A DNA stretch of 64,000 nt. Source: Janthinobacterium sp. CG3. GTDB lineage: Bacteria > Pseudomonadota > Gammaproteobacteria > Burkholderiales > Burkholderiaceae_D. The stretch spans positions 2,048,702 through 2,112,701 of the forward strand of contig NZ_KB467824.1 of assembly GCF_000344615.1 (NCBI RefSeq). The letters are read 5' to 3'. This document shows, piece after piece, positions 1 through 64,000 of this stretch; the stretch's first letter is position 1; every line of letters begins with the position of its first letter. Under the pieces are notes generated by a model, which had not been told where the DNA came from, did no database searches, and worked only from the letters and a program-made list of their open reading frames with translations. A program made the position numbers and the translations under genes.

Positions 1-1375
<1,375 letters not shown>

Positions 1376-1379
<4 letters not shown>

Positions 1380-3610
1380 GCCGCCCCCCCCGTCTGCGGC
1401 CGCGCCAGCCTGAACGGCCCGCGCCGCAACAGTTCCAGGGCCTGCTCGTTGGACACCGGTTCGCTGAAATAGTGCCCCTGCAATTCGTCGCAGCCGTGGG
1501 CGATCAGGAACTCCATCTGCGCCGCCGTCTCGACCCCCTCGGCGATGACGGTCAGGCGCAGCACGTGCGCCAGCGTGATGATGGCCAGCACGATGGCCGC
1601 GTCGCCGGCGTCGGTGGCGATGTCGCGCACGAAGGAGGCGTCGATTTTCAGTTTGTCGATCGGCAGGCGCTTCAGGTAGGCCAGCGAGGAATGGCCGGTG
1701 CCGAAGTCGTCGATGGCGATCGTTATGCCCAGCGCGTGGATCTGGCGCAGCGTCTGCACCGCCAGCGCCGGGTTGCCCATGACGGCGCTTTCGGTCAGCT
1801 CGAGCTCGAGCATCGACGGCGCGATGCCGGCGCCGCGCACCACGGCGGCGATGTCGCGCGCCACCGTGTCGCGGCGCAATTGCAGCGCCGACACGTTGAC
1901 GGCGATCGGCACGCCGCCCAAGCCCAGGGCGCCCCAGCGCCGCAGCTGCGCCGCCGCCTCGCGTATCGCCCAGGCGCCGATCACCTCGATGCGCCCGGTT
2001 TCCTCGGCGACCGGGATGAACACGGCCGGCGGGATCGCCCGGCCGTCGGCCTGCGGCCAGCGCATCAACGCCTCGAAGCCGCAGATGTCGCCGCTGGCCG
2101 CGCACACCTTGGGCTGGTAGTGCAGCACGAACTCGCCGGCGCCGACGGCGCGCTGCAGCGCGCAGCTGAGCTCGAGCTTGCGGCTGGCCGCCTCGTGCAT
2201 GCGCGGGGTGAAGAAGGAAAAGCGCGCGCCGCCCTCCTGTTTGGCATGGTACATCGCGGTGTCGGCGTTGCGCAGCAGCGTCGCCGCTTGCTGGCCGTCG
2301 TCGGGGAAGACGGCGATGCCGACGCTGGGCGTGACGCGCAAATGGCGGCCTTCGATCTGGCAGGCGGCGGAGACGGCGGCGAGGATCTTGTCGGCCACCA
2401 GCGCCGCGTCCTCGACGTCGTGCATGCCCACCAGCAGCACCACGAACTCGTCGCCGCCCAGGCGGGCCACGGTGTCGCCGTCGCGCACGCAGGTGCCGAG
2501 CCGCTCGGCGACGTCCTGCAGCAGCCGGTCGCCGGCGGCGTGGCCGAGCGAGTCGTTGATCTCCTTGAAATGGTCGAGGTCGATGAACAGCACCGCCACC
2601 GTGGCGTGCTGGCGCTCCCCCTGGGCGGTGGCCTGGCGCATGCGGTCCTCCAGCAACAGACGGTTGGGCAAACCCGTCAGGGCGTCGTGGAACGACTGGT
2701 GCAACACGTAGGCCTCCATTTCCTTGCGCTCGGTGATGTCGCGCGACACCATCACCACCTGCGTCACGGCGCCCGAGGGCGCGCGGACCAGGTTCGTGGC
2801 CGACTCCAGGTAGCGGCCGGTACGGCCCAGCACCCGGTACTGCAGGCGCCGGTGGGCGTCGCCGGCGACCAGCTGCGCCAGCGCCGCGCGCACGCGCTCG
2901 CGGTCGTCGGCATGGACGATGCCGGCGTAGTTGCCGCCGAGCTCAATCGCGGCGCCGAATTCATCGACATAACTGGGGCTGGCGTACAACCAGGCGCCGG
3001 CGCTGTCGAGCAGGGCCACGTAGTCGCCGGCGTGCTGGACGATCAGGCGCTCGGCGTCGGCGCAACGCTCGGGGCCGCCGGCGGCGCCCCCGGCGGCCGC
3101 GCCCGGCGGCGGCTGGCTGCGCGCCAGATCGATCAAGCCCTGCACCTTCGCCTTGAGCACCTCGGGCGGCACCGGCATGAACAAGTAGTCGGCGGCGCCC
3201 AGGTCATAGCCCTTGGTGCGGTCGAGGTCGGTGGCGCGGTGCGAAGTCAGGAAGATGATCGGCGTGCATTGCGAGCGCGGCCGCAGGCGGATCAGCCGCG
3301 CCGTCTCGAAGCCGTCAAGGCCGGCCATCTTGACGTCGAGCACGATGGCGACGAAGTCCTGGTGGAGCAGCCGCATCAGGGCCTGCTCGCCGGAGGCGGC
3401 GCAGACAATCTCCGCGTCGAGGTCGGTCAAGATGGCGCGCAGCGCAAACAAGGTGCCCGGGTCGTCGTTGACGAGCAGGACGCTGACCTCGTCGCGGCGC
3501 GCCGGGCCGGCGCCGGGATCGCCCTCGGTAGCGGTCGCGGCGGCGGGGGCGGCGGCGGTTTCGGCGCGGGTAGGGGTACCGGTTTCGGTACGGGTGTCGG
3601 AGGGATCCAT
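1376..3610 (-). CDS. Response regulator with PAS, GGDEF and EAL domains (c-di-GMP turnover)
   Basis: 744 residues. A receiver domain (about 42-160) has the acidic pair D49/D50, phosphoacceptor D92 ([10 protein letters not shown]) and T122. The conserved lysine position is methionine (LFMPVPPE, M145). A PAS sensor domain follows (about 185-297). The GGDEF domain (about 305-468) has an intact GGDEF at 385-389 and an RxxD product-inhibition site at 376-379. The EAL domain (about 478-735) keeps FEAL (512-515), [16 protein letters not shown] and EGVET, so both cyclase and phosphodiesterase activities look possible. Such proteins make or break the second messenger cyclic di-GMP, which governs motility and biofilm. 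The stop codon overlaps the start of the HAMP-array gene by four bases. No signal peptide or membrane helix is seen. Confidence 0.92.
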
Positions 3611-4244
3611 TAGGCTCGTTCCGCAGTGTCAATTACGCCGAAGCCAACCCAGGGACCCTGTCCTCTTCGCGCGAAAACAGTCCCTGCATATTTCGTTCAC
3701 CGATGCCGCGCGGACTCGTCGCCGCACTGCGGATCGATCTGTCTGTAGGTTGGACGGCGGGTTCATCGTCTAGTGTTACTAGGCCTGATTCGTGCGACTA
3801 AATCTTAACCCACTTGCCCGCGGCACGCCGCACCATTGCCCGGCGCCGGCCGCCAAACATACTCGTCCGCGGCCGCGCCGGGCGCTCACCGGCATGAGCC
3901 GTTTGCGCGCCGCCGCGTGCCCGCCCCGGCCTTTGCGCTTGCTGGAAACCGGCCAGTGTCCGCGCGACGGCACGCTGGCCGCGCGCGCAATGCCAGACTA
4001 TTGCCCTGCGCCGGCGGCAACGGCCTCATCCTCAAGCGAGCTCGGGATTTCCAGAACAAGCCGGTTCATCCGGGCCGGCGCAAGCGATGGAAAACGACGT
4101 TATCCGCGCCAGCCCAATTGAGTATATCGAAGCCGTCGCCTGGCCCAGCGCGACACGGCGCCCGCAACGCGATCCGGTCGGCACAAGGCGTGGGACAGCG
4201 CGGGCGGGAAAGCATTTCCGCGCCGCCCGCGGCATCCGCTACCG
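3611..4244. other. Intergenic region without a supported gene
   Basis: About 630 bases between the GGDEF-EAL gene and the exported-protein gene. The open frames here are Arg/Ala/Pro-rich with no recognisable domain, no matching RBS and no homology-like motifs. A small palindrome, CTAGT-GTT-ACTAG, lies at 3770-3782, 160 bases upstream of the GGDEF-EAL start, and could be part of its promoter. Nothing else stands out. Confidence 0.5.
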
Positions 4245-5540
4245 TCAGCGTTTGGCGCCGCCCGGCCTGGCGCAGCGCTGCGTCAGCAGCGGCGAGGCGG
4301 CTTGTTCCGGCGCGACCTTGAGCAAACCCTGCTTGGCCGATTCGACATCCCTGCCCAGCTCGGCCAGGTAGCGGTTGCGCTCCTCGCTCTGCCATTCGGC
4401 GTCGGCGAAACCCGTGGCCGGATAGCTCTTGCTCACATGCACGGTGCCTTCCAGGCGCGGCATCAACGCCCGGTCGGGGTCGGTATCCTCCTTCAGCAGA
4501 TAGGCGTCGACGTCGCGCAAGGTCAGCGGCAGCGCCGCCTGCTGGTCGCCGATCAGCTTGCCGAACACGGTCAGCTTGATCTGGTTCGGACCGGCCGGCA
4601 GCAGCTCGTTGAAACTGGCCAGCGCGAACGGCTTGCCTTTGGCGTCGTCGACGCGGCCGCTGACCACGTAACGCCCGGCCTGGCGCACTTCGGCCTTCAA
4701 ATAGTAGACCAGCGAGCCGTTTTCCAGCGCGTCGCGCACCGGGCCGGACCAGGTCGCCGGCACTTCCGGCGTGTAGATGACGTCGAACACGACGACGCCG
4801 CTGCGGTCGCCGACGTTATAGCTGATCTCGGTGCGGATGGTGCCGTTGAACTGGGCGAAGCCGCTCTGCGTCGGCGCCAGCGTGGCCGAATGGGTGCCGT
4901 CGCCGGCCGCCGCGTCGCCCTTGCCGCCGTCGTCGCCGAATTGCAGCGTGACGGGGGAGACCGGGCGGCTGGCGCCGTAGGTCAGCCCGCGCGCCGCCGA
5001 GCGGGTGACGAACAGCGGCAAGGTCGCGCCGGCGCCGTCGACCGCCTTCAGCGTGAAGGTCACGCTTTCGCCCGGCGCCATGAACACGCGCGACTGCGAG
5101 GTGTGCAGTTGCACCGAGCTGTCGCTACCCTTGTCGGTGCGCATCGCATGCGCCTCCGCCACCGGCCGGTTCGGATAGACCTGGTCGGGGTGCTCGGCGA
5201 TCGGCCGCGAGGCGTTCGGGTAGCGGGTGTTGTCGCGGTAGTCGCAATAGGCGCGGTCGGCCTCTTCTAGCTGGCTGCGCAATTGCTGCAACTGGCCGGC
5301 GGCCGGCGCCGGCAAGCCGGGCGCGGCGCCGACGCCGGGCCAGGCCGGCGCCGATGCCCTCGCCACCGGCGCGACGGCGGCGACGCTGGCGTCGCCGGAC
5401 GCCGGCCACAGCGACACGCCGATGGCGGCCAGCCCGGCCGCCAGCGCCAACGCCGCCGGCCAGTGGCGCCGCAGCCAGCCGGCCGGGGCCGGGCCTGGCG
5501 GCGGCGTGCGGCGCGGGCCGCCGGGACGCTTAGAGGGCAC
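4245..5540 (-). CDS. Membrane-anchored or exported protein with Ig-like domains, unknown function
   Basis: 431 residues from a GTG start at 5540, which overlaps the preceding hydrolase-like gene by 11 bases. A Pro/Arg-rich N-terminus precedes one hydrophobic segment (about 23-47, AALALAAGLAAIGVSLW), so the protein is probably an inner-membrane-anchored periplasmic protein or is exported. A short helical stretch with CDYRDNTRYPNASRPI follows. The rest is beta-rich, with phrases such as GESVTFTLKAVDGAG and RYVVSGRVDDAKGKPFALASFNE, typical of immunoglobulin-like carbohydrate or protein interaction domains. It resembles what annotation pipelines call choice-of-anchor X proteins; that match is from memory and unverified. 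The overlap suggests it works with the secreted hydrolase-like protein, perhaps as an inhibitor, foldase or sorting partner. Confidence 0.7.
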   Translation of the reverse strand: MPSKRPGGPRRTPPPGPAPAGWLRRHWPAALALAAGLAAIGVSLWPASGDASVAAVAPVARASAPAWPGVGAAPGLPAPAAGQLQQLRSQLEEADRAYCDYRDNTRYPNASRPIAEHPDQVYPNRPVAEAHAMRTDKGSDSSVQLHTSQSRVFMAPGESVTFTLKAVDGAGATLPLFVTRSAARGLTYGASRPVSPVTLQFGDDGGKGDAAAGDGTHSATLAPTQSGFAQFNGTIRTEISYNVGDRSGVVVFDVIYTPEVPATWSGPVRDALENGSLVYYLKAEVRQAGRYVVSGRVDDAKGKPFALASFNELLPAGPNQIKLTVFGKLIGDQQAALPLTLRDVDAYLLKEDTDPDRALMPRLEGTVHVSKSYPATGFADAEWQSEERNRYLAELGRDVESAKQGLLKVAPEQAASPLLTQRCARPGGAKR

Positions 5541-6405
5541 TGTTCACCATTACGCCGCGCACCACCGAAACGATGCCCAGCCAGTTGGCGCTGGTGTAGT
5601 GGTCGTATTGCTCCTGGGTGTCGCGGAACTCCACCGAATGGTTGCTCCACTTGCTGCTGCCATTGCCGTTGGCGCCGCTGCCCGCGGTCAGTTCGGCGCA
5701 CGAGTCGCCCGGGTTGCACAGCGACTGGCCGGCCGCGCCGGCGACGCCGCCGGTGCTGTGGTAGCCCACGGCCTGGTCGTCCTGGCCCGGCAGCATGAAG
5801 GAATAAAACGAGCCTTTGCCGCCGGCGTACATGTAGAACATGACGTTGCGGGTGTCGTTGTGGTTATACATGGCGCGCGCGGTGGCCGTTTTCAAGTCCT
5901 TGACCAGCGGTTCGGAGCTGCCCCACGAGCCGAGGTCGGACAGTTCGGAGCCGCCGCCGGCGCCCGATGCCGCGCGCACCCACTTGATGTTCCAGCCGAC
6001 CTGGGTGCTGCCGTCGGCATTGCCGCAGGTACCGCCGGCGCCCGGGCTGGCGTTCTTTTTCAGGCGCGCGCTGCCGCCGTAGTTGGACATCGTGTAACCC
6101 ATCATCAGGTCGCCGGCGCTGTGGGTGGCGACGTAGCACCAGTTCTGGCCGGTGCAAAAGCAGTCGAGGGCGTCGCGGATCTTGCCGTTTTGCGAGGCGA
6201 TGCTGTTGTAGCCGTCCCAGTTGACGGCCTTTTTATTGACGCCGGCGGCGGTCGCGGCCGGCCCCCAGTAGGTGAAGCTGTTGTAGTCGCCCACGACGCC
6301 GCCGCCGTTGCGCCCGTTAATCCACAGGCTGTAGTTGGTGGCGCTGGCGACGCTGGTCACGGCCAGCAGCAGGAGGGTCAGGAAAACACGGCACAGTCTT
6401 GTCAT
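5530..6405 (-). CDS. Secreted alpha/beta-hydrolase-like protein
   Basis: 291 residues with a clear Sec signal peptide (MTRLCRVFLTLLLLAVTSVASA, cleavage before TNYS). GGAG lies seven bases before the ATG at 6405. The mature protein opens with a strand-like NYSLWINGR segment and contains ATHSAGDLMMGY. This resembles the nucleophile elbow of lipases and esterases (Gx-H-S-x-G), with Thr replacing the first Gly. Paired cysteines (DCFCTGQNWC, NPGDSC) suggest disulfides in a secreted enzyme. The remaining catalytic residues cannot be assigned by eye. It is followed by, and overlaps, the anchored Ig-like protein, so the two are expressed together. Enzymatic activity is an inference from the HSAG motif only. 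Confidence 0.75.
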   Translation of the reverse strand: MTRLCRVFLTLLLLAVTSVASATNYSLWINGRNGGGVVGDYNSFTYWGPAATAAGVNKKAVNWDGYNSIASQNGKIRDALDCFCTGQNWCYVATHSAGDLMMGYTMSNYGGSARLKKNASPGAGGTCGNADGSTQVGWNIKWVRAASGAGGGSELSDLGSWGSSEPLVKDLKTATARAMYNHNDTRNVMFYMYAGGKGSFYSFMLPGQDDQAVGYHSTGGVAGAAGQSLCNPGDSCAELTAGSGANGNGSSKWSNHSVEFRDTQEQYDHYTSANWLGIVSVVRGVMVNSAL

Positions 6406-6960
6406 TTAAATCTCCACAGGGGGGTAGGATGAATGAAGCTACACGTGATGACCGCGCGACGATGGCCGGGCGGCGACGGCGCGGGCGCGCCGCCGGTCCG
6501 CCGCTTGGCTGATGCGGCTTGCTGATAAGCATATCTTTTAGGAAAGGTTACGGAGCATGGGCGGGGAGCCACGCGCCACATTGGCTCGCCAGGCCATGCG
6601 AATTGTCTAGGCAAGCTGGTTTTTGTTGCAAAATTACCTCAAAAAAGGCGCAACAACGCGCACCGCTTGCCGGCGGTGGCGGGAAAGCGTCGTCACCTCC
6701 GTCCGGCATCGGCGCCGCCGGACGAATGTCGCGTAAATGAAACGTCGACGGCCGAACATCCGGTTTCCTCGCGCTTTTATTGTTTGGGCGCAATATCCGA
6801 GGTAGACTAAAAACGTCGGGCATGCCAACGCCATCGTTTCCCGCGCCGGCATCAGAACCGCTTTCTGGTCGTCTCCCCCGGGTTCGCGCCCGGCGCGGTG
6901 GACGACTTCGATGATAGGGCGCGCGCCTCGTCGGCGCCCAAACAGATGACAGGAACAACG
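6406..6960. other. Divergent intergenic region
   Basis: About 555 bases between the hydrolase-like gene (leftward) and the small PBP-like gene (rightward). The reading frames crossing it lack coding character. It presumably holds the promoters of both transcripts. The only candidate picked out is the rightward promoter at 6780-6808. No repeat or RNA gene was recognised. Confidence 0.5.
6780..6808 (+). promoter_or_regulatory. Candidate sigma-70 promoter for the PBP-like/porin pair
   Basis: TTGTTT (6780-6785) and TAGACT (6803-6808) are separated by 17 bases, about 150 bases before the first start codon. This is judged by eye only; the -35 box is weak. Confidence 0.35.
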
Positions 6961-7371
6961 ATGAAACGACCACGCCGTCTGCCCACGCTGCTGCTGCTTC
7001 TGGCGATGGGCGCCGTTCCCGCCCGCGCCGAGTTGGTACTCGTGGTCAATCCGAAAAACCCCGCCACCAAGATGTTTCCCTCGCAGGCGGCGCAATTCTT
7101 TCTCGGCGGTTCGGTGCTGTTTACGCCGATCGAGCAGGCCGAGGGCTCGGCCATCCGCGCCGAATTCTATAAAAAAGTGCTGGAAAAAGAGCCGTCCCAG
7201 GTGCAGGCCGTCTGGGCCAAGCTCGTTTTTACCGGCAAGGGCAAGGCGCCAAAGGAATACAAGTCCAGCGCCGACGTCAAGAAAGCGGTTGGCGAGAACG
7301 TCAACGCCATCGCCTATATCGAAAAAGCGGCCGTCGACGACAGCGTCAAAGTCGTCGCGACCGTGCCCTGA
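6961..7371 (+). CDS. Small periplasmic phosphate-binding-like protein
   Basis: 136 residues from the ATG at 6961, preceded by AGGA. Starts further upstream lack an RBS and would spoil the signal peptide. The signal peptide is MKRPRRLPTLLLLLAMGAVPARA. The mature part (ELVLVVNPKNPATKMFPSQAAQFF...) resembles the short single-domain PstS/PBP-like proteins found beside porins in proteobacteria, about a third the length of a true PstS. Residues such as FFLGGS and WAKLVFTGKG match that group. It lies 32 bases upstream of the porin gene and is probably co-transcribed with it. The ligand is unknown, and no ABC permease or ATPase is nearby, so a direct transport role is doubtful. Confidence 0.8.
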   Translation: MKRPRRLPTLLLLLAMGAVPARAELVLVVNPKNPATKMFPSQAAQFFLGGSVLFTPIEQAEGSAIRAEFYKKVLEKEPSQVQAVWAKLVFTGKGKAPKEYKSSADVKKAVGENVNAIAYIEKAAVDDSVKVVATVP

Positions 7372-7403
7372 TGCGCGCCCTTCCCATGCCTGGAGATTGC
7401 TCG

Positions 7404-8573
7404 ATGAAAAAAACACTGATCGCATTGGCGCTTGCAACGCTGGCGGCCGGCCACGCCGGCGCCATCGACCTCAGCGACGACGGCAGCCTGAAACTGACCG
7501 GTTTTTATAATTTGACCGGGGCCAAGGTCTTGAGCGGCGCGGCGCAAGGCAGCGGCGCGCCCTGGACTTATCAGCAATGGAAATGCCCGTGCACCATCCA
7601 GGGCTGGGAATACGTCAGCGTCTACCAAAAGGACAAGGGTTTTCAGCTTGACCAAGAGTCCCTGCTGGGGGTGCAGATCAAGAAGGATTTCACGCCGACC
7701 CTGTCGCTGACGACGCAGTTGGTGGCGCGCGCCAATAATCCGAACGAGGGGTCGCGCCCGACCGTCGACTGGTTGTACGCGACCTGGTCACCGTCGGCCG
7801 ATTCGGCCTGGACTTTCCAGGCCGGCAAGATGCGCATTCCGCTCTATTACTATAGCGACTATCTGTACATCGGCTACGCCTATCCGTGGGTGCGGCCGAT
7901 GCCGGACGTATACGGCTGGCCGATCTACGCCTACAACGGGGCCAACGTCAGTTACCGCACCCAGTTCGGCGCCACCGACTGGGCCGGCACGTTTACGGCC
8001 TGGGCCGGCGGCTACACGCAAAAGCACGACGCCTACGACACCCTGATCTATTACACGACGCCGACGCACGAATCATGGAAAAACATCGTCGGCGCCTCGG
8101 CCTCGGCAAATAATGGCGTGTTCGACGCGCGCGCCATGCTGATGCATTACAACGGCTCGACCTGGCAAGACAACCCCGATGGCAGCCGCGCCAGCATCAT
8201 CGACGATCAGAGCACCCGCATCATGGGCCTGTCGGTGAACATGGATTACCGCAACTGGCTGGTGAAGACCGAAGTCGACCGCTACGAGCAAATCGACGCC
8301 GGCAAGGGCCTCAACAATGTATATAAATATGCCCTGTTCGGGGTCGGCTACCAGTACGGCGCGTGGACGCCGATGTACACTTTTTCGCGCTACCGCACGA
8401 TCACACAGCCCATCGAAGGACGCAACACGCAATATCTGTCGCTGCGCTGGGACGTGCGCAAGAACATGGCGCTCAAGCTGCAATACGACGTATCGAAGGA
8501 CAGGTCGCAATATTCCTACCCGTTCTTCGGCGATTCGAAATTGCTGTCGGTGTCGCTGCAGGGGATTTTCTAG
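7404..8573 (+). CDS. Outer-membrane porin-like beta-barrel protein
   Basis: 389 residues from the ATG at 7404 (GGAG upstream; the in-frame ATG at 7371 overlaps the previous stop and would precede the signal peptide). Signal peptide MKKTLIALALATLAAGHAGA. The mature protein has alternating aromatic/hydrophobic strands (GFYNLTGAKVL, WTFQAGKMRIPLYYYSDYL, LSLRWDVRKNMALKLQYD) and ends in phenylalanine (SLQGIF), the outer-membrane barrel signature. The phrase GKMRIPL followed by a motif near the eyelet is typical of substrate-specific porins fed by small PBP-like partners. The substrate is unknown. Confidence 0.85.
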   Translation: MKKTLIALALATLAAGHAGAIDLSDDGSLKLTGFYNLTGAKVLSGAAQGSGAPWTYQQWKCPCTIQGWEYVSVYQKDKGFQLDQESLLGVQIKKDFTPTLSLTTQLVARANNPNEGSRPTVDWLYATWSPSADSAWTFQAGKMRIPLYYYSDYLYIGYAYPWVRPMPDVYGWPIYAYNGANVSYRTQFGATDWAGTFTAWAGGYTQKHDAYDTLIYYTTPTHESWKNIVGASASANNGVFDARAMLMHYNGSTWQDNPDGSRASIIDDQSTRIMGLSVNMDYRNWLVKTEVDRYEQIDAGKGLNNVYKYALFGVGYQYGAWTPMYTFSRYRTITQPIEGRNTQYLSLRWDVRKNMALKLQYDVSKDRSQYSYPFFGDSKLLSVSLQGIF

Positions 8574-8579
8574 TCGTTC

Positions 8580-8615
8580 CGCCCGCGCTAGGCGGCGCCT
8601 GCCTTGGCGCGGGCG
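8580..8615. terminator. Stem-loop between convergent genes
   Basis: A perfect 9-bp inverted repeat (CGCCCGCGC at 8580-8588, GCGCGGGCG at 8607-8615) with an inner AGGC/GCCT pair sits between the convergent porin and cobA genes. There is no clear U-tract on either strand, so it may only protect mRNA ends. Confidence 0.55.
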
Positions 8616-8642
8616 ACCAGACGGCCGCCATCGAGGACATCG

Positions 8643-9413
8643 TCAGCGGCGCCCGGCGCTTTGCGCCAGATCGGACAGCTCGCACCAATCGTCGGCGCAG
8701 CGCACGACGTCGCCGATCACGATAATGCTCGGGCTGCCCAGGCCGCTGGCGCGCAGCGCGCCCGGCAGCTCGCCCAAGGTGGTCAACAGTTGCCGCTGCC
8801 CCGCCCGGCTGGCCGACTGCACCACCGCCACCGGCGTCGACGCCGCCGCGCCGCCCGCCAGCAGGCCCGCCTGGATCGCCTCGCAGCGCGCCACGCCCAT
8901 GTATACCACCAAGGTCAGCTTGCTCTGCGCCAACGCCGCCCAGTTCGGTTCGGACGCGGCGTCCTTGCCGTGCCCGGTGACAAACACCGCGCCCTGGCTC
9001 CAGCGCCGGTGCGTCAGCGGCACGCCGATGCCGGCCGGCGCCGCCAGCCCGCTGCTGATGCCGGGCACCACGTCGACGGCGATGCCGTGCGCGCGCAGCG
9101 TGGCGCGCTCCTCGCCGCCGCGGCCGAACAGATACGGGTCGCCGCCCTTCAGGCGCACCACGCGGTGGCCGGCGCGCGCCTCCGCCACCATCAGGCGCTC
9201 GATGAATTCCTGCGGCGTCTGCTGGCAGCCGCCGCGCTTGCCCACCTCGATCACCCGCGCCGTCGCCGGCGCGAAGGCCAGGATGTCCGGGTTGACCAGG
9301 TCGTCGATCAGCAGCACCTCGGCCCGCTCGATGGCGCGCAGCGCCTTGATGGTCAACAATTCCGGGTCGCCGGGGCCGGCCCCGACCAGTGTCACGCTAC
9401 CTTGCTTGCTCAT
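8643..9413 (-). CDS. cobA: Uroporphyrinogen-III C-methyltransferase (SUMT)
   Basis: 256 residues. The enzyme uses two S-adenosylmethionine molecules to methylate uroporphyrinogen III to precorrin-2, the first step to sirohaem (nitrite and sulfite reductase cofactor) and cobalamin. Family signatures are clear: VTLVGAGPGDPELLT near the N-terminus, RLKGGDPYLFGRGGEE, VVPGISSGLAAPAGIGVPLTHR and a C-terminal PSIIVIGDVV. The length fits a stand-alone SUMT without the CysG oxidase/ferrochelatase domain. It is the last gene of the nasS transcript, so its job here is most likely sirohaem supply for assimilatory nitrite reductase. No nitrate or nitrite reductase gene lies in the window. Confidence 0.95.
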   Translation of the reverse strand: MSKQGSVTLVGAGPGDPELLTIKALRAIERAEVLLIDDLVNPDILAFAPATARVIEVGKRGGCQQTPQEFIERLMVAEARAGHRVVRLKGGDPYLFGRGGEERATLRAHGIAVDVVPGISSGLAAPAGIGVPLTHRRWSQGAVFVTGHGKDAASEPNWAALAQSKLTLVVYMGVARCEAIQAGLLAGGAAASTPVAVVQSASRAGQRQLLTTLGELPGALRASGLGSPSIIVIGDVVRCADDWCELSDLAQSAGRR

Positions 9414-9432
9414 CGCTATGCTCCAGTGTAAT

Positions 9433-10107
9433 TTAGGCGGCGCTCAAGGCCGCTTTGACCATGTCGTCGATTTCGCCGGTGATGTTCGACAGCACCCCCG
9501 CCACGACGGCGAATTCCCGGCCGGCGTGGCCGGCCCGGGCGGCGACGATGCGGGCGTTGAAGGCCACCATCTTGGCCTGCTTGGCGATCGTCTCGATGTC
9601 GGTAATGACGCCGCGCAACTGCTTTTTCATCAGCAGCGCGTGGCGCTTGGACTGCTCCTCGTAGATCGTGGTGATTTGGTTCAGCACGGCCAGGATGGGC
9701 GTCGTCATGCACACCAGTTCGGCCACCAGCCCGGCGCAGTCGCGCTTGCCTTGCTCGACGGCGAACAGCGTACGCTCGGCCAGCGCGATGAAGCCGAGGA
9801 TCTTGCGGTCGCCCCCGAGGCTGCCGAAGTAGGCGTCCTGCAGCTCCGGGCAAAAAATACCGGGCAGCTTGCTGTCGCCGTTGACCAGCGCGATGTGGGC
9901 GGTACGAAACAGGCCCAGCGCCTCGCGCGCCACCGCCGCCGCGGCGGCGTCGCCGTGCAGGACCAGCAGCGTGTACAGCACCAGCCGCTGCGAGGTGAAG
10001 CGGCGCCGCCCGGACAGGTTGATCAGCGCGCCGAATACTTCGCCCGACAGCGGCACGTCCACGTCGTGCGCCTTGCCGGCCATTTTGATCGGTTCCGTCA
10101 TCAGCAT
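9433..10107 (-). CDS. Small soluble protein with a methyl-accepting-chemotaxis-like C-terminus
   Basis: 224 residues from the ATG at 10107, with AAGGAG six bases upstream; a TTG two codons earlier is less likely. There is no signal peptide or membrane helix. The last 60 residues, with AKQAKMVAFNARIVAARAGHAG and REFAVVAGVLSNITGEID, match the hairpin tip of MCP signalling domains (compare [25 protein letters not shown]). The two long coiled-coil arms are missing, and the usual Glu-Ala-Ala-Arg is Val-Ala-Ala-Arg. The N-terminal 150 residues are helical and not recognised. It sits between nasS and cobA, 19 bases from the latter, so a role in nitrate sensing rather than motility is suggested. It could also be a stray chemotaxis adaptor. 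Confidence 0.75.
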   Translation of the reverse strand: MLMTEPIKMAGKAHDVDVPLSGEVFGALINLSGRRRFTSQRLVLYTLLVLHGDAAAAAVAREALGLFRTAHIALVNGDSKLPGIFCPELQDAYFGSLGGDRKILGFIALAERTLFAVEQGKRDCAGLVAELVCMTTPILAVLNQITTIYEEQSKRHALLMKKQLRGVITDIETIAKQAKMVAFNARIVAARAGHAGREFAVVAGVLSNITGEIDDMVKAALSAA

Positions 10108-10149
10108 CGTCAACTCCTTCTTTGCTTGTGTATCGATTTTAAGCTTCGG

Positions 10150-10199
10150 TAGGTCGGATTAGCGCAACGCGCAATCCCGTGCCGGCCAACCCGACCGAC
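10150..10199. repeat. REP-like palindromic element overlapping the 3' end of nasS
   Basis: GTAGGTCGGATTAGCG... followed by CAACCCGACC, the same family as the copies at 11543-11574, 49544-49658 and 56667-56694. The nasS stop codon (10159-10161) and its last dozen codons lie inside the element. Confidence 0.7.
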
Positions 10200-11385
10200 G
10201 AACATCACGCTTCTCGTAGCGGATCTCGAACGAGGCGGCGTAGGCCGCCGGGTCGCTGCCGTCCCATACCTTGCCGTCGAGCAGCGTCGAGCTGCGCATC
10301 GTGCCGCTTGGCAGCGCGGTGCCGGCCAGCGCCGCCGCCTCCCGGTACAGCGCGACCTGGTTGACCGCCGTCGCCACGCCCAGGTAGTCCGGCTCGTCCT
10401 TGAGCAGGCCCCAGCGGCGGTGCTGCGTCATGAACCACATGCCGTCCGACAGATACGGGAAGTTGACGGCGCCCTCGCGGTGGAACTTCAGGCTGCGCGG
10501 GTCTTCCCAGCTCTTGCCCAGGCCGTTCTGGTAATGCCCGAGGATGCGCGGCGCGATCAACGCCGGGTCGGTGTTGAGGTATTCGGCGGCGCTGATGACC
10601 TCGACCATTTTCCGCTTGTTGGCGGCCGAGGCGTCGATCCACTTGCCGGCGTCGAGCACGGCGGCGATCAGCGCGCGGCAGGTGTTCGGGTTCTGTTCGA
10701 CGAACGCGCGCGTGGCGCCCAGCACCTTGCCCGGATGGTCGGGCCAGATCTGCTGGGTGGTCGCGGCGGTGACGCCGACGCCGTCGACGATGGCCTTGTG
10801 GCCCCACGGTTCGCCGGCGCAGAAGCCGTCCATGTGGCCGGCGCGCAGGTTCGCCACCATCTGCGGCGGCGGCATGGTGATCACCTGGGCGTCGCGGAAG
10901 GGGTCGATGCCGTGCGCCGCCAGCCAGTAATACAACCACATCGCGTGGGTGCCGGTCGGGAAGGTCTGGGCGAAGGTGTAGGAGCGCGGCCGCGCGCGCA
11001 TCAGCGCCGCCAGCGAGGCGCCGTCGACGGCGCCCTCGCCTGCCAGCTTGCTCGACAGCGTGATCGCCTGGCCGTTGTGGTTCAGGTTCATCAGCACCGC
11101 CATGTCGCGCCGCAAGCCGCCCACGCCCAGTTGCACGCCGTAGACCATGCCGTACAGCGCGTGCGCCGCGTCCAGTTCGCCGTTGCACAGCTTGTCGCGC
11201 ACGCCGGCCCACGACGCTTCCTTGCGCAGCTCGATCTGGATGCCGTACTTGCGGTCGAAGCCGAGCACCGCCGCCATCACCAGCGAGGCGCAATCGGTCA
11301 GCGGCAAAAAGCCGATCCTGACCGTGTCCTTCTCCGGCTTGTCCGACCCCGCCACCCAGGCCGCTGCGCTCGCTTGTTCTGACAT
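10159..11385 (-). CDS. nasS: Cytoplasmic nitrate-sensor NasS-like protein (NrtA/CmpA family)
   Basis: 408 residues from the ATG at 11385, which has a strong AAGGAGCGGT just before it. Family features include VRIGFLPLTDCASLVMA, AHALYGMVYGVQLG, MNLNHNGQAITLS and MVANLRAGHMDGFCAGEPWG. These belong to the nitrate/bicarbonate binding proteins NrtA/NasF/NasS. The absence of any signal peptide favours the cytosolic sensor NasS, which in other bacteria binds the antiterminator NasT until nitrate or nitrite releases it. nasT lies upstream on the same strand. The C-terminal tail (RRSGWPARDCALR) is encoded by a REP-like repeat and is probably not native. The gene heads an operon with the MCP-like protein and cobA. 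Confidence 0.88.
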   Translation of the reverse strand: MSEQASAAAWVAGSDKPEKDTVRIGFLPLTDCASLVMAAVLGFDRKYGIQIELRKEASWAGVRDKLCNGELDAAHALYGMVYGVQLGVGGLRRDMAVLMNLNHNGQAITLSSKLAGEGAVDGASLAALMRARPRSYTFAQTFPTGTHAMWLYYWLAAHGIDPFRDAQVITMPPPQMVANLRAGHMDGFCAGEPWGHKAIVDGVGVTAATTQQIWPDHPGKVLGATRAFVEQNPNTCRALIAAVLDAGKWIDASAANKRKMVEVISAAEYLNTDPALIAPRILGHYQNGLGKSWEDPRSLKFHREGAVNFPYLSDGMWFMTQHRRWGLLKDEPDYLGVATAVNQVALYREAAALAGTALPSGTMRSSTLLDGKVWDGSDPAAYAASFEIRYEKRDVRRSGWPARDCALR

Positions 11386-11410
11386 ACCGCTCCTTGTAGT
11401 TCCGAAAATG

Positions 11411-11455
11411 AAAAAGCGTCTCTCCGGCACGAATCGTTCATGCTTGAAAGACGCC
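11411..11455 (-). terminator. Intrinsic terminator (attenuator) in front of nasS
   Basis: In the minus-strand RNA, GCGUCUUUC pairs with GGAGAGACGC (9 bp), then after a 2x2 internal loop GCAUGAA pairs with UUCGUGC (7 bp, one G-U) around a CGA loop, followed by UUUUU (11415-11411). It ends 26 bases before the nasS ATG. Its 5' arm (11446-11454) is shared with ANTAR hairpin P2, so the two folds exclude each other. Confidence 0.8.
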
Positions 11456-11495
11456 TTTGTCTTGGACGGTGGCCACCGCCATTGGCCGCCACCGT
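11448..11495 (-). promoter_or_regulatory. ANTAR-type two-hairpin antitermination element (NasT target)
   Basis: In the minus-strand RNA, hairpin P1 (11466-11495) has the stem ACGGUGGC/GCCACCGU, one G-G mismatch, GCC/GGU, and hexaloop AAUGGC. Hairpin P2 (11448-11463) has the stem AAGAC/GUCUU and hexaloop AAAGGC. Both loops have A at position 1 and G at position 4, the established signature recognised by ANTAR-domain antiterminators, and they are separated by two bases. P2 overlaps the 5' arm of the terminator. Confidence 0.75.
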
Positions 11496-11542
11496 TAGTT
11501 CATATTCAGCAAGGAGCGTGCCAACCGCGGCAACGGTGGGAA

Positions 11543-11574
11543 GTCGGGCTAGCCCGCAAGGGCGTAACCCGGAC
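11543..11574. repeat. REP-like element in the nasT-nasS gap
   Basis: GTCGGGCTAGCCCGCAAGGGCGTAACCCGGAC, related to the REP-like copies elsewhere in the window. It lies upstream of the ANTAR hairpins within the leader. Confidence 0.55.
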
Positions 11575-11665
11575 ACTTTGGGGGGCAGCGGCAAACAAGC
11601 CAAGCCATGTCTTCTAGCGGGGCAAAAAGCGCACCATCGTTGTGCGGCGCACCATGGCGGCACGC

Positions 11666-12319
11666 TCAGCCCAGCAAGTCCTCGACGTCGAGGATGCGCT
11701 GGGCGATCTCGGCCAGCTTCAGGTTCTTGTTCATCGCCATGCTGCGCAGTTTCTGGTAGGCCTGGTCCTCGGACAGCTGGTGGTGCGCCATCAGCAAGCC
11801 CTTGGCGCGCTCGATCACTTTGCGCTCGGCCAGCTTGTGCTTGGTGTCGGACAGCTCGGCGAGCAGCTTTTGCTCCTGCTTGAAGCGCGCCATCGCCACG
11901 TTCAGTACCGGCTTGATGCGCTCGGCCTGCAGGCCGGCGACGATGTAGGCCGAGACCCCGGCGGCCATCGCCGCGTCCATGCTGGAGGTGGTCTCGTCCT
12001 CTGTAAACAGGACGATCGGGCGGCGCTCGTCGCGGGTGGCGACGACGATGTGTTCGAGCACGTCGCGCGCGTCCGACTCGGCGTCAACGATGATCAGGTC
12101 GGGTTGCAGCTGGGCGATGCGCTCGGGTAGATACATGTCCGCCGGCAACGAGGCGACGATGTCGTAACCCGATTCGAGCAGGCCGATGCGCAGCAAATTG
12201 CCGCGCCGCGCCTGCGCCCCAAGCGCGCCGTCGCGCTCGGCCTCGGGGTCGATGATGGTATTGACGACAACGATGCGCAGGTTGCGCACGGGCGGGGTCA
12301 ACGTTCTTTTGGACGTCAT
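11666..12319 (-). CDS. nasT: NasT-like response regulator with RNA-binding ANTAR domain
   Basis: 217 residues from the ATG at 12319; the frame stays open further upstream but loses coding character. A receiver-like domain (about 13-135, LRIVVVNTIIDPEAERD, LIIVDAESDARD, VLFTEDE, AYIVAGLQ) is followed by a coiled linker and a C-terminal ANTAR three-helix domain (about 160-215, ERKVIERAKGLLMAHHQLSEDQAY, LRSMAMNKNLKLAEIAQ). ANTAR proteins bind paired hexaloop hairpins in nascent mRNA and prevent termination. NasT does this for nitrate/nitrite assimilation operons and is held inactive by NasS. A matching leader lies directly downstream at 11411-11495. The pair NasT-NasS and its target are thus contiguous. 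Confidence 0.93.
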   Translation of the reverse strand: MTSKRTLTPPVRNLRIVVVNTIIDPEAERDGALGAQARRGNLLRIGLLESGYDIVASLPADMYLPERIAQLQPDLIIVDAESDARDVLEHIVVATRDERRPIVLFTEDETTSSMDAAMAAGVSAYIVAGLQAERIKPVLNVAMARFKQEQKLLAELSDTKHKLAERKVIERAKGLLMAHHQLSEDQAYQKLRSMAMNKNLKLAEIAQRILDVEDLLG

Positions 12320-12393
12320 GAAAACTTTTCTAAAAAGGGACTGCCGTCTACACAAGCAAGAATCAAACCAGTCGCCCGGCGGCGCGGCCCACC

Positions 12394-13161
12394 CTAACCT
12401 GCCTTCAGCGTGAACGGGCGGGTGTCGGGCGCGTGCCGCAAGGCCTCGAACGCGGCCGGCTCCCACGGCCGCACCGCCAGCAGCAGGCTGGTGCCGTAGC
12501 GGGCGTCGGCCGGCGCGTCGGCGCACTCCTGGTGCAGCTCGGTGAACTCGCGCACCAGCTTTTGCAGGCGCTGCTGGAAGCGCAGGTTGGCCGCCGGCGT
12601 CAGCATCGCGTGCTGGAAGCGCAGTTGCTCGCCGGGCTGGTCGAAGCGCCCGTGCAGGAAGTCGTTCTGGATGCGGTCTTGGAAGAAGCGCTGGATCGGC
12701 CCGTCCGGCAACCAGGCGAAGTCGCGCGCGATGCGCAGCTTGACGCGGTTCTCTGGCATCAGGTGGATCAGGCCAAGCCGGTCCAGTTGCAGCAGGTGGG
12801 CGGTGCACTGCGCCGGCGTCAGCCGGTAGGTGGCGACGATCTGCGCCGCCGTCCAGTGGTTCAGCACGCACACCGCCGTCAGCACGCGGCCCGGGTCGGC
12901 CACCAGCTCGGCCTCCTGCGCCTCGGTTAGCCGGTGCAACTCGGCCTGCGCCTTCTCGGCCGCCTGCACCACCTCGTACAGCTCCATCCGCAGCAGCCCG
13001 CAGATCGCCTCCACCGTTTGCAGGCTGAAGTTTTGCTGCGAAAACTGACGCTTGACGCTCGCCTCGCTCAAGCCAAGGTGGGCGGCGACGCCGGCGTAGG
13101 TGACGCCCCCGCCCTTCAGCAAACGCTTCAGGGTGGCGATCAGGTCATGGGTCTGGGACAT
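12394..13161 (-). CDS. Helix-turn-helix (XRE-like) transcriptional regulator
   Basis: 255 residues from the ATG at 13161. An N-terminal XRE-type HTH (about 3-58, with GVTYAGVAAHLGLSEASVKR) is followed by a coiled segment and a second winged-helix-like region (about 95-155, AAQIVATYRLTPAQCTAHLLQLDRLGLI). This suggests two DNA-binding or dimerisation modules. The C-terminal 100 residues (rich in Phe/Gln, FQDRIQNDFLHGRFDQPGEQLRFQHAM) resemble an all-helical ligand or dimerisation domain found in many beta-proteobacterial regulators of this size. It is monocistronic, 74 bases upstream of nasT on the same strand. Its targets are unknown. Confidence 0.82.
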   Translation of the reverse strand: MSQTHDLIATLKRLLKGGGVTYAGVAAHLGLSEASVKRQFSQQNFSLQTVEAICGLLRMELYEVVQAAEKAQAELHRLTEAQEAELVADPGRVLTAVCVLNHWTAAQIVATYRLTPAQCTAHLLQLDRLGLIHLMPENRVKLRIARDFAWLPDGPIQRFFQDRIQNDFLHGRFDQPGEQLRFQHAMLTPAANLRFQQRLQKLVREFTELHQECADAPADARYGTSLLLAVRPWEPAAFEALRHAPDTRPFTLKAG

Positions 13162-13294
13162 GGTCAAGTATCGAAAATCAATACCAGTGAGCTTATACCA
13201 TGCACCAAACAACGACAAGGGTCGGCTGCCACGGCCGCGCGGCCGCGGCGACTGCCCTACCGCTGCCGCAAGGGAGGCGGGAAGCTGCGCGACA

Positions 13295-14308
13295 TTACTC
13301 GGCGGCGAGCTGCAACACCAGCTTGCCCTTGTTCTCGCCGCTAAACAGGCGCTGGAAGGTTTCCGGGAACGACTCCAGGCCCTGCACCACGTCCTCGCGG
13401 GTTTTCAGCTTGCCGGCGGCGATCCAGCCACCCATCTCCGTCATTGCCTCCGTCGCCCGCGGATAATAATCGGCCACCATGATGCCCTTCATCGTGGCGC
13501 GCTTGACCAGCAGTTGCAGGTAGTTGGCCGGTCCCTTCACCGGCCCGGTGCTGTTGTACTGCGAAATCGCGCCGCAAATGACCACGCGGGCGTGCAACGC
13601 CAGCCGCGCCAGCGCGGCGTCGAGCATGTCGCCGCCGACGTTATCGAAGAACACGTCGATTCCCCGCGGGCACAGGCGCTGCAACGCCGCGCCCACGTCC
13701 TCGCTCTTATAGTCGATGGCGGCGTCGAAGCCGAGTTCCTCGACCAGATAGCGGCACTTGTCGGCGCCGCCGGCGATCCCCACCACGCGCGCGCCCTTGA
13801 GCTTGGCGATCTGCCCGACCAGCGTGCCGACCGCGCCGGCCGCGCCCGACACCACCACCGTCTCGCCGGCCTTCGGCTGGCCGACGTCGAGCAAACCGAA
13901 ATACGCGGTCAGGCCCGGCATGCCCAGCGCGCTCAGGTACATCGGCAGCGGCGCCAGCGCCGGGTCGACCTTGTTCAGGCCCTGGCCGTTGCTAATCGCG
14001 TATTCCTGCACGCCCAGCAAACCAACCACATGCTGGCCGACCGCGAACGCCGGGTTGGCCGACGCCGTCACCCGCCCCACGCCGATGGCCCGCATCACCT
14101 CGCCAATGGCGACCGGCGGCATGTACGATTCCTTGCTCTCGTTCATCCAGCCGCGCATGGCCGGGTCGAGCGACACGTGCAACACCTTGATCTGCACCTC
14201 GCCGTCGGCCGGCGCGCGCAGCGCCTCGCCGACGTAATGGAAATCGCTGCGCTGGACCGCGCCGACCGGGCGGCTGGCAAGCTGGAACTGGTGGTTGGTG
14301 ATGCTCAT
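13295..14308 (-). CDS. NADP-dependent zinc-independent medium-chain oxidoreductase (CurA/leukotriene-B4 dehydrogenase type)
   Basis: 337 residues with AGGGAGAATAGT before the ATG. The GroES-like N-terminal half includes HVSLDPAMRGWMNESKESYMPP. The Rossmann half has VVSGAAGAVGTLVGQIAK and GIAGGADKCRYL, followed by GIDVFFDNVGGDMLD and ISQYN, all hallmarks of the NADP-dependent alkenal/one oxidoreductase subfamily. No zinc ligands are present. Members reduce the double bond of alpha,beta-unsaturated carbonyls with NADPH, usually as detoxification. The divergent LysR regulator 118 bases away probably controls it. Confidence 0.9.
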   Translation of the reverse strand: MSITNHQFQLASRPVGAVQRSDFHYVGEALRAPADGEVQIKVLHVSLDPAMRGWMNESKESYMPPVAIGEVMRAIGVGRVTASANPAFAVGQHVVGLLGVQEYAISNGQGLNKVDPALAPLPMYLSALGMPGLTAYFGLLDVGQPKAGETVVVSGAAGAVGTLVGQIAKLKGARVVGIAGGADKCRYLVEELGFDAAIDYKSEDVGAALQRLCPRGIDVFFDNVGGDMLDAALARLALHARVVICGAISQYNSTGPVKGPANYLQLLVKRATMKGIMVADYYPRATEAMTEMGGWIAAGKLKTREDVVQGLESFPETFQRLFSGENKGKLVLQLAAE

Positions 14309-14376
14309 ATACTATTCTCCCTTGAGTGGCTGACGATGACATGCAGTATAAAATGTATCTAATTGCCTGATAAGCC

Positions 14377-14409
14377 GCCAATATGGCATTACATTGTTGC
14401 CCTATTGGC
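14377..14409. promoter_or_regulatory. Candidate LysR operator between oxidoreductase and lysR gene
   Basis: A perfect 7-bp inverted repeat, GCCAATA (14377-14383) and TATTGGC (14403-14409), with 19 bases between arms. It lies in the 118-base divergent promoter region, just upstream of the LysR start, as expected for an autoregulatory LysR site. Confidence 0.5.
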
Positions 14410-14426
14410 GACAATAAAAAGGAAGC

Positions 14427-15335
14427 ATGCTCAATCCACAACATCTGGCGATCTTCGCCACCATCGTCCAGGCCGGCAGCATCAGCCGCGCCGCGATCCA
14501 GCTGCGCTGCGGCAAATCGGTGCTCTCGCGCCAGCTGGCGCGGCTCGAACAAGACTTGGGCGCGCGCCTGATCCAGCGCTCGACGCGGCGTCTGGCGCTG
14601 ACCGAAATCGGCGAACTGGTGCTGCAGGAGGCGCGCCAGATCGGCCGCGCGCTCGACAACATCGAACAATTGGCCGACCAGCACCAGCAGCAGGTGCGCG
14701 GCGTGCTGCGCGTATCGTGCTCGATGGCGGGGCGGCGCCGGATGGTGCCGCTGCTGGCCGAATTCACCGCCCTCTACCCGCAGGTGAAAGTAACGCTGCA
14801 AATGGAAGAACACCTGGTCGACCTGATCGCCGAGCAGATCGACGTCGCCATCCGCGCCGCGCCGCTGGCCGACTCCTCGCTGATCGCCCGCAAGCTGTCG
14901 GACAACCCCAGCGTTATCGTGGCGGCGCCGGCCTACCTGGCGCGCGCCGGCACGCCGCAGACGGCGCACGAGCTGCGCGGACACGCCTGCCTGATCTACG
15001 CCAACGGCGACTATGTGGCCGACCAGTGGGTCTTTATCGGCGCCGACGGACCGTACACGGTGCCGGTGGACGGTCCGCTGCGCATCAACGACGGCGGCGC
15101 ACTGGTGACGGCGGCGGCGGCCGGGGTCGGCATCCTGCGCGTGCCGCGCGCGCTGGCGGCCGAGGAAATGGCGCGCGGCGAACTGGTACCGGTGCTGGCG
15201 CACTGCCCGCTGCCGCCCGGCACGCCGGTGTACGCGGTCTACCCGGCGCGCGAGTTCCTGGCGATGAAAACCTCCGCCTTCGTCGACTTCCTGCTGGCAC
15301 GGATAGGCGACCAGAAGCCTTCGGCTCACACTTGA
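14427..15335 (+). CDS. LysR-family transcriptional regulator
   Basis: 302 residues from the ATG at 14427 (AAAAAGGAAG upstream). The winged HTH covers residues 1-60: LAIFATIVQAGSISRAA and KSVLSRQLARLEQDLGARLIQR, with typical LysR spacing. The effector domain (about 90-295) contains GVLRVSCSMAGRRRMVPLLAEF, IDVAIRAAPLADSSLIARKL and VGILRVPRALAAEEM, the pattern of the CrgA-like group that controls neighbouring oxidoreductases. It is divergent from the alkenal-type oxidoreductase gene, which is its likely target. The effector is probably an electrophilic or quinone-like compound, but this is guesswork. Confidence 0.92.
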   Translation: MLNPQHLAIFATIVQAGSISRAAIQLRCGKSVLSRQLARLEQDLGARLIQRSTRRLALTEIGELVLQEARQIGRALDNIEQLADQHQQQVRGVLRVSCSMAGRRRMVPLLAEFTALYPQVKVTLQMEEHLVDLIAEQIDVAIRAAPLADSSLIARKLSDNPSVIVAAPAYLARAGTPQTAHELRGHACLIYANGDYVADQWVFIGADGPYTVPVDGPLRINDGGALVTAAAAGVGILRVPRALAAEEMARGELVPVLAHCPLPPGTPVYAVYPAREFLAMKTSAFVDFLLARIGDQKPSAHT

Positions 15336-15385
15336 ATTGCCGGCGCAGCCAGTAAACACCACCGGCAAATGCCGTCGGTTTGAAT

Positions 15386-16561
15386 TTAACGCAGCAACCG
15401 CCACTGGCCGTTCTTGACGTCGAGCAGGCGGAAGGCGGTCAGGTTCAGGCCCATGTGGTCGGCCGGCGTCATGTCGACCCGGCCGGCGGTGCCGATGTAG
15501 CCGGTGGTTTCCTCGATGGCGTCGCGCACCTTGTTCTTGTCGCTGCCGCCGGCCTTTTTCAGCGCCGCCACCGCGATCATCAACGCGTCGTAGCCGTGGC
15601 CGCCGAAGCTGGAGACGCTGGCCTTGTAGCGTTCGCGGTAGGTTTTTTCGTAGGCCGTCACGACCGCCTTCTGCGGGTCGTCCGCCGCCAACTGGCCGGC
15701 CACCACCAGCGCCGCCGCCGGCAGCTTGACGCCGTCGGCCGCGGCGCCGGACAGTTTAATGTACTCCGCCGACGCCACGCCATGCGACTGGTACAGCGGC
15801 AGCGCGATCGCCAGTTGCTGGTAGTTCCTGGTGGCGACGGCCGGCCCCTGCCCGGCGCCGAACACGAACACCGCCTGGATGCCGGGCGCCGACTTGATCT
15901 TGGTCAGCTGGGCGGTGACGTCGGTGTCCCTCGGCGCATAAGTTTCATTGGCAACGATGGTGATGCCGAAGCGCGGCGCCACCGCCTGGGTTTCCGTGCT
16001 GCCGGACTGGCCGAAGCCGCTGGTTTCGGACAGCAGGCCGATCCTGAGCAGCCCCAGCCGCTTCATGTCGGTGAACACCTTTTCGGCCGCCATGCGGTCG
16101 GTTGGCGCCACCTTGAACACCCATTTCTTGACCGGCTCGACGATCGACACGCCGGCCGCCATCGAGATGAACGGCATGCCGGCCTGCTCCACCAGCGGGA
16201 TCATGGCCAGGCTCGACCCGGTGGTGGTGCCGCCGATGATCAGGTCGACCTTGTCGGACTCGATCAGGCGCTTGGCGAAGCTGCCGGCCTTGTTCGCCTC
16301 GCTGCCGTCGTCGTAGTGGACCAGTTCCAGCCTGCGCCCCAGTACGCCGCCCTCGGCGTTGAGCCGCTCGATGTACAGTTGCAGCGTCTTCAGCTCCGGG
16401 TCGCCGAGGTAGGCCGCCGGGCCGGTGGCCGAGACCACCGAGCCGATGCGAATCGGTTCGGCCGCAGCGGCCGCGCCGTGCGGGCCGGCCAGCGCGGCGC
16501 AGACAACGGCGATTGTCGCGCAGGCGAATGTGTACAAGCCGCTGGAAATGGATTTTTTCAC
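15386..16561 (-). CDS. Orphan branched-chain-amino-acid-type ABC substrate-binding protein
   Basis: 391 residues from a GTG at 16561 (GAGG upstream). A longer in-frame ATG at 16630 would push the signal peptide inward. The signal peptide KKSISSGLYTFACATIAVVCAALAG...AAA precedes EPIRIGSVVSATGPAAYLGD, the usual opening of LivJ/LivK-type type I periplasmic binding proteins. GGTTTGSSLAMIPLVEQAGMPFIS and GFGQSGSTETQAVAPRFGI support the family. No permease or ATPase gene accompanies it, so it must use a transporter encoded elsewhere or act in sensing. It is convergent with the LysR gene. Confidence 0.9.
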   Translation of the reverse strand: MKKSISSGLYTFACATIAVVCAALAGPHGAAAAAEPIRIGSVVSATGPAAYLGDPELKTLQLYIERLNAEGGVLGRRLELVHYDDGSEANKAGSFAKRLIESDKVDLIIGGTTTGSSLAMIPLVEQAGMPFISMAAGVSIVEPVKKWVFKVAPTDRMAAEKVFTDMKRLGLLRIGLLSETSGFGQSGSTETQAVAPRFGITIVANETYAPRDTDVTAQLTKIKSAPGIQAVFVFGAGQGPAVATRNYQQLAIALPLYQSHGVASAEYIKLSGAAADGVKLPAAALVVAGQLAADDPQKAVVTAYEKTYRERYKASVSSFGGHGYDALMIAVAALKKAGGSDKNKVRDAIEETTGYIGTAGRVDMTPADHMGLNLTAFRLLDVKNGQWRLLR

Positions 16562-16682
16562 TGTTTCGCCTCGACTGTCATGGGTATATGCTTCAACGCG
16601 GCGCCAAACGCCCCAAAACAAATATACCATAGCAGAAAGGCAATCCAGTGCGCCAACGCATGCCGGCGCCGCCCGCTTACTG

Positions 16683-16743
16683 GCTAACCGGGTTGAATCA
16701 AGCTCGGGTCGTCGAACGGCGTTTCCTTCGGCAGCAGCTTGTC
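16683..16743 (-). pseudogene. 3' fragment of a family-3 ABC binding-protein gene
   Basis: About 60 bases nearly identical to the last codons of the intact gene at 18533-19423, encoding DKLLPKETPFDDPS where the intact copy has NNLLPKETPFEDPT. A 2-base deletion shifts the frame so that it ends LIQPG. One unit of the 11-bp repeat found behind the intact gene follows (16677-16687). Confidence 0.8.
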
Positions 16744-16886
16744 ATGTGGCGGCCGGCCGCGAGGTAACGCTCGTAACTGCGGCCGCGCTCGGCGGCGGCG
16801 ATATGCGCCAGCGCCACGTCGCGCGCGTCAACCACCGAAAAACTGCCGGGCACCAGCCCGGGCATCTTGCCGCGCACCGTGTCCAG
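16740..16886 (-). pseudogene. Fragment of an NAD-dependent epimerase/dihydroflavonol-reductase-like gene
   Basis: 49 in-frame codons read as a SDR piece: GKMPGLVPGSFSVVDARDVA followed by LAHIAAAERGRSYERYLAAG, the conserved C-terminal-half region of dihydroflavonol-4-reductase-like proteins. A TAG stop lies directly upstream in frame, and the downstream side is joined to the binding-protein remnant. No start codon or remaining domain exists, so this is debris from deletion or recombination. Confidence 0.75.
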
Positions 16887-17001
16887 CTAGCCACCAAGGT
16901 AGCTGCCACTGCGGCAATGTACATGTTCAACAAAAACCTGAGGGACGCGACGGCCGATGCCGGCGCGCAGGCCGGCATCGGATTCACCAGGCTGGCTTCA
17001 C

Positions 17002-18213
17002 TTATGGCGTGAGCGTGAAGTCGATGTTGGCCTGGTTCACAAGCGAAATATCAAGCACAGGCGCCGTCACGGAGGCATAGCCGGTCGCGCTCGCTTCCAC
17101 GCGATATTTGCCGGTGCCCGGTGTTGTCGTCGGCGCCGCCGCAAAGCTCAATGGCAAGGCCGCGCTGTAGAGCGCAAACTGCGGTGCGGCCAGCGGCAGC
17201 GTTTTCAAGGAGTAGACGCCGGTCGAGATGTCGGCGCCTTGGTACTTCACCGTCACGGTCGGCCCGGCGGCAAAGCTCTGCTTCGCCGCGACGTAGGCGA
17301 CCTCGGTGCTGCCGGCCGGCAGCGTCACTTTGCCGCTGATCGAACCCTGCGCGCTTGGCGCCAGGCTGAACGGCGCGGCCGACGTGCTTAAGGTGGTGGT
17401 GCTGGTCGTGCTGGTTACCGGAACGGCGGCGACCACTGCGGCGGCGCTGTTGTCGGCCGTAATGACCACGTCGTAACTGCCGGGAGCCAGGCGGGCCAGG
17501 AAGAATTCGCCCGTCGTGGCGCTAGGTGCCGTCGAGGCGATGACCACGCCGTTTTGCTGCGCCGATACCATCACGTGGCTGGCCAGCAGCGCCTTGTTGA
17601 CGAAGCCGGAAATACCGTTCAGCACCGTCGGCACCACCTTCACGACGGGCTTCAGCGCGTACTTGCCGTTGCCCTTGGTAACCACGGATTTGCAGGCGTT
17701 GAAGTCCAGCACCAGGTCGACGCGCTGGCCCGCGGCGACGTCGAACTCGTTGACCAGCTTGATGCCGCTTTGCACCGCGCTTGGCGTGTCGAGGCTGACC
17801 TCGGTCGTGGTGCCGGTGGCGATCACCGAGTTGGCCAGCGCGTTGTTGGCGTTGGCGTCGAGCACCAGACGCATCTGCGTGTAATGGCCGACGGCCAGTG
17901 GCGTCTCGCCCAACGTCTCCAGCGCGCCGTTGGTCAGGTTCAAGAGATTGATCTTGCGCGCCGGGCTCAGCGTAATGTCGGTCCAGCCGGCATCGGTGTC
18001 GCCGGCGCTGGCGCTCTGGTGCACGCGCACTTTCGACACCGTGACATTGACCGCGTCGAAGCCGCAGGCCGGCGCGTCGGTCATCGACACGCCCAGCGTA
18101 CCGGTGGCGGTGGCGCTACCGCCGCCGCCGCCGCCGCATGCCGCCAACGTTGCCGCGGCGAGGATAGTGGTGGAAATCAAAGCGATGCGTGAAGTTGACG
18201 TTGACGTTGTCAT
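17002..18213 (-). CDS. DUF4382 lipoprotein
   Basis: 403 residues. A signal peptide ends in the lipobox LAAC (about residues 23-26), followed by a glycine run, so the mature protein should be lipid-anchored. The first 170 residues (GTLGVSMTDAPACGFDAVNVTVSKVRVHQS, INLLNLTNGALETLGETPLAVGHYTQMRLVLD) match DUF4382, an Ig-like domain of unknown function common in Gram-negative lipoproteins. The C-terminal half has two further beta-rich carboxypeptidase-regulatory-like segments (PGSYDVVITA, GKYRVEASATGYASV). Surface or periplasmic carbohydrate or adhesion roles are possible; none is shown. It stands alone between two orphan ABC binding proteins. Confidence 0.88.
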   Translation of the reverse strand: MTTSTSTSRIALISTTILAAATLAACGGGGGGSATATGTLGVSMTDAPACGFDAVNVTVSKVRVHQSASAGDTDAGWTDITLSPARKINLLNLTNGALETLGETPLAVGHYTQMRLVLDANANNALANSVIATGTTTEVSLDTPSAVQSGIKLVNEFDVAAGQRVDLVLDFNACKSVVTKGNGKYALKPVVKVVPTVLNGISGFVNKALLASHVMVSAQQNGVVIASTAPSATTGEFFLARLAPGSYDVVITADNSAAAVVAAVPVTSTTSTTTLSTSAAPFSLAPSAQGSISGKVTLPAGSTEVAYVAAKQSFAAGPTVTVKYQGADISTGVYSLKTLPLAAPQFALYSAALPLSFAAAPTTTPGTGKYRVEASATGYASVTAPVLDISLVNQANIDFTLTP

Positions 18214-18532
18214 TTTTATGGCCTCTAGAGTGATGGTCTATCTTTTGTTCCAAAGCAGCACCTGCCGCCCTGCGAAACAAATATACCCTGCAGGCAAGAT
18301 CAATACCGTTCGCTGGCGCACGTAAGCCCGGCCCGCCCGCATTGGCAACAATAGACTGCGACACAAAAAAGTCCCGTGGCGGCAAATTTCTTTTGCCATG
18401 TTTCCGACTAGATCCCAGCGCCTTCTCGATTTTGCCTCCGCATTGCCAAAACGCAAAAAGGGCATCGCCATTTGCCGGAGATGCCCGCTTACTGCTTACT
18501 TATTGGCTACTTACTGGCTACTTGCTGCCTAC
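18214..18532. other. Intergenic region with short tandem repeat
   Basis: About 320 bases between the family-3 binding-protein gene and the DUF4382 gene, both leftward. The right part holds an 11-bp tandem repeat (18489-18543). The left part must contain the DUF4382 promoter and includes an AT-rich ACAAATATACCC stretch. No gene is visible. Confidence 0.55.
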
Positions 18533-18543
18533 CTACTGGCTAA
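18489..18543. repeat. 11-bp tandem repeat, five units
   Basis: Units TTACTGCTTAC, TTATTGGCTAC, TTACTGGCTAC, TTGCTGCCTAC and CTACTGGCTAA. The last unit includes the stop codon of the binding-protein gene (18533-18535). One unit of the same repeat follows the remnant copy at 16677-16687. Confidence 0.8.
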
Positions 18544-19423
18544 CCGGGTTGAACCACAAGGTCGGGTCCTCGAACGGCGTTTCCTTCGGCAGCAGGTTGT
18601 TCTTGATGCGGAAGATTTTGCGGCCCTTCAGATTGGCCTGGGCGATCGCCTTGCCGTTGTATTTCTTGAAGATCATGTCAAACGAGCCGTCCTTGATCAT
18701 CTTGCGGATGCCCGCTTCCATGCGTTTCTGCAAGGCGGCGTCGTTCTTATTAAAGAAAAAATAGTAGGGCCACGGGTAGTAAATCAGGATGTTTTTCTCG
18801 ACCACCAGGTTGGGGTTGGCCTTAACGTTGCGCTCCTGCTCGGCGAAGGCTTCGCTGATGCCGCGCGGGAACAAGTCGAAGCGCCCGGTCGCCGTCATCT
18901 TGAACAGGTCGTCGTATTTCGCCGTCGTCACATTGAAGCCGTTCGATTCGTACAGCTTGACGTCGCCCCAGCCGGTGCCCTGGCCGATCGTCAACTTCTT
19001 CAGCTCCGCCAGCGTGGTGATCTTGTCGATTTCGGCCTGCTTGTCGGCTTGGATCAGCGCGACGCGGTAACCGAGGATGCCCTTGCGCAGCGGAATGCGG
19101 ATGGGCAGCAAGTCTTGCTCCTTGTCGCTGGAGGTCGAACTCCAGGCGATATTGACGACCTTGCCGTTTTTCAGTTCGCTCAGGGTGCGCTCCTCGTTCA
19201 TTTTCTCGGACGAGGCCTCCAGTTCGAACGGGCCGAACTCGGCCGTGGTCTTCTCCAGCGCGGTGCGCATGATTTCCATCAAGTCGTTGAAGCGCGTGTC
19301 GCCGGCCGTTTCGTAGGCCGGATACGTCACCTTCAGACCCGCGCCCAGCGCCGCCGTCGACAGCAGCGCGGCGGCCACGAACACACTGATTTTTGTTGCC
19401 GTTCCCGATATATATTTCAACAT
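18533..19423 (-). CDS. Orphan family-3 ABC substrate-binding-like protein
   Basis: 296 residues from the ATG at 19423, which has GGGGGAT eight bases upstream; an ATG three codons earlier is too close to it. The signal peptide (MLKYISGTATKISVFVAAALLSTAALG) leads into AGLKVTYPAYETAGDTRFNDLMEI. The fold phrases VVNIAWSSTSSDKEQDLLPIRIPLRKGILGYRVALI and TGRFDLFPRGISEAFAE fit the transporter-substrate-binding (amino-acid-type) superfamily. Many proteins of this subgroup stand alone without transporters, as here, and their ligand is unknown. The coding DNA ends inside an 11-bp tandem repeat. A degraded 3' copy lies 1.8 kb away. Confidence 0.85.
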   Translation of the reverse strand: MLKYISGTATKISVFVAAALLSTAALGAGLKVTYPAYETAGDTRFNDLMEIMRTALEKTTAEFGPFELEASSEKMNEERTLSELKNGKVVNIAWSSTSSDKEQDLLPIRIPLRKGILGYRVALIQADKQAEIDKITTLAELKKLTIGQGTGWGDVKLYESNGFNVTTAKYDDLFKMTATGRFDLFPRGISEAFAEQERNVKANPNLVVEKNILIYYPWPYYFFFNKNDAALQKRMEAGIRKMIKDGSFDMIFKKYNGKAIAQANLKGRKIFRIKNNLLPKETPFEDPTLWFNPVSQ

Positions 19424-19526
19424 ATATGTCATCCCCCAATAAACAACGAGAACCGCCCGCGCCCGGCGTGCGCGCAGGCGGGTGTGTTTCCGCGGCCGGC
19501 CCGCTCTGTAGGCGGGTACGCTCGCG

Positions 19527-19560
19527 AAAACCAGGCCCGTCCGAAAACGGACGAGTCTGG
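19527..19560 (-). terminator. Terminator after the inositol-cluster porin gene
   Basis: On the minus strand, CCAG...CGTCCG-TTTT-CGGACG...CTGG forms a hairpin (19531-19560), followed by TTTT (19530-19527). It lies 17 bases past the porin stop codon and probably ends the inositol transcript. Confidence 0.65.
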
Positions 19561-19576
19561 TGAGCTTACACCTAAA

Positions 19577-20782
19577 TTACCACCACGCCTCGACTTGCAG
19601 GCCGGCCGAGGTACCGTTGGTGTTGCCGCCAAACACACCGCTGCTCGACAGCGTACTGCCTGCGGTGGCCGAGGCCTGGGCCGCGGCGTTCCACTTCGCG
19701 TACGTGACGAAGGCGCGCAGTTCCGGGCGCGACCAGAAGCCCTTGGCGGCGGCGATGGTCGGCGCGAACGTCAGCTTGGTCAATTGCTGCGTCGCCCCGC
19801 CACTGGCGGGCTTGATGCGGTCGTGGCCCAATTCCAGTTGCAGTTTAAGGTTGTCGCTTAGCGCATACACCGGGCGCACGCCGAACGAGGTCCAGGTCTG
19901 GCTGCCGGCGTTGCCGCGGTCTTTTTGCAGCAGCGCCAGCGCCGAGCCGCCGAACTCCGGCGTGATTTGCCAGGCGATGGTATCGAACACGCGACTGCGC
20001 TTGACGTCCGAACCCTGCCTGATGTCGCCGGTGCCGCCGATCTTGGTGCCGGCGCCGACGCCGTACTGGATACCGAATTTGTTGTCGCCGCCCACAACCT
20101 TGTCCTGAATATGGATCAGCGAGGCGGACCAGCCGTTGTGGGCGCCGGCGACCGCGGAGTCCTTGTTGATCAGGCTGACGTCGAACTTCAGGCTGCCGTC
20201 GGGATTGACGGCCACGCCGTCATAGCTGAAGCTGTGGCGCGTGGCCGACGTGCTTTTGTCCAGGTCGTTGCGGAACAGGCCGTAGCTGAACTTGCCCGGC
20301 CCCAGCGGCAGGCCGGCGACGCCGCCGCCGACGCCGTCGCCGTGCAGGTACTTGAAGTCGATCATATGGATGTCGGGGCGGTTGTAATAACGCTTGCCGA
20401 TCCAGACCACGCCGCCGCGCATGAAATCGAGGTTTTTGGCTTCGATGAACATTTGCGCGACGCTCAGCTTTTCATCGCCGATGTCGGAGGTCGGCGTGTA
20501 GGCGGCGGCCCAGAACGTGCCGACGAAGCTGGCGCCGTTGGCCGCCGTCAGCAATTCCTTGGTGTAGCCGAACTCGCCGTCGGAATCGCACTCGTTGCCC
20601 AGGCGGTACTTGGCGACGCCTTCGAGGCCATAGCAAGCCTGCTTGCCGTTAGCCGAGTTGGTGCCGACGCCGGCGCGGAAGTAGCCGTGGAACTCGCCCT
20701 CGGCGTCGCTGGCGCAGACGGCGCCGGCGCTCAGGGCCAGCATCAGTGCGGCGGGCAAGGTCTTCAAAATGCAGTGTTTCAT
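19577..20782 (-). CDS. Maltoporin-like (LamB family) outer-membrane porin of the inositol cluster
   Basis: 401 residues from the ATG at 20782 (GGGGAT upstream); upstream open frame is non-coding. Signal peptide MKHCILKTLPAALMLALSAGAVCA. LamB hallmarks: EFHGYFRAGVGTNS at the mature N-terminus, CYGLEG...YRLGNECDS with the conserved cysteine pair, MFIEAKNL, VWIGKRYYNRPDIHMIDFKY, and an aromatic C-terminus (LQVEAWW). LamB channels let sugars cross the outer membrane through a greasy slide of aromatics. Its place behind mmsA makes inositol or an inositol-containing sugar a likely cargo. A paralogue at 48282-49517 serves the glucose-type ABC cluster. Confidence 0.9.
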   Translation of the reverse strand: MKHCILKTLPAALMLALSAGAVCASDAEGEFHGYFRAGVGTNSANGKQACYGLEGVAKYRLGNECDSDGEFGYTKELLTAANGASFVGTFWAAAYTPTSDIGDEKLSVAQMFIEAKNLDFMRGGVVWIGKRYYNRPDIHMIDFKYLHGDGVGGGVAGLPLGPGKFSYGLFRNDLDKSTSATRHSFSYDGVAVNPDGSLKFDVSLINKDSAVAGAHNGWSASLIHIQDKVVGGDNKFGIQYGVGAGTKIGGTGDIRQGSDVKRSRVFDTIAWQITPEFGGSALALLQKDRGNAGSQTWTSFGVRPVYALSDNLKLQLELGHDRIKPASGGATQQLTKLTFAPTIAAAKGFWSRPELRAFVTYAKWNAAAQASATAGSTLSSSGVFGGNTNGTSAGLQVEAWW

Positions 20783-20949
20783 TGTCGTATCCCCAGCATA
20801 TAGTTTTAGTTTTAGAATAACGGCGCCTGTGTTCAGGTCGCTTTCCGGCGGTAGAACGCACCTCCCTTCATGGGTTGCAAAATTTTGGACGAGACTCCCC
20901 CTGGCGCGGTGAACGCCGGTTGCACCATGGGGAGCCACGCCGCCTGAGA

Positions 20950-22455
<1,506 letters not shown>

Positions 22456-22508
22456 TTGAAACTTTCGGTAAGTTACATGGTTTGTCAGGGGACGGTTCAC
22501 AACCACCG

Positions 22509-22535
22509 GCGTAACCCCGGGGTCAGCCCCCCGCT
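22509..22535. repeat. Short dispersed GC motif
   Basis: CGGCGTAACCCCGGGGTCAG, one of three related copies (others at 43595-43657 and 60462-60489), all in intergenic DNA. It lies in the iolB-mmsA gap. Confidence 0.5.
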
Positions 22536-22570
22536 CGTTGCCTTTGGTTCTTTTACGGTTCGCGGCGCCT

Positions 22571-23365
22571 CTATTTTTTTAGCATCCACTCGTGGGCCGG
22601 GTCGTTCTTGAAGTGCCATTCGCGCTTCGGCCCCGCCATCACGTTCAGGTAGTAGGAGTCGTAGCCGTAGGGCACCACCACCGGGTGGTAGCCGCGCGGC
22701 ACCATCACGACGTCGTGGTTTTCCACCGCCATCGACTCGTCCAGCGAGCGGTCGTCGGTGTAGACGCGCTGGAAGGCGAAGCCCTGCGCCGGATTCAGCC
22801 GGTGGTAATAGGTCTCCTCCAGCGTGCTTTCCTCCGGGATGTTGTCGCTGTCGTGCTTGTGCGGCGGGTAGCTCGACGAATGGCCGCCCGGGGTCAGCAC
22901 CTCGACCACCAGCAAGCCGTCGGCCGGCTCCGTCTGCGGCAGGATGTCGCACACGTAGCGGGTGTTGGCGCCGCTGCCGCGCACCGAGCGCTTCATACTG
23001 CCCGGCTCGATCAAGCGCGCCGGCCGCGAGGTGTTGGCCGGCGCGCTGCACAGCGCCACCTCGGCGTCGCTGTCGGCGGTGATGCTGACGGCCTGGCCGT
23101 TCGGCACGTACACGGCGAACGGCGACTGGTCGTCGAACACGCTGGCGCGCCCGCCTATCCTGGCCCAGCGCCGCTCGCCGGCGCCGACGTTGACCACGCC
23201 GGCCATCACGACGATGCACAACTCGCGCGCGCCGGTGTGCAGCGTCAGGCCGGCGCCCGCGGCCAGCCGGTGCGCGGCGAAACCGACGTGCTGCCAGCCC
23301 GCCGATTCCGGCGTGACCGCGACGATTTCCTGGCCGCTCTGCTTGCCCTTCACCAGCAGCTTCAT
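22571..23365 (-). CDS. iolB: 5-deoxy-glucuronate isomerase
   Basis: 264 residues, the normal IolB length. It isomerises 5-deoxy-D-glucuronate to 2-deoxy-5-keto-D-gluconate, the third enzymatic step of the myo-inositol pathway. The cupin-type metal site is visible as [11 protein letters not shown] with the nearby Glu in [12 protein letters not shown], and the family phrases [35 protein letters not shown] and [12 protein letters not shown] are present. Its ATG overlaps the iolE stop codon by four bases (ATGA), so translation is coupled. Confidence 0.96.
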
Positions 23366-24294
23366 GCCACCACCCTCCCCGCCTGCTCGATCTTGTGCAC
23401 CAGCTGGGCCAGGTGCTGGTAGCCCATCTGCGCGTACTGGTAACTAGGCGCGACGGCCGGGTCCTGCTCGGCCTCCACCACCAGCCAGCCCTGGTAACCG
23501 TGGCGGTACAGCAGGTTCAATATCGCCTCGAAGTCGACGCAGCCGTCGCCCGGCACGCTGAAGGCGCCGTTGATCACCGCCTGCAGGAAGCTCCAGTTGC
23601 CGTTGCGCGCCAGCTTGACCACCGCCGGGCGCACGTCCTTGCAGTGCACGTGCGAGACGCGCGCGATGTGCTTGCGCAGCACCGCCAGCGCGTCGCCGCC
23701 GGCGAAGGTGATATGGCCGCTGTCGAACAGCAGGCCCACTTCCGGCCCGGTCAGCGCCATCAACTGGTCGACGTCGGCCGGCGTTTCAACATAGGCGCCC
23801 ATGTGGTGGTGGTAGGACAGGCGCACGCCGTGCGCCAGCGTGTGGCGGGCGAAGGCGCTCAGCTTGTCGGCGTAGTCCTGCCACTGCTGCGCGTTGACGA
23901 AGCGCGGGCGTTTGTACAGCGGCCGCGGCTCGCCCTGGATGGCGTCGGCCACCTCGCCGTACACCATCACCGTGGCGCCACTCTCGGCCAGCAGGCGCAG
24001 GTGCGGGCCGACGGCGGCGATTTCCTCTTCCACCGAGCGGCGCGCCAGGCGCCCCGAATACCAGCCGGAGACGCACTCCAGCTTGTACTTGCCCAGCACG
24101 GCGCGCAGCGCGCCCGACTCTTTCGGGAACTTGTTACCCAGCTCGAAGCCGACGTAGCCAATTTCGGCGCCCTCGCTCAGCGCCGTCTCCAGTGGCGTCT
24201 CGCCGCCCAGCGACGGCAGGTCGTCGTTCATCCAGGAGATCGGGTTGATGCCGATTTTGACGTTGAAGGTCTGGTCGTTGAATGCGATGTTCAT
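23362..24294 (-). CDS. iolE: Myo-inosose-2 dehydratase
   Basis: 310 residues. It dehydrates 2-keto-myo-inositol (inosose) to 3D-3,5/4-trihydroxycyclohexane-1,2-dione, the second step of inositol degradation. It is an AP-endonuclease-type TIM barrel: IGINPISWMNDDLPSLGGE at the start is diagnostic for IolE, followed by GYVGFELGNKFP, SYHHHMGAYVETPADVD, LLFDSGHITFAGGD and VSHVHCKDVRP with metal-binding His/Asp/Glu residues. It starts one base after the iolD stop and overlaps iolB by four bases. Confidence 0.97.
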   Translation of the reverse strand: MNIAFNDQTFNVKIGINPISWMNDDLPSLGGETPLETALSEGAEIGYVGFELGNKFPKESGALRAVLGKYKLECVSGWYSGRLARRSVEEEIAAVGPHLRLLAESGATVMVYGEVADAIQGEPRPLYKRPRFVNAQQWQDYADKLSAFARHTLAHGVRLSYHHHMGAYVETPADVDQLMALTGPEVGLLFDSGHITFAGGDALAVLRKHIARVSHVHCKDVRPAVVKLARNGNWSFLQAVINGAFSVPGDGCVDFEAILNLLYRHGYQGWLVVEAEQDPAVAPSYQYAQMGYQHLAQLVHKIEQAGRVVA

Positions 24295-24295
24295 C

Positions 24296-26188
24296 TTATT
24301 TCCTTTGTGCTTTTCTGGCTTCTTCGTAGCGCGTGCGCGCCGTCCTGACCTGCTCGCGCTCGGATACCTCCGGCACCGCCACCTCCCACCAGCAGCCGCC
24401 TTCGCTGGTGGTGCGGGTCGGGTCGGTGTCGATGCAGACCACGTAGGTGGAGCTAGCCTTGCGGGCCCGCGCCAGCGCCTGTTCCAGTTCGGGGATGGTC
24501 TTGACGTTTTCGCCGTAGGCGCCGAGCGACTTGGCGTGCATGGCGAAATCGATGTGCGGCGCGCCGTCGCCGACCTGCAGGCAGTCTTCCAGCATGTTGT
24601 TGAACGGCGCGTTGCCGCAAGCTTGCTGCAGGCGGTTGATGCAGCCGTAACCGCGGTTGTCGAGCACCACGATAATCAGCTTCTTGCCGATCATGACCGA
24701 GGTGGCGATTTCCGAATTCATCATCAGGTAGCTGCCGTCGCCGACCATGACGATGACGTCCGCGTCCGGCTTGGCCATCTTCACGCCCAGCGCGCCGGCG
24801 ATTTCATAACCCATGCAGGAGAAGCCGTATTCGACGTGGTAGCCGCCCGGCGTGGCCGTGCGCCACAGCTTGTGCAGCTCGGCCGGCAAGGTGCCCGCCG
24901 CGCAGACCACGATGTCGTTGACGGTCGACGCGGCCGACGAGCGCTGCACCGCGCCGATCACTTCGCCGTCGTATGGCAAGGCGACGTCGCGGCGCGCGGT
25001 GATGGCGGCGATGGTGGCGCGCCACCGCGCCGCTTCGCGTTCGGCCTGTTCGCGCCAGGCGGCGTCGCTGCGCCAGCCTTCCAGCAGCGCCGACAGCTTT
25101 TGCAGGCCGAGTTTGGCGTCGCCCCGCAGGCCGGCGCCGCGGCGTTTCAACGCGTCGAAGGCGTTGACGTTCAGGCTCACCAGCGTGGCCTTGGCGAACA
25201 GCGCGTTGGAGCCGGTGGTGAAGTCTTGCAAGCGGGTGCCCACCGCCAGCACCAGGTCGGCCTCGGCGGCCAGCAGGTTGGCGGCCGGCGAACCGGTCAC
25301 GCCGATGGCGCCCAGTTGCAGCGGATGGTCCCAAGCCAGCGAACTTTTGCCGGCCTGGGTTTCGGCCACCGGCACGCCGTGCCGTTCGGCGAAGGCGCGC
25401 AGCGCGTCGCCGGCCAGGCCGTACAGCACGCCGCCGCCGGCGACGATGATCGGGTTCTTGGCGGCGCGCAGCAGCGCCGCCGCCTCTTCCAGCTCGGACT
25501 CGGCGGGCGGCACGGCGCGGAAAGTGACCAGGCGCGGCTCGAAGAAGTCGGCCGGGTAGTCGTATGCCATGGTTTGCACGTCCTGCGGCAGCGCCAACGT
25601 CACCGGGCCGCAGGTGGCCGGGTCGGTCAACGTGGCGATCGCCCGCGGCAGCGCCGTCAACAGCTGCTCCGGGTAGATGATGCGGTCGAAATAGCGCGAC
25701 AGCGGCTTGAAGGCGTCGTTGGCCGAGACGCTGCCGTCGCCGAAGTCTTCCAGTTGTTGCAGCACCGGGTCCGGCGCCCGCGAGGCGAACACGTCGCCCG
25801 GCAGCAGCAGCACCGGCAGGCGGTTGACGTGGGCCAGCGCGGCCGCCGTCAGCAGGTTGGTGGCGCCGGGGCCGATCGAGGTCGACACCGCCATCATGCG
25901 CCGGCGCATGTGCGCCTTGGCGTAGGCGATGGCGGCGTGCGCCATGCCCTGCTCGTTGTGGGCGCGGTAGGTCGGCAGCGGATTGAGCGCGTCGTCGCGC
26001 TGCTGGTACAGCGCCTCGCCCAGGCCGGCCACGTTGCCGTGGCCGAAGATGGCGAACACGCCGCCGAACAGCGGCTCGGTGGCGCCGTTGCCGGCGTCGA
26101 CGCGCAGCGCGGCCAGATAGCGCACCAGCGCTTGCGCCATGGTCAGGCGGATGGTTTTCCCCACGCCGGCGCTTGTACCGGCGCTCAT
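24296..26188 (-). CDS. iolD: 3D-(3,5/4)-trihydroxycyclohexane-1,2-dione hydrolase (ThDP-dependent)
   Basis: 630 residues. It opens the cyclohexanedione ring to 5-deoxy-glucuronate using thiamine diphosphate. The ThDP-enzyme fold is clear: the catalytic glutamate E79 in RAHNEQGMAHAA, GPGATNLLTAAALAHVNRLP, a central nucleotide-fold domain, and the cofactor motif VGDGSYLMMNSEIATS ending in LDNRGYGC. The stretch FGHGNVAGLGEALYQQ is typical of IolD. Its ATG overlaps the iolC stop by four bases and its stop lies one base before iolE, so iolC-D-E-B form one tightly coupled block. Confidence 0.97.
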   Translation of the reverse strand: MSAGTSAGVGKTIRLTMAQALVRYLAALRVDAGNGATEPLFGGVFAIFGHGNVAGLGEALYQQRDDALNPLPTYRAHNEQGMAHAAIAYAKAHMRRRMMAVSTSIGPGATNLLTAAALAHVNRLPVLLLPGDVFASRAPDPVLQQLEDFGDGSVSANDAFKPLSRYFDRIIYPEQLLTALPRAIATLTDPATCGPVTLALPQDVQTMAYDYPADFFEPRLVTFRAVPPAESELEEAAALLRAAKNPIIVAGGGVLYGLAGDALRAFAERHGVPVAETQAGKSSLAWDHPLQLGAIGVTGSPAANLLAAEADLVLAVGTRLQDFTTGSNALFAKATLVSLNVNAFDALKRRGAGLRGDAKLGLQKLSALLEGWRSDAAWREQAEREAARWRATIAAITARRDVALPYDGEVIGAVQRSSAASTVNDIVVCAAGTLPAELHKLWRTATPGGYHVEYGFSCMGYEIAGALGVKMAKPDADVIVMVGDGSYLMMNSEIATSVMIGKKLIIVVLDNRGYGCINRLQQACGNAPFNNMLEDCLQVGDGAPHIDFAMHAKSLGAYGENVKTIPELEQALARARKASSTYVVCIDTDPTRTTSEGGCWWEVAVPEVSEREQVRTARTRYEEARKAQRK

Positions 26189-28134
26189 GCCGCGCGCTCC
26201 AGTTTGGCGGCGCGGCTGCGCTGCCAGGTGCGGATCAGCGTTTCGAAATTGGCGCGCAGGGCGGCGACCAGGCCGGCGTCGTCGATCTCCTTAGCCAGCC
26301 AGCGCTTGCTCGGTTCGTGGAAAATGGTGCGGCCGACCAGGAAGCCGCGGCAGGTGGCGCTGTCGCGCGCCGCCTCGAAGCTGGCAGCCAGCTCGTCGAT
26401 CGGCGCGTGCAGGCCGAGCAGCACCACGCCGCGGCAGTACGGGTCGCGTTCCTGCACCAGCGCGTCGATCTTTTTCCATTGCGCCGCGCTCAGCTGCTCC
26501 AACTTCCACCATTCGGGGTAGATGCCGATGTTGTACAGGCGTTTGACGGCGCGCAGCACGGTGTCGGCGTCGCTTGGCAGGCTCTTCGACGGGATCACTT
26601 CGAGCAGCAATTCGTGGCCGCTGATCTGCGCCGCGTCGTACAGCGCCTTCAGCTGGGCTTCCTGCTCCAGGCGGTTTTCCACGGCGTCGTCCGGATGCAG
26701 TTGCACCAGGCATTTGATGACGTGCTCCTTCGGCCAGCTGTTCAGGTGCGAACCGATCGAACGGCCCCAGTCGAATTGCAGCGGGTTCGAACCCGGCAGC
26801 TCGACCGGACGGCCGATCCACCAGCCGCGCCCGGTGGCGGCGTTGAGCGCGTCGGCGCCGTAGCGGTCGTCGATCAGCACGCCGATCTTGCCGCCCAGTT
26901 GCAGCGCGGCCTCGGTCTCGCCGACCGCCCGCACCATCAACTGCTTGAGCGCCGGCAGGCGCGCCTCGTCGGCGCCGGTCTGCTGCGCCAGCTCGAAGAA
27001 CTGGTTGCGGTGGTCGAAGGCGAACACGCACAGCTCGTCCCACTGCTTGCGGGCGACGCTGACGCGGTGCAGGCGCGCCAGCGCGGCGTCGTCGGCCGGG
27101 CGTTGCATCCGCGCCGCATGGGCGATGAAGTAGTCCAGTTCCACCGGCGTCGGCATGGCCGGCGCGCAGCCGTGGCGCGACACCACCAGGGCGCCGCAGG
27201 CGTTGGCGTAGCGGCAGCAGGTGGCGTAGTCGGCGCCGTTCAACCAGCCCTTGAGGAAGCCGGACAGGAAGGCGTCGCCGGCGCCGAGCACGTTGAGCAC
27301 TTCCACTTGCACGCCGCGGAAGTTGAAGGCCTCGTCCAGCGCGGCCGGAATGGCGCCGTCGATGACGGCGCAGCCGAGCGGACCGCGCTTGACCACCAGC
27401 GTCGCCGCCGAGGCTAGGCGCACGGCGCGCAGCGCGGCGATGATGTCGGCGCCGCCGCCGGCGATCATGAATTCCTCTTCGGTGCCGACCACCAGGTCGA
27501 ACTGCGGCAGGATCGCCTGCAGGTGGCCGGTGACGCCGTCGTTGGAGACGAAGCGGGTTTCGCCGTCGCCCTTGCCGGACAGGCCCCACAGCACCGGGCG
27601 GTAGTCGATGTCGAGCACGGTGCGCACGTTGTTGGCGCGGGCCAGCTTGAGCGCCTTGCCGCTGGCGGCGTGCATCGCCGCCGTCGAGAAATGGGTGCCG
27701 GTGATCAGGAGCGACTTGCTGGAGGCGATGAAGCGCTCGTCGATGTCGGCCGGGTCGATGGCCATGTCGGCGCAGTCTTCGCGGAAGAAGATCAAGGGGA
27801 AGGTATCCTTGTCCTTAATGCCGAGCATGACCAGCGCGGTCAGGCGCTGCGGGTCGACGGCGACGTGGCTGATGTCGCAGCCTTCCCGCGCCAGCGTCTC
27901 GCTCAGGAAGCGGCCCATGTGGTCGTCGCCGACCCGCGACAGCATCGCCGAGCGCAGGCCCAGGCGCGCGCTGCCAAAGGCGATGTTGGCCGAGGAGCCG
28001 CCCAGGTACTTGGCGAAACTGGCCGCGTCCTCCAGCCGGGAACCGATCTGCTGCGCGTACAAGTCGACCGCCAGGCGGCCGAGGCAGATCACGTCGAGCG
28101 CCCTGCCGCTGGCGAATTGTGTTGGATTGTTCAT
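26185..28134 (-). CDS. iolC: 5-dehydro-2-deoxygluconokinase fused to DUF2090 aldolase-like domain
   Basis: 649 residues in two parts. Residues 1-330 are a PfkB-type sugar kinase (DVICLGRLAVDLYAQQIG; anion-hole motif NVLGAGDAFLSGFLKGWL) that phosphorylates 2-deoxy-5-keto-gluconate. Residues about 340-640 are a DUF2090 domain (WDELCVFAFDHRNQFFELA, LLEVIPSKSLPSDADTVLRAVKRLYNIGIYPEWWKLE), a class-I aldolase-like TIM barrel. Because no separate iolJ is present, this part probably splits the product into dihydroxyacetone phosphate and malonate semialdehyde. The fusion is common in proteobacteria. Confidence 0.94.
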   Translation of the reverse strand: MNNPTQFASGRALDVICLGRLAVDLYAQQIGSRLEDAASFAKYLGGSSANIAFGSARLGLRSAMLSRVGDDHMGRFLSETLAREGCDISHVAVDPQRLTALVMLGIKDKDTFPLIFFREDCADMAIDPADIDERFIASSKSLLITGTHFSTAAMHAASGKALKLARANNVRTVLDIDYRPVLWGLSGKGDGETRFVSNDGVTGHLQAILPQFDLVVGTEEEFMIAGGGADIIAALRAVRLASAATLVVKRGPLGCAVIDGAIPAALDEAFNFRGVQVEVLNVLGAGDAFLSGFLKGWLNGADYATCCRYANACGALVVSRHGCAPAMPTPVELDYFIAHAARMQRPADDAALARLHRVSVARKQWDELCVFAFDHRNQFFELAQQTGADEARLPALKQLMVRAVGETEAALQLGGKIGVLIDDRYGADALNAATGRGWWIGRPVELPGSNPLQFDWGRSIGSHLNSWPKEHVIKCLVQLHPDDAVENRLEQEAQLKALYDAAQISGHELLLEVIPSKSLPSDADTVLRAVKRLYNIGIYPEWWKLEQLSAAQWKKIDALVQERDPYCRGVVLLGLHAPIDELAASFEAARDSATCRGFLVGRTIFHEPSKRWLAKEIDDAGLVAALRANFETLIRTWQRSRAAKLERAA

Positions 28135-28146
28135 TGGCTGTTCTTT

Positions 28147-28932
28147 CTAAATGCTTACACCGTCAAGTTCGCTCATCAGCTTTTGCATCTCTGCGCCGCC
28201 GGCCATCATGTCCAGCACCTCGTCCTTGGTGACCGTGTCCTTGGTGTAGGTGCCCAGCGATTTGCCGCGGTTGAGCAGGGTGAACGAATCGCCGACCGGG
28301 TAGGCGTGGTGCACATTGTGGGTGATGAAGATCACCGACAGCCCGCGTTCGCGCGCCTTGTAGATCAGTTTGAGGACGTTGAACGACTGCTTCACGCCCA
28401 GCGCCGCGGTCGGCTCGTCCAGAATCAGCACGCGCGCGCCGAAGTGGATCGCCCGGGCGATCGCCAGGCACTGGCGCTCGCCGCCGGACATGGTGCCGAC
28501 CGCCTGGTGCGGATCGCGTACCATGATGCCCATCTCGGCGAGCTTGTCGCGCGCCGTGGTGGCGGCGTACTCCATGTCCATCACCGGCAGGAAACCGAAC
28601 AGCTTCGTCATCGGCTCGCGGCCCATGAAGAAATTGCGCGCCACCGACAGCAGCGGCACCAGCGCCAAGTCCTGGTAGACCGTGGCCACGCCCAGGTCGA
28701 GCGCCTCCTTCGGCGAGGCGAAGCTGACCGGCTTGCCGTCGACCAGGTACTGGCCGTCGGTCGGCCGGTGCACCCCGGCCAGCGTCTTGATCAAGGTCGA
28801 TTTGCCGGCGCCGTTGTCGCCCAGCAGGCAATGGACCTCGCCCGGCTTCAGGCGCAAGGTGACGTTTTGCAAGGCGATCACCGAACCGAAACGCTTGCTA
28901 ATATTTTCCAGCGCCAGAATGTAGTCGCTCAT
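28147..28932 (-). CDS. Inositol ABC transporter ATP-binding protein
   Basis: 261 residues, a single nucleotide-binding domain, whereas most ribose-type (CUT2) ATPases are double. Walker [10 protein letters not shown] (residues 39-47), Q-loop VYQDLALVP, signature [14 protein letters not shown], Walker [13 protein letters not shown] and switch FITHN are intact. This short type is typical of IatA-like inositol transporters. It lies three bases after the permease stop and 12 bases before iolC, so the transporter and catabolic genes share a transcript. It powers uptake through the permease at 28936-30090. Confidence 0.93.
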
Positions 28933-28935
28933 GGC

Positions 28936-30090
28936 TTACCTCGCTTCCGTCACGCGGCTGCGGACGAAGTTGTTGAATAACACCGCGATCAACAGCATGA
29001 CGCCGAGGAATACGCGGAACCAGTCCGAATTGATGTCGGTGTAGGTGATACCGATCTGCACCACGCCGAAGATCAGCGCGCCGAAGCAGGCCCCGACCAC
29101 CGAGCCGTAGCCGCCGGTCAGCAAGGCGCCGCCGATGACGGCCGCGATGATCGCCTCGAACTCCTTCTGCATGCCGCGGTCGGCGGCGGCCGAGCCGACG
29201 TCGAACACTTGCAGCGTGGCGAACAGGCAGGCGCAGAAGGCGGTAAAGACGAACAGCGAGATCTTGATGGCCTTGACCGGCACGCCGACGTTCTTGGCGG
29301 CGTTGGCGTCGCCGCCGACGGCGAAAATCCAGTTGCCGATGCGGGTGCGGGCCAGCACGAAGCTGCTCACCAGGGCCAGCGCGGCCCACCAGACGATGAC
29401 TTTCGGGATGCCCTTGACCAGCGGCGCGCCGTTGTCGAGCGCGGTGATGACGCCGGCCGAGGCCAGCCACTGGAACAGGCCGGTGCCGACTTCGCCGTGG
29501 AACAGCAGCGTGGCCAGCCAGTCGTGGGCGGCCAGCGTGCCGACGCCGCTGACGATGGTGCGGTTGGCGAACATGATCGACAGCGCCAGCGTCAGGCCGC
29601 GCAGGATGAACAGGAAGGCCAGCGTGACGATGAAGGACGGCAGGCGGGTCTTGATGACCAGGTAGCCGTTGAGCCAGCCCAGCGCCATCGAACCGGCGAA
29701 GGCGAACAGGATGGCGAGCCAGACCGGCCAGCCGAAGTAGACCGACGGGATGGCGATCATCATGCCGGCGAAGCCGATCATCGAGCCGATCGACAGGTCG
29801 AACTCGCCGGCGATCATCAGCACGCAGGCGCCGATGGCGATGATGCCGAGGTAGGCCGCGACCTGCGACCAGTTGACGATGCCGTCCAGGTTGAACATGC
29901 CGGAACCGCCGGCGCTGATGCCGAAGAAGATAAACACCAGCAGCGCGCCGGAGATCGAGGCGAACTCGGGCCGGCCGAACAGGCGCTTGAACCAGGTGAC
30001 CTGGCCGACGCGCTCGTCGGCGCCGGATGTGGCCGGGGGCTGCTGCGCGGGGGCCAGGCCCGGCTGCGCATTCAATTTAACCGCACTCAT
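28936..30090 (-). CDS. Inositol ABC transporter permease (RbsC/IatP type)
   Basis: 384 residues from the ATG at 30090 (AAAGGAAAATGTT upstream). After a polar, Pro-rich N-terminus come about ten hydrophobic helices. Signatures of the RbsC family are seen: LMIAGEFDLSIGSMIGFAGM, RLPSFIVTLAFLFILRGLTLA, IFAVGGDANAAKNVGVPVK and AAVIGGALLTGGYGS. It sits in the inner membrane and pairs with the ATPase just downstream. A 47-base stem-loop separates it from the binding-protein gene. Confidence 0.93.
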   Translation of the reverse strand: MSAVKLNAQPGLAPAQQPPATSGADERVGQVTWFKRLFGRPEFASISGALLVFIFFGISAGGSGMFNLDGIVNWSQVAAYLGIIAIGACVLMIAGEFDLSIGSMIGFAGMMIAIPSVYFGWPVWLAILFAFAGSMALGWLNGYLVIKTRLPSFIVTLAFLFILRGLTLALSIMFANRTIVSGVGTLAAHDWLATLLFHGEVGTGLFQWLASAGVITALDNGAPLVKGIPKVIVWWAALALVSSFVLARTRIGNWIFAVGGDANAAKNVGVPVKAIKISLFVFTAFCACLFATLQVFDVGSAAADRGMQKEFEAIIAAVIGGALLTGGYGSVVGACFGALIFGVVQIGITYTDINSDWFRVFLGVMLLIAVLFNNFVRSRVTEAR

Positions 30091-30158
30091 AACATTTTCC
30101 TTTTCACTTTGCCGCCGTCCACGCCGCCCCGCGAAGGAGCCGGGGACGTTGAAAACAA

Positions 30159-30206
30159 ACCGGCGGCGCAAAATTGCGGGGCTGCCCCCGGCTGCGCGCC
30201 GCCGGT
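30159..30206 (-). terminator. Stem-loop between inositol binding-protein and permease genes
   Basis: A perfect 11-bp inverted repeat (ACCGGCGGCGC / GCGCCGCCGGT) with an inner GGGGC/GCCCC stem. On the minus strand it is followed by TTTGTTTTC. It probably terminates part of the transcription or protects the binding-protein mRNA, giving more binding protein than permease. Confidence 0.65.
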
Positions 30207-30211
30207 CTTTA

Positions 30212-31246
30212 TTAACGGAACTGGCCCGCGTACTTCTCGACCTTGGCGATATTGTCCTTGGTGACGAAGCCGGGACCGGAGCTGATATGCCGCGGGCCGT
30301 ACGACGGCGCCAGGCCGTACTCGGCCAGACGGGCCTTGAACTTCGGATTGGCCATCAGCTTTTCTTTGACCTTGGCCAGGTCGGTGGTCTTGTCCTGCTT
30401 CATGATGGCCATCACGGCGACCGGGATATACCCCTGCAGGTAGGGCTGCTGGTCGATCGCGAACTTGACGCTGCCGTCCTTGATGCCCTTGGCGATCTCG
30501 TCGGACAAGTCGAAGGTGGCGAACCACATCTTGCCCTTGGTACCCATCTTCTCCAGCGCCTTCAGCGAGGCGTGCGCCGAGGTCGGCCCCAGCGCCAGCA
30601 CCGCCTGGGTTTTCGGATTGTTGCGCAGGTAGGCGCTGAGCTTGCTCTCGATGGTGGTCGGGTCTTCGCCGGCGTCCAGCGTGGCGGCCTTGAAATCGAC
30701 CCCGAGCGCCTCGGCGAAGCCGCGGCAGCGTTCGAACGAGGACGGGTTGGTGGCGTAATGGTTGACGCAAACGAAGGACTTGATGCCGGCCGCCTTGGCT
30801 TTTTCACCGGCGCCCTTGCCGGCGTCGTATTCGGGCTGGCCGACGTGCATCACGGCGCCCAGTTGCTCGCTCTGCTCCAGCGTGCCGGAATTGATCGTGA
30901 TCATCGGGATCTTCTTCGCCGCGACCAGGCCCATCGGCTTTTGCAGCACGTTGAAGTCGGCGATGCTGGCGATGACGCCGTCGTAGTTGCGGGCCGCGGC
31001 CTGCTCGACCAGGCGCGCCATGTCGGCCAGGTCGCCGTTGGGCGGATTGCGGTAGTCGACCTGCACGTTGAAGTCTTCACCGGCCTGCTTGACGGCGTTC
31101 TTGATCGTGTTCCACCACGAGTCCGAATCCGGCGCGTGGCTGATCAGCACAAACTTCTCGCCGGCGGCGTAGCTGGTGCTCAGCATCAGTCCGAGGCCGA
31201 TCGCCGCCACGCTCTTCAGAAAAACCGTGCGTTTGTTGCTTTGCAT
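30212..31246 (-). CDS. Inositol-type ABC transporter periplasmic binding protein
   Basis: 344 residues, strong AGGAGA before the ATG, and signal peptide MQSNKRTVFLKSVAAIGLGLMLSTSYAAG. The mature protein is a type I sugar-binding fold of the RbsB/IbpA kind: FVLISHAPDSDSWWNTIKNAVKQAGEDFNVQVDYRNP, then DGVIASIADFNVLQKPM, MHVGQPEYDAGKGAGEKAK and LGPTSAHASLKALEKMG. It is the first gene of the inositol operon, divergent from the RpiR regulator, so it should be the substrate-capturing component. The ligand is assigned by context. Confidence 0.92.
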   Translation of the reverse strand: MQSNKRTVFLKSVAAIGLGLMLSTSYAAGEKFVLISHAPDSDSWWNTIKNAVKQAGEDFNVQVDYRNPPNGDLADMARLVEQAAARNYDGVIASIADFNVLQKPMGLVAAKKIPMITINSGTLEQSEQLGAVMHVGQPEYDAGKGAGEKAKAAGIKSFVCVNHYATNPSSFERCRGFAEALGVDFKAATLDAGEDPTTIESKLSAYLRNNPKTQAVLALGPTSAHASLKALEKMGTKGKMWFATFDLSDEIAKGIKDGSVKFAIDQQPYLQGYIPVAVMAIMKQDKTTDLAKVKEKLMANPKFKARLAEYGLAPSYGPRHISSGPGFVTKDNIAKVEKYAGQFR

Positions 31247-31368
31247 AAATGTCTCCTAGATGGATGATTTTTACCTGCTTATTGTCTGGTGCGTCACCGG
31301 CCAAGCCAAGACGGCCGTCATCGCACTGTGAACAGGTTAATCCACAAAAAACCGAAATGCAATTAAAT

Positions 31369-31405
31369 TTTCAAAATAATTTGAAATAGAAAATCGTTTC
31401 TATTT
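31369..31405. promoter_or_regulatory. Twin palindromes: probable inositol-regulator operator
   Basis: TTTCAAA-ATAA-TTTGAAA (31369-31386) and AAATAGAAA-ATCG-TTTCTATTT (31384-31405) are perfect inverted repeats, both with 4-base spacers, side by side in the divergent iol promoter. Both hold the GAA/TTC half-sites expected for RpiR-type IolR proteins. Confidence 0.65.
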
Positions 31406-31425
31406 TGTCGGAACGGCCCTATAAT
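31397..31425 (+). promoter_or_regulatory. Promoter of the rpiR-iolG transcript
   Basis: TTTCTA (31397-31402), 17 bases, TATAAT (31420-31425). The -10 box is consensus; the -35 box lies in the right palindrome of the operator, so repression by occupancy would be direct. The start codon is 28 bases downstream. Confidence 0.6.
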
Positions 31426-31453
31426 TATTGCCAGAACAGCAGAAAGGTAAGCC

Positions 31454-32320
31454 ATGGCCGAAACCGCCCCGATCGACAAACTAATGCAACACATCGCCGA
31501 CGAATACGACGCGCTGTCGCGCCAGTTGAAGGTGATCGCCCAATACGTAGAGAAGCACCGCGCCAGCCTGATGCTTGAGCGCATCAGCGACATCGCCGGC
31601 GCCTGCGACGTGCAACCGTCGGCCATCGTCCGCTTCGCCCAGCGCTTCGGCTACTCCGGCTTTAGCGAAATGCAGGACGTGTTCCGCCAGGCCTACACCG
31701 AGCAGGCCAGCGCGACGCCGAACTACCAGCAGCGCATCCGCAAGCTCATCGACACGCGCGACGACAAAATCAGCGTCGGCGACATGACGCGCGAATTCGT
31801 CGGCGCCAGCCGCGACGGCCTCGACGACCTCGCCGCCGGACTCGACGACGCCCAGTTGGAGGCGGCCGTGACCTTGCTGCAAAAGGCCGACAACATCTAC
31901 GTCGTCGGCGTGCGGCGCTCGTTCCCGATCGCCTCCTACATCGCCTACGCGCTGGAACACACCGCCAAGCGGGTGCACCTGGTGTCCGGGCTGGGCGGCA
32001 TGCACCGCGAGCAGATGCGCAGCATCCGCGGCGGCGACGTGGCCATCGCCATCAGCTTCGCGCCCTACGGCAAGGAAACCCAGCAATGCGCCAGGCTGGC
32101 GCACGACAACGGCGCCAAGGTGCTGGTCATCACCGACAGCAAACTGGCGCCGCTGGCGCGCACCGCCGACGCGCTGCTGACCGTGACCGAAGGCAGCGCC
32201 TTCGCCTTCCGCTCGCTCACCAGCACCATTTGCCTGTGCCAGGCGCTGTTCATCGCGCTGGCCTACAAACTTGAGTTAGACATCGAAGAAATCAAACAAC
32301 CAGGAGAAGACAATGATTGA
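31454..32320 (+). CDS. iolR: RpiR/MurR-family regulator of inositol genes
   Basis: 288 residues. The N-terminal HTH (about 1-77, VEKHRASLMLERISDIAGACDVQPSAIVRFAQRFGYSGFSEMQ) and C-terminal SIS sugar-phosphate-binding domain (about 125-265, DNIYVVGVRRSFPIASYIAYAL, RGGDVAIAISFAPYGKETQQ, VLVITDSKLAPLARTAD) define the family. In rhizobia and relatives, such regulators (IolR) repress inositol genes until a pathway phosphate intermediate binds the SIS domain. It is divergent from the iol operon and overlaps iolG by eight bases. Palindromes between the divergent starts are its likely sites. Confidence 0.9.
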   Translation: MAETAPIDKLMQHIADEYDALSRQLKVIAQYVEKHRASLMLERISDIAGACDVQPSAIVRFAQRFGYSGFSEMQDVFRQAYTEQASATPNYQQRIRKLIDTRDDKISVGDMTREFVGASRDGLDDLAAGLDDAQLEAAVTLLQKADNIYVVGVRRSFPIASYIAYALEHTAKRVHLVSGLGGMHREQMRSIRGGDVAIAISFAPYGKETQQCARLAHDNGAKVLVITDSKLAPLARTADALLTVTEGSAFAFRSLTSTICLCQALFIALAYKLELDIEEIKQPGEDND

Positions 32321-33299
32321 AGTAGCACTGTTCGGCGCCGGCCGCATCGGCAAAATCCACGCCGCCAACCTCGCCGCCCAGCCGGGCGTGCGGTTCAAAT
32401 ACGTGGTCGACGTCAACGCCGAGGCGGCCCTGGCGTTGGCCGCGCAGCACGGCGGGCGCGCCGCCAGCGTCGCCGAAGCGCTGGCCGACCCGGCCATCAA
32501 AGCCGTGGTCATCGCCTCCAGCAGCGACACCCACTCCGACTTGATCCAGCGTTCGGCGGCGGCCGGCAAGGCGATCTTCTGCGAAAAACCGGTCGACCTG
32601 ACGGTGGCGCGGGCGCGCGCCTGCGCCGCGGCGGTGGCCGAAGCGGGCGTGCTGTGCATGATCGGCTTCCAGCGCCGCTACGACCCGACCTTCGCCGCCG
32701 TCAAGGCGCGCATAGCCGCGGGCGAGATCGGCGTGCCGGAAATGCTCGTCGTCACCAGCCGCGACCCGGGCGCGCCGCCGGTCAGCTACATCGAAAGCTC
32801 TGGCGGCATCTTCAAAGACATGCTGATCCACGACTTCGACATCTTCCGCTGGATCCTCGACGACGAAGCCGTCAGCGTGCACGCCACCGGCAGCTGCCTG
32901 ACCGACCCGGCGATCGGCGCGGCGGGCGACCTCGACTGCACGGCCGTGACCATCCGCACCGCCAAGGGCCGCCTGTGCCAGATCAACACCAGCCGGCGCG
33001 CGGCCTACGGCTACGACCAGCGCTTCGAAGTGCTGGGCAGCGAAGGCATGCTCCAGGCCGGCAACCACAAACCGACCGAAGTGGTGCTGCACAACGGCGC
33101 CAGCGTCAGCGAAGACAAGCCCGAGCACTTCTTCCTGGAGCGCTACCGCGTCGCCTACGCCAACGAAATGGCGCACTTCTTCGACGCCCTGACCAACGGC
33201 ACGGCGCTGCGCACGACCGTACAAGACGGCCTGAAAGCGCTGGAACTGGCCGAAGCGGCAACCACCTCCTGGCGCGAAAACCGCGTCGTCACCCTGTAA
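32313..33299 (+). CDS. iolG: Inositol 2-dehydrogenase
   Basis: 328 residues. It oxidises myo-inositol to 2-keto-myo-inositol with NAD, the first pathway step. Gfo/Idh/MocA features: the Rossmann motif GAGRIGKIHAANLAAQPGV at the N-terminus, the catalytic EKP in AIFCEKPVDL, FQRRYDPTFAAVK, and the catalytic Asp/His region GGIFKDMLIHDFDIFRWIL. The LTVARARACAAAVAEAGVLCMIGFQRRYDP region matches IolG rather than other family members. It starts inside the end of the regulator gene and is followed after 60 bases by a second dehydrogenase. Confidence 0.95.
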   Translation: MIEVALFGAGRIGKIHAANLAAQPGVRFKYVVDVNAEAALALAAQHGGRAASVAEALADPAIKAVVIASSSDTHSDLIQRSAAAGKAIFCEKPVDLTVARARACAAAVAEAGVLCMIGFQRRYDPTFAAVKARIAAGEIGVPEMLVVTSRDPGAPPVSYIESSGGIFKDMLIHDFDIFRWILDDEAVSVHATGSCLTDPAIGAAGDLDCTAVTIRTAKGRLCQINTSRRAAYGYDQRFEVLGSEGMLQAGNHKPTEVVLHNGASVSEDKPEHFFLERYRVAYANEMAHFFDALTNGTALRTTVQDGLKALELAEAATTSWRENRVVTL

Positions 33300-33359
33300 C
33301 GCAACACCCCTGGGGCGCCCCCATTGTGTTGAATTTGTAATTTATAGACGGAGACTGTC

Positions 33360-34382
33360 ATGCAGAAGAAGAAATTGAATATCGGTATAGTCGGCCTCGG
33401 CCGGCTGGGCCAGCGCCACGCCGTCAATCTGGCGCAGCGCGTGCCGAACGCCGAGGTGGTTGCCGCCTGCAGCCCGCTGCCGGCCGAACTGGACTGGGCC
33501 GCGACCACGCTGGGTATCACGCAGGGTTACGCCGATTACAGCGCCCTGCTCGCCCACCCCGGCCTGGACGCGGTGTTCCTGGTGACGCCGACGTCGCTGC
33601 ACGCCGACCAGATCATCGAGGCGCTGCGCGCCGGCAAGCATGTGTTTTGCGAGAAGCCGCTGTCGCTCGATCTGGCCGACTGCCTGAAGGTCGAGGCCGA
33701 GGCCGCCCGCCATCCGCATTTGACCATCATGATCGGTTTCGTGCGCCGCTTCGACGCCAGTTATCACGACGCCCACCAGAAGATCCAGCAAGGCATGGTC
33801 GGCAAACCGTATCTGATCCGCTCGCAGACCTGCGACCAGAACGACCCGAGCGGCGCCTTCATGCGCTTCGCGCCGACCAGCGGCGGCATTTTCCTCGACT
33901 GCAGCGTGCACGATATCGACCTGGCGCGCTGGCTGCTGGGCAATCCGGCGCCGAAACGCGTCTACGCCAGCGGCACCAACGCCATCCATACCGGCCTGAG
34001 CGCATTTGGCGACGTCGACAACGGTTTGGGTACGGTGGAGTTCGCCGACGGCAGCATCGCCTCGTTCATGGCCTCGCGCACGATGGCGCACGGCCACGAG
34101 ACGCTCACCGAGGTGTTCGGCACCGCCGGGCGCCTGAGCGTGGGCAGCAACCCGCGCCTGAACCGCGTCGAGATCTCCGACCGGCACGGCGTGCGCAACG
34201 AATGCACGCCCGATTTTTACGCGCGCTTCAGCGACGCCTTTCTGGTTGAGGCGCAGGAATTCACCGACGCCGCGCTGGGCCTGCGCCAGCTGTCGCTGAC
34301 GCTGCACGACGCCACCGAGGCGACCCGCATCGGCCTGGCCATGACGCAGGCGATGCGCGAGCAGCGCCCGGTCGAGTTCTAA
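33360..34382 (+). CDS. Gfo/Idh/MocA dehydrogenase, probably for scyllo-inositol or another inositol isomer
   Basis: 340 residues, same fold as IolG but clearly a different subgroup. It has GIVGLGRLGQRHAVNLAQRVP, HVFCEKPLSLDLADC, MIGFVRRFDASYHDAHQKI and GGIFLDCSVHDIDLARWLLGNP, with the EKP lysine and the D/H catalytic pair intact. Similar second dehydrogenases beside iolG convert scyllo- or chiro-inositol (or their inososes) into pathway intermediates. The 60-base gap has a purine-rich GACGGAGACTG before the ATG, so it is likely co-transcribed with iolG. The isomer is inferred, not shown. Confidence 0.88.
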   Translation: MQKKKLNIGIVGLGRLGQRHAVNLAQRVPNAEVVAACSPLPAELDWAATTLGITQGYADYSALLAHPGLDAVFLVTPTSLHADQIIEALRAGKHVFCEKPLSLDLADCLKVEAEAARHPHLTIMIGFVRRFDASYHDAHQKIQQGMVGKPYLIRSQTCDQNDPSGAFMRFAPTSGGIFLDCSVHDIDLARWLLGNPAPKRVYASGTNAIHTGLSAFGDVDNGLGTVEFADGSIASFMASRTMAHGHETLTEVFGTAGRLSVGSNPRLNRVEISDRHGVRNECTPDFYARFSDAFLVEAQEFTDAALGLRQLSLTLHDATEATRIGLAMTQAMREQRPVEF

Positions 34383-34393
34383 GCCGCATAGCG

Positions 34394-36526
34394 TTAATAC
34401 CTGTGCTCCAGCGTGAGACGCAGGCCGCGGTTGCTGCGCGAGCGTGCGCTGCGCAGCGTGGCGCCGCCGTCGTCCGCGTAATAGCTTGCGCTGTAGCTGT
34501 CCTGGCGCAGCAAGTTGAAGGCCGAGGCGCGCAATTGCGTCAACGGTGAAAATTTCATCAGGCCATACAGGTCCAGCGTCCGCGTCGGCGAGCCCCCATT
34601 GCTGAGGAAAGCCGACACGCTGACAGCCGCCGCGCTCTTGAAGCCGTAATTGCCGCCCGCGCTCAGCCGCGCGTCGACGCGGTAATCCAGACCGACGTTG
34701 GCGCTGAACGGCGTTTGCCCGCCCAGGCGGTTGTTCGGGCCGGGCACCGAATCCAGCGCCGACCAGTTGCGCGACAGGTTGAACTTGACGTCGACCGGCG
34801 GCGCCAGCGGCAACGCCACCTCGAATTCGATACCACGCACCGAGGCGTTGCCATCGTTGACGGGGCTGGCGATCCACACGCCGTTTTCCCGGTACAGGCG
34901 CTCGACGGTGACATCCTTGACGCGCCGGACGAATGCGCTGACGCTGAGCATGCCGGACTTGGCGAAGTAATGCTCGAAAGCGGCGTCCAAGCCCCAGGCC
35001 AGCTCGGGACGCAATTGCGGATTGCCCTGCCGGTCCGGATTGGTGGGGCCGTTATCGTTATTCGCGGTGTAGCGCCGCGGGATCAGGCTGGGCGTCGTCG
35101 GGGCCTTGTAACTGCGCGTCAGGGCAAGGCGGACTTGGTCTTTTTCGCTGCCCGGCAGCTTCCACAGCGTTTGCAGCACCGGACTCCATACCCCGGAGCG
35201 GTTGTGGACCGGGAGCACGACATTGCTCAAGCTATCCGTGTACAGCCCTTCCCAGCGCAGGCCCAGATACATCTGCCAGCGCGGCGTGATATCCCATTCG
35301 TCCTGCACGAAGAACGCCAGCCGTTTCACCCTGGCGTCGTAGTTTTCATCCAGGTCGCCCCGCGCCACGCCGAAGCCATCAACGTCGTGCTGCAAACGGT
35401 ATTCGCCGCGCCTGGTAAGGGAACCGTCCCAGCCGGCCACCAGGCTGTGCCCCGTGAAGAAGGGAGCCGCATACTTGCCGCTCGACGTCAGCTGGTCGTC
35501 GCGCGCCTCGGAGTCGACGGTCCTGTCTAGCCCGCGCGCGCCATTCGCCGCGGCGCCCAGAAAGACGTAATGGATCTTGCGCCTGTTGTGAATAATGCCG
35601 AGCTTGACGTCGAGGCGGGCCCCGTCCGCGCCGCTGTGCGTCCAGGCGATATCGCTGCGTACCGTGTCGACGCGGTTGTCGGCGGCGAAGGAGTTGACCG
35701 GGTAGTCGCTGGGAGCGCCCAGCAGGGTCGTTTCGACGCTGCTGCCGTGCCGCTTCGAGTCGCTCAGTTCCACCAAGCTTTGCGAGGTCAGCGTGTCCGC
35801 GTTATCCAGCGTCCATTGAAGACGCGGCGCCAACGCCAGCGAGCGGTTGATAATGTTATATTGGTAGCGCGACTCGCGCCGCAGATCGACGATGCCGTCC
35901 GGGCCGGCGCCCGCAAGCTGTTCCCGCCCGCCCGGTTCCGACACCTTGTCCTGCTTTGCCACGCCGCCGACGCTGTACGACAAGCCGGCGAGGCGGTCGG
36001 TGAGCTGCAGCGACACGTTAGGCGTGGTGCCGGCGCGGTCGCTGACGGCGCCCAGCTTGGCTTCGCGCTGGCGCTTGGCGCCCGCTTTTCTCAACACGAT
36101 ATTGATCGTGCCGGCGATCGCTTGCGCCGCGTATTCGACCGTCGGCGCGCGCAGCAGCTCGACCCGTTCGATCAGTTCCGGCGAAATGGAATCGATGGAA
36201 AAACCGTTCGGAACGGGGTCGCCGTTGACGAGGATCTGGGTATAACCGTTGCCGAGGCCGCGCACGCGGATGTCGCCGGAGACGGTCACGCCGGGCAGGC
36301 GCTTGAGCACATCCGACAAGCTGGTATCGCCGTAACGGTCGATATCGGCACGGCTGACGACCAGTTTCGCCGTGGTGTCGCCCTGTCGCCGCGCCAGAGC
36401 GCCAGGGCCGACGATCTCCACCGTCGCCATCGGCGCCGCATCCGTCGACGGGATCTGTTGCGGCTGCGCCGCGGAACACAGCGCGCCGAGAACGGCGGAA
36501 AAAACGACTTGCTTCTGAAATGCCAT
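34394..36526 (-). CDS. TonB-dependent outer-membrane receptor
   Basis: 710 residues with an N-terminal signal (MAFQKQVVFSAVLGALCSAAQ). A plug domain (about 50-160) has DTTAKLVVSRADIDRYGDTSLSDVLKRLPGVTVSG, RVRGLGNGYTQILVNGDPVP and ISPELIERVELLRAP. The 22-strand barrel ends SNRGLRLTLEHRY with the terminal aromatic. A TonB box-like stretch (MATVEIVG) precedes the plug. It takes up an unidentified ligand using the proton motive force. No siderophore or cobalamin genes adjoin it. It diverges from the LytS-type kinase gene, sharing its upstream region, so that two-component system may control it. Confidence 0.92.
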   Translation of the reverse strand: MAFQKQVVFSAVLGALCSAAQPQQIPSTDAAPMATVEIVGPGALARRQGDTTAKLVVSRADIDRYGDTSLSDVLKRLPGVTVSGDIRVRGLGNGYTQILVNGDPVPNGFSIDSISPELIERVELLRAPTVEYAAQAIAGTINIVLRKAGAKRQREAKLGAVSDRAGTTPNVSLQLTDRLAGLSYSVGGVAKQDKVSEPGGREQLAGAGPDGIVDLRRESRYQYNIINRSLALAPRLQWTLDNADTLTSQSLVELSDSKRHGSSVETTLLGAPSDYPVNSFAADNRVDTVRSDIAWTHSGADGARLDVKLGIIHNRRKIHYVFLGAAANGARGLDRTVDSEARDDQLTSSGKYAAPFFTGHSLVAGWDGSLTRRGEYRLQHDVDGFGVARGDLDENYDARVKRLAFFVQDEWDITPRWQMYLGLRWEGLYTDSLSNVVLPVHNRSGVWSPVLQTLWKLPGSEKDQVRLALTRSYKAPTTPSLIPRRYTANNDNGPTNPDRQGNPQLRPELAWGLDAAFEHYFAKSGMLSVSAFVRRVKDVTVERLYRENGVWIASPVNDGNASVRGIEFEVALPLAPPVDVKFNLSRNWSALDSVPGPNNRLGGQTPFSANVGLDYRVDARLSAGGNYGFKSAAAVSVSAFLSNGGSPTRTLDLYGLMKFSPLTQLRASAFNLLRQDSYSASYYADDGGATLRSARSRSNRGLRLTLEHRY

Positions 36527-36673
36527 GGCGGATTCTGTATTTCTCTATGTGGGTGAACGGTGCGGTCGCCAGTATGACGCCGCCATTGGCGCCCACGCAG
36601 CAGCGAAGTGATGAAACGCCGGTACGGCGTGACGAGTTCCCGGCGGGCCCCCGGTGGCAGCGAATAGCGCTGG

Positions 36674-36679
36674 TATACT
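36674..36679 (+). promoter_or_regulatory. Possible -10 box close to the sensor-kinase start
   Basis: TATACT at 36674-36679, preceded by TG one base upstream (TGGTATACT, an extended -10 form), lies only nine bases before the ATG at 36688. If used, the kinase mRNA would be leaderless or nearly so. Confidence 0.35.
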
Positions 36680-36687
36680 CGCCATCA

Positions 36688-37827
36688 ATGAACCCGCCGC
36701 CGATCTCCAACCCAACCGTCGCGCTTGCCGCATGGCGCAGCCGCATCCATACCATCCTGACGAACGTGCTGGCGTGGACCGGCATCTGCGCGGCCGGCGC
36801 ACTCGCCTCCTACAACGACCATGTGCGCGCGGGCGCACCGGAAAGCTATCTCAACTATTTCGAGCGCTGGTGGGTTTTCCACGTGCCGATGATGATATTT
36901 AGCGCCGGCCTCAGCCTTGCCCTGACGCGCTGGCCGGCACTGTTCGACAGCAAGCGCCGGGCGACGTTGATCTATGCGGGATTGTTGCTGTTATTCCTGC
37001 CCGGCGAATGGCTGTTCGTGGCGGCCGTGAGTTTGCACAACAAAGGCGGCGGCGTGACGCTGGACAGCGCCTGGCAAGCGCTGCTGGGCATGAGCAAGTT
37101 CGACGGGTTCACCGAGTTCGCCTGGATGACCGGCACCTTCCTGGCGATGGTCGCCATGGGCAACTGGCGCCGCGCCAAGGCGCGCGAGCTGGCGTGGCAG
37201 CGCTCACAGACCGACAACCTGAACCTGCACCTGGCGCTGGAGCAGCAGCGCATGCTGTCCTTGCGCGCCCAACTGGAACCGCATTTCATCTTCAACGCGC
37301 TCAATGCGATCAGCGCGCTGGTGCGTACCGGCGACAAGAGCGTCGCGCTGACCGGCATCAGCCGCCTGAGCGACCTGCTGCGTTACGCCTTGTCGGCCAG
37401 CTTGCGTGACACGGTGACCATTGCCGAAGAACTGCAATTCGTCCGCGACTACCTGGCGTTGCAAGCGCTGCGCTACGGCGAACGCCTGCAATTCCACATC
37501 GAAGGCGACGACGACGTCGTCCAGGGCGGCGACTGCCCGCCCCTGCTGCTGCAACCGCTGATCGAAAACGCCCTGCGCCACGACCTCGATTGCCATGGCG
37601 GCTCGAGCGACATCCGGCTGTCGTTCGCGCGCAGCGGCAAGGACGTGCTGATCAGCGTATCGAATCCGGTCAGCCGGCACGTATCGCCCAATCCCGGCAT
37701 GGGACTCGGCCTGCGCAACACCCGCTTACGCCTGAAGCTGAGCAGCGCCGCGGCCTCGCTGCACACCGAGTTGCGCGCCGAGCGCTTCCTGGTCGAAATC
37801 CGCATGCCCCTCACCGTGGCCGACTGA
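36688..37827 (+). CDS. LytS-type sensor histidine kinase
   Basis: 379 residues from the ATG at 36688; upstream in-frame ATGs overlap the divergent receptor gene and lack a helix-like or coding pattern. Four hydrophobic segments (about 20-145: ILTNVLAWTGICAAGALAS, HVPMMIFSAGLSLAL, LIYAGLLLLFLPGEWLFVAAVS, FAWMTGTFLAMVAM) anchor it in the inner membrane. The kinase core has the phosphoacceptor His in LEPHFIFNALNAISALVR, then PPLLLQPLIENALRHDL (N box) and GMGLGLRNTRLRL (G box), the LytS/YehU type. It is ten bases upstream of its LytTR partner. The signal is unknown. Confidence 0.92.
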   Translation: MNPPPISNPTVALAAWRSRIHTILTNVLAWTGICAAGALASYNDHVRAGAPESYLNYFERWWVFHVPMMIFSAGLSLALTRWPALFDSKRRATLIYAGLLLLFLPGEWLFVAAVSLHNKGGGVTLDSAWQALLGMSKFDGFTEFAWMTGTFLAMVAMGNWRRAKARELAWQRSQTDNLNLHLALEQQRMLSLRAQLEPHFIFNALNAISALVRTGDKSVALTGISRLSDLLRYALSASLRDTVTIAEELQFVRDYLALQALRYGERLQFHIEGDDDVVQGGDCPPLLLQPLIENALRHDLDCHGGSSDIRLSFARSGKDVLISVSNPVSRHVSPNPGMGLGLRNTRLRLKLSSAAASLHTELRAERFLVEIRMPLTVAD

Positions 37828-37837
37828 GGCCACGCCG

Positions 37838-38587
37838 ATGCGCCTGCTGATCGTCGACGACGAGGAACCCGGCCGGGTGAACCTACGCTATTCGCTGGCG
37901 GCGCACCCGGAATGCGCCATCGTCGCCGAATGCGCCAGTGCCGCGAGCGCGCGCGAGGCGCTGGCGAGCCTGGAAATCGATGTCGTCTTCCTCGATATCC
38001 AAATGCCGCAGGAGACCGGATTGTCGCTGGCGCGCGCCTTGAGCTTGCAAACGGAGCCGCCGCTGATTATCTTCGTCACCGCGCACAGCGTCCACGCGAT
38101 CGCGGCATTCGAAGTGCATGCGCTCGACTATTTGCTCAAGCCGGTCGACGACGCGCGCCTGGCGCAAGCGGTGCAACGGGCCGCGGCCATGCTCGCGCAG
38201 CGCCAGCGCCGGGCCTATGGCGAGGCGCTGCGGGGATATGTCGGCGCCGCCGCCTCGCCCTATTTGGAGCAAATCAGCGTACGCTCGGTCGGCCGCATCG
38301 ACCAGGTCAGCGTCGGCAACATACAATGGATCGAATCGGCCGGCAACTACGTCCACCTCCACACCGCCGGGCACAGCCTGCTGCACCGGGTCGCGCTCAG
38401 CCGCCTGGAGCCGCACCTGGACCCCGCGCAGTTCCTGCGCGTGCATCGCCGCGCCATCGTCCGGCGCGCACAACTCGCGACTCTGGTAGTGGCAGGCGAT
38501 GGCTGCTATCTGCTCACGCTGCGCTGCGGCGCCCAGGTGCCGGTCAGCGAACGCCATGTGCAGTTAGTCAGGACGGCGATGCAGTGA
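37838..38587 (+). CDS. LytTR-family response regulator
   Basis: 249 residues. Receiver domain (1-120): VDDEE, phosphoacceptor D53 in FLDIQMPQETG, T81, K101 in LDYLLKPVDD. The C-terminal LytTR DNA-binding domain (about 140-248) has EQISVRSVGRIDQVSVGNIQWIESAGNYVHLHTAG and FLRVHRRAIVRRAQ, where RRAIV is the standard recognition segment. It is the partner of the LytS-type kinase just upstream and probably controls the divergent TonB receptor gene and/or the peptidase gene following it. Confidence 0.94.
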   Translation: MRLLIVDDEEPGRVNLRYSLAAHPECAIVAECASAASAREALASLEIDVVFLDIQMPQETGLSLARALSLQTEPPLIIFVTAHSVHAIAAFEVHALDYLLKPVDDARLAQAVQRAAAMLAQRQRRAYGEALRGYVGAAASPYLEQISVRSVGRIDQVSVGNIQWIESAGNYVHLHTAGHSLLHRVALSRLEPHLDPAQFLRVHRRAIVRRAQLATLVVAGDGCYLLTLRCGAQVPVSERHVQLVRTAMQ

Positions 38588-38636
38588 CACAATCCACTAT
38601 ACTTTGAGAATCGATGTATTCACGGGGGAAGAGATA

Positions 38637-39932
38637 GTGACTGACGTTCAGAAGGATGATGCCGGCGCAAACGCCATCCCCGGCCAGCGGACGCCGACGG
38701 CGCTCGACGCCGTCGCCGAACGCTACGTCAAATCGGCGCTGGCCATCGGCCAGCACGACGCCGCCTATGTCGACGCCTATTACGGCCCGCCGCAGTGGCA
38801 GCATGAGGCACAGCGCCAGCCTCAGGATCTGGCCACCATTCGCGCCGGCGTGGACGCCGCGCTGCGGCTGCTGTCGGAGCAGCACCCCACGCGGCGCGAC
38901 GAGGTGTGGCGCGCCGCCTGCCTCGGCAAGCAATTGCGCTCAATGCTGGCGCGCCTGGAGATGCTGGGCGGCGCGGCACTGGGCTTCGACGAGGAAACCG
39001 CACGCCTGTACGACGCCGTTTCGCCGCACCATCCGCGCGCCTATTACGAGAATCTGGTGGCGGAAATCGCGCAGTTGCTGCCCGGGCCGGGCACCGTCAG
39101 CGAGCGGGTGCAGGCTTTCCGCGGCCAACTGGCGATCCCGCCCGACAAAATCGGCGCCGTGATGGATGCGGCGATCCGCGCCGGCCGCGAGCGTACGCTG
39201 GAATACATCGCCCTGCCCCCGGGTGAAAACTTCGTTCTCGAACTGGTCACGGACAAGCCCTGGAGCGGCTACAACTGGTATAAGGGCAATTTCCAGAGCG
39301 TCATCCAGATCAACGTCGACTTGCCTGTGTATATCGACCGCGCGGTCGACCTGGGTTGCCACGAGGCCTATCCCGGCCACCACGTCTACAACGTGCTGCT
39401 GGAGCAGGACCTGATGCGCGCCAAGGGCTGGCTCGAATACAGCGTCTACCCGCTGTTTTCGCCGCAGTCGCTGATCGCCGAGGGCACCGCCAACTATGGC
39501 ATCGAGCTGGCGTTCAGCGAGGACGAGCGGCTGGCCTTCGAGCAGCAAGTGCTGTATCCGCTGGCCGGCCTCGACGCCAGTCTGGCGCCGCGCTACGCCG
39601 AATTAAACCGCCTGCTGGCAAAGCTCAACTATGTCGACAACGACGTCGCGATGCACTACCTGGCCGGCGACTTGACGCGCGCGCAGGCGATCGAGTGGCT
39701 GGTCAACGTGCGCCTGTATCCGACCGAAAAGGCGGCGCAGCGCCTGCAGTTCTACGACGCCATGCGCGGCTACGTCATCACCTATAACCTGGGCGAAGAC
39801 ATGGCCAGGGAGTATATCCGGCGCCATAGCACCGAGTCGGACCCGGAGCGGGCGAAGGCGCAGCGCTGGGCCGCGTTCCGCGAGCTGATGGCGTCGCCGC
39901 GCCCGCCCAGCGCCTTGCGCGAAGCGGTGTAG
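38637..39932 (+). CDS. DUF885-like putative zinc metallopeptidase
   Basis: 431 residues from a GTG at 38637, preceded by GGGGGAAGAG; a TTG at 38604 in the same frame is less likely. No signal peptide, so cytosolic. The motif CHEAYPGHHVYNVLLEQ holds the HExxxHH-type zinc-site pattern seen in DUF885 proteins (usually GHEGYPGHH). AEGTANYGIELAF further on supplies the third-ligand-type Glu. The other residues match no well-studied enzyme by eye. The gene follows the LytTR regulator by 49 bases, with a TATACT box near 38600 that could start its own transcript. Substrate unknown. Confidence 0.82.
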   Translation: MTDVQKDDAGANAIPGQRTPTALDAVAERYVKSALAIGQHDAAYVDAYYGPPQWQHEAQRQPQDLATIRAGVDAALRLLSEQHPTRRDEVWRAACLGKQLRSMLARLEMLGGAALGFDEETARLYDAVSPHHPRAYYENLVAEIAQLLPGPGTVSERVQAFRGQLAIPPDKIGAVMDAAIRAGRERTLEYIALPPGENFVLELVTDKPWSGYNWYKGNFQSVIQINVDLPVYIDRAVDLGCHEAYPGHHVYNVLLEQDLMRAKGWLEYSVYPLFSPQSLIAEGTANYGIELAFSEDERLAFEQQVLYPLAGLDASLAPRYAELNRLLAKLNYVDNDVAMHYLAGDLTRAQAIEWLVNVRLYPTEKAAQRLQFYDAMRGYVITYNLGEDMAREYIRRHSTESDPERAKAQRWAAFRELMASPRPPSALREAV

Positions 39933-39962
39933 GGCGTTGGCGGGTCGCGGACGCAGTAACGC

Positions 39963-41429
39963 TCACTGAGCCGGCAGGCTGATGGTGGCGACCAGGCCGC
40001 CGTCGGGGTGGTTCTGCAGCGTCAGCTCGCCGCCGTGTGCCTGCACGATGCTGCGGGCGATGCCGAGGCCCAGCCCCATGCCGTCGGCGTTCTGGTCGCG
40101 CCCGTGCTCCAGCCGCACATAGGGCTGGAACAGGCTGCCGAAGGCGTCTTCCGGCACGCCCGGGCCGTGGTCGCGGATGCGGATGGCGACGTGGCCGGCC
40201 TCGCGGTGCGCCGAAATTTCCGCCGTTTTCCCGTAATACAGCGCGTTGTCGAGCAGGTTGCCGATGGCCCGCTTCAGCGCCAGCGGCTTGGCCGTCACGC
40301 TCAGGCCGCACTCGGTGAAGCGCACCTGGTGTCCGCCCAGCTGGGTGCCGCGGACGATGCGCTGCAACAGCGCGTCGAGCCGCACCTCGGTGGCGTTTTC
40401 GTGGATGTCGCTGTCCTTGACGCATTGCAGCGCGCCCTTGACCATCATGTCGAGTTCGTCCAAATCGTCGTGAAATTCATTGCGCAGGTCGTCGTCGTCG
40501 AGCAGTTCGGTGCGCAGCTTCAGGCGCGTGATCGGCGTGCGCAGGTCGTGCGAGATCGACACGAACAGGCGCTCGCGGTCTTCCAGATAGCGTTGGATGC
40601 GCTCGCGCATGGCGCTGAAGGCACGCGCCGTCTTGACGAATTCGCGGCTGCCGGTTTCCGGCAAGTCCGGCGTATTCTCCCCCTTGCCGAAGGCTTCGGC
40701 GGCGTCCGACAGCGCCGCCAGCGGCCGCGTGGTCCAGCGCACCACCAGGATCGACAGCAGCAGCACCGCCGCCAGCGACAGTCCCTGTAGCAGCACCCGG
40801 TCGCGCGAGAGCGGATTGCCGCTGTCGAGGAAGTACGGGTTCGGCATCAGCGCGGCCAGGTACAACCAGTTGCCCGGCTCCAGTTCCGCCTGGATCACCA
40901 GGATAGGCGCCGGGTTCGGCTGCGCTAGCAGGATGTGCTGGACCCAGCTGGCCGGCAGGTCGGCGATTTTGGAGCCGCTGTCGGACACCGTCAGTTGCTC
41001 CGGCCACGCCAGCGCGACTTGGTAATGGGCCAGTTGCGGCAGGTCGGCCTTGAGCGTGGCGCCGACGTTGTCGACGACGGTGCCGGCCAGCGCCAGCGGT
41101 TCGATGGCGGCGATCGCCAGCGGCGCGCGGTTGACGTTGACGAAAAAGCGCGTGCCGCCCATTTCGCGGAACTGCTGGATCAGGATGGGCCGGTAGTTGA
41201 CCGGCAGGCTGAGGAAGAAGCGCACGGTGCCGGCGGCGCTGTGGGCGATGTGCTGCGAGGCGATGCGCGCCTCGACCTCGGCGTCCTTGCGCAGCTGCGC
41301 GCCCCAGATCAGGTTGCCCACCAGTTGCGTTAGCAGCACGCCGGCCACCATCACCACCGACAACCGCCCCAGCAGCGACTGCGGCAGCAGCCAGGCCAGC
41401 GCCCGCGCGTAGCGGCTGGCCTCAGGCAT
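39963..41429 (-). CDS. Sensor histidine kinase (OmpR-type partner, sugar-responsive)
   Basis: 488 residues. TM1 (about 22-43) and TM2 (about 213-232) flank a 170-residue periplasmic domain. Then come HAMP (about 233-285, RWTTRPLAALSDAAEAFGKG) and the kinase core with the phosphoacceptor H294 in SISHDLRTPITRLKLR, the N box IGNLLDNALYYG and G boxes GPGVPEDAFGSLFQPYVR and GMGLGLGIARSIVQAHGG. It overlaps the response regulator gene by eight bases. The pair lies in the same transcript as a periplasmic sugar-binding protein and opposite a CUT1 sugar transporter, as with gltS/gltR and the glucose gts genes of Pseudomonas. Confidence 0.93.
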   Translation of the reverse strand: MPEASRYARALAWLLPQSLLGRLSVVMVAGVLLTQLVGNLIWGAQLRKDAEVEARIASQHIAHSAAGTVRFFLSLPVNYRPILIQQFREMGGTRFFVNVNRAPLAIAAIEPLALAGTVVDNVGATLKADLPQLAHYQVALAWPEQLTVSDSGSKIADLPASWVQHILLAQPNPAPILVIQAELEPGNWLYLAALMPNPYFLDSGNPLSRDRVLLQGLSLAAVLLLSILVVRWTTRPLAALSDAAEAFGKGENTPDLPETGSREFVKTARAFSAMRERIQRYLEDRERLFVSISHDLRTPITRLKLRTELLDDDDLRNEFHDDLDELDMMVKGALQCVKDSDIHENATEVRLDALLQRIVRGTQLGGHQVRFTECGLSVTAKPLALKRAIGNLLDNALYYGKTAEISAHREAGHVAIRIRDHGPGVPEDAFGSLFQPYVRLEHGRDQNADGMGLGLGIARSIVQAHGGELTLQNHPDGGLVATISLPAQ

Positions 41430-42138
41430 GGGCGCTGCTGACGTCGGCCGAGAACACGTAGCCGGCGCCGCGCACGGTCTTGATCAACAGCGGCTGTTTG
41501 CCGTCGTCGTGCAGGCGCAGCCGCAGGCGGCTGATCTGCACGTCCAGCGAGCGGTCCAGCGGGCCGGCGTCGCGGCCGCGGGTTTGCTCGCACAGCGCGC
41601 TGCGGTCGAGGATGTCGCCCGGGTGCTCGACGAAGTATTTCAGCAGCTGGAAGTCGAGCCCCGTCAGCGGCACCGCCGCGCCGGACGGGTCGGTGACGCT
41701 GCGCTCGACGGTGTCGAGCGTGAAGCCGACGAAGCGGTAGTAGCGCGGCGGTGCGGCGGCGTTGTCGAGACCGGCGCGGCGGTGGATCGCCTTGATCCGC
41801 GCCAGCAGCTCGCGCGGGCTGTAGGGCTTGGCGATGTAGTCGTCGGCGCCCAGCTCCAGGCCGACCACGCGGTCGGTCTCGTCGGAGCTGGCGGTGAGCA
41901 TGATGATCGGTACGTTCGAGCGCGCCCGCACGATTTTGCACAACGCGAAGCCGTCCGTGTCGGGCAGCATCACGTCGAGGATCACCAGCGACAGCTCGGC
42001 GGCGCCGCGGTGGAACTCGGCCAGGAAGGCCTCGCCGTTGTGCGCCAGCGCCACCTCGTACTGGTTCTTTTCCAGATAGGCCTTGAGCAGCATCCGGGTT
42101 TTCTGGTCGTCGTCGACGATGAGGATTTTACGTGCCAT
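41422..42138 (-). CDS. OmpR-family response regulator
   Basis: 238 residues. Receiver (1-120): VDDDQKT, D55 in ILDVMLPDTDG, T82, K104 in DDYIAKPYSPREL. The winged-helix C-terminal DNA-binding domain (about 135-232) has PLTGLDFQLLKYFVEHPGDILDRSALCEQTRGRDAGPLDRSLDVQISRLRLRL and GAGYVFSA. It overlaps both neighbours (11 bases with the binding protein, 8 with the kinase), so all three are made together. Direct repeats at 43511-43546 upstream of the operon are plausible binding sites for this protein and may also affect the divergent transporter. Confidence 0.95.
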   Translation of the reverse strand: MARKILIVDDDQKTRMLLKAYLEKNQYEVALAHNGEAFLAEFHRGAAELSLVILDVMLPDTDGFALCKIVRARSNVPIIMLTASSDETDRVVGLELGADDYIAKPYSPRELLARIKAIHRRAGLDNAAAPPRYYRFVGFTLDTVERSVTDPSGAAVPLTGLDFQLLKYFVEHPGDILDRSALCEQTRGRDAGPLDRSLDVQISRLRLRLHDDGKQPLLIKTVRGAGYVFSADVSSAHA

Positions 42139-43429
42139 TGCCGCGTCCCTTTCCTTGTTTTGTCAGCGCCTGCACCATCGCGCCGATGCGCCGCTGGGTG
42201 TCGGCGGCGCTGACCTGGTCGCCGGTGAAGAAGCGCTGCACCTCGGCGATGATGGCGTCCTTGCTGGCCTCGTCGGTGGCCATGCGGTGCACGAAGCTGG
42301 GCGCCTGCTGCGCTGCGCCGCGGCCGAACGCCTGCGCCGAGGCGCGCGCGCAGCTGTCCATTTTCGACTGGTCGGCGCCGCGCAGCACCGAAATCGAGCC
42401 CTTGATCTGGTTGTACTCGAACTGCGCCGGCGCCGCCGTCACCACCTGCGCCAGCTTTTCCTGCGCCGCCTGGTGCTTGTAGTCGGCGGCGAACATGGCC
42501 AGCGTGTCGATGCTGTAGAGGTGGTAGTTGGCGGTCTCCGGCACGGCGACGCAGCCGAAGCCGTCGTCGGTGGCGATGCCCCAGGCGTTCAGCTCGCCCT
42601 TGACCCAGTCGCCCATGATGAACATGCCCGCCTCGCCGTCGGCGAACTGGCGCGCCGCCTCGCTCCACGGCCGCTCGCGCAGCGGCTGCGGCATCCACTG
42701 CTTGAGCGACTTCAGGCGCGTGAGCGCGCGCAGCAGGCGCGCGTCGGCGAAGGCCGCCGGGCTCATTTGCACGAACAGCTCGCGGTAGTAGGCCGGCCCG
42801 CCCTCCGCCAGCACCAGCGTCTCGAACAAGGTCGCCACCTGCCAGGCCTCGGCGCTTTGCGCCAGCGGCGTCACGCCGCCCTGCTTCAACTGCGCGGCGA
42901 CGCGCTCGAACTCGGCCCAGGTCTTGGGCGGCAGCAGGCCGAGCCGGTTGAACACCTTGCGGTTGTAGAACAGCGTGTTGATACGGTGGATGCCGAGCGG
43001 CGCGGCCATCACGTGGCCGCGGTTCTGCAACTGCGCCCACGCGGTCGGGTACATCTGCGCGCCCCAGTTGCCGCTGGCCGCCACGCCGTCGAGTTGCAGC
43101 AGCAGGCCAAGCTCGGCCCATTCGACCAGGCTGAAGCCGATCAACTGCATCGCCTCGGGCGAGTTGCCGGCCAGGACGCGGCTCTTCATCACCTTGCTGG
43201 CGCCGACGCCGGCGCCGCCGGGAATGGCGGCGTCGCGCCATTCGATGTTGTCGGCGGCCAGCCGCGTCACCAGGGAGTTGACGGCCTTGCGCTCGCTGGC
43301 CGAGGTCAGCCAGTGCAGCACCTGCAGCGACTCGGCGCGCGCCGCCCCCATCAGGCTCAGGCCGAGCAGCGCCCAGGCCATACCGCGACCGGCGCGCGCG
43401 CGTAGTCGGTCAATCACGCGTGATTGCAT
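42128..43429 (-). CDS. Periplasmic sugar-binding protein co-transcribed with a two-component system
   Basis: 433 residues from the ATG at 43429 (AGAGAGTG upstream). Signal peptide region ARAGRGMAWALLGLSLMGAARA. The mature protein is a family-1 carbohydrate binding protein: ESLQVLHWLTSASERKAVNSLV, MQLIGFSLVEWAELGLLLQLD, HVMAAPLGIHRINTLFYNRKVFNRLGLLPPKTW and EAGMFIMGDWVKGELN. No permease genes lie downstream; instead it overlaps the response regulator gene by 11 bases. It probably presents a sugar to the kinase's periplasmic domain rather than to a transporter, a three-component sensing system. It resembles the binding protein at 55149-56408. Confidence 0.9.
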   Translation of the reverse strand: MQSRVIDRLRARAGRGMAWALLGLSLMGAARAESLQVLHWLTSASERKAVNSLVTRLAADNIEWRDAAIPGGAGVGASKVMKSRVLAGNSPEAMQLIGFSLVEWAELGLLLQLDGVAASGNWGAQMYPTAWAQLQNRGHVMAAPLGIHRINTLFYNRKVFNRLGLLPPKTWAEFERVAAQLKQGGVTPLAQSAEAWQVATLFETLVLAEGGPAYYRELFVQMSPAAFADARLLRALTRLKSLKQWMPQPLRERPWSEAARQFADGEAGMFIMGDWVKGELNAWGIATDDGFGCVAVPETANYHLYSIDTLAMFAADYKHQAAQEKLAQVVTAAPAQFEYNQIKGSISVLRGADQSKMDSCARASAQAFGRGAAQQAPSFVHRMATDEASKDAIIAEVQRFFTGDQVSAADTQRRIGAMVQALTKQGKGRGNGT

Positions 43430-43510
43430 CACTCTCTTGTCCCCTGTCCGCACCGTTATACGCCTTTTTTTATGCGACAGACTATAGCTTAACTGAACCC
43501 GTCTGGGTGG

Positions 43511-43546
43511 GTAAGTAAGCGTCCCGATTTGTAAGGAAGCGTAAGG
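43511..43546. promoter_or_regulatory. Phased direct repeats, candidate OmpR-type binding site
   Basis: GTAAGTAAGCGT (43511-43522) and GTAAGGAAGCGT (43531-43542) are direct repeats 20 bases apart, with a further GTAAGG at 43541. The 10-base phasing is what tandem OmpR-family dimers require. They lie about 80 bases upstream of the binding-protein gene of the sensing operon. Confidence 0.5.
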
Positions 43547-43594
43547 TTTTGTTGCGCTTTCTGTTCGTGGGTTGGGCCGCCCACTTTCAAGCAA

Positions 43595-43657
43595 CGGCGT
43601 ACCCCTGGGCTCAGACGTGTCGCCTTGGCGCGGAGGGTCTGACCCCGGATTTACGCC
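43595..43657. repeat. Inverted pair of the dispersed GC motif
   Basis: CGGCGTACCCCTGGGCTCAGAC (arm 43595-43616) faces GTCTGACCCCGGATTTACGCC (arm 43637-43657), forming a palindrome with a 20-base centre. Related single copies: 22509-22535 and 60462-60489. Confidence 0.55.
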
Positions 43658-43883
43658 TCTGCCTGAAACGCCGCCAACGTCGCGCTGCGTAAAGTTTTGT
43701 AACAGGGCCCTCCGCCCTTTTAGCCAACTTGTTCAATTAAATCAAACACATAACATAGTCCAATGACAACGGCGTGACGATGGTGGTGTCACATTTTCAT
43801 GGGTGCTACTGTCCGTCCACTGCAACGCGCCACACCGCGTCCAACCCTGCAGGCCACCAAAAAAAAAACACTGGAGATAAGCT

Positions 43884-45134
43884 ATGCAATCCGTTCGTAT
43901 GATTCGCGCCGCCGCGCTCGGCACCCTGCTGACCGCCACCGGCGCCCAGGCCGGTACCCTGACCATCGAGAGCTGGCGGGTGGACGACAAGGCGCTGTGG
44001 GAAACCGTGCTGATTCCGGCCTTCCAGAAGAAGAACCCCGGCATCGAGGTCAAGTTCGCGCCGACCGCGCCGACCGAATACGACTCCAGCCTGACCGCCC
44101 GCCTGGCCGGCGGCACCGGCGGCGACCTGCTGGCCTGCCGCCCGTTCGACGTCTCGCTGTCGCTGTACAAGCGCGGCCACCTGGACAAACTCGACGGCAA
44201 AACCGGCATGGAAAATTTCCCGGCCTCTGCCAAGGTGGCCTGGCAGACCGACAACGGCAAGGACACCTTTTGCATGCCGATCGCCTCGGTGATGCACGGC
44301 TTCCTGTACAACAAAAAGATCTTCAAGGAGCTGAACCTGCAAGCGCCGAAGACCGAGGCCGATTTCTTCAAGGTGCTGGAAACCGTCAAGAAAAGCGGCA
44401 AGTACGCGCCGCTGGCGCTCGGCACCGCCGACCAGTGGGAGTCGAACCAGGTCATGTTCACCAGCATCGGCGCCAACTATTGGAAAGGCGAGGAAGGCCG
44501 CCAGGCGCTCATCGCCGGCAAGGCCAAGTTCACCGACCCGCAATTCGTCGCGGCCTGGGACTATGAAGCCAAGGTCGGCAGCTACCTGGGCAAGGGCGCC
44601 AGCGCCCAGACCTACGGCGACAGCCAGAACCAGTTCGCGCTCGGCAAGGCGGCGATCTACCCGACCGGCTCGTGGGACATTTCGTACTTCAACCAGGACC
44701 CGTCGCTGGAACTGGGCGCGTTCCCGCCGCCGGTGCGCAAGGCCGGCGACAAGTGCTACATCTCGGACCACACCGACATCGGCATGGCCGTCAACGCCAA
44801 GTCGAAGAACAAGGCCGACGCCTACAAGTTCATGGCCTGGCTCGGCTCGCAGGAGTTCGCCGACATCTACACCAACAAAGTGACCGGCTTCTTCTCGCTG
44901 TCGAACCACCTGATTACGGTGAAGGACCCGGTCGCCAAGCAAATGATCGAGTGGCGCTCCACCTGCGCCTCGACCATCCGCCTGAACGCCCAGGTGCTCA
45001 ACCGCGGCGAGCCTAGCATGGAAAACGAGCTGTGGAACGTCAACGCGCAAGTCCTGAACGGCAAGATGGCCGGCAAGGACGCCGCCAAGCAGATCCAAGC
45101 CGGCTTCGCCAAGTGGTACAAGCCGCAGCAGTGA
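43884..45134 (+). CDS. CUT1 ABC transporter periplasmic sugar-binding protein (glucose-type cluster)
   Basis: 416 residues, CTGGAGATAAGCT before the ATG. Signal peptide MQSVRMIRAAALGTLLTATGAQA. Mature family-1 binding protein: GTLTIESWRVDDKALWETVLIPAFQKKNPGIEVKF, LAGGTGGDLLACRPFDVSLSLYKRGHLDKLDG, GFLYNKKIFKELNLQAPKT and FALGKAAIYPTGSWDISYFN. It is the first gene of a transporter operon with two permeases, an ATPase and a maltoporin. Arrangement and the neighbouring two-component system suggest glucose or another hexose/oligosaccharide; the exact sugar cannot be read from sequence. A terminator-like hairpin follows. Confidence 0.92.
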   Translation: MQSVRMIRAAALGTLLTATGAQAGTLTIESWRVDDKALWETVLIPAFQKKNPGIEVKFAPTAPTEYDSSLTARLAGGTGGDLLACRPFDVSLSLYKRGHLDKLDGKTGMENFPASAKVAWQTDNGKDTFCMPIASVMHGFLYNKKIFKELNLQAPKTEADFFKVLETVKKSGKYAPLALGTADQWESNQVMFTSIGANYWKGEEGRQALIAGKAKFTDPQFVAAWDYEAKVGSYLGKGASAQTYGDSQNQFALGKAAIYPTGSWDISYFNQDPSLELGAFPPPVRKAGDKCYISDHTDIGMAVNAKSKNKADAYKFMAWLGSQEFADIYTNKVTGFFSLSNHLITVKDPVAKQMIEWRSTCASTIRLNAQVLNRGEPSMENELWNVNAQVLNGKMAGKDAAKQIQAGFAKWYKPQQ

Positions 45135-45197
45135 TCAGCACCTTTAGTTAGCAGCATCACCCGTCCTCCCCCCATGCCTGGCAACGGCGTGGTTTTG

Positions 45198-45222
45198 CCG
45201 GCGGCGCCGCCGCCGGTTTTTT
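45198..45222 (+). terminator. Attenuating terminator after the binding-protein gene
   Basis: CCGGCGGC-GCC-GCCGCCGG (8-bp perfect stem, triloop) followed by six T (45217-45222). It lies between the binding-protein stop and the permease start, so only part of the transcripts would continue into the permease genes. Confidence 0.8.
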
Positions 45223-45242
45223 CTTCCGTTTGGAGTACAGCT

Positions 45243-46157
45243 GTGAAAAGAGCTTTTCCATGGCATGTGGTTGTGTTTCTCGCGCCGGCGGTGCTGGTGT
45301 ACTCGCTGTTTAGCGCGCTGCCATTGCTCGACACCCTGCGCCTGGGCTTCTACGCCACCAGCGAGTCCGGCCACTACAGCTTCGCCGGCCTGTCCAACTA
45401 CGCCACCATCCTGCTCGATCCGCAATGGTCGCAGGCGTTCTGGAACGCAATGTGGAACAACCTGAAGTTCTTCCTGATTCACATGCTGCTGCAAAACCCC
45501 ATCGGCCTGCTGCTGGCCACCCTGTTCAGCCTGAAGGGCCTGCGGGGCGAGCGCACCTACCGCACCCTGATTTTCCTGCCGACGCTGCTGTCGGTCGTCA
45601 TCATCGGCTTCATCTGGCAACTCATCCTGTCGCCGCTGTGGGGCGTCGGCGAGTCGCTGATGGGCGCCGTCGGGCTGGCCGATTTCTTCGCGCCGTGGCT
45701 GGGCCAGGAGTCGACCGCGCTGCTGACCATCGCGCTGGTCTCGGTGTGGCAGTACATCGGCATTCCGATGATGCTGATCTACGCGGCGCTGCTGGCGGTG
45801 CCCGAAGAGATCATCGAAGCGGCCCACGCCGAGGGAGCCGGCGCCCTGCGCATTTTCTGGGAGATCAAGCTGCCGCTGATCTGGCCGACGCTGGGGCTGG
45901 TGACGATTTTGACCTTCGTCGCCAACTTCAACGCCTTCGACCTGGTGTATTCGGTCAAGGGCGCGCTGGCCGGGCCGAACTACGCCACCGACATCCTCGG
46001 CACCCTCTTCTACCGCACCTTCTTCGGCTACCAGGCGCAGATCGGCAGCCCGACGATGGGCGCGGCGGTGGCCACGCTGATGTTCCTGGTGATCCTGGTC
46101 GGCGTCGGCGTGTACTTCTTTTTCGTGCAGCGCAAGCTGACACGCTACGAACTGTAA
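45243..46157 (+). CDS. CUT1 ABC transporter permease 1 (MalF type)
   Basis: 304 residues from a GTG at 45243 (TTTGGAG upstream); the ATG at 45174 would place the upstream terminator inside the gene. Six membrane helices are visible, starting WHVVVFLAPAVLVYSLFSALPLLDTLRLGFY. The EAA loop that contacts the ATPase is EEIIEAAHAEGAGALRIFWEIKLPLIWPT. It forms the membrane channel with the second permease, 12 bases downstream. Confidence 0.93.
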   Translation: MKRAFPWHVVVFLAPAVLVYSLFSALPLLDTLRLGFYATSESGHYSFAGLSNYATILLDPQWSQAFWNAMWNNLKFFLIHMLLQNPIGLLLATLFSLKGLRGERTYRTLIFLPTLLSVVIIGFIWQLILSPLWGVGESLMGAVGLADFFAPWLGQESTALLTIALVSVWQYIGIPMMLIYAALLAVPEEIIEAAHAEGAGALRIFWEIKLPLIWPTLGLVTILTFVANFNAFDLVYSVKGALAGPNYATDILGTLFYRTFFGYQAQIGSPTMGAAVATLMFLVILVGVGVYFFFVQRKLTRYEL

Positions 46158-46169
46158 GGAGGCAAAGCC

Positions 46170-47018
46170 ATGAAACAGTCTGCAAAATCGCTCTACCGGC
46201 CGCTGGGGAAAGCCGGCGTGCACACGCTACTGGGCGGCTACACCCTGGTCGCCCTGTTCCCGATCTTCCTGATCCTGATTAATTCGGTCAAGAGCCGCGC
46301 GGCGATCTTCGCCAACCCGCTGGCGCTGCCGACGCCGGAGACGTTCTCGCTGATCGGCTTCCACAAGGTGCTGGCCAACTCGAACTTCCTGCTCTACTTC
46401 GGCAACAGCCTGGTCGTCACGCTGGTGTCGCTGGTGTGCATCGTGCTGTTCGGCGCGATGGCGGCCTGGGCCCTGTCCGAGTACCGGTTCCCGGCCAGCC
46501 GCTGGATGACCTTGTACCTGGCGATCGGCATCATGATCCCGATCCGCCTGGGCACCGTGTCGATCCTGGAACTGGTGGTCAAGCTCGACCTGATCAACAC
46601 GCTGACGGCGCTGGTCCTGGTGTACACGGCGCAGGGCCTGCCGCTGGCGGTGATGATCCTGTCCGAATTCGTGCGCCAGGTGCCGCGCGAGCTGAAAGAC
46701 GCGGCGCGCTGCGACGGCGTCGGCGAATACAAGATCTTCTTCCAGGTGATTTTGCCGCTGATCCGCCCGGCGATCGCCACCGTCGCCGTGTTCACCATGA
46801 TCCCGGCCTGGAACGACCTGTGGTTCCCCTTGATCCTGGCGCCGTCCGACCAGACCAAGACCGTCACGCTGGGCGTGCAGCAATTCATCGGGCAGTACGT
46901 GACCGACTGGAATTCGGTGCTGGCGGCGCTGTCGCTGGCGGTGATCCCGGTGCTGCTGATGTACGTCGTTTTTTCCCGTCAACTGATCCGCGGCCTGACC
47001 TCCGGCGCGGTCAAATAA
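46170..47018 (+). CDS. CUT1 ABC transporter permease 2 (MalG type)
   Basis: 282 residues with an ideal AAGGAGGCAAAGCC before the ATG. Six helices, beginning GGYTLVALFPIFLILINSVKS. EAA loop VPRELKDAARCDGVGEYKIFFQVILPLIRPA. The C-terminus LIRGLTSGAVK is the usual MalG-type ending. It pairs with the MalF-type permease just upstream and the UgpC-type ATPase downstream. Confidence 0.94.
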   Translation: MKQSAKSLYRPLGKAGVHTLLGGYTLVALFPIFLILINSVKSRAAIFANPLALPTPETFSLIGFHKVLANSNFLLYFGNSLVVTLVSLVCIVLFGAMAAWALSEYRFPASRWMTLYLAIGIMIPIRLGTVSILELVVKLDLINTLTALVLVYTAQGLPLAVMILSEFVRQVPRELKDAARCDGVGEYKIFFQVILPLIRPAIATVAVFTMIPAWNDLWFPLILAPSDQTKTVTLGVQQFIGQYVTDWNSVLAALSLAVIPVLLMYVVFSRQLIRGLTSGAVK

Positions 47019-47043
47019 TCGCGGTCAACCAATGAGGTGTTAT

Positions 47044-48177
<1,134 letters not shown>

Positions 48178-48281
48178 CGGTAAGCGCAAGAATTGTAGGA
48201 ATTGAATCGGCGACGGTTCGACGCGTGGTGCCCGCCCAAGGGCACAAATTTTTCATAACTATAAAGAGAAGAAGGAGATGT

Positions 48282-49517
48282 ATGAAACACCCTATTTTGA
48301 AATCGCTCTCGCTGGCCACCACCCTCGTACTGGCCTTCGGCCAGGTCCAGGCCAGTGACGCGGAAGGCGAATACCACGGCTACTTCCGCGCCGGCGTCGG
48401 CACCAGCTCGAACAACCGCGGCCCGCAAGCCTGCTACGGCCTGGGCGGCAACACCATGCGCTACCGCCTGGGCAACGAGTGCGACACCTACGGCGAATTC
48501 GAATACCTGAAAGAAATGGTCAAGCCGATCAACGGCGTCAGCTTCGTCGGCCACGTCATGCTCGACGCCTACACCGGCAGTTCGAACGTCAGCGCCTCCG
48601 ACATCGGCGTGGCGAAAATGTACGTCGAGGCCAAGGGCATCCCCGAGCTGAACGGCGGCACCGCGTGGATCGGCAAGCGCTACTACATGCGCCCGGACAT
48701 CCACTTCCTCGATCTGCAATACGTCAACATGAACGGCACCGGCGGGGGTATCGACCAGTACAAGGTGGGGCCGGGGCGTCTCAGCTACGGCTTCTTCAAG
48801 GACAAGGACAAGGTCGGCACGTCGGCGATCCGGCAGAACCTGGTGTACCAGGGCATCCCGACCAACCAGGACGGCACGGTGGAAGTGCTGACCTCCTTCA
48901 TCCGCCCCGACATCAAGGACGACACCACCCATGGCGGCTGGCAGCTGACGTTGCTGCACAAGCAGGACAAGGTCTTCGGCGGCGGCAATACCATCGGCCT
49001 GCAGCACGGCGTCGGCCCCGGCACCGGCAAGGGCGGCCAGTGCTGCGACCGCATGGGCACCACCGGCGACATCAAGAACGGCTCGGACGTGACGCGCACG
49101 CGCCTGTTCGACTCGCTGTGGATCCAACCGACGGCGAACTGGAGCGCCGAACTGGTGGCGCTGGTGCAGCGCGACAAATCGAACGCGTCCGGCGGCACCT
49201 CGACCTGGACCTCGCTCGGCATGCGCCCGGTGTACGCGCTGTCGGACCACTTCAAGCTGCAGTTCGAGCTGGGCACCGACCGCGTCACCTCGCCGACCGG
49301 CGGCGCCGCGCAGCGCCTGACCAAGTTCACCTTCGCGCCGACGCTGACGGCCGGCAAGGGATATTGGGACCGCCCGGAGCTGCGCGCGTTTATCACGCAC
49401 GCGCGCTGGAACGACGCGGCCAGCGCCGCCGTCAACGCGGCCAACGAGTCGGGGCCGGTGTTTGGCAAGGCCACCAGCGGCACCTCGATCGGGCTGCAGG
49501 TCGAAACCTGGTTCTAA
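48282..49517 (+). CDS. Maltoporin-like (LamB family) outer-membrane porin
   Basis: 411 residues, strong AAGGAGATGT before the ATG. Signal peptide MKHPILKSLSLATTLVLAFGQVQA. LamB features: DAEGEYHGYFRAGVGTSS, CYGLGGNTMRYRLGNECDTYGEFEY with the disulfide cysteines, TAWIGKRYYMRPDIHFLDLQYVN, and a final LQVETWF. It lies 104 bases after the ATPase gene. It should provide outer-membrane entry for the sugar handled by the CUT1 system upstream, as OprB does in the Pseudomonas glucose cluster. It is a paralogue of the porin at 19577-20782. Confidence 0.93.
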   Translation: MKHPILKSLSLATTLVLAFGQVQASDAEGEYHGYFRAGVGTSSNNRGPQACYGLGGNTMRYRLGNECDTYGEFEYLKEMVKPINGVSFVGHVMLDAYTGSSNVSASDIGVAKMYVEAKGIPELNGGTAWIGKRYYMRPDIHFLDLQYVNMNGTGGGIDQYKVGPGRLSYGFFKDKDKVGTSAIRQNLVYQGIPTNQDGTVEVLTSFIRPDIKDDTTHGGWQLTLLHKQDKVFGGGNTIGLQHGVGPGTGKGGQCCDRMGTTGDIKNGSDVTRTRLFDSLWIQPTANWSAELVALVQRDKSNASGGTSTWTSLGMRPVYALSDHFKLQFELGTDRVTSPTGGAAQRLTKFTFAPTLTAGKGYWDRPELRAFITHARWNDAASAAVNAANESGPVFGKATSGTSIGLQVETWF

Positions 49518-49543
49518 GCAGGTAGCGTAAAGCCGGCGCGGTT

Positions 49544-49658
49544 GTCGTAGGTCGGGTGAGCCGGAACGGCGTAACCCGACAACGTTGGCCCGGAGCAGCG
49601 CGTCTCGCTTCGGCCAACATTGTCGGGTTACGCCCGATGGGCTAATCCGACCTACGAC
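49544..49658. repeat. Large inverted pair of REP-like elements between convergent genes
   Basis: Arms GTCGTAGGTCGG (49544-49555) and CCGACCTACGAC (49647-49658) are perfect complements, and the inner parts CGTAACCCGACAA...GTTGGCC and GGCCAA...TTGTCGGGTTACG also match. The whole block folds as a palindrome between the maltoporin and epimerase-like genes and may terminate both. Confidence 0.8.
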
Positions 49659-49661
49659 ACG

Positions 49662-50681
49662 CTAACTGAACGGCACCGTGGCCGGCCACGCCGTGATGCA
49701 ATAGTGGGTGCGCCAGGGCTCGTGCGGCGCCAACATCACGCCGAGCCGGTCGGCCAGCGGGTGGCCGGGCGGCGCGCGCGCCACGCGCCCCAGGTCGAAC
49801 AAGCTGTTAACCGGCTCCGCGCCAAGCGCGAAATGCCGGTCCAGCCACGGAAATTCGCTGCGCCCGCCGTTGCTTATCCACAGCATCAGGTCCGGCAAAG
49901 CGGCGTTGTCCCACCACAGCCCGACGCAGACTTCCTCGTCAAGATAATGCAGCGCCAGCGGCGGCTGGCCGGGACCGCGCCGCAGCCCGCGGATTTGCAC
50001 CAGCTCTTCCGCCGCGCCGGCCAGCGGCAGGCGGCTCAGGTCCAGCGCGCCGCTACGCCCAAGCATGCGCGAGAGCGCGTCGGAGCGCGTATCCGGCAGC
50101 AGCCGCGACGCCACCGAGCCGGCCGCCACCGGATAGCTGAACACGCCGGCATGCGGCCCCGTTATCAGCTGAACCCGGCCGGGCGCCGCCGGCAGCCGGA
50201 AGGTCGGATGCAGGCCGAGCGGCAGGCGCGCGCGCCGCCGCGCGTGCACGGTGAGCGTGATGTCGAGCGTCGGACTGTGCGGATCGGCCTCGATGGTGCG
50301 CTCCACCCGCGCTATGTCCGACCCGGGCGGATAGTCGAGTGCCAGGCGCACCCGCAGCGGCCCCGCCTCCAGGCACTGCCACGGGTGGTGCGCGGCGTAG
50401 CCGTGCGACCAAGTGCGCTCCCGCTGGCGCGGCGCCCATCCGCCGGGCAAATCGTCGGGATAGTCGGCGCGCCCGAAAGGCACGCACGGCCACTCGCCAC
50501 GCATGCGCCGCAGAATGCCGGGCAGGCTCCCGCTGCGCGCCTCGCCGGCCCATGGCGCGACGTGCAGCGCGTCCAGTTCCCGCCCGCCCGCGAGCCGAAA
50601 ACGCAGGGGGCCGAGCATGCCGCCTAGCGCCTGCACGTCGGCGCTGCCGAAACGCCAATCCAGCTGCCAGAGCCGGCTCAT
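49662..50681 (-). CDS. Aldose-1-epimerase-like (galactose-mutarotase superfamily) protein
   Basis: 339 residues from the ATG at 50681 (GGAG 11 bases upstream); an ATG ten codons earlier is possible. The beta-sandwich fold is suggested by VQALGGMLGPLRFRLAGGRELDALHVAPW, then SHGYAAHHPWQCLEAGPLRVRLALDYPPGSDIARVERTIEADP, LPLGLHPTFRLP (catalytic-His-like position) and PDLMLWISNGGRSEFPWLDRHFALGAEP. The active-site acids cannot be assigned with certainty. Such enzymes interconvert sugar anomers before catabolism. A LacI-type operator lies 134 bases upstream, linking the gene to the sugar regulon on its right. Confidence 0.78.
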   Translation of the reverse strand: MSRLWQLDWRFGSADVQALGGMLGPLRFRLAGGRELDALHVAPWAGEARSGSLPGILRRMRGEWPCVPFGRADYPDDLPGGWAPRQRERTWSHGYAAHHPWQCLEAGPLRVRLALDYPPGSDIARVERTIEADPHSPTLDITLTVHARRRARLPLGLHPTFRLPAAPGRVQLITGPHAGVFSYPVAAGSVASRLLPDTRSDALSRMLGRSGALDLSRLPLAGAAEELVQIRGLRRGPGQPPLALHYLDEEVCVGLWWDNAALPDLMLWISNGGRSEFPWLDRHFALGAEPVNSLFDLGRVARAPPGHPLADRLGVMLAPHEPWRTHYCITAWPATVPFS

Positions 50682-50777
50682 GCGGCCCTGCTCCGCGCCT
50701 TGCCGCGGCATGCGCGCGGCCTCGTTGCGACGTGCTTCGCGTGATCTTGCGTGTCAGGCATGCTGGTCCCCGTTGGC

Positions 50778-50813
50778 GTCGTAGGCTGGACGGCGCAGCG
50801 CGTCCGGCATCGA
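50778..50813. repeat. Short palindromic REP-like element
   Basis: TCGTAGGCTGGACGGCGCAG followed by CGCGTCCGGCATCGA, related to but diverged from the other REP-like copies. It directly abuts the LacI-type operator at 50815. Confidence 0.4.
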
Positions 50814-50814
50814 C

Positions 50815-50828
50815 TGTTATCGATAACA
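50815..50828. promoter_or_regulatory. LacI-type operator upstream of the epimerase-like gene
   Basis: TGTTATCGATAACA, a perfect 14-bp palindrome with the CG centre typical of LacI-family sites. An identical copy lies at 56521-56534. It sits between the LacI gene's 3' end and the epimerase-like gene. Confidence 0.8.
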
Positions 50829-50927
50829 ACAATGATAGCACGCTAGCCGAACATGCCAATGCCGAAGCGCGGGCAAGCGCGAAAAAAAGATCGAGGGGTG
50901 CCGCGCCGCGAAAACGGCGCGGGAAAA

Positions 50928-51992
50928 TCAGGCGCTGTGCGTGCCCGGCGGCGCGCCGGAGGAGCCGCGCGCGATCAATGTGAATTCAAGCAGATGGTGG
51001 TCGGTCAGCTTGGCGTCGCCGGCGCGGCGCCGACGGATGTCCTCCAGCACCAGGCTGACGGCGGCGCGCGCCATGTCGGCGATAGGCTGGTGGATCGTGG
51101 TCAGCTCCGGCCAGACCGTGGTCGCCACCGGCGTATCGTCGAAGCCGCACACCGTCAGGTCGCCCGGTACCGACAGGTGCAAACCGTGGGCCACCGCCAC
51201 CACGGCGGCGGCCATGTCGTCGTTGCTGGCGAAAATCGCGCTGGGCCGCTGCGCCCCCGCCAGCAACTGGCGCGCGGCGTCCAGACCGGAACGGTAGGTG
51301 AACAAGCCCTGGGCCACGCGCCCGGCCGCCACCGTCAGGCCGGCATCCTTCATGGCGTCCTGGAAGGCCCGGTAGCGCAGTTGCGCCGGCGTGTGTTTCG
51401 GGTCGCCCTTGATGAAGCCGATGTCGGTATGGCCGAGTTCCAGCAGGTAGCGCGTCATCGCCAGCGCCCCCTGGTAATCGTCGATGCGCACGGCCGGCAC
51501 GCCGGCGCTGGGGCGCGCGGTGGCCACCGCCACGGTCGGCATGCCGATGTCGTGCAGCCGCTTCAGCGCCGACTTCGAATCGCACAGCGGCGGCGGCACC
51601 AGGATGCCGTCGGCGCCGGCGGCGATCAGCTTGTCGATCGCCGCCTGCTGGCCCTGCACGCCGTCGCAGCGCTCCAGGATCAACTGGCCGCCGCTCTGGC
51701 TGCACTGGTCCATCGCGCCGACCAGGAACTCGCTCAGGAAGGACGCGCTGGGGTGGCTATAGAGCAGGCCGATGCGCAAGGTGCCGGTGCGGGCGGCGCG
51801 CGCGGCCAGGTTCGGCTGGTACTTCAGCGCCTCCAGCGCCGCGTTGACCTTGGCGCGCGTGACGTCGCTGACGTTGGCGTGGCCGTTGATGACCCGCGAG
51901 ACCGTCATCGCCGACACGCCGGCCACCCGCGCCACGTCGTAGACGGTCGCGCCGCTCAATCCACTTTCAGTTTGCTTGCTTGCGGCTGCCAT
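50928..51992 (-). CDS. LacI-family transcriptional regulator
   Basis: 354 residues. The N-terminal HTH with hinge (about 15-68, ATVYDVARVAGVSAMTVSRVINGHANVSDVTRAKVNAALEALKYQPN) is followed by a periplasmic-binding-type ligand domain (LRIGLLYSHPSASFLSEFLVGAMDQC, DGILVPPPLCDSKSALKRLHDIGMPTVAVA, AIFASNDDMAAAVVAVAHGLHLSVPGDLTVCGFDDTP). It most likely represses sugar-uptake genes until a sugar binds. Two identical palindromes, upstream of the epimerase-like gene and of the binding protein of the adjacent CUT1 cluster, are its probable sites. It is separated from the cluster's ATPase gene by 118 bases, same strand. Confidence 0.94.
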   Translation of the reverse strand: MAAASKQTESGLSGATVYDVARVAGVSAMTVSRVINGHANVSDVTRAKVNAALEALKYQPNLAARAARTGTLRIGLLYSHPSASFLSEFLVGAMDQCSQSGGQLILERCDGVQGQQAAIDKLIAAGADGILVPPPLCDSKSALKRLHDIGMPTVAVATARPSAGVPAVRIDDYQGALAMTRYLLELGHTDIGFIKGDPKHTPAQLRYRAFQDAMKDAGLTVAAGRVAQGLFTYRSGLDAARQLLAGAQRPSAIFASNDDMAAAVVAVAHGLHLSVPGDLTVCGFDDTPVATTVWPELTTIHQPIADMARAAVSLVLEDIRRRRAGDAKLTDHHLLEFTLIARGSSGAPPGTHSA

Positions 51993-52110
51993 CAGTCCTT
52001 TTTCCAGTGTCGGGTGATCGCGCGGCGCGACGATCGCTGCGCCGCGCCGACATCGGCGCTGGCGAATGAGCGCTGATTATACGACGCCCCCGCCCCGCGG
52101 CGGCTGGCCG

Positions 52111-53229
52111 TCAGCAAATCCGCCGTTCGCTGTCGCGGTCGAACAGCACCAGCTTGGCCAGGTCGATGATGAATTCGGCCTCCTGGCCGGCGCGGTAGTC
52201 GGCGTCGGCCGCCAGCCGCGCCGTCACCTCGTGGCCGGCCAGGCGCAGCAGCGTCAGCGTGTCCGGCCCGGTCGGCTCGGTCACCTCGACCACGGCGCGC
52301 ACCTCGCGCGTGCTGGCGCTCTTGACCAGGTTGCCGTTGCCGATCGCCTCCGGGCGCAGGCCGGCGATCAGCTCGCGCCCGGCGTAGGCTTGCACCGCCG
52401 CGCTTTGCGGCGGCAGCGCCACCCGCAGCGGCGCGGCGCCGTCGACGCCGCCCACCAGCAGCGCCAGCCCGCCGGCGTCGCCGTCGCGCTCCAGCCGCGA
52501 CGGCACCAGGTTCATCGACGGCGAGCCGATGAAGGTGGCGACGAAAATCGTGTTGGGCGTGTTGTACACCTCGGCCGGCGTGCCCAACTGCTGCAACTCG
52601 CCGCCCTTCATGACGGCGATGCGGGTGGCCAGCGTCATCGCCTCGATCTGGTCGTGGGTGACGTAGACGATGGTCGCGCCCAGGCGCTGGTGCAGCTTCT
52701 TGATCTCGGTGCGCATGTCGACGCGCAGCTTGGCGTCGAGGTTAGAGAGCGGCTCGTCGAACAGGAAGATCTTCGGCTTGCGCACCAGCGCGCGCCCCAT
52801 CGCCACGCGCTGGCGCTGCCCGCCCGACAGTTGGCCGGGACGGCGCGACAGCAGCGACTCCATTTGCAGCATGCGCGCCACCTCCTTGACCGCCTTGGCG
52901 CGCTCGTCCTTGGGGACGCCGCGCATCTCCATGCCGAAGCTGATGTTCTGCTCGACCGACATGTTCGGGTACAGCGCGTACGACTGGAACACCATGGCGA
53001 TGTCGCGCTTGCTCGGGTGCAGGTCGTTGACGCGCTGCGCGCCGATGCGGATGTCGCCCGAGCTGACCGTGTCCAGGCCGGCGATCATGCTCAGCAGGGT
53101 CGACTTGCCGCAGCCGGAAGGGCCGACCAGCACCAGGAACTCGCCGTCGTCGATGTCGATATTGATCTTTTTGAGGATCTCGGTCTGGCCGTACTGTTTG
53201 GATACATCGAGGATTTGCAGGGAAGACAT
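52111..53229 (-). CDS. CUT1 ABC transporter ATP-binding protein (cluster A)
   Basis: 372 residues. Walker [11 protein letters not shown]-loop [12 protein letters not shown], signature [14 protein letters not shown], Walker [13 protein letters not shown], switch VTHDQIEAM, then the TOBE-type regulatory C-terminus (about 240-370). Cytoplasmic partner of the two permeases upstream; last gene of the transporter operon, starting three bases after the MalG-type permease. It is highly similar to the cluster B ATPase at 60546-61658, which suggests that the two operons arose by duplication. Confidence 0.95.
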
Positions 53230-53232
53230 GGT

Positions 53233-54138
53233 TTAACCTTTCACAGAACCGGCCATCAGGCCGCGAACGAAATAGCGGCCGCCGAAGATATATACGAGCA
53301 GCGTCGGCAGGGCGGCGATCATGGCGGTGGCCATGTGGACGTTGTATTCCTTCTCGCCGGTCGAGGTGTTGACGACGTTGTTGAGCGCGACCGTGATCGG
53401 CGCCGTGTCGCCGGTGGTAAACGAGGCGCCGAACAGGAAGTCGTTCCAAATATTGGTGAACTGCCAGATGACGGTGACGACGATGATCGGCCCCGAGCAC
53501 GGCAGCAGGATACGGAAGAAGATCGTGAAGAAGCGCGCGCCGTCGATCATCGCCGCCTTCACCAGTTCGTCCGGGAAGGCGATGTAGTAGTTGCGGAAGT
53601 ACAGGGTCGTGAAGCAGATGCCGTAGACCACGTGGACGAACACCAGCCCGCCGGTGGACGAGGCCAGGCCGACCTTGCCGAGGAAGGCGGCCATTGGAAT
53701 GAGCACGATCTGGAACGGGATGAAGCAGCCGAACAGGATCAGGCCGAACAGCAGGTTCGAGCCTTTGAAGCGCCACTTGGTTAGCACGTAGCCGTTGAAG
53801 GCGCCGATCAGCGTCGACAGCGCGACGGCCGTGAAGGCCATCTTGGTCGAGTTCCAGAAGTAGCCCTTGATGCCGTTGCATTCGAGGCCGACGCAGGCTT
53901 CGCCCCAGGCCTTGGCCCAGGCGGCGCCGGTCCATTCCCGCGGCAGCTGGAGGATGTTGCCGGCGTAGATTTCCGGCAGCGGCTTGAAGGACGTCAGCAG
54001 CATGACGAGCAGCGGCAGCAGGTAGACCGCGGCCATGAACAGCAGCAGGCCGTAAATCACCACCCTTGACAGGCGGCCGCTGCGGCCCTGCACCATCTGC
54101 GGGCTTTCCGCGTGCGATGTAGACATCGATTTTGACAT
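53233..54138 (-). CDS. CUT1 ABC transporter permease, MalG type (cluster A)
   Basis: 301 residues from the ATG at 54138 (AAGGAAGAACGATT upstream); the frame stays open further upstream but overlaps the other permease. Six helices, beginning VVIYGLLLFMAAVYLLPLLVMLLTSFK. EAA loop FPDELVKAAMIDGARFFTIFFRILLPCSGP. The extra periplasmic loop with AWAKAWGEACVGLECNGIKGYFWNS, holding two cysteines, is characteristic of this subgroup and recurs in cluster B. The C-terminus RYFVRGLMAGSVKG is typical of MalG-type permeases. Confidence 0.94.
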   Translation of the reverse strand: MSKSMSTSHAESPQMVQGRSGRLSRVVIYGLLLFMAAVYLLPLLVMLLTSFKPLPEIYAGNILQLPREWTGAAWAKAWGEACVGLECNGIKGYFWNSTKMAFTAVALSTLIGAFNGYVLTKWRFKGSNLLFGLILFGCFIPFQIVLIPMAAFLGKVGLASSTGGLVFVHVVYGICFTTLYFRNYYIAFPDELVKAAMIDGARFFTIFFRILLPCSGPIIVVTVIWQFTNIWNDFLFGASFTTGDTAPITVALNNVVNTSTGEKEYNVHMATAMIAALPTLLVYIFGGRYFVRGLMAGSVKG

Positions 54139-54155
54139 AATCGTTCTTCCTTGCT

Positions 54156-55076
54156 TCAATGGGCCTTGGCGGCGCCGGAGCGCGCCTCGGAATACAGGTA
54201 GGGCACCATGATGGCGGCCACCGTCAGCAGCATCATCACCGAGCTGGCCGCGCCCATGCCGAGCTGGTTGCGGGTGAAGGTGTGGGCGTACATGAAGGTC
54301 GACGGCAATTCGGTGGCGTAGCCGGGACCGGTGCCGGTGAGCGCCACCACCAGCTCGTAGCTCTTGATCGCCAGATGCGACAGGATCACCAGGCTGGACA
54401 AAAACACCGGGCGCAGTTGCGGGATGATGATGCGCCAGTAGATGCGCGGCAGCGTCGCGCCGTCGATCGAGGCGGCCTTGACCATGTCCTGGTCGATGCC
54501 GCGCAGGCCGGCCAGGAACATCGCCATGATGAAGCCGGACGCCTGCCAGACGCCGGCGATGACGATGGTGTAGATGGCCATGTCCTCGCGGATGATCCAG
54601 TCGAAGCGGAAGTCCAGGAAACCCCAGTCGTGGGCCAACTTTTCGATGCCCAGGCCGGGGTTGAGCATCCATTTCCAGGCGGTGCCGGTGACGATGAAGG
54701 ACAGCGCCATCGGGTACAGGAAGATGGCGCGCAGCGCGCCCTCCTGGCGGATGCGCTGGTCGATCAGGATCGCCAACAACAGGCCGAGCGCCAGGCAGAT
54801 GCCGATGTAGAGCACGCCGAACAGCATCAGGTTGTCGACGGCGACGTGCCAGCGGTCGTGGCCCAGCACGCGGGTGTATTGCAGCAGGCCGGCCCAATCG
54901 AGGCGGGCGTAGGATTTCGACAGCGTGAACGACAAAACCGTGGTCCAGGCGATGAAGCCGTAGACGAATACGAGGGTGACCAACACGCTCGGGCCCAGGA
55001 CCAGCTTGGGCAGCTGTTGCCCCAGCCATTCGGCGGCGGAGCGCCGCGGCGCGGCATTCAAGGAGGATGCAGACAT
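54156..55076 (-). CDS. CUT1 ABC transporter permease, MalF type (cluster A)
   Basis: 306 residues. Six helices, beginning LVLGPSVLVTLVFVYGFIAWTTVLSFTLS. EAA loop IDQDMVKAASIDGATLPRIYWRIIIPQLRP. It is separated from the binding-protein gene by 72 bases containing a stem-loop, and from the next permease by 17 bases. It shares the phrase YPMALSFIVTGTAWKWMLNPGLGIEKLAHDWG with its cluster B paralogue almost unchanged. Confidence 0.94.
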   Translation of the reverse strand: MSASSLNAAPRRSAAEWLGQQLPKLVLGPSVLVTLVFVYGFIAWTTVLSFTLSKSYARLDWAGLLQYTRVLGHDRWHVAVDNLMLFGVLYIGICLALGLLLAILIDQRIRQEGALRAIFLYPMALSFIVTGTAWKWMLNPGLGIEKLAHDWGFLDFRFDWIIREDMAIYTIVIAGVWQASGFIMAMFLAGLRGIDQDMVKAASIDGATLPRIYWRIIIPQLRPVFLSSLVILSHLAIKSYELVVALTGTGPGYATELPSTFMYAHTFTRNQLGMGAASSVMMLLTVAAIMVPYLYSEARSGAAKAH

Positions 55077-55106
55077 CGACTTACCTATCTAAAAAAGGGA
55101 AAAGCG

Positions 55107-55135
55107 GGACGGAAGCGGCGTAGCCGCCGCCGTCC
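55107..55135 (-). terminator. Stem-loop between binding-protein and permease genes (cluster A)
   Basis: On the minus strand GGACGG...GCGGC-loop-GCCGC...CCGTCC, followed by CGCTTTTCCCTTTTTT. It probably stops part of the transcripts after the binding-protein gene or stabilises its mRNA. A corresponding structure occurs in cluster B at 63449-63476. Confidence 0.65.
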
Positions 55136-55148
55136 ACTGCGACGGCGC

Positions 55149-56408
55149 TTACTTGCTGTTCGCGATGGCCGCCACCAGTTGCTTGGTGGCGTCGGCCGGC
55201 GACTTGCCCGAATTGAAGAACTTGGTGACGACGTCGACCGCCGCCGCCTTGGCCGCGTCCGGCATGGCGTGGCCGTGGGCGAAGCTGCCCAGCATGGTGT
55301 TGTCCTTCAACGCCTGCTTCATGTCGACCATCGACTTCTTGCCGCAGTCGTCGAAGTTGTCCATCGCCACGTCCAGACGCGCCGGAATCGAGCCTTTGAC
55401 GATGTTGAATTTCTCCTGGAAGGACTTGTCCATCACCGCGCTGGCGAACACCGCCTGGCCGGCCACCTGCTTGGCGTCGACCTTGAAGATGCCGAACTGG
55501 TCGGCGTTGAAAAGGAAGCTCCCCTCGGTGCCCGGGTACTGGAAGCACAGGTAGTCGACGTTGGCCTTCATCTTCCCCTTTTCGAACTCGCCCTTGGCCC
55601 AGTCGCCCATGATCTGCATGGCGGCCTTCTTGTGGTAGACCATTGCGGTGGCCAGGTTCCAGTCGCGCCCCGAGAAATTGGTGTCGACCATGCCGCGCAG
55701 CTTCAGCATCTGCTCGAACGCCTTTTCCATGGTCTTGCTGCCGAGCGCCTTCGGGTCGAGGTCGATCAAGGCCTGCTTGTAGAATTTCGGACCGCCGGCC
55801 GACAGCACGGCGCTGTCGAAGATGGTGGCGTCCTGCCAGGACTGGCCGCCGTGCGCCAGCGGAATGTAGCCGGCCTTGCGGATTTTGCCGGACATCGCCA
55901 CCAGCTCGTCGAAGGTTTTCGGCGGCGTCAGTTTCAGCTCGTCGAAAATGGCCTTGTTGGCCCAAATCCAGTTGGTGCGGTGGATGTTCACCGGCACCGC
56001 CGTCCAATGGCCCTGCTGCTTGGAGAACTTCTGCAGCGGCGCCGGCACCACCTTGTCCCAGCCCTCCTTCGCGGCGACCGCGTCTACGTTGCCGAGCAAG
56101 CCTTCCTCGGCGTAGTCGTTGACGGTGAAGCCGAGCATCTGCATGGCGTCCGGCGGATTGCCGGCGGCGACGCGGGCGCGCAGCACGGTGCGGGCCTGGT
56201 CGCCGCCGCCGCCGGCCACCGCGCTGTCCTTCCAGTGGAAGCCGCGCTTGACGACGTCGTCCTTGAGCACCTTCAAGGCGGCCGCCTCGCCGCCGGAAGT
56301 CCACCAGTGCACCACCTCGACGGATTTGTCCTGCGCCCGGGCCGCGCCCATCGTCGCCACCGAGAAAGCCATCGCCGACACCACTGCTGCCAATTTTTGT
56401 TGTTTCAT
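55149..56408 (-). CDS. CUT1 ABC transporter periplasmic sugar-binding protein (cluster A)
   Basis: 419 residues from the ATG at 56408 (CTGGAGACGAAG upstream). Signal peptide MKQQKLAAVVSAMAFSVATMGAARA. Mature family-1 binding protein: VEVVHWWTSGGEAAALKVLKDDV, ARVAAGNPPDAMQMLGFTVNDYAEEGLLGNVD, HRTNWIWANKAIFDELKLTPPKTFDEL and KAAMQIMGDWAKGEFEKG; the C-terminal NFDDCGKKSM recurs in cluster B. It is the first gene of the operon. The LacI-type palindrome 113 bases upstream should control it. The sugar is unknown; related systems take glucose, mannose or glucosides. Confidence 0.93.
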   Translation of the reverse strand: MKQQKLAAVVSAMAFSVATMGAARAQDKSVEVVHWWTSGGEAAALKVLKDDVVKRGFHWKDSAVAGGGGDQARTVLRARVAAGNPPDAMQMLGFTVNDYAEEGLLGNVDAVAAKEGWDKVVPAPLQKFSKQQGHWTAVPVNIHRTNWIWANKAIFDELKLTPPKTFDELVAMSGKIRKAGYIPLAHGGQSWQDATIFDSAVLSAGGPKFYKQALIDLDPKALGSKTMEKAFEQMLKLRGMVDTNFSGRDWNLATAMVYHKKAAMQIMGDWAKGEFEKGKMKANVDYLCFQYPGTEGSFLFNADQFGIFKVDAKQVAGQAVFASAVMDKSFQEKFNIVKGSIPARLDVAMDNFDDCGKKSMVDMKQALKDNTMLGSFAHGHAMPDAAKAAAVDVVTKFFNSGKSPADATKQLVAAIANSK

Positions 56409-56520
56409 CTTCGTCTCCAGAAAGAACTGCGTTCGCTTCGGTAAGGAAGCCGGGAACTTGATCCGACGGGTGCCGGCCGATTCCTCTTGTCGGCGCTTGG
56501 TTTTTTGCACGCCAATGTAT

Positions 56521-56534
56521 TGTTATCGATAACA
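56521..56534. promoter_or_regulatory. LacI-type operator upstream of transporter cluster A
   Basis: TGTTATCGATAACA, identical to the site at 50815-50828 and a perfect palindrome. It lies 113 bases before the binding-protein start codon, a suitable place for repression of the operon by the LacI protein at 50928-51992. Confidence 0.82.
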
Positions 56535-56666
56535 TACTTGGGTGGCTTTTCTTTGTCAAGAAGTAATTACACGCGAAAAACCATACGCAGGGTCCGCTCC
56601 CCCGCCAAGAAACGGGCCGAGCGCCTAAATCGAAATTGTTGTTGGAAATTGCTGTTTGCTGGAAAA

Positions 56667-56694
56667 GTACGGATTACGCTCCGCTAATCCGACC
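56667..56694. repeat. REP-like element
   Basis: GTACGGATTACGCTCCGCTA followed by ATCCGACC, a single copy of the family seen at 10150, 11543 and 49544. GGATTA and TAATCC form the stem. Confidence 0.55.
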
Positions 56695-56760
56695 AAGTGC
56701 TCATTGCGCTGGTCGTCGGCATGCGCCGAGTTAATCCGCTTCCCCCCACCCCGGACCGTG

Positions 56761-56795
56761 GCGCCCGCTCCTTTTTTGGGCGCGGGCGCTTTTTT
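56761..56795 (+). terminator. Orphan rightward intrinsic terminator
   Basis: GCGCCCGC (56761-56768) pairs with GCGGGCGC (56782-56789), followed by six T (56790-56795). No rightward gene precedes it for several kilobases, so it either ends an unrecognised short RNA or attenuates the chemotaxis gene leader. Confidence 0.7.
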
Positions 56796-56971
56796 CGCCT
56801 GTCGCCCGGCGTTTTCATGCCGTAATGCACTATATTGGGGCATACGCGCGGCGGCCGCGCATACCGTGCGGGGCAAACGACAAATTGCTCCGTGGCATGA
56901 AAACTGCTTATACGTTTATAGACGTCAGAGTCAGGCTTTTTTTCCGCGGCACGATCAAATAAGGGATCAAT

Positions 56972-58609
56972 ATGAACATCGCCAACCTTCGCATCGGGAC
57001 CCGACTGGGCCTGGGATTTGCCATGGTGCTGGCCTTGATGTTGGGGCTGACCGCGGTCGGCATCGGCAGCATGGGCCGCATCCAGGGCCACCTCGACGGC
57101 ATCGTCGACGACAACGCCGCCAAGATGGAGGCGTTGCAAGAGATGTCGGACGCCGTCCACGTGGTGGCGGAAACCTCGCGCACGCTGGCCATCCTGACCG
57201 ACAACGAGATGATGATGAAGGAGAACAAACGCATCAAGGAGGCGCGCGCCAGATACGCGGCGCTGTTCGCGGCGCTGGAAAAATCGCCGGCCGACGCCGC
57301 CGGCACGGCCTTGCGCGCGCGCACCAAGGAGGCGGCGCTGAAGGCCGACAAGCTCAACGCCAAGGTGATCGAGCTGGCCAAGTCCTTCAACACCGAGGGC
57401 GCCACCGAACTGCTGCTCAAGGAGGCCGATCCGGCCACGCAGCAATGGCAAAACCTGCTGCACGACGGCGTGGCCCAGCAAAAAAGCGTCAACCAGCGCG
57501 ACGCGGCCGCCGCGCGCGACTCCTACGCCGGCGCGCGCGCGCTGATGCTGGCCCTGGCGGCCGCGGCGCTGGCGCTGGGCGCGGCGCTGGCCTGGATGGT
57601 CAGCCGTTCGATCACGCGGCCGATCAACGCCGCCGTCAAGGTCGCGCAAAGCGTCGCCGGCGGCGACTTGAGCGTGCACATCGACACCGGCGCGGCGGAC
57701 GAAACCGGCCAGTTACTGCGGGCGCTGAAAGCCATGACGACCAGCCTGCACGATATCGTCGGCCAGGTGCGCAGCGGCGCCGACACCATCGTGACCGCGT
57801 CGAGCCAGATCGCCACCGGCAACCTGGACCTGTCTTCGCGCACCGAGCAGCAAGCCAGTTCGCTGGAGGAAACCGCCTCGTCGATGGAGCAGTTCCACTC
57901 CACCGTCAAGCAAAACGCCGAGAACGCGCGCCAGGCCAACGGCCTGGCCGCCTGCGCCACCGAGGTGGCCCTGCGCGGCGGCGCGGTGGTGGCCAAGGTG
58001 GTCGAAACGATGGACTCGATCAACGCGTCCTCGCGCAAGATCGTCGACATCATCGGCGTCATCGACGGCATCGCCTTCCAGACCAATATCCTGGCGCTGA
58101 ACGCGGCGGTCGAGGCGGCCAGAGCCGGTGAGCAGGGCCGCGGCTTCGCCGTCGTCGCCAGCGAGGTGCGCAACCTGGCGCAGCGCTCGGCCGCCGCCGC
58201 CAAGGAAATCAAGCAGTTGATCGGCGATTCGGTCGAAAAAGTCGACACCGGCGCCAAGCTGGTCGGCCAGGCCGGCAGCACCATGGGCGAGATCGTCGCC
58301 AGCGTCCAGCGGGTCAGCGACATCATGGGCGAGATCAGCTCCGCCAGCCACGAGCAGCAGGCCGGCATCGAGCAGATCAACGAAGCCATCACGCAAATGG
58401 ACGCGGTGACGCAACAGAACGCGGCGCTGGTGGAAGAGGCGGCGGCCGCCGCCGAATCGATGCAGGAGCAGGCCGGCAACCTGGCCCGGGTGGTCAGCGT
58501 GTTCACGCTGGACGGCGGACTGCACGCCAGCGAAGCGCTCGCCGCCCCGCCCCGCCGCCCGGCGCGCAACGGCGGGCCGGCGCAACTCGGGTACCAGACG
58601 ATAGGCTAA
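56972..58609 (+). CDS. Methyl-accepting chemotaxis protein
   Basis: 545 residues. TM1 (about 10-31) and TM2 (about 190-210) enclose a helical periplasmic domain of the four-helix-bundle (4HB_MCP) type. HAMP follows (about 211-263, [27 protein letters not shown]), then the cytoplasmic signalling domain with the nearly invariant tip [38 protein letters not shown] and methylation-type Q/E-rich helices. There is no C-terminal CheR-binding pentapeptide (ends GYQTIG). It senses an unknown attractant. No che genes are in the window; its place between two sugar-transport clusters suggests a sugar-related ligand, which is inference. Confidence 0.94.
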
Positions 58610-58668
58610 GGTCGCGGGCCGCCGGCGTTATTCAACGCAGCGGCAAAGCGCCGCGGCCGGACCCTCGT

Positions 58669-59139
58669 TCAAACCGCGGCGTCGAGGCTGCGCCTAACCT
58701 GCTGTAACAACGCCATCAACTGGCGCCGCTGCGCGCCGTCCAACCCCTGCACCGCCTTGGCGTTCAGCAGCGTGGCCTGCTGTTGCAGCGCGCTCTGCAC
58801 CGAGCGACCGACGCTCGTCAACCGTAGCCGCACATTGCGCCGGTCGCTCTCGTCAGGCTCGGCGTCGAGCAGCCCCTTGTCGCGCAAGCCCTTGATCAGG
58901 CGCGCCAGTTGCGCCTTGTCGCGCCCGCTGTGCCGCGCCAGGTCGCTTTGGGTGGCGCCCGGTTGACGTCCGAAAAAACCCAACACCTTGCTTTCCATGT
59001 GCGTGATGTCGTGCGGGCCGTCGCGCAATACCTGGTACTGCTGCGAACGGTACTGGTGCATGACGGTGTGGATCAGGTCGAGCACGCCCTCTTCCTGCGC
59101 CTCGCCGGAATGGTTGACATTGTCATTTGTTTCGCGCAT
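58669..59139 (-). CDS. MarR-family transcriptional regulator
   Basis: 156 residues from the ATG at 59139; a start at 59151 is also possible. The winged HTH is clear: HMESKVLGFFGRQPGATQSDLARHSGRDKAQLARLIKGLRDKGLLDAEPDESDRRNVRLRLTSVGRSV, with the MarR DxRxxxLxLT wing. The flanking helices form the dimer interface. It is divergent from the siderophore-interacting protein gene, and two TGACATT-type palindromes cover both starts, so it should repress itself and that gene. The signal may be iron status or a redox-active compound. Confidence 0.9.
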   Translation of the reverse strand: MRETNDNVNHSGEAQEEGVLDLIHTVMHQYRSQQYQVLRDGPHDITHMESKVLGFFGRQPGATQSDLARHSGRDKAQLARLIKGLRDKGLLDAEPDESDRRNVRLRLTSVGRSVQSALQQQATLLNAKAVQGLDGAQRRQLMALLQQVRRSLDAAV

Positions 59140-59156
59140 TATAGGTGACATTATCA
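59115..59156. promoter_or_regulatory. Paired palindromes, probable MarR operators
   Basis: TGACA-T-TGTCA (59115-59125, perfect) and TGACA-T-TATCA (59146-59156, one mismatch), centres 31 bases apart (about three helix turns). They lie across the marR start and just upstream of the divergent siderophore-interacting protein gene. Confidence 0.65.
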
Positions 59157-59175
59157 ACCAATTGAAAGTTAATCC

Positions 59176-59916
59176 ATGAGTATAGACCTTGGCCAGGGGC
59201 GCGTCCAACGCGTGCGCCACGACCTCAAACGCCGCGACTTGCAGGTACTGCGGGTCGCGTCGATCAGCCCGCACTTTCGCAGCGTCACCTTCGGCGGCGC
59301 CGCGTTGGGCGACTTCGCCAGCCCGTCCTTCGACGACCACATCAAGCTGATCCTGCAAGCCGACGGCGCCGAGCCGGTGCTGCGCGACTACACGCCGCGC
59401 CACTACGACGCCGCCGCCGGCGAATTGACGCTGGAGTTCGCGCTGCACGGCGACGGCCCCGCCGCCAGTTGGGCGGCGCAGGCCGCGCCGGGCCAGCGCG
59501 CCGTTGTCGCCGGGCCGCGCGGCTCGTTCATCATCCCGCTCGACTACGACTGGCATCTGCTGGCCGGCGACGAAACAGCCCTGCCGGCCATTGCGCGGCG
59601 GTTGGAAGAACTGCCGGCCGGTGCGCGCGCGCTGGTGCTACTACAGGTGGCCGACGCGGCCGACCGGCGCGCCCTGCGCAGCGCCGCCGCGCTGGAGCTG
59701 CAGTGGGTGGAAAGCGCGCAGCAGTTGGTCGAGGCGGTGCGCGCGCTGACGCTGCCGGCCGGCGACGGCTACGCCTGGTGCGCCGGCGAAGCCGGCATGA
59801 TGGCGACGCTGCGCCGCGTACTGGTCGAGGAGAAGGGGCATGACCGCCGCGCGATCCGCGCCGCCGCCTACTGGAAGCGCGGCGCGGCCGGCCACCATGA
59901 GAATCTGGAGGGTTGA
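59176..59916 (+). CDS. Siderophore-interacting protein (NAD(P)H-dependent ferric-siderophore reductase)
   Basis: 246 residues. An FAD-binding ferredoxin-reductase-like N-terminal half (VLRVASISPHFRSVTFGG, DHIKLILQ, LRDYTPRHYDAAAGELTLEFALHGDGPAASWA, AGPRGSF) has the RxYT-type flavin motif. The C-terminal half is the SIP domain (LAGDETALPAIARRLEELPAG, CAGEAGMMATLRRVLVEEKGHDRRAIRAAAYWKRG). The family (ViuB/YqjH) reduces ferric chelates in the cytosol to release iron. It is controlled, probably, by the divergent MarR protein. No siderophore synthesis or uptake genes adjoin it. Confidence 0.94.
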   Translation: MSIDLGQGRVQRVRHDLKRRDLQVLRVASISPHFRSVTFGGAALGDFASPSFDDHIKLILQADGAEPVLRDYTPRHYDAAAGELTLEFALHGDGPAASWAAQAAPGQRAVVAGPRGSFIIPLDYDWHLLAGDETALPAIARRLEELPAGARALVLLQVADAADRRALRSAAALELQWVESAQQLVEAVRALTLPAGDGYAWCAGEAGMMATLRRVLVEEKGHDRRAIRAAAYWKRGAAGHHENLEG

Positions 59917-59967
59917 CACAGGCCGCGTCGCTTCGGGCCGCCGGCCTGTCGGCTTACGCCGCGCCGC

Positions 59968-60402
59968 CTATTTGTCGGACCAGTCGCAGCCGCGTTCGAC
60001 CATCGCGCCGGGATCTTCCCGGAAACTGAAGGTTTTTCCGTTCGGTTTGACGTAGCGGAACGCGTAGACGCGCGCACCCTGGCTGTCCATTACGTATTTG
60101 CCGCCCTTGCCGCCCGCTGGCAATTCACGCCATTCGGTCTGGAACTCCGACGGACGCCCGGGCACTTCGTCGAGCGTCGTGCGTTTGATTTGTTTGACGC
60201 GGATCGGCGCGCTGCCACGCTCGTAGCGCACTTCGCCGGCGTCGGCGGGGGTGTCAAGGAGGCTGAATTGCAGGCGGATCGGCTTGCCCGGCCCGTCCGT
60301 GGTGAAGCAGCGGAAGTCGTTGGCGGCGGCGGCGGCGCCGGCGCACAGCAGCATAGCGGACAGGGTGGACAGGGTGGACAGGGTGGACAGGCGTATTTTC
60401 AT
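59968..60402 (-). CDS. Small secreted protein of unknown function
   Basis: 144 residues with a signal peptide (MKIRLSTLSTLSTLSAMLLCAGAAAA, cleavage near ANDF). The leader repeat LSTLSTLSTLS is encoded by a 9-bp tandem repeat. The mature 118 residues are charged and beta-rich (IRLQFSLLDTPADAGEVRYERG, YAFRYVKPNGKTFSFREDPGAM) with two cysteines (FRCFTTDG near the start, ERGCDWSDK at the end) likely to form a disulfide. Not recognised; similar small periplasmic proteins are annotated only as hypothetical. It stands alone between the siderophore-interacting protein and transporter cluster B. Confidence 0.75.
   Translation of the reverse strand: MKIRLSTLSTLSTLSAMLLCAGAAAAANDFRCFTTDGPGKPIRLQFSLLDTPADAGEVRYERGSAPIRVKQIKRTTLDEVPGRPSEFQTEWRELPAGGKGGKYVMDSQGARVYAFRYVKPNGKTFSFREDPGAMVERGCDWSDK
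60358..60391. repeat. 9-bp tandem repeat in a signal-peptide coding region
   Basis: GGACAGGGT x 3.8 copies (60358-60391), in frame with the secreted-protein gene. Loss or gain of units changes the leader length by three residues without a frameshift. Confidence 0.85.
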
Positions 60403-60461
60403 CGTTTTTATATTGAGCGTATAGGGGCCGCCGCAATAGAAAAAACCAGGGGCAAAGAACC

Positions 60462-60489
60462 GGGGTCTACCCCCCAGACTTACGCCGCT
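60462..60489. repeat. Short dispersed GC motif
   Basis: GGGGTCTACCCCCCAGACTT followed by ACGCCG, related to the copies at 22509-22535 and 43595-43657. Confidence 0.45.
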
Positions 60490-60545
60490 GGTTTTTCATG
60501 CGCCGCACGGTCCATTATAGACCGCGCGCACTGCCCCGCCCCGCC

Positions 60546-61658
60546 TTAGACGATGCGCTCGCCGTTGCTCGGGTCGAACAACGCCGCCTTCGACAGGTTG
60601 AACGACAGCGTCATCGTCTGGCCCGGCTGCACCGCTTCGCGCGGGTGGGCGCGGCAGGTCACGGAGCCACCGTTGAGTTTGGTCGTCAACAGCGTGTCCG
60701 GGCCGGTCGGCTCGACCAGGTCGACCAGGCAGGACATGGCCTGGCCGCCTTCGCCGTGCGCGCTGCTCAGGTCGGTGATCTGCTCCGGGCGGATGCCCAG
60801 CGTGACGTCGCGGCCGGCGAACGGGCGCAGCAGCGCGGCGTCGAACGGCAGCTTCAGGCGCGCGCTCTGGCCGGCGTTTTCAATGGCCACGAACACGTCG
60901 CCGTTGGCGTCGATGGCCGGACGGCAGGTGATGAAGTTCATCGACGGCGAGCCGATGAAGCCGGCCACGAACAGGTTGGCCGGGTTGTCGTAGATGTCTT
61001 GCGGCGTGCCCAGTTGCTGTACCACGCCGTCCTTCATCACGGCGATCAGGTCGCCCATCGTCATCGCCTCGATCTGGTCGTGGGTGACGTAGACGATGGT
61101 CGAATGCAGGCGCTGGTGCATCAGCTTGATCTCGGCGCGCATTTCCACGCGCAGCTTGGCGTCCAGGTTCGACAGCGGTTCGTCGAACAGGAACAGCGAC
61201 GGCTTGCGCGAGATCGCCCGGCCCATCGCCACGCGCTGGCGCTGGCCGCCCGACAACTGGGCCGGCCGACGGTCCAGCAAATGGGTGATCTGCAAGGTTT
61301 CGGCGACGCGCGCGACGATCTCCTCCTGCTCCGCCTTGGGGACCTTTTTGACGCCCAGGCCGAAGGCGATGTTCTCGCGCACCGTCATCGACGGGTACAG
61401 CGCGTACGACTGGAACACCATGGCGATATCGCGGTCCTTCGGCGGCAGGTCGTTGACGACCTTGCCGTCGATGAGGATCTGGCCGGAGGTGACGCTTTCC
61501 AGGCCGGCGATCATGTTGAGCAAGGTGGACTTGCCGGAGCCGGAGCCGCCGACGAGGATCAGGAACTGGCCGTCCTTGATCTCGATGTCGATGCCCTTGA
61601 GCACTTCGACGCCGTTGGTATAGACCTTGCGGATGCTGCGAATCGATAAGCTAGACAT
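60546..61658 (-). CDS. CUT1 ABC transporter ATP-binding protein (cluster B)
   Basis: 370 residues from the ATG at 61658 (AAGGAAT upstream); the longer frame overlaps the permease gene. Walker A GGSGSGKST, Q-loop [12 protein letters not shown], signature [14 protein letters not shown], Walker [13 protein letters not shown], switch VTHDQIEAM. The regulatory C-terminal domain (about 240-368) includes GIRPEQITDLSS. It lies 11 bases after the MalG-type permease and closes the operon. The strong likeness to the cluster A ATPase means that the two may be exchangeable. Confidence 0.95.
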   Translation of the reverse strand: MSSLSIRSIRKVYTNGVEVLKGIDIEIKDGQFLILVGGSGSGKSTLLNMIAGLESVTSGQILIDGKVVNDLPPKDRDIAMVFQSYALYPSMTVRENIAFGLGVKKVPKAEQEEIVARVAETLQITHLLDRRPAQLSGGQRQRVAMGRAISRKPSLFLFDEPLSNLDAKLRVEMRAEIKLMHQRLHSTIVYVTHDQIEAMTMGDLIAVMKDGVVQQLGTPQDIYDNPANLFVAGFIGSPSMNFITCRPAIDANGDVFVAIENAGQSARLKLPFDAALLRPFAGRDVTLGIRPEQITDLSSAHGEGGQAMSCLVDLVEPTGPDTLLTTKLNGGSVTCRAHPREAVQPGQTMTLSFNLSKAALFDPSNGERIV

Positions 61659-61669
61659 GTATGTATTCC

Positions 61670-62536
61670 TTAACCTTTGACTGCGCCGGCGGTCAGGCCG
61701 CGCACAAAATAACGACCGGCGACCAGGTACACCAGCAGCGTCGGCAGCGCCGCGATGATGGCGGCGGCCATGTTGACGTTGTATTCCTTCACGCCGGTGG
61801 AGGTGTTGACCAGGTTGTTCAGCCCGACCGTGATCGGTTGCGACTCGCCCGAGGCGAAGACGATGCCAAACAGGAAGTCGTTCCAGATCTGGGTGAACTG
61901 CCAGATGATGCTGACGACGAAGATCGGGCCGGAAATCGGCAGCACGATCTTGCGGAAGATCAGGAAGAAGCCGGCGCCGTCGATGCGCGCGGCCTTGATC
62001 AACTCTTCCGGCACGCCGATGTAGTAGTTGCGGAAGAACAGCGTGGTGAAGGCGGTGCCGTAGACCACGTGGACGAATACCAGGCCGGTGGTGGTGTTGG
62101 CCAGGCCGAACTGGCCAAGCAGGCGCGCCATCGGCAGGATCACCACCTGGAACGGAATGAAGCAACCCACCAGCAAGGCGGCGAACAACATTTCCGAACC
62201 GCGGAAGCGCCAATGCGCGAACACGTAGCCGTTGAAGGCGCCCAGGAAGGTCGAGATCAGCACGGCCGGAATGACCATCTTGATCGAGTTCCAGAAGAAC
62301 GGCTGCATGCCGTTGCAGGTGACGCCGGTACAGGCCGACGACCAGGCCTTGGCCCAGGAGTCGGTCTGCCACAGCACCGGCAGCGCCAGCAGGTTGCCGC
62401 TGCGGATCTCGTCGAGCGATTTAAACGACGTCGACAGCATGACGTACAGCGGCGCGATGTAGTAGACCGCGAACAGGATCAGCAACAGGTACATGACGCC
62501 GCGGCCGAGGTTGATGCTTGGTTTAGTGTGTGTCAT
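61670..62536 (-). CDS. CUT1 ABC transporter permease, MalG type (cluster B)
   Basis: 288 residues from the ATG at 62536, which overlaps the upstream permease stop by four bases (ATGA). Helices begin VMYLLLILFAVYYIAPLYVMLSTSFKS. The cysteine-containing loop KAWSSACTGVTCNGMQPFFWNS parallels cluster A. EAA loop VPEELIKAARIDGAGFFLIFRKIVLPISGP; C-terminus RYFVRGLTAGAVKG. It forms the membrane channel with the upstream permease. Confidence 0.95.
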   Translation of the reverse strand: MTHTKPSINLGRGVMYLLLILFAVYYIAPLYVMLSTSFKSLDEIRSGNLLALPVLWQTDSWAKAWSSACTGVTCNGMQPFFWNSIKMVIPAVLISTFLGAFNGYVFAHWRFRGSEMLFAALLVGCFIPFQVVILPMARLLGQFGLANTTTGLVFVHVVYGTAFTTLFFRNYYIGVPEELIKAARIDGAGFFLIFRKIVLPISGPIFVVSIIWQFTQIWNDFLFGIVFASGESQPITVGLNNLVNTSTGVKEYNVNMAAAIIAALPTLLVYLVAGRYFVRGLTAGAVKG

Positions 62537-63417
62537 CTCATCGCCTTTGCGCTGCGCGCTTCCATATACATCAGCGGCACCAGTACCGCCACGATGGTGG
62601 CCAGCATCATCATGGCCGACGCCGAACCCAGGCCGAGCTGGCCGCGGGTGAAGGAAAATTGGTACATGAAGATCGCCGGCACGTCCGACGAATTGCCCGG
62701 TCCGCCGGCCGTCAGCGCGATCACCAAATCGAAACTCTTGATGGCGATGTGCGACAGGATCAGCAGCACGCTGAAGAACACCGGACGCATCGCCGGAATC
62801 ACGATGCGCCGGTAAATCGTCGGCAAGGTGGCGCCGTCGACCTGGGCCGCCTTGATGATTTCGTCGTCGATGCCGCGCAGGCCGGCCAGGAACAGCGCCA
62901 TCACGAAACCGGACGACTGCCACACGCCGGCGATGACGACGGTGTAGATCGCCATATCGGAGTTGACCAGCCAGTCGAAGGTGAACGACGTCCAGCCCCA
63001 GTCGTGCATGACCTTTTCCAAGCCCAGGCTGGGGTTCAGCATCCACTTCCAGGCGGTACCGGTGACGATGAACGACAGCGCCATCGGGTACAGGTAAATG
63101 GCGCGCAGGAAGCCTTCGGCGCGGATTTTCTGGTCCAGCAGGATCGCCATGAACAGGCCGATGGCGATGCTGGCGCCGATGAACAGGGTGCCGAAGATGC
63201 CCAGGTTTTGCAGCGAGGTCCACCAGCGTTCGTTGTCAAACAGCTCGTAGTACTGGACCAGGCCGGCGAATTCGAAGTTCGGCATCAGCCGGGATTCGGT
63301 CAGGGATATATAACCGGTCAAAAAGATAAAGCCGTAGACGAATACCAGACTGGCGACGAGCGTGGGGCCCAGCACGAGTTGCGGTATCCATCGGTCAAAA
63401 TGCTTGCGTAGGGACAT
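62533..63417 (-). CDS. CUT1 ABC transporter permease, MalF type (cluster B)
   Basis: 294 residues from the ATG at 63417; upstream open frame is low-complexity. Six helices, beginning LVLGPTLVASLVFVYGFIFLTGYISLTES. EAA loop IDDEIIKAAQVDGATLPTIYRRIVIPAMRP. Shares long blocks with the cluster A permease (YPMALSFIVTGTAWKWMLNP). It is translationally coupled to the MalG-type permease downstream and separated from the binding protein by a GC-rich stem-loop. Confidence 0.95.
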   Translation of the reverse strand: MSLRKHFDRWIPQLVLGPTLVASLVFVYGFIFLTGYISLTESRLMPNFEFAGLVQYYELFDNERWWTSLQNLGIFGTLFIGASIAIGLFMAILLDQKIRAEGFLRAIYLYPMALSFIVTGTAWKWMLNPSLGLEKVMHDWGWTSFTFDWLVNSDMAIYTVVIAGVWQSSGFVMALFLAGLRGIDDEIIKAAQVDGATLPTIYRRIVIPAMRPVFFSVLLILSHIAIKSFDLVIALTAGGPGNSSDVPAIFMYQFSFTRGQLGLGSASAMMMLATIVAVLVPLMYMEARSAKAMR

Positions 63418-63448
63418 AGGACTGCCGTATGAAGAAGGAAAAGCGGGA

Positions 63449-63476
63449 GGCGCCGCCGCGGGGGGGCGGCGGCGCC
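63449..63476 (-). terminator. Stem-loop between binding-protein and permease genes (cluster B)
   Basis: A perfect 11-bp inverted repeat, GGCGCCGCCGC (63449-63459) and GCGGCGGCGCC (63466-63476), with a six-base loop; CTCCCGCTTTTCC follows on the minus strand. There is no strong U-tract, so mRNA stabilisation or partial termination is likely. The AAAAGCGGGA next to it also occurs beside the cluster A hairpin. Confidence 0.6.
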
Positions 63477-63604
63477 GTCGGAGCACGTCGTTGCATCGGC
63501 CCGCCGGTAGCGGGCGCGGATTCAAACGAAGGGCCGGCAGCCGTGCGCTGCCTGCCCTGTTGCCGGCGCGGCCCGCCGTGGCGGACCGATGCACGGCTCC
63601 TGGA

Positions 63605-64000
63605 TTACTTCACTTTGGCCGCTTTCGCCAGCGCCGCAACCGCGTCCTTCGAGCTCATGTTGGAGTTCATGAACTTGGCGATCACGTCGACCACCGCGCC
63701 CTGGGTCGCCGAAGGCAAGGCCATGCCGTGCGCGAACGATGGCACCAGGCCGCCGCTCTTGTTGGTGGCGTCCATGTCTTCCATCGATTTGATGGCGCAG
63801 TCGTCGAACTTGGCGCGCGAGACGCCGGAACGCACCGGGATCGAACCCTTGTTGAGGTTGAAGATGGCCTGGAACTTCGGATTCATGATGGCCGTGGCCA
63901 GCGCGAACTGGCCCTTCTTGGCTTCGGCGTCCTTCTGGGTGAACATGGCGAACGAGTCGACGTTGAAGGTGTAAGCCTTGTCGGTGCCAGGCGCGGCGGC
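63605..64000 (-). CDS. CUT1 ABC transporter periplasmic sugar-binding protein, C-terminal part (cluster B)
   Basis: The last 131 residues of a gene that continues past the right edge. PGTDKAYTFNVDSFAMFTQKDAEAKKGQFALATAIMNPKF and IFNLNKGSIPVRSGVSRAKFDDCAIKSMEDM line up with the cluster A protein (PGTEGSFLFNADQFGIFK, KFNIVKGSIPARLDVAMDNFDDCGKKSM). This is the typical C-terminal lobe of family-1 sugar-binding proteins. It should be the first gene of cluster B; its promoter lies outside the window, so any LacI-type operator cannot be seen. Confidence 0.9.
   Translation of the reverse strand, partial: AAAPGTDKAYTFNVDSFAMFTQKDAEAKKGQFALATAIMNPKFQAIFNLNKGSIPVRSGVSRAKFDDCAIKSMEDMDATNKSGGLVPSFAHGMALPSATQGAVVDVIAKFMNSNMSSKDAVAALAKAAKVK

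Follow-up and report, generated by a model that had tools for sequence, protein, structure and literature searches.

A NasT-type ANTAR leader in front of a signal-less NrtA-like gene of Janthinobacterium suggests a plausible feedback on the antiterminator NasT

The window analysed here, a stretch of 64,000 nucleotides from Janthinobacterium sp. CG3, carries a whole ANTAR-type leader on the minus strand between nasT and a nasS-like gene, as confirmed by re-reading of the letters and coordinates. On the sequence evidence, the NasT-type ANTAR leader is genuine, and its location is unusual and specific to the lineage. Our preferred reading, to which we give a probability of roughly 0.72, is that the leader, started from a sigma-54 promoter, would respond to NasT, that the signal-less, NrtA-derived protein encoded behind it would inhibit NasT, and that the leader would act both as a thermostat and as a means of supplying cobA. 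The type of switch is already known; the novelty lies in how the parts are arranged and in where the sensor probably came from. The features are as follows.

11666..12319, minus strand: nasT, 217 aa from the ATG at 12319, receiver-like and ANTAR domains (PF03861, 8.5e-22)
11646-11630, minus strand: dyad CGCACA-N5-GGTGCG, a candidate NtrC site or else the nasT terminator (CTTTTTG follows; terminator-like match)
11523-11509, minus strand: candidate sigma-54 promoter TGGCACGCTCCTTGC (-24/-12) by fit to the consensus, predicted start at about 11497
11495-11466, minus strand: P1 hairpin, ACGGUGGCGGCC-AAUGGC-GGUGGCCACCGU, hexaloop AAUGGC at 11483-11478 (A1, G4), -21.7 kcal/mol
11465-11464, minus strand: two-base linker CC, read directly
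11463-11448, minus strand: P2 hairpin (antiterminator), AAGAC-AAAGGC-GUCUU, hexaloop AAAGGC (A1, G4), -3.2 kcal/mol alone
11458-11412, minus strand: intrinsic terminator stem, its 5' arm formed by the P2 loop and the P2 3' arm, -26.4 kcal/mol
11415-11411, minus strand: UUUUU tract of the terminator, read directly
11395-11390, minus strand: AAGGAG, read directly
11385, minus strand: ATG of the nasS-like gene, read directly
10159..11385, minus strand: nasS-like gene, 408 aa, PF13379 (NMT1_2) 3.5e-98
9433..10113, minus strand: gene of a 226-aa PilJ-like/MCP-signal protein in the operon of the nasS-like gene, PF13675 and PF00015
8643..9413, minus strand: cobA/sumT, uroporphyrinogen-III C-methyltransferase, NF004790 and TIGR01469

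The initial annotation had described two hairpins with the hexaloops AAUGGC and AAAGGC (A1 and G4 in both) joined by a two-base linker, and had placed the second over the 5' arm of a terminator with a five-U tract. Both descriptions were recovered on re-reading, the hairpins at 11495-11448, the terminator at 11458-11412 and UUUUU at 11415-11411. The leader thus shows two marks of an ANTAR target, namely two hairpins of at least 3 bp with A1/G4 hexaloops and a P2 (11463-11448) that overlaps the terminator 5' arm. The P1 fold contains a G-G mismatch three pairs below the loop. A 131-base stretch folded to -59.1 kcal/mol, whereas 200 shuffles averaged -39.85 and none of them folded as well (z -5.45); the 75 bases of the Rfam match alone gave a weaker signal (z -1.98; 9 of 200 shuffles as good). 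Forcing P2 in the 93-base leader costs about 15 kcal/mol relative to the terminator fold, a preference that fits a switch which is off without protein. The linker of 2 bases falls short of the EutV working range of 5-12, and cutting the eutP linker to 3 bases impaired induction (PMC3369931); the loop-to-loop distance of 19 bases is usual in related leaders.

The earlier call of a full ANTAR leader beside a NasT gene is supported. RF03032 (narK RNA) matched 11448-11522 on the minus strand at 50.9 bits, above its gathering score of 43.2 (E = 1.3e-6 in the 64-kb window). Among 145 family genomes, the model exceeded its threshold only in the window's own and matched 13 others below it. RF00625 (P11), which we take to be the NalA leader of P. 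aeruginosa, matched 11415-11535 including the terminator, with 26.5 bits and thus below its threshold of 70. RF03032 pairs P1 only, and its consensus ACGACAAAGACGUCGC, in the unpaired 3' part, holds the ANTAR P2 hexaloop. The first 15 consensus letters of RF03032, GGCaCAgcucUUGCU, resemble a sigma-54 element, as does UUGGCACAagcaCUGC of P11, so that both Rfam families seem to include promoter DNA.

Covariation was analysed among relatives. A leader rule applied to 152 loci gave 91 with a leader, 77 of them distinct; 58 distinct leaders had 16-20 bases between the loops, and 56 were aligned (L055 and L137 were left out). The compensatory changes that the initial annotation had proposed to look for were found across these 56 leaders, clearly in P1 and, in P2, confined to the outer two pairs. 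In the 54 distinct rows, both-sided changes occurred in 5 of 8 P1 pairs and 2 of 5 P2 pairs, and the covariation score was 0.314, compared with 0.181 ± 0.013 for shuffled and 0.065-0.106 for slid alignments. The count of covarying pairs did not rise above shuffles (7 vs. 6.4; 242 of 500 shuffles reached 7), and the covarying cells and the covariation score were reached by 0 of 500. The three inner P2 pairs are invariant, which makes covariation uninformative for them; moreover, since A1/G4 loops and three or more inner pairs were conditions for picking the leaders, the outer pairs alone provide an independent test. The same holds for R1, a model trained on the preselected leaders (A1/G4 loops, stems of at least 3 bp) with the window included: the A1/G4 and inner-pair invariance and the window's score of 57.2 bits with R1, which contains the window, are partly a matter of construction. 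R1 also gave a weak match (12.9 bits, E 0.055) between nasR and nrtA of Klebsiella, the site of the known nasF leader. A chance structure was rejected on the Rfam match, the folding z-score and the covariation.

The sigma-54-type promoter before P1 was absent from the initial annotation. The letters at 11523-11509 fit the -24/-12 consensus; transcription would then begin near 11497, two bases ahead of P1, and P1 would lie at the very 5' end of the RNA. Of the 77 distinct leaders, 75 have a sigma-54-like element ahead of the P1 loop (the exceptions are L112 and L126), at a distance of 36-44 bases in 15 leaders and 55-70 bases in 60. The dyad upstream could be an NtrC site or the nasT terminator, and relatives carry TGCACC-N5-GGTGC in the same gap.

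A third hairpin was observed on reading between the sigma-54 promoter and P1 in nrtA leaders (L050, L054, L095, L158 and others) and also in narK leaders. All 60 distinct leaders with a long promoter-P1 gap have a further 5' hairpin of at least 4 bp, where 43.1 would be expected, and it bears an A1/G4 hexaloop in 37 of the 60, compared with 1.9 expected from shuffles, the sequences being related and not independent in both counts. The short gap of the window leader leaves no room for this hairpin. One EutV dimer is reported to contact one hexaloop at a time (PMC8934654), so the third loop could be an extra recruitment site.

The protein encoded upstream of the leader is recognised as NasT by its ANTAR domain, its receiver-like N-terminus and the position of its gene beside that of a nitrate-binding protein. 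Its best solved relatives are EutV (6wsh/6ww6), 1s8n, NasR (4akk) and AmiR (1qo0); the N-terminus aligns with EutV, 1s8n and CheY-like chains and gave no Pfam receiver match. The genome search found two ANTAR genes, the other one being of response-regulator type. PMC8934654 names Arg142, Lys143, Lys147, Lys149, Glu160, Tyr164 and Met172 of EutV as RNA contacts, and six of these seven residues are identical in NasT, Lys147 being replaced by Arg, when the residue numbers are mapped by hand. Given NasT upstream and the contact residues kept, the proposal that NasT reads the leader as an antiterminator is well supported at the level of sequence. Just upstream of nasT lies a 274-aa ORF (12394-13218) with a helix-turn-helix-like start and without a Pfam match.

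The nasS-like protein aligns over its full length with the nitrate-binding Synechocystis NrtA 2g29 (1.9e-76). Its N-terminus, MSEQASAAAWVAGSDKPE, corresponds to a mature end without the Tat signal and keeps a relic, AWVAGSDKPE. Burkholderiales relatives that are 63-73% identical are mostly NrtA proteins; they carry a Tat-like signal that ends in AWAAGSDKPE or a similar sequence, and nrtB and nrtC lie behind their genes. In a tree of 66 rows, the window protein and its Janthinobacterium-group relatives stand inside the NrtA-type branch, far from the NasS of Rhizobium, Paracoccus and Phyllobacterium, so that orthology to characterised alpha-proteobacterial NasS was rejected; the NasS proteins of Pseudomonas and Azotobacter were outside this comparison. 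The earlier name nasS therefore stands in so far as a signal-less NrtA-like gene lies beside nasT, but not as membership of the characterised NasS group. The NasS of Paracoccus is reported to retain the NrtA nitrate ligands, to have no signal and to release NasT on nitrate (PMC3795266). The window protein has the NrtA-like fold, the missing signal and the gene position beside nasT, and this combination with the Paracoccus logic makes "works like NasS" a reasonable description, whereas "NasS by descent" is not. By this analogy, we infer that the NasS-like protein would be the inhibitor of NasT.

Loss of the export signal, from NrtA to the NasS-like form, is most likely the direction of change, judging from the relic kept in the sequence. 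A hydropathy rule called 40 of 142 proteins signal-less (41 including L038, which the rule miscalls as signal-bearing and which was set as signal-less by eye for the tree). Among the 40, nrtB adjoins only L111 (at a contig edge) and L128 (borderline); six Tat loci (L002, L005, L006, L007, L009 and L010) have fewer than 180 bases downstream and are uninformative on nrtB. The signal-less forms stand outside a 38-row Tat clade, an order compatible with one loss with a regain, several losses or long-branch pull. L067 is the reverse exception, with a Tat signal and without nrtB; this in-between locus (615-3667) reads nasT, leader, Tat-signal NrtA and, directly behind, cobA, and it has a second R1 match at 229-275. 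An exported form of the window protein starting from the in-frame GTG at 11430 was rejected because the start would lie inside the terminator and the stretch is too weakly hydrophobic by the rule used.

CobA starts the synthesis of siroheme, the cofactor of NirB, and its gene in the nasS-like operon makes this operon partly an ordinary structural target. The window operon genes that were read include neither nrtB nor nrtC. A comparable placement of cobA is that in the nirBD-PA1779-cobA operon of P. aeruginosa. About 9 kb to the left of the window, R1 found a second leader (G000:C1:2039834-2039882; 20.9 bits, E 0.0097), which on reading has a sigma-54 element, three hairpins with A1/G4 hexaloops and a terminator; narK, nirB, nirD, a stretch 34% like NirB and nasA follow directly. 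The initial annotation had called the window leader unlike the usual target. This is right in that it precedes a nasS-like gene, but homologous leaders mostly precede Tat-signal nrtA, the second leader stands before narK-nirB-nirD-nasA, and cobA is part of the window operon. The genome's nrtABC lies elsewhere (L154:7566-10621) behind a sigma-54 element; the 900 bases before it contain no P2-like sequence, and NasT was not found within 19.9 kb around it. Several other loci without an ANTAR gene look like L154.

The content of the operon admits another explanation, in which NasT acts through the leader to switch cobA and the other operon genes, the NasS-like protein does not inhibit NasT, the partner of NasT is elsewhere, for example the PilJ-like sensor, and the feedback loop does not exist. 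The placement of the siroheme gene cobA would agree with it. So would the Tat-NrtA loci: they have NasT and the leader, and the signal-less copy is absent in that place, so NasT must have another partner there, and the PilJ-like protein could be the partner in the window too. Related loci often, though not always, have a relative of this protein in their nitrate operon, and a fusion of ANTAR and PilJ is encoded on a Comamonadaceae plasmid (L214:3533-4882); as an observation in its own right, the PilJ-like protein at 9433-10113 is a possible cytoplasmic nitrate sensor. Against this, of the 29 Janthinobacterium-group loci read, 25 have NasT in the stretch before the signal-less gene, mostly with no PilJ-like gene found (NasT was not found in the upstream stretch of the other four, L025, L026, L029 and L034), and Paracoccus NasS, NrtA-like, signal-less and releasing NasT on nitrate, follows the same logic (PMC3795266). 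We consider this alternative unlikely.

The arrangement of a leader before nasS is uncommon. Strong R1 matches at this place were found in 6 of 40 genus genomes (G000, G145, G146, G160, G161 and G168), and the leader of G160 (L020; 39.4 bits) is degenerate, with the P2 stem broken on reading. Of 30 loci read (L015-L044), 6 have the leader, 1 encodes a Tat-NrtA (L021) and 23 (L022-L044) are leaderless. Thus, of the 29 Janthinobacterium-group loci read in which the protein is signal-less, 23 have nasT and nasS with no leader in between, which means that the feedback would be dispensable. The sigma-54 element is kept in 19 of the 23 leaderless loci, most of which also have an NtrC-like site, and its distance to the aligned start is mostly 83-95 bases (in two loci 54-55), compared with 134-158 in loci with the leader. 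Much of the genus has thus probably lost the leader that stood in front of nasS. A possible history, which we put forward tentatively, is that a cytoplasmic NasT brake was re-invented from NrtA when nrtBC and the Tat signal were lost in place behind an existing NasT leader, giving an autogenous thermostat, and that many sisters later deleted the leader and kept the promoter.

The absence of the leader from most sister loci read and its decay in G160 (L020) suggest weak selection on it in the genus, as would be expected if it were a plain attenuator whose terminator just lowers NasS relative to NasT, with inherited hairpins and the reading by NasT lost. The window leader, however, is intact in both hexaloops, both stems, spacing and terminator overlap, and it scores 57.2 bits with R1, which contains the window, and 50.9 bits with the independent Rfam model, which renders a plain attenuator improbable.

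Outside the genus, the same layout occurs in L013 and L110 (Rugamonas brunnea), and the signal-less relatives L211 and L212 have the order nasT, nasS-like gene, leader, narK. The leader was found in 47 of 59 loci with an upstream ANTAR gene and in 4 of 16 without one (Fisher p 8.5e-5, with kinship ignored; 75 of 80 loci were used, five being too short upstream). Seven of the 12 loci with an ANTAR gene that were classed as leaderless show a P2-like hexaloop under a looser rule, indicating that the leader rule misses some leaders; of the others, L123, L129 and L138 have the promoter and lack a P2-like sequence, and both are missing from L096 and L143. Among the 13 loci without an ANTAR gene (12 leaderless loci and the genome's own nrtABC), 10 were re-read: a sigma-54 element is present in all 10, and a P2-like sequence is absent within 900 bases in 9. 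In Variovorax and Polaromonas (L136:4292-5569 and L151:4306-5547), a NasR-type protein (NIT-ANTAR) replaces NasT before the same leader and nrtA.

For the NasT-responsive thermostat that we prefer, the following course is proposed. The sigma-54 promoter, probably driven by NtrC under nitrogen limitation, would start the mRNA at about 11497, and the first ~85 bases would form the ANTAR leader. When free NasT is absent, the strong terminator would form and the nasS-pilJ-cobA operon would be largely silent. When nitrate or nitrite is sensed, NasT would be freed and would hold P2 through the P1 and P2 hexaloops; as P2 and the terminator 5' arm use the same bases, transcription would then continue. 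The first gene product would be a cytoplasmic nitrate-binding protein, most likely NrtA-derived, that inhibits NasT, and a scarcity of inhibitor would lead to more free NasT, more read-through and more inhibitor. Read-through would also supply cobA for the siroheme nitrite reductase. With nitrate present, free NasT would open both leaders, yielding transport and reduction genes, cobA and a nitrate-loaded, harmless NasS-like protein; with falling nitrate, the enlarged pool of brake would shut NasT off quickly; and with nitrate absent, a shortage of brake would free NasT, which would restore the brake. The negative feedback on NasT is plausible and resembles the case of AmiC in amiECBRS.

An action in trans might be added, with the terminated RNA (about 86 nt) sequestering free NasT as EutX/rli55 does EutV. 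P1 would remain folded in this RNA, and PMC8934654 describes how a small RNA sequesters EutV; on the other hand, a single hexaloop hairpin would be left outside the terminator, and the stable short RNA is hypothetical, so that we hold this addition to be very improbable.

Several known systems can be set beside the proposed NasT-responsive leader. NasT/NasR leaders of nasA, nasF and nirB operons, narK RNA and P11 share two A1/G4 hexaloop hairpins, the overlap of P2 with the terminator and a nearby NasT or NasR gene, and the narK RNA and P11 consensuses have sigma-54-like letters before P1 as in the window; whereas NasT/NasR leaders precede reductase or transporter operons, the window leader precedes a nasS-like gene and cobA. 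In amiECBRS of Pseudomonas (AmiR-AmiC), as in the reading proposed for the window, an ANTAR leader stands before an operon that includes the gene for the inhibitor of the ANTAR protein, here amiC; C and R in the operon name stand for amiC and amiR. There the enzyme gene comes before those of the inhibitor and the regulator, whereas in the window nasT precedes the leader and the inhibitor-like gene is the first one behind it. The leader of amiECBRS is read by AmiR (PMC3369936), so the proposed feedback, in which the leader controls the inhibitor of the ANTAR protein that reads it, has a precedent in amiC. The NasS-NasT pairs of Paracoccus, Rhizobium and Phyllobacterium likewise have nasT beside the gene of a signal-less nitrate-binding protein; unlike the window, nasT and nasS overlap or are 8 bases apart, a gap of 286-358 bases follows nasS, and NasS falls outside the NrtA branch. 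R1 found no leader in four loci of these types (L202, L203, L204 and L207), so leaders there, if present, differ. The nasT-leader-nrtABC operons of Burkholderiales share the promoter type, the leader and nasT, with pilJ and cobA further down in L095, and differ from the window in that nrtA has a Tat signal and is followed by nrtB and nrtC; L067 is intermediate.

NasT or NasR is a likely partner that binds narK RNA, an Rfam family in whose consensus promoter letters of the sigma-54 type and an ANTAR leader seem to be combined; in addition, many leaders of the group have a third hairpin with a hexaloop. Among the best matches, titles and abstract openings state no such points on narK RNA, RF03032/RF00625, three-hairpin ANTAR leaders or nasST autoregulation. 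Within one family, the loci form a natural series of promoter, leader and transporter; promoter, leader and sensor; and promoter and sensor without leader, which allows a test of how an antiterminator stays balanced with its inhibitor. For Paracoccus, PMC5424462 discusses a higher expression of nasT than of nasS, by which some NasT stays free when nitrate is absent. The thermostat, if true, would remove such an imbalance of NasT over NasS, and the leader may thus let the cell balance the regulator NasT and its brake.
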